A DNA stretch of 24,414 nucleotides from IMG/VR virus record IMGVR_UViG_3300045120_000065, positions 1 to 24,414 of that record; one strand, given 5' to 3'. This document shows, in pieces, positions 1 to 24,414 of this stretch (position 1 is the first letter of the stretch; each line of letters begins with the position of its first letter). Position numbers and translations under genes: made by a program. This DNA comes from a virus. The notes below the pieces were generated by a model. That model was not told the origin of the DNA. It made no database searches and saw only the letters and a program-made list of their open reading frames with translations.

Positions 1-240
1 GCAGTGGATTACGTTAACGGTTTGTTTGCCGATAACGTACAGGATATGTTGGTGCTCTCGTCAATCCACAAAGCCAAAGGTCGAGAGTGGAAGCGTGTTT
101 TCTGGCTTGATCGCCACAGCACTTGCCCTTCCAAGTGGGCAAGGCAAGCGTGGCAGCAGGAGCAGGAGCGTAACTTGATGTACGTTGCGGCAACCCGCGC
201 GCAGGAGTTGCTGGTTGATCTAGAACCCGCATTACAATAA
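1..240 (+). CDS. UvrD/Rep-like superfamily 1 helicase, C-terminal fragment
   Basis: The frame is open at the left edge, so only the last 79 residues are present. Two SF1A helicase motifs are visible. A motif V-like LSSIHKAKGREW (residues 19-30) corresponds to the family's HxxKGxEW. A motif VI-like ERNLMYVAATRA (56-67) carries the arginine that contacts ATP. In this family these motifs close the second RecA-like domain and couple ATP hydrolysis to 3'-5' translocation on DNA. The protein ends only about 12 residues after motif VI, so it lacks the long C-terminal extension of cellular UvrD and looks like a compact phage helicase. A role in phage replication or recombination is inferred, supported by the RuvC-like gene downstream. 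The upstream motifs I-IV lie outside the window. Confidence 0.88.
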   Translation, partial: AVDYVNGLFADNVQDMLVLSSIHKAKGREWKRVFWLDRHSTCPSKWARQAWQQEQERNLMYVAATRAQELLVDLEPALQ

Positions 241-253
241 ACCGGAGAGAAAA

Positions 254-436
254 ATGTCAGCACTAAAAAAGCAGAAGGAAGAACGCGATCCCGCCGTCTG
301 TTCGATTTGTTACGATCGCTACGACGGCTGGAGCCACAATGCCGAGCCGGTTAATAATGGTCGCTGCTGCAGCATATGTAACGACACCATTGTTATTCCG
401 GCACGGATACGGCAGCTCAGCGGAGGAAAACTGTAA
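254..436 (+). CDS. Small zinc-ribbon protein
   Basis: A 60-residue protein with two Cys pairs, C16-x2-C19 and C39-x2-C42, plus an extra C38 and H28. This is the layout of a treble-clef or zinc-ribbon knuckle. The segment around GWSHNAEPVNNGRCC resembles a short conserved protein found in many phages, usually annotated as hypothetical. The start follows GGAGAGAAAA with good spacing. The stop overlaps the next ATG by one base (TAATG), so translation is probably coupled. Zinc binding is inferred from the cysteines, and the biological role is unknown. It may bind nucleic acid, given the neighbouring helicase and resolvase. Confidence 0.75.
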   Translation: MSALKKQKEERDPAVCSICYDRYDGWSHNAEPVNNGRCCSICNDTIVIPARIRQLSGGKL

Positions 437-1239
437 TGGACTTTAGCAAAATGACAGGTCCGCAGCTCGCTGCGGCCTGGAACGAAATGGTACTGACGGC
501 GGTCGATCTTGGCATCCCCGTCAGTAGCGTCAAGAAGTTTGCCGATCAAAAATCTGGACGTGCGCGTTGCGAAAAACTGCACGCGCAAATCCAAAGTCAG
601 TTGTTAGGTGGTAATACTAAAACTGAAGAAGACGATCTGAGCATTCCACCATTCCTTCGGCGTAAGCCGGGAGATCGCATCGTCGTCCCCTCGACGCCGA
701 CACTTGCTCCAGCGAGACGACCGATAATTACCGGCGACAAGCCGGGACGAGACTGGCGTATCCCAAAGGGTATGTCAGATGAAGAAGGCCGCGCGATGCT
801 TGCACGGCAGGAGGAAAGTAAGAAGCAGAAGGCTGCAGAGCGTATCAAGAAACTTCAGGAGAAAAAAGCAGAACGCGATGCAGAAAAGTTAGCGCAGGTC
901 AATGCCAAACGCGAAGCGAAAGGCTTGGATGCGATAACGTCGTTAACCCGTAAACCAAAACAAGTAAAACAGGAGACTGACGAGATGTCTAAGTCGAAGA
1001 AGAGTGCCAAAGCAAAGTCCAAGTCTGCGAACGGTTCGTGGATGTCCAATGACGCGGTGATTACCAAGCTCGAAAAGGGCAAGGAATACGACCCGCGTAA
1101 GGGTACCACTGCCTCCAAGTTGTGGGATAGCATCCGCAACGGCATGACCGTCGCTGCGTACAAGGAAAAAGGCAAAGCGCCTGCGATGCCTTACCTGCGT
1201 TGGTTCATGGCGCACAACTACGTGAAGGTCACGGGCTAA
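436..1239 (+). CDS. Lys-rich phage protein, possible nucleic-acid binding
   Basis: A 267-residue protein in three visible parts. The N-terminal ~60 residues begin with a helical TGPQLAAAWNEMV segment. A Pro-rich linker follows (around IPPFLRRKPGDR), and then a long Lys/Glu/Ala-rich helix at about 120-165 that is probably coiled coil. After a second Lys/Ser-rich linker (about 182-202), a compact C-terminal domain (about 203-267) contains NDAVITKLEKGKEYDPRKG and ends in YLRWFMAHNYVKVTG. The high Lys content suggests DNA or RNA contact, but I recognise no named family. The start overlaps the previous stop (TAATG). The gene is followed directly by a strong terminator, so it closes the first transcription unit. 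Confidence 0.7.
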   Translation: MDFSKMTGPQLAAAWNEMVLTAVDLGIPVSSVKKFADQKSGRARCEKLHAQIQSQLLGGNTKTEEDDLSIPPFLRRKPGDRIVVPSTPTLAPARRPIITGDKPGRDWRIPKGMSDEEGRAMLARQEESKKQKAAERIKKLQEKKAERDAEKLAQVNAKREAKGLDAITSLTRKPKQVKQETDEMSKSKKSAKAKSKSANGSWMSNDAVITKLEKGKEYDPRKGTTASKLWDSIRNGMTVAAYKEKGKAPAMPYLRWFMAHNYVKVTG

Positions 1240-1252
1240 TCGGCTCGGTCAC

Positions 1253-1284
1253 AAAAGGCGGCACCTTAACGGGTGCTGCCTTTT
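1253..1284 (+). terminator. Rho-independent terminator
   Basis: The GC-rich stem pairs GGCGGCACC with GGTGCTGCC (one G-U pair) around a short TTAAC-type loop. It is flanked by AAAA on the left and TTTT on the right. It sits 13 bases after the stop of the Lys-rich protein gene. The AAAA/TTTT flanks extend the stem and give the 3' U-run expected for termination of the plus-strand transcript. Confidence 0.85.
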
Positions 1285-1307
1285 CGTGTTTTGCAAAGGA
1301 GTTCATG

Positions 1308-1589
1308 ATGCGCAAGTTAAAACTAGTACCAGGAAAAGTTTCGTACTCTCCGATGGAGCGCAAACTATTCAGCTACCTTGCGCGCGGAAAGAAACTGAGC
1401 TCCACCGTGTTGCTGCAGCGGCTTTACAAAGATGCAGTTAATAAACATTTCCATGCTCGCGAGACGATGAATGCGTCGCTCACGTCGTTAAAGAAAAAGC
1501 TAGCCTTTAACAGATCACCGATCGTGCTGTGTAATTCCGCACTCTCGGGTCCGAAACCAAAGGAATGGTGGTTGGAGAAACGCCGATGA
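1308..1589 (+). CDS. Small winged-helix-like protein
   Basis: A 93-residue basic protein. AAAGGAG at 1295-1301 places the start at the second of two adjacent ATGs (1308, spacing 6); 1305 is possible but too close. The layout has a helical segment SPMERKLFSYLARGKKLSSTVLLQRLY, a second helix around ARETMNASLTSLKKKL, and a C-terminal hairpin-like PIVLCNS plus Lys/Trp tail. This resembles a winged helix of the OmpR C-terminal kind, so DNA binding is plausible but not proven. It is the first gene after the terminator, so it either has its own promoter or depends on read-through. Its stop overlaps the RuvC-like ATG (ATGA). Confidence 0.6.
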   Translation: MRKLKLVPGKVSYSPMERKLFSYLARGKKLSSTVLLQRLYKDAVNKHFHARETMNASLTSLKKKLAFNRSPIVLCNSALSGPKPKEWWLEKRR

Positions 1590-2029
1590 AAATAATTGCT
1601 TTCGATCTTGGCTCGACCATTGGCTGGGCAGCGAATTATTCTGGCTACCTGCAAACCGGCCATCACACGTTTACCGGCACACGGGTGCAACGCTTCGCAG
1701 CCATTCAAGGCTGGCTGGCAGAGCTGAACTGGCGGTCAGTAAAGGTGGTGGTCTATGAGACCCCGCTGGTGCGCGGGCAGGACGCCACCCGCATCCTCTG
1801 GGGCATCGCAGCCTTGCTGGAAGCCGCAGCTACCCGCGCGCAGCTGCCTATCCTGGACGTTGCAGTGCCCACCATCAAAAAATTTGCGGCGGGCAAAGGG
1901 TTTGCATCCAAGTTGGAAATGCTGGCGGCAGCCCAAAAATTCGGGTATACTGGCAGCGACGAGCACGAAGCAGACGCGACTTGTTTACTAAATTATGCTG
2001 CAGCTAATTTAGAAGCGAGATCCCCATGA
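1586..2029 (+). CDS. RuvC-like Holliday-junction resolvase
   Basis: A 147-residue RNase H-fold nuclease of the RuvC family. The first strand, IIAFDLGSTIGWA, carries the catalytic D7. The second acidic residue is E58 in VVVYETP. A conserved Lys/Gly segment, VPTIKKFAAGKGFASK (94-109), precedes the acidic cluster SDEHEADA (124-131), which matches the family's final D/E-x-x-EADA motif. The length is close to phage RuvC-like enzymes and a little short of bacterial RuvC (about 170). The expected activity is metal-dependent symmetric cleavage of four-way or branched DNA, resolving replication or recombination intermediates before packaging. A start at 1586 is chosen because it has GGAG eight bases upstream and an ATGA overlap with the previous gene. 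An upstream in-frame GTG would add seven residues before the conserved strand. Confidence 0.85.
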   Translation: MKIIAFDLGSTIGWAANYSGYLQTGHHTFTGTRVQRFAAIQGWLAELNWRSVKVVVYETPLVRGQDATRILWGIAALLEAAATRAQLPILDVAVPTIKKFAAGKGFASKLEMLAAAQKFGYTGSDEHEADATCLLNYAAANLEARSP

Positions 2030-2490
2030 CGGATCATAATCCTTTCTTGGCTTATGCCGCCAAGATGGCTCCATGGGCAGAAAAGAAAAAGTTGCGCGCG
2101 GCTGAACGCGCAATGAACCGCGCACAAAAGAAAGCGATGATCAAGGCGCTGAGCGAGCGCGACTTGTTATTACGGCTCTGGAAAAAATGGCAGACTGAAG
2201 TTGTCAACGCCGAATTGGAAGGACCGTATCAAAAAGATATCAAGGCGCTTATCGATGCGTTAAATAAACTATCCCTTCGTGATGAAAAACGATTGGTAAG
2301 TTTGATACGCAAAGGTCCATGGCTTGATGCACCGCCAGACATTCGTTATCTGGTGCTGCGGCTGGTCGATGCGCAGCTAATTAAGTTAAATGAGCAAGCC
2401 GAGCTGCCGCCGTTTAACGATGCGTTACCGGGAGAACCACTAACCGCGTTCCAGATAATCCGCGCTGACTTAATGGAGAAGACCCCATGA
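2026..2490 (+). CDS. Conserved-looking phage protein of unknown function
   Basis: A 154-residue, mostly helical and strongly charged protein. The N-terminal ~45 residues are rich in Lys, Arg and Ala. The most distinctive part is the C-terminal half, from DEKRLVSLIRKGPWLDAPPD through LVLRLVDAQLIKLNEQAELPPFNDALPGEP. No enzyme motif, membrane segment or signal peptide is visible. It starts by an ATGA overlap with the RuvC-like gene and ends by an ATGA overlap with the next gene. It is therefore part of the same translationally coupled set and may act in DNA metabolism, but that is only inferred from position. Confidence 0.65.
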   Translation: MTDHNPFLAYAAKMAPWAEKKKLRAAERAMNRAQKKAMIKALSERDLLLRLWKKWQTEVVNAELEGPYQKDIKALIDALNKLSLRDEKRLVSLIRKGPWLDAPPDIRYLVLRLVDAQLIKLNEQAELPPFNDALPGEPLTAFQIIRADLMEKTP

Positions 2491-2717
2491 GGGATAAGGC
2501 TGCTGGTGCTGCGTCGGCTCAAGCACAAAGCTCTTCTCCGCCAGTTATTCGCGGAATGGCGAATACGTTATGCGATAGCGATACAGACCTGACAGATATG
2601 ACCGCTATCATTACGCGGCTGGTCGTTGCTGGCTGGCCTGCAGATCAAATCGAAAAACATTACGTGTCTGCAGTAACGATGGCTATGATGAGGAAGATCA
2701 ATGCGCGCAGAACTTAG
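2487..2717 (+). CDS. Small unknown protein
   Basis: A 76-residue protein that starts by ATGA overlap with the preceding gene. The N-terminal ~30 residues are Ala/Ser/Gln-rich and look unstructured. The rest, beginning DLTDMTAIITRLVVAGWPADQIEKHY, looks like two or three helices and could be a small helix-turn-helix, but no family is recognised. It ends with TAG, a stop used by only three genes in this window. The reading frame of the next small gene overlaps its last 17 bases. Confidence 0.55.
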   Translation: MRDKAAGAASAQAQSSSPPVIRGMANTLCDSDTDLTDMTAIITRLVVAGWPADQIEKHYVSAVTMAMMRKINARRT

Positions 2718-2844
2718 GCATGACAACGGTGAAAATCCTCACAGCATTCCTTGTGAAGATCCGCTGTTAGTAAAATTAATAGAAGTCCACGGGGATCGTC
2801 GTTACGAGTCTTTGAACCTTGAAACCAAACGGAGGGGTAAATGA
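2701..2844 (+). CDS. 47-residue unknown protein
   Basis: A short gene supported by context. Its ATG at 2701 has AGGA seven bases upstream. It fills the otherwise empty gap between two coupled genes, and its TGA overlaps the next ATG (ATGA) as at neighbouring junctions. The product starts MRAELRHDNGENPHSIPCED, is polar and has a single Cys at residue 18. No motif is recognised. The first 17 bases overlap the end of the previous gene in another frame. Without this gene the gap of about 120 bases would be unusually long for this operon. Confidence 0.55.
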   Translation: MRAELRHDNGENPHSIPCEDPLLVKLIEVHGDRRYESLNLETKRRGK

Positions 2845-3221
2845 ATACTGCAATCCGCACGGCTACGCCACAGCGTAATGGAGGCGAACAATTGCCAGAA
2901 CATCGGCAGAAAACTGTAGAGGCCGGACTTGCCACTTATCAAATGGTGCTGGCTGAACGTGACGCACTCGAAGTTAAATTGCGTGACGCCACCATGAAAA
3001 TCGAGGCACTGACTGTGCAGCTCGATAGTCTCAAAGGCGTCGTCAACATGATGGAGAGTACGTACCTCTCGACCAAAATGGAAATGGAGAACCGCGTCAA
3101 CACGCACATGGCACAGCGCGACGAAGCGGTATCCCGCACTGCGTCGTTAGAAACAACATTAGCGAATATCTTCGTCATGCTGCGTAACACAATTACCGAG
3201 CCAGAGCATGGAGCCACCTGA
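2841..3221 (+). CDS. Coiled-coil protein of unknown function
   Basis: A 126-residue protein dominated by heptad-like helix from about residue 24 to 110. Segments such as AERDALEVKLRDATMKIEAL and MEMENRVNTHMAQRDEAV alternate hydrophobic and charged positions in coiled-coil fashion. There is no signal peptide and no clear membrane helix. The ATG overlaps the preceding 47-residue gene and is preceded by GGAGGGG (2831-2837), a strong ribosome binding site. It is probably a homo-oligomeric scaffold or accessory protein. Function unknown. Confidence 0.65.
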   Translation: MNTAIRTATPQRNGGEQLPEHRQKTVEAGLATYQMVLAERDALEVKLRDATMKIEALTVQLDSLKGVVNMMESTYLSTKMEMENRVNTHMAQRDEAVSRTASLETTLANIFVMLRNTITEPEHGAT

Positions 3222-3843
3222 CGTGATCCGAAGACCGTGCATGGGACTGCCACCCGGTACGCCGTGTCCGACGCATCTATGGGGGACGTGGCCGAAGGAT
3301 TGTATCTGCTACCAAGAGGGGAATTATCCAATGGGACGCGATCGCTTAACGTGGATCGTCATCGGTATATTCTTCGCGGTTGCAACTATCTTGTTTACGT
3401 GGATTGCGATCGATCTTGCCTTCGGAGCAGACGTTGATACTTCGTGCATGACGAAGGCGCAAGCCGCAGCCAAGTACCCGCGCCAATGGCTCTACTGGCA
3501 CGGCGCTGGTCATTGTTGGGATAACCACGCGGGACATTACACCAGCCGCGTTGCCGTCTACGGTAAGCAAAACAGTTTAAAATTACCATCACCCAAACCC
3601 GACGCGAATGGTAACGTAGCGCACCATAGCGGCAGGCCAATCGAAACGATCGACGAGGCTAGACCAACGATCGCGTACCCGGCACTCATGAGTGGAGGCG
3701 GCACCGACGATACAATGCTGCAGCCGCAAGCCATGACAGATTGGCCGGTAATTATTGATTTTGATACGGAGCCTCCACGCTTTATACCGTGGCAGCAACG
3801 TATCTCATTCTTTGTGGCAACGGAAAATGAGGGCAAGCCGTAA
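3208..3843 (+). CDS. Membrane-anchored protein with Cys-containing periplasmic domain
   Basis: A 211-residue protein with one transmembrane helix at about 48-70 (LTWIVIGIFFAVATILFTW). It is followed by a soluble region that includes SCMTKAQAAAKYPRQWLYWHG and a GHCWDN pair. That motif resembles short Cys/Trp/His repeats in secreted hypothetical proteins of rhizobia-like bacteria. The N-terminal 41 residues hold four cysteines (C12, C20, C32, C34). The start at 3208 overlaps the previous gene by 14 bases and has only a weak ribosome site. An in-frame ATG at 3331 has AGAGGGG nine bases upstream and would make the protein begin just before the membrane helix, so the true start is uncertain. It lies immediately before the sorting-signal genes. 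Confidence 0.6.
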   Translation: MEPPDVIRRPCMGLPPGTPCPTHLWGTWPKDCICYQEGNYPMGRDRLTWIVIGIFFAVATILFTWIAIDLAFGADVDTSCMTKAQAAAKYPRQWLYWHGAGHCWDNHAGHYTSRVAVYGKQNSLKLPSPKPDANGNVAHHSGRPIETIDEARPTIAYPALMSGGGTDDTMLQPQAMTDWPVIIDFDTEPPRFIPWQQRISFFVATENEGKP

Positions 3844-3873
3844 TATAAATTGCCTTCATCCTAGGAGAAGTAA

Positions 3874-4593
3874 ATGAAGAAACTTGTTGGAATGCTGGCA
3901 GCAATACCGCTGCTAGTTCTGGCTGGGGTACCAGCCGGTGCTGCGACGTTCAACCTATCAGGTTGTTGCGGGACAGGACCGTTTGGCACTGCAACCGGCG
4001 TTGATCTGGGAGCACAAACCGGATCGACGGATACCGTTGAGATCACCGTGCAGATGTCTCCGAACTTCATCCTCGACACAGGGTCGCACTTTGCGGCCAC
4101 GTTCTCGCTGGTGGGTACGGGACGTGTGAACGCGCTGAACCTCGACGCACTCAACGGAGGCAACCCGCCTAACTTCTTTGACACCAACACCCATCAGACG
4201 GTGGTCGCAAACTTTTACTCGAACTCGCCATTTGGCGCTTTCAGTGATGCGATTACCGGCAACTGTGGGTCGGGGTCATCGAGTGGCGGGTGCGGCACGA
4301 AGCTGGTGTTTGATATCACCAACTTCCAAGGCTTCGCCGCCGCGACCAACCTGTTCGATCAGCCTCCGGCTGGCGGACCTCTGTCATCGGTCTTCATGGC
4401 CGTTGACATCATCGACAACCAAGCTGGTGCGAACTACGGAAACACTGGCGCGGTTGGGCTGAGCCTAGCACCTGAAATCAATCCGCTTGGTTCACCAACA
4501 CCAATCCCCGGTGCTGTCTGGTTGTTTGCCAGCGGTATCGGTGGTCTCGGCGCGTTAATGCGCCGCCGAAAGAAGAAAGTGGTGGCTGCTTAA
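3874..4593 (+). CDS. Secreted VPLPA/PEP-CTERM-type sorting protein A
   Basis: A 239-residue protein with both ends typical of exosortase substrates. The N-terminus is a Sec signal peptide (MKKLVGMLAAIPLLVLAGVP, likely cleavage after A23). The C-terminus has the short motif PTPIPGAVW (208-216), a hydrophobic helix (about 216-229) and a basic end (RRRKKK, 230-235). In the PEP-CTERM/VPLPA-CTERM family this tripartite tail is recognised by a membrane exosortase that cleaves at the motif and releases or anchors the protein at the envelope, usually together with exopolysaccharide genes. The mature region (24-207) is Gly/Asn/Thr-rich, probably beta, with a CC pair at 31-32 and two Cys in a Gly/Ser loop. 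GGAG lies nine bases before the ATG. No exosortase is in the window, so host processing is inferred. Confidence 0.82.
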   Translation: MKKLVGMLAAIPLLVLAGVPAGAATFNLSGCCGTGPFGTATGVDLGAQTGSTDTVEITVQMSPNFILDTGSHFAATFSLVGTGRVNALNLDALNGGNPPNFFDTNTHQTVVANFYSNSPFGAFSDAITGNCGSGSSSGGCGTKLVFDITNFQGFAAATNLFDQPPAGGPLSSVFMAVDIIDNQAGANYGNTGAVGLSLAPEINPLGSPTPIPGAVWLFASGIGGLGALMRRRKKKVVAA

Positions 4594-4614
4594 TTCTTTC
4601 GGATCAAATAATAC

Positions 4615-4638
4615 CCGTCGCGCAATGTCGTGCGACGG
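4615..4638 (+). other. Hairpin between the two sorting-protein genes
   Basis: CCGTCGCGC (4615-4623) pairs with GTGCGACGG (4630-4638), with one G-U pair and a six-base loop. Only three T follow, so it is a poor terminator. It may protect or partly attenuate the transcript between the two sorting-protein genes. A perfect 10-base palindrome, TCTGATCAGA (4646-4655), follows and overlaps the AGAGG ribosome site of the second gene. Confidence 0.5.
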
Positions 4639-4666
4639 TTTCACTTCTGATCAGAGGTAACAAAGC

Positions 4667-5335
4667 ATGAAGAAACTTATGCTTGCGACAGTCGCGGTGA
4701 TGCTGCTGTCTGCTCCTGCTTGGGCAGATACCATTACCATGACTGCAAAGGTTGACGGCGTAACTGTCGCCGTCGATAGCAGTGCCGATGGGAACTTGGA
4801 CATCTCTGCCCAATCCTTCGGCCCTGCGTTCAACGTCAACTCCCTGAGCATCAATACGGAGACATTCTTAGCGGTCCCCGATCTGCTCAGCACTAACACG
4901 CTGAACGTCAACCAGTCAGTCGGTGGCAATCACCAGCTGACTATCGACATCAAGGGGTTCGGTCTTGCCGGTCCCAATGCGGTCGTAGCGTTGCTATCCT
5001 CGTTCAGCGTCACGGGCCTGACTGCTGGATGGTCTGCTCAGGAGCAGACGTTCATCAACGGTGTTCTGCTGGCCGATACTGGCGTATTCACCGCCACATC
5101 GGACAGTGCGTTCTCCGTCAACAATGCTGTCGTGACCGGGCTGTTCACGGCAGAAGCACTCTACACCATCAACTCAGTTGGCATTGGTCGTTTCAACGGC
5201 GGCATTGATATTTCCGCAGCCGAAACACCATTGCCAGCCGCGATCTGGGGCTTTGCCAGCGCGATTGGTGGTGCAGCTATCATGATGCGTCGCAGGCGGA
5301 AAGCTAAGTCCGCTTGGGATGTATCGCATGCGTAA
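4667..5335 (+). CDS. Secreted VPLPA/PEP-CTERM-type sorting protein B
   Basis: A 222-residue protein with a clear signal peptide (residues 1-20, ending APAWA before D21). Its C-terminal sorting signal is TPLPAAIW (187-194), a hydrophobic helix (about 193-207) and RRRRK (208-212). TPLPAAIW is close to the canonical VPLPA motif. The mature domain is Val/Ser/Thr/Asn-rich, likely all-beta, and has no Cys. It does not look like a simple copy of protein A, so the pair shares architecture rather than obvious sequence. The basic stretch is followed by ten extra residues (213-222), which is longer than usual. AGAGG lies about nine bases before the ATG. A tiny membrane-peptide gene overlaps the 3' end. 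Envelope display or release after exosortase cleavage is inferred from the family. Confidence 0.82.
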   Translation: MKKLMLATVAVMLLSAPAWADTITMTAKVDGVTVAVDSSADGNLDISAQSFGPAFNVNSLSINTETFLAVPDLLSTNTLNVNQSVGGNHQLTIDIKGFGLAGPNAVVALLSSFSVTGLTAGWSAQEQTFINGVLLADTGVFTATSDSAFSVNNAVVTGLFTAEALYTINSVGIGRFNGGIDISAAETPLPAAIWGFASAIGGAAIMMRRRRKAKSAWDVSHA

Positions 5336-5426
5336 GCTGCCGTCCCTGCATGGCGTAGTCACGATCATGCTGCTCGCATCTAGCGCGGGTCTCATGATCT
5401 GGCTCATCGCAGGTGGTGGTTTCTAA
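5319..5426 (+). CDS. 35-residue single-pass membrane peptide
   Basis: The reading frame starts at ATG 5319, or at ATG 5328 for a 32-residue form, and overlaps the last 17 bases of sorting gene B in another frame. The product begins MYRMRKLPSLHG and then has one hydrophobic helix (about GVVTIMLLASSAGLMIWLIA) and a GGGF end. The basic N-terminus suggests N-in topology. There is no strong ribosome site, so expression would rely on coupling to the upstream gene. It could be an accessory of the sorting proteins, but a chance open frame over a short stretch cannot be excluded. Confidence 0.4.
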   Translation: MYRMRKLPSLHGVVTIMLLASSAGLMIWLIAGGGF

Positions 5427-5430
5427 ATAG

Positions 5431-5449
5431 CAGGGGAGATGTAACCCTG
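5431..5449 (+). other. Small hairpin before the long-stem terminator
   Basis: CAGGG (5431-5435) pairs with CCCTG (5445-5449) around a nine-base loop. It lies seven bases before the long terminator stem and may fold with it as one structured 3' end of the sorting-gene transcript. There is no independent evidence for function. Confidence 0.3.
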
Positions 5450-5455
5450 TTATGG

Positions 5456-5538
5456 CCCGCACGGAGGAGCTTTAAGCTGTAGGAGACTCAACACTCCCAC
5501 TACCGAAAGCGCCACAACCTCCGTGCGGGTTTCTTTTT
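5456..5538 (+). terminator. Long-stem structured terminator
   Basis: A perfect 12-base stem joins CCCGCACGGAGG (5456-5467) to CCTCCGTGCGGG (5518-5529) and is followed by TTTCTTTTT. The 50-base interior is itself structured: GCTTT (5469-5473) can pair with AAAGC (5506-5510), and GTAG/CTAC (5479-5482/5500-5503) can pair inside that. This makes an elongated hairpin rather than the compact hairpin usual for intrinsic terminators. It ends transcription of the sorting-gene unit. The ribosome site AAGGAG of the next gene begins directly after the U-run. Confidence 0.75.
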
Positions 5539-5550
5539 AAGGAGCATAAT

Positions 5551-5691
5551 ATGAAGAAACGTAATCACACAGCTATCGCCAAGAAAGTTGCGCGTGTACG
5601 CAAGCGTATGAAACTAGCACGGCTCGAAAAAGATTACCGCCGCATTCTGCCCTGCCCAAACTTTGGCGTACGTAATGACCAAAGAAGATAA
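5551..5691 (+). CDS. 46-residue basic protein
   Basis: ATG 5551 is preceded by a strong AAGGAG (5539-5544) at six bases. The product starts MKKRNHTAIAKKVARVRKRM and is very rich in Lys and Arg, probably one amphipathic basic helix followed by LPCPNFGV. Nucleic-acid binding is a guess from charge. It lies just behind a terminator, so it needs read-through or its own promoter, and I see no convincing promoter. Its end overlaps the next gene by 17 bases. Confidence 0.55.
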   Translation: MKKRNHTAIAKKVARVRKRMKLARLEKDYRRILPCPNFGVRNDQRR

Positions 5692-5908
5692 AATTGCTAT
5701 TTCCTGTCTCTTCGCGTTCATCGCTGCAGGTGGAATTTATTTTTATTATGATCTGCAGACACCTTGGTATAAGGTCAAGGAATTTTGCAAGCCACGACAC
5801 TTCACCGGAGGCTTTATTAAAAAGAACGGCAAGTGGGGTTGCATCAATCGTTACGGCAATCAAATATTTATGGAAGACATTCTGATCTGGGAACCGCACG
5901 TGAAATAA
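5675..5908 (+). CDS. Small membrane protein
   Basis: A 77-residue protein with an N-terminal membrane helix at about 7-25 (IAISCLFAFIAAGGIYFYY) and a short soluble domain containing FTGGFIKKNGKWGC. It has Cys at 11, 38 and 56. ATG 5675 is preferred over the upstream TTG 5663. It has no clear ribosome site and overlaps the preceding basic gene, which suggests coupled translation. It is the last plus-strand gene before the convergent junction. Function unknown. Confidence 0.55.
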   Translation: MTKEDKIAISCLFAFIAAGGIYFYYDLQTPWYKVKEFCKPRHFTGGFIKKNGKWGCINRYGNQIFMEDILIWEPHVK

Positions 5909-5942
5909 AAAGGACCGCTGCGAGGGGTGCCCACAGCGGTCC
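5905..5942 (-). terminator. Terminator of the minus-strand operon
   Basis: GGACCGCTG (5912-5920) and CAGCGGTCC (5934-5942) form a perfect nine-base stem with a 13-base loop. On the plus strand the left flank is TAAAAA, so the minus-strand RNA has a U-run directly after the stem. This polarity fits termination of the long structural-gene transcript coming from the right. It has no U-run in the plus direction. Confidence 0.75.
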
Positions 5943-5959
5943 AAGTCTTGGGTAGGAAG

Positions 5960-5984
5960 AAAGGCAGCCGGAGGGACTGCCTTT
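5960..5984. terminator. Symmetric hairpin, possible bidirectional terminator
   Basis: AAAGGCAG (5960-5967) pairs perfectly with CTGCCTTT (5977-5984) around a nine-base loop. Both strands give A-rich left and U-ending right arms, so it could act in both directions. The U-runs are only three bases, so it is weaker than its neighbour. Confidence 0.55.
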
Positions 5985-6026
5985 GTCGGTGCCAAAGCCG
6001 ACTACATAAGGACGATCGCGCGTCCT
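5985..6026. other. Two further hairpins in the convergent junction
   Basis: GTCGG (5985-5989) pairs with CCGAC (5998-6002), and AGGACG (6009-6014) pairs with CGTCCT (6021-6026). Neither has a long U-run. Together with the two preceding hairpins they fill the gap between the last plus-strand gene and the last minus-strand gene. Confidence 0.45.
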
Positions 6027-6029
6027 AAT

Positions 6030-6122
6030 TCAGCAGCAGTTGCCATATCCGGAAAACCATACACCTATAATTACTCCGACGAGCACGATGATAATCATTG
6101 CCGTCAAGTTATAACCACTCAT
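6030..6122 (-). CDS. 30-residue single-pass membrane peptide
   Basis: The ATG overlaps the stop of the upstream minus-strand gene (ATGA), with GGTGAG a few bases before it. The product begins MSGYNLTA, has one hydrophobic helix (MIIIVLVGVIIGVWF) and ends SGYGNCC. The overlap, ribosome site and clean membrane helix make it likely to be a real tiny gene. It is the last gene of the minus-strand unit, next to possible lysis genes. A holin-like or inhibitor role is possible but unproven. Confidence 0.55.
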   Translation of the reverse strand: MSGYNLTAMIIIVLVGVIIGVWFSGYGNCC

Positions 6123-6541
6123 ACACTCACCGTAGCATCCGGTATGAACGGAAATGTAACCTCGACTTCATCGTCTGTAATTATCCCAAGATCTTCCATA
6201 AGGCCAGACGATATATCCGCAACCCGTTCTGTATCGACATGTGGTCCCCAATCCGCTGGGAACGCACGCAACACGACACCAGTCTTCGGAGCTCGAACGA
6301 GTGCCATTTCCGTTAGCAGCATTTCGCGCGGGTGCACATCGTAGTCCCAGCGGCAAGCGATGAAATGTACATTAGGATTTAACCGTCGTGCCAAACCACT
6401 TGTCCCTTCTGGCTGGTACGGCAAAAATAAATGCGGTGCCTCAGATACATTGTAGATGAATGCAAGAGGCTCATCCGGTGCAACGCCGGTATCCTTTGGT
6501 CCACCGAACCACGATACTCTGCCGACGAGATGTAATTTCAT
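6119..6541 (-). CDS. RlpA-like (double-psi beta-barrel) protein, tentative
   Basis: A 140-residue protein from the ATG at 6541, which overlaps the upstream stop (ATGA). It begins MKLHLVGRVSWFGGPKDTG. A later segment, FPADWGPHVDTERVADISSG, followed by LMEDLGIITDDEVEVTF has the layout of RlpA-type double-psi barrels, which read ...NDRGPx...RxIDLSxxAAxxLGM...V.V. That family binds or cleaves peptidoglycan glycan strands. There is no signal peptide, so it would act in the cytoplasm, in the virion or after holin release. A role in lysis or wall penetration is inferred from this resemblance and from the neighbouring secreted and membrane genes. Confidence 0.55.
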   Translation of the reverse strand: MKLHLVGRVSWFGGPKDTGVAPDEPLAFIYNVSEAPHLFLPYQPEGTSGLARRLNPNVHFIACRWDYDVHPREMLLTEMALVRAPKTGVVLRAFPADWGPHVDTERVADISSGLMEDLGIITDDEVEVTFPFIPDATVSV

Positions 6542-6837
6542 TTTGGCTGCGCTCTGCATTCGCTGCGGTAGATTGCTGGAACGAGATAATTACCAACCGG
6601 GTGCGACGTGAACCCTGGATCATCCGGACCCGTGGCAACGGCAATGGCCGGGTCACAGGACGTGCGCCGAACCAGATCAATGGCCATGGCAAGTGGCGGC
6701 ACGATCGCAAGCGGTACGGCGCGTGCAGGCTCTTGCGCGGGTGCCTCTTTGTAGACGCGGACGTGCGTGCGGTGCCGTGCCTCCGCAGTGGCCGGGATCA
6801 GCAGCGCAATCAAAACCAAGCCTGACAAGACTTTCAT
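6538..6837 (-). CDS. Small secreted protein
   Basis: A 99-residue protein with a clear signal peptide (MKVLSGLVLIALLIPATAEA, cleavage after A20), leaving a mature chain of about 79 residues. The chain is Pro/Ala-rich, with two Cys (61 and 95) that could form a disulfide. GGAGGT lies six bases before the ATG, and the start overlaps the upstream stop (ATGA). There is no lipobox, so it is not an obvious outer-membrane spanin lipoprotein. It is probably periplasmic, with a possible lysis or envelope role inferred from position. Confidence 0.6.
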   Translation of the reverse strand: MKVLSGLVLIALLIPATAEARHRTHVRVYKEAPAQEPARAVPLAIVPPLAMAIDLVRRTSCDPAIAVATGPDDPGFTSHPVGNYLVPAIYRSECRAQPK

Positions 6838-7103
6838 TTCAGCACCTCCATGATATCCGGGATTTCAAACCTTGACTGGTTCTTCGGTCCCTGTCGGCAA
6901 TCGCGAATGTCTTTGACGAGCGAGCTAATCAATTCCATTTGCGTCTTGTTCCGTTCGCTGGCGTTGGTCGCGACCTCGCCAAGAACAAACGCCGCGAACC
7001 CCAAAAACCCGACGTTGACGACGAGCAACGCGATTGCGAGCGGCGTTGATTTCATGGCGTCGATTGCCGCCGCCGCCGCTTTGCCGGTTGCTTCGATTGC
7101 CAT
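6834..7103 (-). CDS. Small membrane protein, possible holin or inner spanin
   Basis: An 89-residue protein with an Ala-rich amphipathic N-terminus, one membrane helix at about 21-43 (PLAIALLVVNVGFLGFAAFV), then a charged helix (about 49-70) and a short tail. GAGGA lies seven bases before the ATG. A single membrane helix followed by a coil fits an inner-membrane spanin or a class III holin, but neither is diagnostic by sequence. Co-location with a secreted and an RlpA-like protein at the end of the late operon supports a lysis role. Confidence 0.55.
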   Translation of the reverse strand: MAIEATGKAAAAAIDAMKSTPLAIALLVVNVGFLGFAAFVLGEVATNASERNKTQMELISSLVKDIRDCRQGPKNQSRFEIPDIMEVLK

Positions 7104-7113
7104 CGCGTTGTCC

Positions 7114-8481
7114 TCAATAGACGTAAGGCGCGCTCGGCGGTGTAAAATTGCCGGTAAATACGGCGCGTCCTTTGGTCAGTCTAAACTCGTCGACATTTCC
7201 GTTGAGATTGATCGGAGTAAATGTCCCAAGCTGCCCTATCGAAAATACGTCGGCGGCGGTTGTAATCGACGCGGACGCGGAGATTGATCCTTGGACCGCG
7301 AGCGTACCGTCGAAATAAATCTGCATCGCGCTACCGTACCGCTGGTATGCGTAATGATGCCAATTTGTATTGGAGACAAGGACCGCGCTTTGTATTCCGG
7401 TAAAAGCACTATCACTCGGTAACCAAAAGCCCTGCACGGTGCCGCTCGTATTCACATACAAGCCGTAACCGTTGGTAAGGGAACCATTATTTTTGCCGAA
7501 CAACGAATATTGAACGCCGGTCGCCGCAACACGCGCCCAAAAATCAACGGTAAAATCGCTCGCGCCGGGATTAAAGTCGGGAGCGTCGACATAGGCGATA
7601 TAATCGGGACCGCCCGCGAGAGCCAACGACGCGCCGCCGAACTTTGATTGCACGGTTGATAGTTTTGCATTGCCGCTGATGCCAGCCGATCCTTGCTGCC
7701 ACGGAGAGGAGTCGGGGATGGTGGTGCTGCCGTTCGCGCCATCCATGTGCAGCAAGAGTTTTGTGAAGCTATAGGGCGCGTCAGGACCGTATGGCTTTAC
7801 GTTTGCCGGACTAAAATTTTGCGTCCATCTGCAAATGCCCTTGGAGACACGAATCTCATCAATGTATCCCGAATAATTGTTCGCGCCTTGCGCTGCTCCA
7901 ATGCCGAGCGGGTTTGAATTGGGAAAGATTGAGCCTGAGATTGGCCATGTGCCTTGCAGCGTACCATTCTGAAAGGCAAACAGCGTTCCGGCTTTGCGAC
8001 ACACCGCGTAATGCGTCCATGTGTTGCCGATATTTGCACCCATGCCGAGGTTGTTCGCCATGTCGAACGAGGTGCCGTTCGAGCTAATAAAAATCTTGTT
8101 GCCGGTTCCGGTGTTATAGCCGAACAGCCAAGGGCAAATGGAGGTCGGAATATCGCGCGCGATGATGCAGCCAGCCGCCCCCCGGAACTCCCACCAATCG
8201 ACCGTAAAATCTCCTGCTTGAAATTCCCAATCAGAACTATTTGGAAACGTAATGTAAGAGTCGTTGTTCATCACGGTCGCGCCGTCGCTCGCGAACATTC
8301 CCGAGGGGCTTACGATTTGCGCGTTGCCGGCTGGTGTCCCGAGGCCGTGCATGGCGGGCGAATAATCTAAAAACTTTTTCGAGCCGACAGGCCCGGTGAA
8401 ATGCAGCAACAGTTTTGTATAAGCGTCGTTGCCAAGCGAGACGCCGCCGCCGAACAGCGAGGTTGTGTTTCCGGCGAGCAT
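7114..8481 (-). CDS. Twin LamG-domain adhesion protein
   Basis: A 455-residue protein with two concanavalin/LamG-like jelly-roll domains. Domain 1 (about 22-230) starts YTKLLLHFTG, contains DFTVDWWEF (91-99) and ends with DEIRVSKGICRW (208-219). Domain 2 (about 238-455) starts FTKLLLHMDG, contains DFTVDFWARV (309-318) and ends with DEFRLTKGRAVF (431-442). Such domains bind glycans or proteins and often appear in phage fibres. The start at 8481 is a TAATG overlap with the collagen-like gene, which also removes ten implausible residues. There is no signal peptide, so virion assembly is expected. A receptor-binding or tip role at the end of the fibre cassette is inferred. Confidence 0.8.
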   Translation of the reverse strand: MLAGNTTSLFGGGVSLGNDAYTKLLLHFTGPVGSKKFLDYSPAMHGLGTPAGNAQIVSPSGMFASDGATVMNNDSYITFPNSSDWEFQAGDFTVDWWEFRGAAGCIIARDIPTSICPWLFGYNTGTGNKIFISSNGTSFDMANNLGMGANIGNTWTHYAVCRKAGTLFAFQNGTLQGTWPISGSIFPNSNPLGIGAAQGANNYSGYIDEIRVSKGICRWTQNFSPANVKPYGPDAPYSFTKLLLHMDGANGSTTIPDSSPWQQGSAGISGNAKLSTVQSKFGGASLALAGGPDYIAYVDAPDFNPGASDFTVDFWARVAATGVQYSLFGKNNGSLTNGYGLYVNTSGTVQGFWLPSDSAFTGIQSAVLVSNTNWHHYAYQRYGSAMQIYFDGTLAVQGSISASASITTAADVFSIGQLGTFTPINLNGNVDEFRLTKGRAVFTGNFTPPSAPYVY

Positions 8482-9464
8482 TAGGCAAAGTTTCCAGAAA
8501 AGTTGCAGCAAATAACGCCCGCTGCTGTCACCGCGTACGAAATAATATCGGTCGCATTCGCGGTCGCCGTGAGTGTCGGTTTATTGCCTCCGGGAAATTT
8601 CCACGCGCTGCCCCATGTCGTGATTGCGCGGCTCCCGGTCGCATCCTGGTTAATATAGATCAAGCCCTTTTGGCCGAGCTTTGCATTGGTCGGATTATTC
8701 AACGTGCCGGTTGTGCTGTTGAGTGTCCACTGAAAGTCGATCCCGGTGTTAAAATCCGGCGTAACGCTCGACGCCACACCCAAGCTAATCATATTGGACG
8801 CGGACCAAATCGCTCCCGGCGTGAGCATTTTAGTCGGCGCGGAATTGGCGAGATACTCGGCGGCGGTCGCGGCGACGGGAGCCGGTACGGCGGCGACGGC
8901 GGTCTTAACGAACGCGGTCGTCGCGATTGAATTGTCGTTATCAGCCGCGCCCGGCGTCGGCGCTTGCGGATCGCCGGTAAATGTTGGCGAGGCAAGCGGA
9001 GCCGCGCCGATATTCGAGCGCGCCGTGTTGACGTTGGCGACGTCCGACAAGTTATTCGCGGCGAGCATATCGCCGGTACCCGCGCCAGCGGGACCGGCGG
9101 GACCGGTCGCTCCCGTATCGCCTTTTGGACCTTGCGGTCCGGTATTGCCTTGCGGACCTTGCGCGCCGGTATTGCCTTGCGGTCCTTGCGGTCCGGTATT
9201 GCCTATCGGTCCTTGCGGACCAACGGGACCGATGTCGCCTTGAAGCCCTTGCGGTCCGGTTGGTCCCGGTGGTCCTTGCTGACCAGTACCGCCCGGTCCC
9301 ATTGGACCAGGAGAACCTTGTGGACCCGGTGGACCAGCAGGTCCAACCGGACCCGGTGGACCTATTGGCGCAACAGCAAGCGTCTGGGTATCAGCAGTCG
9401 CGTTCTTGATAAGCGTAAAACGCGGCAGCCCACCAGAAAGTGTAAAGCGTTCACCGTCACTCAT
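8481..9464 (-). CDS. Collagen-like tail fibre protein 1
   Basis: A 327-residue protein. A short N-terminal part (1-34) is followed by a Gly-X-Y stretch at about 35-129 (units such as GPQGPQGNT), which should form a collagen-like triple helix. Next comes a fibre segment, [17 protein letters not shown]...NSIATTAFV (155-186), a motif common in phage tail fibres. A C-terminal 91-residue domain (237-327) contains [12 protein letters not shown]. The neighbour collagen-like protein has the same 91-residue domain, about half identical by eye. The ATG at 9464 overlaps the neighbour's stop. The protein is likely a trimeric fibre carrying the C-terminal domain as a head. Confidence 0.85.
9078..9362 (-). 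repeat. Gly-X-Y coding repeat in collagen-like gene 1
   Basis: About 32 consecutive Gly-X-Y triplets give a nine-base period. In the middle, three or so near-identical 27-base units encode GPQGPQGNT-type blocks. The repeats are prone to copy-number change by slippage, so fibre length may vary between isolates. Confidence 0.85.
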
Positions 9465-10210
9465 CAGGCAAACCCCGCTTGAAATGTGCAAGCAATATAA
9501 CCAGGACCATTTACTACATACGAAATAACATCGACCGCGCTCGGAGCCGACGAGAGTATCGGTTTAATACCACCAGGAAATTTCCAAGCCGATCCCCATG
9601 ACGTAATCGTACGCGCTCCACTTGTATCCTGGACGACCCAAATTATACCCTTCTGTCCGCTTTTCTGATTGATCGGCGATGCTAACGCGCGTCCCGTTCC
9701 ACCGAGCACCCATATAAAATCAAGACCGGCATTAAAATCGAGCGTCACGGTCGCAGCGTCGGCAACGCCAGCAGGAGCTGCCGCCGCCCAAACAATATCA
9801 GTCGTCAGTATTTTTTGTGCGACGTTGGCGCGATAGTCAGCAATCGTTGCAATCGTTCCTGCTGCCATCTTCGCCAGTGTAACGATGTCATCGGCAATGT
9901 TGCTGATAGCAACGGCTCCAATATTTGTCCACACTGCATTAAGGCGACCATAAAAACCACCGTCAGTCGGAGCCTCGCCCAAGCCACCCGGTGGACCGGG
10001 GACAGTGCTGGCAGCGCCTTGCGGTCCCGGTGGACCTTGCGGTCCTGTGTCGCCTTGAATACCTTGCGGTCCAACCGGACCCGGTGGCCCCTGTGGCCCG
10101 CCACCAGCCGGTCCCATCGGACCTATAGCGCCTTGCGGTCCCGGTGGACCCATCGGACCCATCGGTCCCGGTGGACCAACTGTTGGTATGGTAAGGGTCT
10201 GTTGACTCAT
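9464..10210 (-). CDS. Collagen-like tail fibre protein 2
   Basis: A 248-residue protein starting at ATG 10210 (ATGA overlap with the upstream stop). It has a short leader (1-11), Gly-X-Y repeats at about 12-66 rich in GPPGP and GPMGP, a spacer with a putative coil (around [20 protein letters not shown], 104-123), and the same C-terminal 91-residue domain (158-248, [12 protein letters not shown]) as collagen-like protein 1. It lacks the SPTFTG-type segment. The shared domain points to tandem duplication followed by divergence, or to two fibres sharing a head. Trimeric fibre assembly is expected from the Gly-X-Y region. Confidence 0.83.
10013..10177 (-). repeat. Gly-X-Y coding repeat in collagen-like gene 2
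   Basis: About 18 Gly-X-Y triplets, with one short break at GGGP. They use the same nine-base period as the neighbouring gene but fewer copies and mostly GPPGP/GPMGP blocks. Confidence 0.8.
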
Positions 10211-10581
10211 CGCGTCGTCCCTTGCACCACAGTTGCAGTACCTTCCCACAAGCGTTCTTGAAAACCGTTTGTCATTTCACGCACAATATCACTGACGTAT
10301 TCTCCCGGCATTACCTGCACAAGACTGTCTCTACCAATGATAACTGTAAACGCGCCATTAACAGCATCATTGATGACAATACCATTGCTAGGAGACCAAA
10401 CAGATACCAGTACTTCATTATCTGTTTCCTGACGACGTACTTCCATCATGATCGTTGAACCAGTCAGATCAATCGGCGTAAACGTACCATCACCGTTGTC
10501 AGTAGTATAAATAAACGGCACAACCCAATCTTCATTTTTAGCGATGTTCATCGTACCGCTATAGTATGCAGGACCGGGCAT
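10207..10581 (-). CDS. BppU-like baseplate/fibre accessory protein
   Basis: A 124-residue protein. ATG 10581 has GGGGG six bases upstream; a TTG at 10593 would add only four residues. The pattern [16 protein letters not shown]...[15 protein letters not shown] resembles the N-terminal beta domain of phage baseplate upper proteins (BppU type): a sandwich beginning with an input value, a linear 'LTG' strand and a GEY-type strand ([10 protein letters not shown]). It ends [12 protein letters not shown]. It lies between the collagen fibres and the tail spike, so attachment of fibres to the baseplate is the likely role. No membrane segment or enzyme motif is present. Confidence 0.55.
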
Positions 10582-10583
10582 CT

Positions 10584-10979
10584 TTACCCCCAAGCCTTGT
10601 CAATCTGTTCTATCGTCTTGAGCTTCCCGCTATCAATTCCCTTCAACACAGATTGCAGCGACTCAAACGATCTCTGTACGTCGTCAAAACTATCTGCGTG
10701 ATATGCAATAAACTGTCGCTTATGTTTTGCATAAGCACTCAATTGCTCCTTAGTAGTTAGTATAGGTGCAAGCCAAGGGCGTAGGTCTATTCGTCCTTCA
10801 ACAACTTCTCCGTAGCGTTCTAAAGTTGCTGTCGTTTCCCACGGGATCATCGTCACAGGTTGCGAAAGGCCATAAGCCTCTGGCGGTACATTTTGTTCAC
10901 TGTCATGAGTACCAATAACGAGGTTAGGAGTACCACCGTCAGGGTGCTCAACGACTGAGCAGTACAAAACTATCGACAT
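10584..10979 (-). CDS. Small unknown protein of the tail-fibre cassette
   Basis: A 131-residue protein starting at ATG 10979 with AAGGAG about six bases upstream. The N-terminal half is beta-like (IVLYCSVVEHPDGGTPNLVIG), and the C-terminal half is helical, with KEQLSAYAKHKRQF (77-90) and a final helix ending KTIEQIDKAWG. I recognise no family. The position directly after the spike gene and the small helical C-terminus would suit a fibre assembly chaperone, but this is inference. Confidence 0.5.
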   Translation of the reverse strand: MSIVLYCSVVEHPDGGTPNLVIGTHDSEQNVPPEAYGLSQPVTMIPWETTATLERYGEVVEGRIDLRPWLAPILTTKEQLSAYAKHKRQFIAYHADSFDDVQRSFESLQSVLKGIDSGKLKTIEQIDKAWG

Positions 10980-10992
10980 TTACGACTCCTTT

Positions 10993-12597
10993 TTAATTGC
11001 CAGAAATCAGTGATCCAACATTTCCAGCGACGTTAAGTGGTGGACTACACGGCTGACCTGAAATACCAGACACAACAACGGTCGTATTATAGTTGGCATA
11101 AATCCCACCTGAACCATTACCGCTGCCATTAACTGGAGGTGTGCCCTGTATCTGTACAGCAGATTGCAGTCCATAAAGACCCCAATGAATATTGCCAGCA
11201 AAAGAAAAACCCTGTCCATACATCGAGCCAGTGTCAATCATGATACCATAATCATTGTTGTTAAACACGGCTTGCTGCGACGTCACCGAACCGCTATTAC
11301 TGATATAAAGACCAAAGCTCACATTGAACTTGCAGGTGATAGGATAACCGGGAGTAGACCAATTCGACGGCAAGATACCTTTAAGACGAACCGTTCCACC
11401 GATACAAGTCATTCCAACCTGATAATTGCTTGCTGCAATAACCTCTCCGTAATAAAATAGGTGACCACCGTCTGACACATCGAGAGCAGCAATCAAATTC
11501 GCCGTTGGTGCTCCTGCACAGCAACCACTTGCGCTAATAACCGCAGTAGTGAGCACTAGTCCGTTGCGTATCGTGAAACCCGATCCACCAGTACCATGCA
11601 CAGAGACTGCAGCCAGCTGCACAGGATCGCGGCCACCACGACAAGCAATACCAACCGTACTCCCGACACCGTCACCGGTCACAAGAAGATTTCGCACCGT
11701 AAGGCCATTGCCGATATAAAGTGTTGATCCAGCAAAATGCAATTCGGTAGCGTACTTGCTGCGCAACATCGCAAGCTGATTGGCGTTATCTGCTGCCATC
11801 GCCGAACCAGAAAGACCTGTACCAACAAAGTCACCGGCAGTCGGTGGTGGACCAAGCATCGTTGCGCCAGCTAATATAATACGATCGCAATTTGGATGGT
11901 CAATCTGGATATCAGCACTAAAGTTCATTACTCCAGCAGCAAGCTGCAACAAAACGCTACCATTAGCCGTAATGATATGCTTAGAAAGAAATTCAATTGC
12001 AAGCGGTAGTGTTGTAAAATTCGGCGTTCCAGGACCACCGACTGTATATGTTGTCGGCGCATCAATGAACAAATCAAGTGTGCCGCCACTCCCGCCAGTG
12101 CCGATCTCAGATGCAACGGGTGTCAGGCAACGCACACTTGACCCGTCATAAGCAAACAAATGCATCGCGTGCTGCACAAGATCACCAATAGCTAACGATG
12201 TACCATCACGTTTGAGTACACCTTTGCTGCCTACAATACCTGTGATTGCACATGTCACAGTGGCCAGCGTATTGGTGAATCCAATAAGAACAAAGAAGCA
12301 TAACGGTGTTGCCCACGCGGGAGGCTGCGGATTAAGACTCACCATGATAGTATTAATGCTGCCCTGATCTATACAATACTGCGGACGCATGTAACGTATC
12401 GATTGCGACAATTGCGACAAGTCACTATTAGTTGGAACTGCTAATCCAACATCCTCAATTGCACGGACAATCTCGCGCTGATCAAACTCAATGGATGCTG
12501 CAGGGACGATCGAGCCTTGTATACCAGCACTTGGATTGCCGTCAACGTAAGGCGCATTCGGTGACGACGGCTGGTCAAACGGTTGATTGTATTTCAT
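10993..12597 (-). CDS. Tail fibre/spike with right-handed beta-helix
   Basis: A 534-residue protein. The N-terminal ~70 residues (MKYNQPFDQPSSPNAPYVDG...) resemble tail-fibre attachment domains found in many phages: an initial YDQP-like segment with GIQGSIVPAASIE, then QREIVRAI. A middle region (about 75-180) is followed by a long repetitive beta region of about 180-500, with Asn/Gly turns, GLTVRNLLVTGDGVG and many short valine/isoleucine strands. This is the pectate-lyase-like right-handed beta-helix of tailspikes. Such trimeric spikes bind or depolymerise capsule or exopolysaccharide. No catalytic residues can be assigned. It follows the baseplate genes with a 15-base gap. Confidence 0.7.
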   Translation of the reverse strand: MKYNQPFDQPSSPNAPYVDGNPSAGIQGSIVPAASIEFDQREIVRAIEDVGLAVPTNSDLSQLSQSIRYMRPQYCIDQGSINTIMVSLNPQPPAWATPLCFFVLIGFTNTLATVTCAITGIVGSKGVLKRDGTSLAIGDLVQHAMHLFAYDGSSVRCLTPVASEIGTGGSGGTLDLFIDAPTTYTVGGPGTPNFTTLPLAIEFLSKHIITANGSVLLQLAAGVMNFSADIQIDHPNCDRIILAGATMLGPPPTAGDFVGTGLSGSAMAADNANQLAMLRSKYATELHFAGSTLYIGNGLTVRNLLVTGDGVGSTVGIACRGGRDPVQLAAVSVHGTGGSGFTIRNGLVLTTAVISASGCCAGAPTANLIAALDVSDGGHLFYYGEVIAASNYQVGMTCIGGTVRLKGILPSNWSTPGYPITCKFNVSFGLYISNSGSVTSQQAVFNNNDYGIMIDTGSMYGQGFSFAGNIHWGLYGLQSAVQIQGTPPVNGSGNGSGGIYANYNTTVVVSGISGQPCSPPLNVAGNVGSLISGN

Positions 12598-12612
12598 TGT
12601 TGTACCCTATGT

Positions 12613-13293
12613 TCAGTAAACTGAAACCTCATCCCACTCAGTCGTTACAGAAAAACCCCATGTCCCGACTGGCGGTACAGTAGCCTTGATGACAAAACCT
12701 TCATTTGTCATCAAGGCATATGGATGTTCACCTTGAAGTTTTTCAAAAAGAGTTATCGGTGAACCTACAACATGCGTTTTAGCAGTCGCTGGCATCGTTA
12801 CTGTACGACTCTCGAGTGGATCTTGATCGAGCGTTGCTGTACCCGGTGACAAGCTTGCCGTAACAGCAATAATTACCTCTGCCTGCGATGGTGCCATCGA
12901 AGTACGAAGCTGCCCATTATCACCACCTAAAACTGCAACGTGACCCGCGCCATATTGAACAGTAAACGACCGCGCAGCATACATATCAAAAGTCAATAAG
13001 CCACCAGCAAAGGCAGTATCAAGCGTCCACGCACTTACCCGCACGCGCCGTATCAATGCATACAACGACGCAGGCCAGTGAAAGGAATAAATAGGTGAGC
13101 TAGCAGCTAATCCCGCTGTCATCACTCCACTTTTACCGCAGTACTGATATACCCCACCAGTACCGTATTCTATCGGGGTAAGTGTTGATTGCACCCACGA
13201 TTGTTGAAAAGACCCATCACCAGCTGGCGACCTATCACGCATTCTAAGCGTGAACAAATTGCCTACACCATCTTTGATCTGTTTGTTGTCCAT
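12613..13293 (-). CDS. Phage tail structural protein of unknown family
   Basis: A 226-residue beta-rich protein. The start is taken as ATG 13293 (TGATG overlap with the upstream stop) rather than the GTG at 13296. It begins MDNKQIKDGVGNLFTLRMRD and contains FHWPASLYALIRRVRVSAW and DMYAARSFTVQYG, patterns I associate with conserved tail-region proteins of phages. There is no signal peptide or membrane helix. The position between the gp48-like baseplate protein and the tail spike suggests a baseplate-fibre connector. The specific function is not known. Confidence 0.6.
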   Translation of the reverse strand: MDNKQIKDGVGNLFTLRMRDRSPAGDGSFQQSWVQSTLTPIEYGTGGVYQYCGKSGVMTAGLAASSPIYSFHWPASLYALIRRVRVSAWTLDTAFAGGLLTFDMYAARSFTVQYGAGHVAVLGGDNGQLRTSMAPSQAEVIIAVTASLSPGTATLDQDPLESRTVTMPATAKTHVVGSPITLFEKLQGEHPYALMTNEGFVIKATVPPVGTWGFSVTTEWDEVSVY

Positions 13294-14012
13294 CACACAA
13301 TCCCTAATGCGAGATATCCACTCTGGTTTTCCTGCGAGAAATCAAGTCCACCAACTTCAGAATAATCGAACACGATTTCAGTATGCGCAGGCTTCCAACG
13401 ATTAAGAACGCACTCAAGATCTTCTGCCGTACCAATCGCTAGCAACCGATCAACTCCACACTCCGATGAGCCAGTATGAAAGTGCGTCAACTTCATTCCG
13501 GTAACGTGTACTGTCCAATAATAACGGATCTCTGGTGGCCCTAACTGCCATATCCAATCATTAGGACTATCCGGATTAAACTCGCCACGACTGTCGCCAA
13601 CAAATGAGATGCCACAAATATATGGCAAATATTCCGTGATCGTAATTGTGTAGCCAAGACGTTCAGCAATCGCGATGAAAAATTCGCGCGACTGCCCGCC
13701 CAGCATCGTCATCTTAATCATAAGCGCAAGACGACGCGCCTCAATACCTTGCGGCTCACTTACACATGGGTCAGGCAATCCCCATGCACGTTCCCATTCT
13801 GGCAGCAGCTCAGTAGTCTTACGCGGATCACTTTCTATCTCGAGGAAATCTGCAATGCGGCTATCAACAAAACCCCAAAACATGTTGAGGCCAGTGACCG
13901 TCTTGAATAACGTCGTGTCTGGCCAGCGAGGCCATGCCTGACCTTGTGGCAACAGATTAAGAAACGCCTGAACATAATCACTGCCGCTGCGTCTAACGTG
14001 ACGGTCTACCAT
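13293..14012 (-). CDS. Mu gp48-like (YmfQ, DUF2313) baseplate protein
   Basis: A 239-residue protein. The signature LLPQGQAWPRW (20-30), then a helix and DPRKTTELLPEWERAWGLPDPC (62-83), matches the YmfQ/DUF2313 family of Mu gp48-like tail proteins. Lengths of 190-240 are usual. In Mu-type tails this protein sits at the baseplate wedge end next to gp47. Here it follows the baseplate J-type gene with one base between stop and start, which supports the assignment. Confidence 0.85.
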   Translation of the reverse strand: MVDRHVRRSGSDYVQAFLNLLPQGQAWPRWPDTTLFKTVTGLNMFWGFVDSRIADFLEIESDPRKTTELLPEWERAWGLPDPCVSEPQGIEARRLALMIKMTMLGGQSREFFIAIAERLGYTITITEYLPYICGISFVGDSRGEFNPDSPNDWIWQLGPPEIRYYWTVHVTGMKLTHFHTGSSECGVDRLLAIGTAEDLECVLNRWKPAHTEIVFDYSEVGGLDFSQENQSGYLALGIV

Positions 14013-14013
14013 C

Positions 14014-15129
14014 TTACACCTTAGTCAACTGTTTCATAGCTGATACAGGTGCGGGTGTACTGAAATACAAATCTCCAAGAACAGCAACGTGACCAATCGT
14101 TGGCATAATATCATCTTCAACATCAGCCATGTCAAATGATATAACCCCTTCAGCTCCCATGACCGCAGAATATTTCCACGCGGTAAAGATTGTCTGTCCA
14201 GGAGCAGCATAATAAAATAGCATCTGTTCCACGCTTGCCTGAATAGCTGCCCTGATCGCTTCTGTATCTGGGACCAGATTAACAATATGCAGATCGACCG
14301 GGTAACGTACCGGCGACATCACGTAACATTCCTTTACCGTAACCGGACGCTTAGAATTAATGTACGTCGATACAACTTCAATATCTGAGCCCAGCGGAAA
14401 ACCTTCATTACTGGCACGTAAATCGTCCATCATGAACCGCACCGATACAGTCCCGATACCCATTTCACTTGCTGCCCACGCACGCGTCACTCCCGGCACA
14501 GCCAGTGCCCATGCTTCATAATCATAAGCGGCACCACCCATCGGCGGTTGCTGAATTCGTCGTAATACGCGCTGACGTAATTCGTCATCATTCTCCGGAT
14601 CAACGCCACCATCAATTAAAATTACCGGAGCCTCACCATCAACCCCGCTTATCCCAGTATCAAATGATAAAATATCACCCAGCTCCTTATTACCGTCCGC
14701 ACCAGCGTTCAGCGCAGCAACAGTTACCGGAACCCCCACGTCACTAGCAAAAACTTGCTCAGTCGTTTCATAAGGCCAACCATCAGCTCCAGATAATCTA
14801 CTGCCTTGCGGGATGACTACTCCATTCGTTCCTGTAACAGTAACAGTACCATTTGCAAACGTACCAACCTTTCTGCCAGTGCTGCCATCTGCATTTACAA
14901 GCCAGATATCAGCGTGACGATCGAGCCATTCATGCTCAGCAGTATCAGGAAGGAGCTGCAGCGTTACCCAATCGAGATAGCGCAGCGTCAGATGACAAAC
15001 CGCAGCCGTGCAATCCGCCATAACACGCAGCACGCTGTTGCCAACAAAAGATGCTCGACCAAGGCTTGTGGTAATTTCTCCACGAACCGTCTCGCGAACT
15101 TGCCGCAACGTTGGCGTTGTCCAGGGCAT
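14014..15129 (-). CDS. Baseplate J-like wedge protein (Mu gp47-like)
   Basis: A 371-residue protein from ATG 15129 (TAATG overlap with the upstream gene), beginning MPWTTPTLRQVRETVRGEI. The family features are an N-terminal helical part with LPDTAEHEWLDRHADIW (60-76), a beta segment with GVVIPQGSRLSGADG (about 102-116), and DPENDDELRQRVLRRIQQPPMGG (177-199), where Mu gp47/T4 gp6-like proteins read D.E.D..LR.R.L..... The length fits the family. It forms the baseplate wedge ring around the hub and links sheath contraction to fibre signals. Confidence 0.9.
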   Translation of the reverse strand: MPWTTPTLRQVRETVRGEITTSLGRASFVGNSVLRVMADCTAAVCHLTLRYLDWVTLQLLPDTAEHEWLDRHADIWLVNADGSTGRKVGTFANGTVTVTGTNGVVIPQGSRLSGADGWPYETTEQVFASDVGVPVTVAALNAGADGNKELGDILSFDTGISGVDGEAPVILIDGGVDPENDDELRQRVLRRIQQPPMGGAAYDYEAWALAVPGVTRAWAASEMGIGTVSVRFMMDDLRASNEGFPLGSDIEVVSTYINSKRPVTVKECYVMSPVRYPVDLHIVNLVPDTEAIRAAIQASVEQMLFYYAAPGQTIFTAWKYSAVMGAEGVISFDMADVEDDIMPTIGHVAVLGDLYFSTPAPVSAMKQLTKV

Positions 15130-15626
15130 TAGAACGTCCTTATACCATCCCACAAGTTTTGAAAGCGTAACTCAATCTGCAGCAGTGGTCCGCGATAAAC
15201 TCTAATCGCTACGTTTATTCTTTGCAACTCTGCCCGCGTTGCCGTTACATCGATACGACTGCACAAACGATTATCGATCATCGGTTGTAATGCAACGCGG
15301 CAGTACTGCTCAGCTCGAGCCAGCGTAGAACCTTCTTGCGCCTCTGCTGGAGTAATCTTAGCGCGGCTCAGCAGCCATATCTTAGCGCCAATAGGCCACC
15401 CGCTCCAAATAGTTTCAGCATCAAGATCACCCCACCAGCCGCAACGATCGGTGCCATCCGGATCTGGCAAAATATCATCTTCACCAGCCAAACCGAAAGT
15501 TAACAACGCTACCTTGACGATGTTAACAAGCTCTTCAGTTTCGTCAAGTGTAGAGTCAGGTTTGAGCAACCAGTCTGCCCAAATACCTGCAAGGTTCGTA
15601 ACGTTAACGACACGAACATCAGTCAT
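15129..15626 (-). CDS. Mu gp46-like baseplate protein
   Basis: A 165-residue protein with the gp46-family core: a long early segment containing VKVALLTFGLAGEDDILPDPDG, then RCGWWGDLDAE (61-71) and IWLLSRAKITPAEA (82-95), and a C-terminal helical-beta region ending ELRFQNLWDGIRTF. Mu gp46 is a baseplate wedge component equivalent to T4 gp25. Placement directly before gp47 and after the hub genes matches the order in Mu. The start overlaps the previous gene (ATGA). Confidence 0.85.
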   Translation of the reverse strand: MTDVRVVNVTNLAGIWADWLLKPDSTLDETEELVNIVKVALLTFGLAGEDDILPDPDGTDRCGWWGDLDAETIWSGWPIGAKIWLLSRAKITPAEAQEGSTLARAEQYCRVALQPMIDNRLCSRIDVTATRAELQRINVAIRVYRGPLLQIELRFQNLWDGIRTF

Positions 15627-16291
15627 GAACTTAACGCTATGATATCGCGTTGCATAAACGCAGGATGTACCGTTTCATTCTCTGCGACTAGTTCGTCACT
15701 GCGCGAAGCATCTGTGTAGATACGCTGCGCCAATGTCAACGACGGGAAACTAATTGGAAACTGATATCTAACAACACGTGGCAACTGCCGTTCTGTTGAC
15801 GATAAATGTTGGATCAATAACGCTGCCAGCATCACAAAATTCTGATAATCACTGGCAACAAATTCATCTGCCTCATTCAATTTTATCTGCTCGATAATTG
15901 CACCCATCTTATCCAGTAAAACATCTACCTGCTCACGGCTGTCAAAAGACATCACAGAAATAAGTTGGCTTTGCTCTACGAAAGAAAACATAATCGAAGC
16001 ATTGACCAACGCAAACCCTAACGGATAAATTGGCGTTTCTAAAAACATCGCAACGCGTACATTATCTAGCGAGTCGAGCGTTGCACCAGCAACTCTCGCA
16101 AGCTCAAAACAATTATATAATTCTGCACCAACGGTATTCGTATTAATAAGTTCATAAAAATTAGCCATGTATTTACCAACAGCTGAACGCAAGTTTGCGC
16201 CATCATCCCCAGCCTCAATAGAAAAACTAATCAATGCTGCAATGATGCGCTTTGAAATTGCTAAAGCTTCCCCGCGTTCTTCTTTCTTCAT
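15623..16291 (-). CDS. C-terminal half of DNA-circularization (Mu gpN-like) protein
   Basis: A 222-residue helical protein. The end of the chain has LPRVVRYQFPISFPSLTLAQ, then an RIYTDASRSDELVAENETVHP segment and FMQRDIIALSS. This matches the C-terminal part of phage DNA-circularization proteins, where a Leu-Pro-Arg, 'lA.rlYGDasRadEl...N...HPgFmP' pattern precedes the end. The N-terminal DNA_circ_N part is encoded in the next gene upstream, in the same reading frame and separated by one TAG and one codon. It may be translated independently from ATG 16291 (TTAGG is close) or as a read-through fusion of 391 residues. In Mu, gpN is a tail protein ejected with the DNA. Confidence 0.7.
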   Translation of the reverse strand: MKKEERGEALAISKRIIAALISFSIEAGDDGANLRSAVGKYMANFYELINTNTVGAELYNCFELARVAGATLDSLDNVRVAMFLETPIYPLGFALVNASIMFSFVEQSQLISVMSFDSREQVDVLLDKMGAIIEQIKLNEADEFVASDYQNFVMLAALLIQHLSSTERQLPRVVRYQFPISFPSLTLAQRIYTDASRSDELVAENETVHPAFMQRDIIALSS

Positions 16292-16294
16292 AAC

Positions 16295-16801
16295 CTAACC
16301 CGGTCCCAAACTGAGACTGTCAATAACAGCTGCCGCAGCTTGTCCAGCAAGTTGTGCGGCGCTCTGCACCTGGAAAAAACTACTTACATTGAGTGGAGTA
16401 TTTCCAGGCGTACCAACTTCTACAAACGACATTTCAAACGTGCAATAGCCACCACGTTCACGCGTCTCTGTAACATTATATCGTTCACAAATACACAATT
16501 TTGGTTCTGCCAAATACGGATCAATCAATTCTTTTCCATCGCTACTATCAAGTACCGCCATCAACGCGCGCTTGGCAAAATTGTAACTCGGTCCAATCAA
16601 ATAACCCGTAATCTGATAACGTGTCGCAGCTCTGCCCATATCCTCAGCATAAGGCGTATCACGCTTAGGATACTCGTGCAGGACAACACGTCTGCCACCG
16701 CTACGTGCCTGCTGCTCAACATGGTACTGCACCCCGCCATAAGACGCTGGGACGAGGCTTAAGCGCCACGGTGCCGGAGAAACTTCTTGAATTGTTGCCA
16801 T
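16295..16801 (-). CDS. N-terminal half of DNA-circularization (Mu gpN-like) protein
   Basis: A 168-residue protein. The first ~100 residues form a DNA_circ_N domain: PAPWRLSLVPASYGGVQYHVE (9-29) and an HEYPKRDTPYAEDMGRAATR segment (42-61), which matches the family's 'H.yP.rd.py.edlGr' motif. A beta region follows, with CERYNVTETRERGG (104-117) and FEMSFVEVG (121-129), and then an Ala-rich end. Most family members are 400-500 residues, so this protein is truncated. The chain stops at TAG 16295-16297, and an in-frame ATG (16291) restarts the C-terminal half. It starts three bases after the spike gene stop. Confidence 0.8.
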   Translation of the reverse strand: MATIQEVSPAPWRLSLVPASYGGVQYHVEQQARSGGRRVVLHEYPKRDTPYAEDMGRAATRYQITGYLIGPSYNFAKRALMAVLDSSDGKELIDPYLAEPKLCICERYNVTETRERGGYCTFEMSFVEVGTPGNTPLNVSSFFQVQSAAQLAGQAAAAVIDSLSLGPG

Positions 16802-16804
16802 GTG

Positions 16805-17767
16805 TTAACTGCAAGTATCCGGTTTGATTTGGATCGGGACGCTAGACCAGCACCCGCCAGCATCAACCCAAATCGCGTTGGTGCCAAACTTCATGTGCGC
16901 ATGACTGCCATCAATACGTAGAGATTTTGAATTATCACCATACTGACAAACGATTTTGCTCCCATCAATAATCACTTTCAAATTGCCGCCGCTTTCGTTG
17001 AGCGTCCAAGTATTATTCGACTTGTCGTAGAAGCCGACGATTTTATCGCCGTTGTAAAATTCAATACGTTTTGCACTAACACGCACCTCAGTATTTACTG
17101 AGTCACCTTCGTGTTTATACTTCTCCTGCTGTTGCCCGCCAGACGATCCACCGCTCGAAGCATCAAGCTGCTGTGCCGAAGCACCACTACCGCCTCCAGA
17201 TGACCCACCACTCTGTTGCTTTTCAATCTTGTGCGTCTGCATCTTCTTGTTGACATGACGCAAGCTAGCAAAACGTGTCGTATTTCCCTTCGGATCTTTT
17301 ACAGATTTACCATCAAGCGAAACAATGTACGTACCGTTACCTTTAAACAGCACCATCTGCTCCGAGCCGTCCGGTGCATAATGTGCGCCTTCGCCTTCAC
17401 TCATCCCATAGGGTCGTACGCGTCGATCGTCAACCATAGCAACAGGGTGAGACCGAGAACCACCGAGATAAAGCATAACAGCTTCAGCAGCTGGTCCTGT
17501 TGGCTGGTCATGGTTCCAATCACCCTCTTCAGGATTAGACGGTGCCGAAGGCTTCTTCTGATTTGGATCTTCCTGCTGCTTAATCGGAAACGCGGTCATA
17601 CCAACAGGCTGCCAGCGTTCAAAATCAGTCGGCGTTTCGCTATGCGTAACGTCAGCAGATTTTACTTGCTGCATCAAGTGATCGTCATCGAACTCACGAA
17701 CCGTTGCACGTGCGGTACCCATTCGCGCCTTGCGCGTGGTATCAGTCAATGTGGTACGTATTGTCAT
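16805..17767 (-). CDS. Baseplate spike/assembly protein V-like (Mu gp45-like)
   Basis: A 320-residue protein. A basic N-terminal region contains TRKARMGTARATVREFDDDHLMQQV (11-35). An OB-like domain follows around RSHPVAMVDDRRVRPYGMSEGEG (105-127). Next come a charged stretch, a Gly/Ser/Gln-rich linker (about 185-214) and a C-terminal beta prism with repeated VRVSAKRIEFYNGDKIVGFYDKSN and DGSHAHMKFG. In the Mu gp45/P2 V family the C-terminal trimer is the membrane-puncturing spike, with a His-x-His iron site near the tip. HAHM (289-292) is a candidate for that. The ATG overlaps the stop of the upstream hub gene (ATGA). Confidence 0.8.
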   Translation of the reverse strand: MTIRTTLTDTTRKARMGTARATVREFDDDHLMQQVKSADVTHSETPTDFERWQPVGMTAFPIKQQEDPNQKKPSAPSNPEEGDWNHDQPTGPAAEAVMLYLGGSRSHPVAMVDDRRVRPYGMSEGEGAHYAPDGSEQMVLFKGNGTYIVSLDGKSVKDPKGNTTRFASLRHVNKKMQTHKIEKQQSGGSSGGGSGASAQQLDASSGGSSGGQQQEKYKHEGDSVNTEVRVSAKRIEFYNGDKIVGFYDKSNNTWTLNESGGNLKVIIDGSKIVCQYGDNSKSLRIDGSHAHMKFGTNAIWVDAGGCWSSVPIQIKPDTCS

Positions 17768-18846
17768 TGCTGCGGTGTTGGTACACCCTCCCCGAGAGCC
17801 TTGGTATTAACAAGTTCAAGCATCGTACGCGTACCCGTTGTATTATCCTGACTGAATGTCACGCTCTTAAGGATCAACGCCGTACCATTCATAACCAACA
17901 TCGGTGACTGCACCGTAACGTTCTTGCCTCTTTCCCACAAACCACCGGACGGCTTTAGCCATCCATAAACAGTTGCATAAACTGTAACGTACGCCTCCAG
18001 CATCCAATTGCTTTCCGATTGCGCGCGGCCTTCGTGCAGCTCCTTAGTAAAAAACGGTATCTCTGGGATCACAACTCCAGGAACGTATTTAGGTCCAAAA
18101 GTTTCAAATGTCTTGGAAACAAACGGTATGCTTGCAACCTTGGCTCCCCACTGATCATCTGTACCCGGTCCCTGATTTGGTGAAGGTACTCCACCTGCCT
18201 GATTAGGATCGTAAATAACTTCACGACCTTCCAACATATTCTGGCCTTCAATCACCGTATCTCCACCGCCAGTAGACCCAACCAGAATACAAAAATTACC
18301 TTGTACGTCTCCTGCATGCGCGATCCCGATTGGACTACCGGGTACTCCAAGGTGCCGTGTCAACGTATCAATAAAATCATGGATCGACTCACCAGGAGTA
18401 ACTGAGTATCGCGGGATCTTAAAATTCGGTAACTGGCCACCTTCAATCTTAAGATTAATCTTAAGTGGTTTCAACACGCTACGAATAATTTGCTCAGGCG
18501 TCTGATTTTTAAATTCACCAGTCTTGGTAATCACACTCGACGTTGCCATCGCAACATTATTGGCGCACTGGATTTCAATATGATGCCGCCGAGCGTCTAC
18601 GAATACTTGCCGCGTCGTGACCTTACCAGTAAACGCCAACTCTCCCGCCAATGTAACCGTACAAGGCACTCCCGGCATGATCTGCATCTTACTTAGATGC
18701 TGCACCATCGGAGAACCTTCACTGCACGTGAAGCGGCACGACATCGCTGGCATTTCACGCAGCTGATGTTTAACAGAAACAGTTTCCCAATCCTGGTAAT
18801 TTGCACCGCCTACCGTAAGCACGGCAATCTCTGTGGCCTTCGGCAT
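17764..18846 (-). CDS. Baseplate hub protein (Mu gp44/P2 D-like)
   Basis: A 360-residue protein. It starts MPKATEIAVLTVGGANYQDW, with a beta-rich N-terminal domain. FTCSEGSPMVQHLSKMQIMPG and the gp44-type segment VDARRHHIEIQCANN (129-143) are followed by the hub sub-domain with ITKTGEFKNQTPEQIIRSVL (149-168) and ESIHDFIDTLTRHLG (200-214). This layout is that of the Mu gp44/P2 gpD/T4 gp27 hub family. It binds the spike (next gene) and the end of the tube. The start lies one base after the stop of the second tape-measure-like gene. Confidence 0.82.
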   Translation of the reverse strand: MPKATEIAVLTVGGANYQDWETVSVKHQLREMPAMSCRFTCSEGSPMVQHLSKMQIMPGVPCTVTLAGELAFTGKVTTRQVFVDARRHHIEIQCANNVAMATSSVITKTGEFKNQTPEQIIRSVLKPLKINLKIEGGQLPNFKIPRYSVTPGESIHDFIDTLTRHLGVPGSPIGIAHAGDVQGNFCILVGSTGGGDTVIEGQNMLEGREVIYDPNQAGGVPSPNQGPGTDDQWGAKVASIPFVSKTFETFGPKYVPGVVIPEIPFFTKELHEGRAQSESNWMLEAYVTVYATVYGWLKPSGGLWERGKNVTVQSPMLVMNGTALILKSVTFSQDNTTGTRTMLELVNTKALGEGVPTPQQ

Positions 18847-18847
18847 A

Positions 18848-20977
18848 TTATTCGAAAGAGTACGTGTTAAACGCGGTCACACCGCCACCAGCAATCGCAG
18901 CCTGTGGTGAACGATGTACGTTAACCGGGATAAACGGACTAGCACCCTTTTCCCAAACGCTACCGGGTTTGTTCTTGTCACCAAAATCTATGTCAACCGT
19001 TGCGGTGCCGGTACCACCAATTCCAGCAGCACGTAATCCTCTGTCGAGCATCTCACGATATCTGCGCGCACCTTCGTGACCGCCTGGACCGCCACCGAAA
19101 TCATTATACGTCTCACCGTAACGTACGATCTTACCACCTTGCCACCAGACATTCGGATCACTGCCGCTACCTTGATCGGTTGCACCATGCAGGAGATTAC
19201 TACCGCGCAACACAAAGTCCATTGCTTTATTCATTCGATCAAGACGTTTCGGATCGCGTTCGAGCGCCGCAGCTCTTGCTGCAAATTGTCCTGTCGTGCT
19301 GTAGAAACCACCTTCTAGCATATGCCTAAGCGACAACGGTGGCTTACCCTGCTTGGCGCGTTCAGAATTAATATAATCCGTACGGTTCGCCAAGCTTTCA
19401 AAAACAGCTGCCGGATCACTCTCATGTTCCAGCGTCATCATAGCCGCGACTTCTTTTCTTAAAGAAGGATCTTGTTCGATCTGCTCCTTAATAGGCGCAC
19501 GCCGTGCAGCCAAATAATCCGAACCAGATTTACCCTCCAAACTAGACTCATCAAGTCCCGGTGCCCCTCCACCACTATCTCCAGGTCCACCACGCGATCG
19601 GCCACCACCAGAAATATTAGGTCTGAATGTCATACCGCCAGTGCTGCCGTACGGACCTAAACCACCGCCCGTAACTCCAGGACGAAACATTATTCCGCCA
19701 CCTGCACCGCCACCTTTCTGATCCCATTTTTGAAACGTGTCGCGCATATCACGCAACAATTTATTCGAGTCCTTATCGGTATCCACAGTCTCTTGCACAA
19801 GCAAAGTCGAGCCAGGTTCGACTTCAGCAGCTTGAACCCCAATGCTCATCTGCTTCTCAATCCACTCCCACAATCCACCAGCCTTACCGCCTTCTGGTCC
19901 ACCGGGCAATTGACTATTCATACTATCAATAATTGCACGCTCAGTTCGCAAACCAACTTTCTTATCTTTTTCATCTTTCGGTTCGCCTTCTTTCTTCATG
20001 CCAGTCCATTTAGTCAAGAACTGATCTACCGAACTGAATGCCTTTACCACCCAATCAAATTCTTGCTTCGTCGTTGCCAACGCAGGCATAACATACGTAT
20101 TGAAAAAAGTTCTGAAATTATCTGCAAACTGGTGCGCCCGATCGTTAAGGCCATCGATCCCCTCTTTACCCATCATCTTATTAATACCGTCGATCATCGT
20201 GTACGCCATATCCGTCCACAAGCTAGTACCGATGGTCTCGAGGTTCGTCATCGTCTTGTGATACTTCGCGGCCTCACCTTCCTGAAATTTCCAAGGTTCA
20301 ATCAAACCTTCCATGCCAACTTTACCAGCTTCAAAGGCTGCCCGCGACATCCCCGTAACCGTCGGCAACCAAGCCTTGAACCGTTCACCTCCATTGTTAT
20401 ATGCCTGCTGCAGAACGTTCAACGCTTCCTGCTGCTTACCGGCATTCATCAACTGCCGAACTTGTTCAGCAAGCGCAGGACTGCTAGCTTGTAATGATTT
20501 ATAAAAAGAAGACGTTTCCTGTAACGCCAAAACTTCCTGTAACTTAGATCCGATACTCGCGATACCGCCAGAAGCTTCGTTCGCGTCAATACCAGCAGCA
20601 GATAATTGCGTACGCAAATTCTGCACGCTCTGAACCGTGAACCCAGTATCTGTAGCAAAATTACGTAACTGTAATTGACCCACAGCGAATACGTCAAGAG
20701 ATTTAGCAACAGCAGCAAATCCAACTGCAAGTCCACCGGCACCTAGTAACGTCTTAGCTATGCCCGCCGCAGCTTGGTCCATTGCCTTCATCGGACCGCG
20801 CGTATAATGTTCTACGATCTTACCAAACCGTTCAAACTCATTGGCAAGATTGTTGGTACCCTTGCCGCCAGCCTCGTTAAGACTGTTAATCTTAAGCTTT
20901 AAATTATCGACTTCCTTACCCAGCTGGGTAAAGAATGCCAACATTGCATCTGCATCGAAATTATTTTGCTGTGGCAT
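18848..20977 (-). CDS. Second tape-measure-like protein with a putative muramidase-type domain
   Basis: A 709-residue protein; the start is taken as ATG 20977 (GTG 20980 is also possible). Residues 1 to about 240 are clearly paralogous to the first tape-measure gene. Shared segments include LSAAGIDANEA (125-135), LALQETSSFYK (150-160), QLMNAGKQQEALN (175-187) and ERFKAWLPTVTG (198-209). A Gly-rich linker lies at 422-475. Residues 480-650 hold a helical domain with LRKEVAAMMTLEHESDPAAV (506-525) and SLANRTDYINSERAKQG. The Glu-containing helix and the following AxANR-like helix resemble SleB/lysozyme-type cell-wall hydrolases, tentatively. The end is VTAFNTYSFE. It is likely a virion protein in the tail lumen; the enzymatic part would digest the wall on entry. 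Confidence 0.78.
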   Translation of the reverse strand: MPQQNNFDADAMLAFFTQLGKEVDNLKLKINSLNEAGGKGTNNLANEFERFGKIVEHYTRGPMKAMDQAAAGIAKTLLGAGGLAVGFAAVAKSLDVFAVGQLQLRNFATDTGFTVQSVQNLRTQLSAAGIDANEASGGIASIGSKLQEVLALQETSSFYKSLQASSPALAEQVRQLMNAGKQQEALNVLQQAYNNGGERFKAWLPTVTGMSRAAFEAGKVGMEGLIEPWKFQEGEAAKYHKTMTNLETIGTSLWTDMAYTMIDGINKMMGKEGIDGLNDRAHQFADNFRTFFNTYVMPALATTKQEFDWVVKAFSSVDQFLTKWTGMKKEGEPKDEKDKKVGLRTERAIIDSMNSQLPGGPEGGKAGGLWEWIEKQMSIGVQAAEVEPGSTLLVQETVDTDKDSNKLLRDMRDTFQKWDQKGGGAGGGIMFRPGVTGGGLGPYGSTGGMTFRPNISGGGRSRGGPGDSGGGAPGLDESSLEGKSGSDYLAARRAPIKEQIEQDPSLRKEVAAMMTLEHESDPAAVFESLANRTDYINSERAKQGKPPLSLRHMLEGGFYSTTGQFAARAAALERDPKRLDRMNKAMDFVLRGSNLLHGATDQGSGSDPNVWWQGGKIVRYGETYNDFGGGPGGHEGARRYREMLDRGLRAAGIGGTGTATVDIDFGDKNKPGSVWEKGASPFIPVNVHRSPQAAIAGGGVTAFNTYSFE

Positions 20978-20980
20978 CAC

Positions 20981-22987
20981 TTACTCATAAGCAAACTGGT
21001 TCGACCGATTAATCTTCAGCGTATTAAATACCCCGCCCATTCCTGCATCAGTCTTCACACCTTCCGGCACGTTCTTCAAATTAACATTGAGGCTGGCATT
21101 CCAGGGACTGCTTGCGGCCTTCGCGCCTAACGCACGATCAATCTTATCTCGATCACCATGCGACGCTTCAACCGCAGCCACCGTTGATGCACCAGCAAAA
21201 CGTGTATCCATATCGGTAAGCTTGCGTCGCCTTGCACCATACTGATCGGCAAATATCGCAGTGCCGTCTGCCTTGTTATACGATCCCGGCACGATCGTCA
21301 TAACGTGCCCACCCGTCTGTCCAGGAGCAAGGATCTGACCTTGCGTCCCGCCATAACGACCGTGGAAATAAGTACTAACCATGCTGCCGAATGGATGATT
21401 AGGCGCGTTGATATCATCGGGGTTTAACTTCTCACCCCACTTATGCCACGACGTAGCAATAGCCGCACCCGTGGGAGGTTTGTAACCAGCAGATTTTACG
21501 TAACCAGCTGCGACCATTCCGCATGCTGGCCCGGACATGCGATAACCTTTTTGGCTAAACAATTTTTGCAAGCCTGCAACATCACCAGCGCGGCCTAAAA
21601 TTTCTGCCTGACGCATCGTCTCAGGATCTATCTTCTTGCCGCCTTCGTCGTTCAACCCAGCTGGGCCACCGGGACTAGCTTCACCACTGCCCCCACCGCC
21701 TCCAGCGCCTCCAGCGCCACCCCCACCGCCTCCAGCGCCTCCACCGGGTACAGCACCTACCCCACCTTGAATTTGATCATCCCACTTTTGAATAAGATCG
21801 CGCATATCCTGCAACGATCGATTTGAGTCTTTCTGTACATCGATCACTGAGTCAGGACTAAACGATCGCGGCTTTGCATTCTTTGGTAACGTCGCACCGT
21901 CACCGTCTTCACCACCAACCCCAAGTTGTTTTTTCAACCAATCCCATGGACTGAAGTTTTTATTCTGCTCGTCCTCATTTTGCCGGCGAATAAATTCTTC
22001 AGGACGTAACCTGCCGCCTTGTCCAAAATCACGAATGGTACCTTGCTTATTAAACCAATCGATAATTGCTTTAGCTTCCTCAAACGTCTCCTTCAATTTT
22101 GGTATAACACTATTATCAAAGTATGTCTTAAAATTATCCGCGAACTTATGCGCCTTCTCGTTCAACCCCTCGAGACCCTCACTACCCGTTAGTTTAACAA
22201 TCCCTTCCAAAACAGTATTCGTTACTGAAGTCCACACACCATCAAAAATTGTACCGAGGTTAACCATCGTCTTGTGGTACTTCGCAGCATCGCCATCGAG
22301 CTGCTGCCACGGCATTATCAAACCTTCCATACTTTGCTTCTGCGCCTCCCACGCAGCACGTGATATTCCAGTCACTGTCGGTAGCCAAGACTTAAACCGT
22401 TCGCCACCGTTATTAAATTTCTCCTGCAGATAGTTCAGCGCCTCTTGCTGCTTACCAGCATTCATAAGCTGGCGAACATTCTCCGCCATCGCCGGTTCGC
22501 TGGCCTGGAGAGCTTTATAAAATGACGACGTTTCTTGCAGCGCAAGAACGTCCTGCAGTTTAGCACCGATACTGCCGATACCTTGCGCCGCTTCGTTAGC
22601 ATCAATACCAGCAGCGGATAACTGCACCCGCATCTTTTTTAAACTATCTGTCGCAAAGCCAGTATTGATCGCAAAATTTCGAGTGTGTAATTCGCCAACT
22701 GCAAAATGATCAAGCGCCTTACCGATACCACCGATGATCAACGCGAGCTTGACAACGCCACCAGCCGAACCAACTAAGCCTGCTAAGCCATCTTCCATGC
22801 CGCGCATTGATCCGCGAACATGGCGCTGGATCGTCTGACCAAACTGCTCGGTATGGTCAGTCATTTTCTTCATAGCACTGCCAGCCTCGTTGAGACTGAC
22901 AATCTTAACCTTAAAGTTATCTATCTCCTTTCCCATCTGGCCGAAGAAAGCCAGCATGGCATCGGAATCAAAATCCATGTCAGGCAT
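20981..22987 (-). CDS. First tape-measure-like protein with a putative cysteine peptidase domain
   Basis: A 668-residue protein directly behind the chaperone frameshift gene, the usual tape-measure position. The N-terminal part (about 1-315) is helical with a hydrophobic stretch (about 78-95). Segments GIDANEAAQGIGSIGAKL (127-144) and QLMNAGKQQEALN (173-185) are shared with the second gene. A Gly-rich linker (409-436) follows. The C-terminal domain (about 455-615) has GPACGMVAAGYVKSAG (486-501), with C489 as a candidate nucleophile, TGGHVMTIVPG (558-568), with H561, and DQYG (581-584). This order fits NlpC/P60 or CHAP-like peptidases that cut peptidoglycan stem peptides. An overlap of eight bases with the upstream gene supports coupled expression. 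Confidence 0.85.
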   Translation of the reverse strand: MPDMDFDSDAMLAFFGQMGKEIDNFKVKIVSLNEAGSAMKKMTDHTEQFGQTIQRHVRGSMRGMEDGLAGLVGSAGGVVKLALIIGGIGKALDHFAVGELHTRNFAINTGFATDSLKKMRVQLSAAGIDANEAAQGIGSIGAKLQDVLALQETSSFYKALQASEPAMAENVRQLMNAGKQQEALNYLQEKFNNGGERFKSWLPTVTGISRAAWEAQKQSMEGLIMPWQQLDGDAAKYHKTMVNLGTIFDGVWTSVTNTVLEGIVKLTGSEGLEGLNEKAHKFADNFKTYFDNSVIPKLKETFEEAKAIIDWFNKQGTIRDFGQGGRLRPEEFIRRQNEDEQNKNFSPWDWLKKQLGVGGEDGDGATLPKNAKPRSFSPDSVIDVQKDSNRSLQDMRDLIQKWDDQIQGGVGAVPGGGAGGGGGGAGGAGGGGGSGEASPGGPAGLNDEGGKKIDPETMRQAEILGRAGDVAGLQKLFSQKGYRMSGPACGMVAAGYVKSAGYKPPTGAAIATSWHKWGEKLNPDDINAPNHPFGSMVSTYFHGRYGGTQGQILAPGQTGGHVMTIVPGSYNKADGTAIFADQYGARRRKLTDMDTRFAGASTVAAVEASHGDRDKIDRALGAKAASSPWNASLNVNLKNVPEGVKTDAGMGGVFNTLKINRSNQFAYE

Positions 22988-23497
22988 CGTCGTCCACTGG
23001 CCTCAATGTTTCTTCCAGCTTGCTCGTCCACTTGACGTGCCGGGCAATTTCAGAAAATGGCATATCAAGAAACTCGCGCGGATTACGCCCGTAATACTTC
23101 GCTAACCGATAACAGTCTAGGATGAAGTTGCCCTCTACATCTCTGGAATAAAAAAACGATGCGCCAGAGCCAAGGCTGCGTACCCCCAATCTTTAGGATG
23201 CATAGACTTGATTGTAGAAGGCGGCACTCCAGCGAGCCGAGACATCATGGCAAACATTGCCTTCGTCTCGAACGTCATCTTTGGCATCTCACCAGTCATA
23301 AAATCAATCATGACTGGCGTACCACAGATCTCGATGTCTCCTGCGGTTGGTTCACGAAATCGTAATTCCTGAACCTCTTCACCGTGCGCAATAACTTTCT
23401 TACGCAGCGGTATTACAAGATCTGTAGAAACTTCTGCCCCATTGACTTTCTTTGGCTCGTCCGTCTTGGGTGCTTGTGGTTCTGTTTCATCTACCAT
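22980..23497 (-). CDS. Frameshifted tail assembly chaperone fusion (GT-like)
   Basis: This is the predicted long product made when ribosomes slip -1 at 23150-23156. It shares the first 116 residues with the short chaperone and then continues for 56 residues in the -1 frame (YSRDVEGNFILDCYRLAKYYG and on to VDDDA), 172 residues in all. The downstream frame has no credible start of its own. This organisation is universal in lambda-, P2- and Mu-type tails: the short form (G or E) and the fused form (GT or E+E') bind the tape measure and deliver tube subunits. The region overlaps the start of the first tape-measure gene by eight bases. Confidence 0.85.
23135..23497 (-). CDS. Tail assembly chaperone, short form (G/E-like)
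   Basis: A 120-residue protein starting at ATG 23497, one base before the tube gene stop. It has an acidic-basic N-terminus (about 1-20, PQAPKTDEPKK), then VIPLRKKVIAHGEEVQELRFREP (28-50), TAGDIEICG and a C-terminal helical part with MMSRLAGVPPSTIKSMHPKDWG (88-109) that matches the mu-type tail chaperone (gpE-like, DUF-type) pattern. It ends RFFIPEM with TAG. Its last residues lie over the slippery site, so a fraction of ribosomes make the longer fusion. The chaperones are not in the virion. Confidence 0.83.
   Translation of the reverse strand: MVDETEPQAPKTDEPKKVNGAEVSTDLVIPLRKKVIAHGEEVQELRFREPTAGDIEICGTPVMIDFMTGEMPKMTFETKAMFAMMSRLAGVPPSTIKSMHPKDWGYAALALAHRFFIPEM
23150..23156 (-). promoter_or_regulatory. 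Programmed -1 frameshift slippery site
   Basis: The minus strand reads T TTT TTT in the 0 frame (codons CGT TTT TTT ATT), a classical X XXY YYZ heptamer with all T. A -1 slip continues with TAT TCC AGA into the downstream open frame. The 0 frame ends 12 bases later at TAG 23135-23137. No strong stimulatory hairpin was identified by eye. Confidence 0.85.
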
Positions 23498-23860
23498 TTA
23501 TTGGATCTCATCGCAGCTGATGCCTTCCCACTTGACCCGTACGAGGCCATCGCGGGCATTGATCGCAAGGGCTGAAACACACCAGCCCTCACGCAGCACG
23601 TATGTTGCATTGTTGGCAAGTTCTGCCGTCACTGTAACGTTAACCTGCGCCTCGAAGTCTTCGATCGACAAACCCGGTACCGTTGATACGTCACCTTCGA
23701 TCGAAGGCACGCGCGGAAGCTCGCTGTAACCATGAATGTAATCTTGGCCAGCGAGACCCGCGCGCTCGATCACTGACGGAGTAATCGTGAAATTACCCCG
23801 CAATGGAAATTGATTGCCATCAACTTTGAGATAGGCAATCCCCGCTATTCTTTGTGCCAT
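23498..23860 (-). CDS. Tail tube protein (Mu gpM-like)
   Basis: A 120-residue protein starting MAQRIAGIAYLKVDGNQFPL. The beginning, with LRGNFTITPSVIERAGLAG (20-38), matches the phage tail tube family found in Mu-like tails (beta-sandwich subunits that form hexameric rings). AAAGGA lies nine bases before the ATG. A conserved-looking Cys pair (94 and 116) and the end REGWCVSALAINARDGLVRV are visible. It follows the sheath gene with a 27-base gap, as expected for sheath-tube pairs, and precedes the chaperone pair. Confidence 0.88.
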   Translation of the reverse strand: MAQRIAGIAYLKVDGNQFPLRGNFTITPSVIERAGLAGQDYIHGYSELPRVPSIEGDVSTVPGLSIEDFEAQVNVTVTAELANNATYVLREGWCVSALAINARDGLVRVKWEGISCDEIQ

Positions 23861-23887
23861 GTTTCAAATCCTTTCTATGGCCAGGAA

Positions 23888-24414
23888 TTAAACCGCAACC
23901 ACCGTATCGAGACCGCGATCGTATTGCAATCTGAACTGTGCCAAGACTGCAAACACCCTAAGCTGGTTCACTAAATCTGGTGGATACAAAACGTTAAGAC
24001 GATTGGGATCGTTAGGATCACGCTCAACGATCAGATTGTCCTTGAACGCCTTACCATTTTCCACGAGACCGTTGAACTCATCGATACGGTACTGCGCAAC
24101 TAATTCGGCTTTGATGATTTTCGGAGTGACGATCGCTTGGCCAGCGCCAAACCGGGTGCCATCATCTGCCAATTTACTACGGGGGTACTTACTCGTGATC
24201 GCCTGCCGCTGATTGCGTAGGAGCTTAGCAAGCGTTGCGAGCGTTGTTACCAGCTCATAGGCATCATCCGAATTGCCATAGAGATTTTTCTGGTAAGTGG
24301 TATTCTCTCGCATGATCATCGGAACGTCCACCGCTACCCGCTGCGTAGCAATGCCCGCGTAGGATAACCCATTGAGCTCCGATAGCAAGAACCTGCCATG
24401 CGATTGCGCTGGCA
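23888..24414 (-). CDS. Contractile tail sheath protein, C-terminal fragment (Mu gpL-like)
   Basis: The frame is open at the right edge, so only about the last 174 residues are seen. The visible part begins PAQSHGRFLL and contains RENTTYQKNLYGNSDDAYELVT and ITSKYPRSKLADDGTRFG, the DxYPRxKLAxDG-type motif near the C-terminus of Mu-type sheaths. It ends FRLQYDRGLDTVVAV. Sheath C-terminal strands interlock neighbouring subunits in the contractile lattice. Its order before a tube gene supports the call. The N-terminal part lies outside the window. Confidence 0.88.
   Translation of the reverse strand, partial: PAQSHGRFLLSELNGLSYAGIATQRVAVDVPMIMRENTTYQKNLYGNSDDAYELVTTLATLAKLLRNQRQAITSKYPRSKLADDGTRFGAGQAIVTPKIIKAELVAQYRIDEFNGLVENGKAFKDNLIVERDPNDPNRLNVLYPPDLVNQLRVFAVLAQFRLQYDRGLDTVVAV

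Follow-up and report, generated by a model that had tools for sequence, protein, structure and literature searches.

The window analyzed here, a linear IMG/VR record of 24.4 kb (50.8% GC) taken at its full length, carries two tandem genes, VP1 (P0001) and VP2 (P0002), which together form the cassette under study. The features on which our argument draws are as follows.

3208..3843, + strand: conserved gene with an internal hydrophobic segment, directly upstream of the cassette
3874..4593, + strand: VP1, 239 aa, comprising a signal peptide, a mature domain and a tail of PxP motif, helix and basic end
3874..3942, + strand: VP1 signal peptide (Sec), MKKLVGMLAAIPLLVLAGVPAGA, with predicted cleavage before A at an AxA site; hydropathy peak 2.32
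4501..4590, + strand: VP1 tail, VPLPA-CTERM-like, PIPGAVWLFASGIGGLGALMRRRKKKVVAA; matches TIGR03370
4615..4638, + strand: weak terminator-like hairpin between the two genes (the count of such sites in the window does not exceed that in shuffled sequences)
4667..5335, + strand: VP2, 222 aa, comprising a signal peptide, an unrelated mature domain and a tail of PxP motif, helix and basic end
4667..4726, + strand: VP2 signal peptide (Sec), MKKLMLATVAVMLLSAPAWA, with predicted cleavage before D; hydropathy peak 1.91
5228..5332, + strand: VP2 tail, VPLPA-CTERM-like, PLPAAIWGFASAIGGAAIMMRRRRKAKSAWDVSHA, ending in a KSAWD extension; matches TIGR03370 and has a profile-profile match
5454..5531, + strand: structured RNA element downstream of the cassette, a strong stem followed by a T-run (z-score −4.4)
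14014..15153, − strand: baseplate J protein (PHROG 6, 205 bits), which gives both phage context and a host lead

Each gene is preceded by a purine-rich ribosome-binding site. A preliminary description had read both products as proteins with a Sec signal peptide at one end and a motif, helix and basic tail at the other, and the plus-strand open frames, the AxA site, the hydropathy (taken as the peak over a 17-residue window) and the tails all confirm that reading. Both proteins combine the features by which exosortase substrates are recognized, namely an N-terminal signal peptide, a PxP-type motif, a single hydrophobic, uncharged helix and a basic end, with 6 K or R within the last 20 residues of each. 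A [KR]xAWD-type extension past the basic cluster is often found on second or sole genes, unlike first genes; such ends occur at 5300-5332 of the window and in L002, L004, L015, L016, L022, L024, L048 and L062.

The mature domains are harder to place. Pfam and PHROGs gave no significant family for either protein, and Pfam detected no enzymatic or carbohydrate-binding domain in them. The AlphaFold models were not usable (pLDDT 46.6 for VP1 and 36.7 for VP2), and a PDB fold search with them returned nothing significant; the modeled VP1 mature domain may be beta-rich, at low confidence. Full-length VP1 homologues in other viral contigs share 33-49% identity (alignment A7), and a VP2 homologue that is 85% identical lies in a podophage-like contig of 62% GC (L024). 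The two mature domains fall into different clusters, and the alignment of VP2 with the FxDxF phage family is confined to the tail (39 columns, E 1.2e-15, profile-profile), in keeping with the earlier judgment that they are not obviously homologous.

The genes around the cassette likewise uphold the view that this is phage DNA rather than host chromosome. PHROG profiles identify baseplate J, tape measure and RuvC genes, so that tailed-phage hallmarks surround the cassette, and a 50.6-kb relative (G015) encodes terminase, portal, sheath, major head protein, DNA polymerase and thymidylate synthase. Several tail genes of G015 are 82-98% identical to those of the window. Its gene set is of virulent type, with no integrase found among the genes scanned. 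The window is a fragment of a soil-type myophage. Elsewhere in it, two consecutive large genes (18848-20980 and 20981-22987) have similar N-termini, and one of them matches the tape-measure family phrog_2276 weakly; judged by sequence, they are probably tandem tape-measure paralogues. The genes at 7114-8511 and 8481-10249 form a tail-fibre region, in which a Laminin_G_3/lectin-like domain (PF13385, 93 bits) accompanies collagen-like GPP repeats. A tRNA search of four large phage records found none in three and one tRNA-Met in G021.

The immediate flanks of the cassette are also partly shared among relatives. The gene at 3208..3843, for which Pfam has no match, lies upstream of or near the cassette in many of them. 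The hairpin at 5454-5531 follows the cassette in several myophage-lineage relatives as well, its inner stem shows paired changes among relatives (CGGAGG/CCTCCG and CGAAGG/CCTTCG), and Rfam has no match for it. A small overlapping ORF (5328-5426) encodes a 32-aa hydrophobic peptide ending in MIWLIAGGGF, an ending that recurs behind the L015 cassette. Farther downstream, the gene at 6119-6559 belongs to a family (WFGGPxDxGVAPDEGLAFIY) without a Pfam match that is common to the myophage, podophage-like contigs and a Bradyrhizobium prophage.

To which sorting class do the tails belong? The VPLPA-CTERM model TIGR03370 spans positions 2-25 of its 25 on both, at 19.5 bits for VP1 and 15.1 bits for VP2 (E-values of 7e-4 and 0.018 when the whole library of 18,950 models is counted, or of about 4e-8 and 1e-6 as a single model), and a six-frame search of the window raised the VP1 tail to 23.7 bits (E 2e-6). 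The expectation that family HMMs would recognize both proteins was thus borne out in part. The whole model is covered and relatives pass, but VP1 and VP2 themselves miss the curated cut-off of 25.35 bits, and we therefore call them VPLPA-CTERM-like rather than certified members. Neither matches the FxDxF PEP-CTERM model NF038126 (cut-off 50 bits). Among the relatives, L082 passes both TIGR03370 (32.8 bits) and NF038126 (63.7 bits), and L094 (63.8 bits) and L011 (51.6 bits) also pass the latter. By these profile scores, the relatives settle the tail class as being of the VPLPA/PEP-CTERM kind.

It is useful to set the cassette beside the known systems. With VPLPA-CTERM/XrtD (TIGR03370/TIGR04152) it shares the signal peptide, PxP motif, hydrophobic helix, basic end and whole-model match, and in Rhizobiales genomes the matches to the phage tail profile go together with XrtD. 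It differs in being phage-encoded without an exosortase, in the sub-cut-off scores of VP1 and VP2, and in that phage tails mostly have W-x-F after the motif. The bacterial PEP-CTERM/EpsH system has the same architecture and similarly diverse mature domains, mostly without a Pfam match, with the host enzyme encoded in exopolysaccharide loci (PMC1569441). Its known substrates are, however, bacterial chromosome genes, mostly in single-gene operons, whereas here they are tandem phage genes. Finally, the FxDxF family (NF038126) supplies the second-gene mature domain in many relatives, three phage proteins exceeding its cut-off, but VP2 lies outside that family, and certain of its phage members end in a VPGP or PEPxxWA-like tail.

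The preliminary description had asked whether other phages carry the same architecture, and dozens of IMG/VR relatives do. Scanning IMG/VR with VP1, VP2 and derived profiles yielded 59 further contigs. A tail profile built from the phage tails themselves (A5) matches an ORF in 43 of the 60 contigs including the window, some of which are near-copies and not independent. Two A5-matching ORFs, mostly adjacent, share a strand in 21 of the 60, and four more contigs (L069, L077, L078, L084) have pairs with other tails. A survey of the 3,067 distinct ORFs in the viral contigs that reach 100 aa showed the tail architecture in 45 that A5 had already matched and in 19 others. Fourteen of the latter have a signal peptide, and every one of these fourteen is of the same kind, with a VPGP- or PxP-type tail; of the five that lack one, that in L078 is of this kind too and the others look spurious. 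Such an architecture seldom arises by chance, and viral contigs contain more of it than chance provides. The AxA site is kept in 41 of 42 complete family members, whose signal peptides were part of the rule used to call them. The cassette occurs in at least two unrelated phage types, contractile-tailed contigs and podophage-like contigs that have phrog_332 head-tail adaptors and a GC content of 60-62%. A tblastn search of INPHARED (50,697 deposited phage records) with VP1, VP2, an FxDxF relative and a consensus tail found no match; there is therefore no isolate phage or named host to hand. Plasmids gave no match for an FxDxF relative, and a scan of some 85,000 species with profile A2, limited to two short patterns, found no bacterial relative of one mature-domain family. 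The presence in phages of paired exported proteins bearing an exosortase tag suggests borrowing of a host pathway.

The two ends of these proteins evolve differently. In related pairs the mature domains, with dN/dS of 0.02-0.14, experience strong purifying selection. Past the PxP motif, identity at the DNA level drops to 29-69% in most pairs compared, while the tail type stays; the tails are still related in L016/L017 and L002/L004, as expected if exchange is occasional. In the slot that the window's cassette occupies, G015 has a pair with different mature domains, and the VP2 mature domain is 93% identical between the window (50.8% GC) and the podophage-like G023. A VPGPxxGAGLP tail is found on the FxDxF mature domain as well, and so, at 8001-8591 of L088, is a PEPxxWA-like tail representing a third sorting class (NF035944 at 21.7 bits, under its cut-off of 35). 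The L014/L018-type mature domain carries a PIPGAVWLF tail and, in L069, a VPGP tail, the latter judged by similarity near the end only. At least one mature-domain family, as read from these sequences, also occurs with a different tail class. Related mature domains are carried with VPLPA-type, VPGP-type or PEPxxWA-like tails, and both genes of each complete pair keep to one class (in L069 the second tail is incomplete). As a source of the variable tails we also weighed a diversity-generating retroelement; no adenine-specific pattern was apparent by eye in the alignments, and we therefore prefer recombination as the route of exchange. A tentative proposal, for which we stop a little short of even confidence, is that this is a mobile cassette of paired surface effectors whose tail module is swapped to suit the C-terminal sorting enzyme of the host, among soil proteobacteria.

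Such an enzyme would have to come from the host, since no PF09721 exosortase was found in 24 viral records; the same dependence had been anticipated from the window itself. A lead to that host came from the gene at 6119, which led to a prophage of Bradyrhizobium sp. SRL28. The baseplate J proteins are 54% identical, and the next best match is 38-41% in a sample of 349 Pseudomonadota genomes. The SRL28 prophage has no such cassette within the stretch read. It is the closest cellular relative found, which we take as a host lead and not as a finding. Of 196 Bradyrhizobium genomes, 25 have an exosortase. Judged by the length of the open frame, 23 of these enzymes are short, the single one tested being XrtV, and two are long, both of them XrtD (547 and 541 bits, cut-off 400). 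When A5 was run on 60 Bradyrhizobium genomes, it matched only in the two XrtD-positive ones, and in one of these, xrtD, prsT and exopolysaccharide genes are located some 5 kb away from the substrates. A5 tails were also found in 10 of 347 Rhizobiales genomes, four of which have XrtD over cut-off. Together with the two Bradyrhizobium genomes, XrtD exceeds its cut-off in 6 of 12 tail-positive genomes and in none of 51 tail-negative ones (Fisher p 1.4e-5; genome samples were even draws). Of the six tail-positive genomes without XrtD, some of which are drafts, two have spurious-looking matches (G234, G500), one encodes a different exosortase (G495), and three yielded none. As to whether the host has an exosortase, then, XrtD is present in relatives of the plausible host group, and the host itself stands as a lead.

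Against this lead stands the form of the tails, which in Rhizobiales are mostly of the PAALPLF type, while most phage tails have W. The FxDxF family was tried as a host marker; its Bradyrhizobium matches involve mostly the C-terminal part of the profile and fall below cut-off, so the family does not mark the host. The VPGPxxGAGLP-helix-RRR tail (phage loci L068, L071, L074, L078, L080, L084 and L090-L092) occurs in 5 of 297 Rhizobiales genomes (loci L172-L181), on diverse exported proteins and in several copies in most of the five. None of the five has a PF09721 exosortase, which points to another enzyme. This tail is possibly an unrecognized sorting signal of such an enzyme, and not every phage of this kind need use an exosortase.

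In the published PEP-CTERM/EpsH model, a protein is exported by Sec, its C-terminal helix anchors it in the inner membrane with the motif in the periplasm, and the exosortase cuts at the motif and passes the protein outward (PMC1569441). VP1 and VP2 have, on the evidence of their sequences, the features that this processing needs. The core of the preliminary description, exosortase-type substrates in a phage, is supported by the tail profiles, the relatives over cut-offs and the phage contig, and processing would follow the bacterial scheme. We consider it fairly probable that the phage makes proteins that a host exosortase places on the surface or in the matrix of the infected cell, with the tail as an exchangeable address. 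VP1 and VP2 would be phage cargo that the infected host exports by Sec. Each would stay anchored in the inner membrane by its C-terminal helix, its PxP motif lying on the periplasmic side. A VPLPA-specific host exosortase, of the XrtD type, would then cut the tail, and the mature domain would be passed to the outer surface or the exopolysaccharide layer, where the two domains may alter the envelope or matrix. The tail would act as an exchangeable address module, consistent with near-identical mature domains that carry different tails, including one of another sorting class. The likeliest purpose would be to fend off competing phages or to modify the matrix that surrounds the cell.

In the first case, superinfection exclusion, the displayed domains would mask or block receptors so that later phages fail to adsorb. 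We regard this as possible, if doubtful. The proteins would be directed to the surface, they are exchanged between phages whose hosts plausibly overlap, the same slot is filled by several mature-domain families, and G015 has a virulent-type gene set without an integrase among the genes scanned. However, the mature domain evolves under strong purifying selection and not by rapid change, the analysis turned up no receptor, fold or relative with such activity, and matrix modification fits a similar pattern. Under that second possibility, which we hold to be rather unlikely, the proteins would join the exopolysaccharide layer and change aggregation or the matrix so that progeny spread or persist better. 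PEP-CTERM/EpsH genes are indeed tied to exopolysaccharide loci (PMC1569441), and the Bradyrhizobium xrtD locus sits among exopolysaccharide genes. Some phage proteins weakly match the model of the flocculation protein PepA, far below cut-off, but these matches lie mostly on the shared tail region, and the want of an enzymatic or carbohydrate-binding domain in VP1 and VP2 also counts against this function.

Selection on the mature domains bears on the other explanations. If abundant tails served as decoys that saturate the exosortase and keep host proteins, which might be receptors or barriers, from being placed on the surface, one could understand why each phage has two tails and why the tail is the part common to otherwise unrelated proteins. 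Yet the tail alone would then suffice, whereas it is the mature domains that are conserved (dN/dS 0.02-0.14) and the tails that vary. The exported part therefore matters, which argues against pure decoys and makes them improbable. Unimolecular spanins need a lipobox cysteine. That VP1 and VP2 are lysis proteins of this sort, in which a periplasmic domain with a C-terminal membrane helix disrupts the outer membrane, agrees with their export signal, C-terminal helix and low-confidence beta-rich model, but we judge it very improbable: a loose lipobox pattern is present in 6 of 42 members (the VP1 match lies beyond the signal peptide) as against AxA in 41 of 42, the invariant PxPxAxWxF motif and the tandem unrelated domains are left unexplained, and the genes lie outside the late operon. 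Hardly credible, finally, is the suggestion that these are recently captured host genes without a selected role, for although the FxDxF family (NF038126) is one of bacterial PEP-CTERM proteins, many phages keep open frames with low dN/dS, the slot is conserved in diverged phages and the genes recur in unrelated ones, and one mature-domain family had no relative in the pattern-limited scan of some 85,000 species.

Surface placement by a host exosortase would differ from what is familiar in phages. As in superinfection exclusion and lysogenic conversion, the phage makes its host display or export a protein; but the phage-encoded surface proteins known to us use lipoprotein, membrane or Gram-positive anchoring routes, whereas here the exosortase route of a Gram-negative host would serve. 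To our knowledge, descriptions of exosortase sorting are confined to bacteria, which use it for surface and matrix proteins, and its substrates mostly lack known functions. In the open-licence literature we found no earlier description of phages with exosortase substrates beyond a passing mention, in which TIGR03118-type proteins with a putative exosortase-interaction C-terminus are listed among genes acquired by Yellowstone viruses (PMC11003980). That mention resembles our case in having such a C-terminus among virus-acquired genes; it is one sentence in a transfer survey, without a cassette, tail exchange, host enzyme or mechanism.

If phages do carry matched substrates under strong selection, the exosortase route becomes a place where phage and host interact. 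In that case the phage proteins would be small, testable exosortase substrates, and tail exchange would report which sorting enzyme the host of a phage uses. Should the mobile-cassette proposal also prove true, tail-swapped cassettes would represent a general phage strategy for surface display through the sorting systems of the host.
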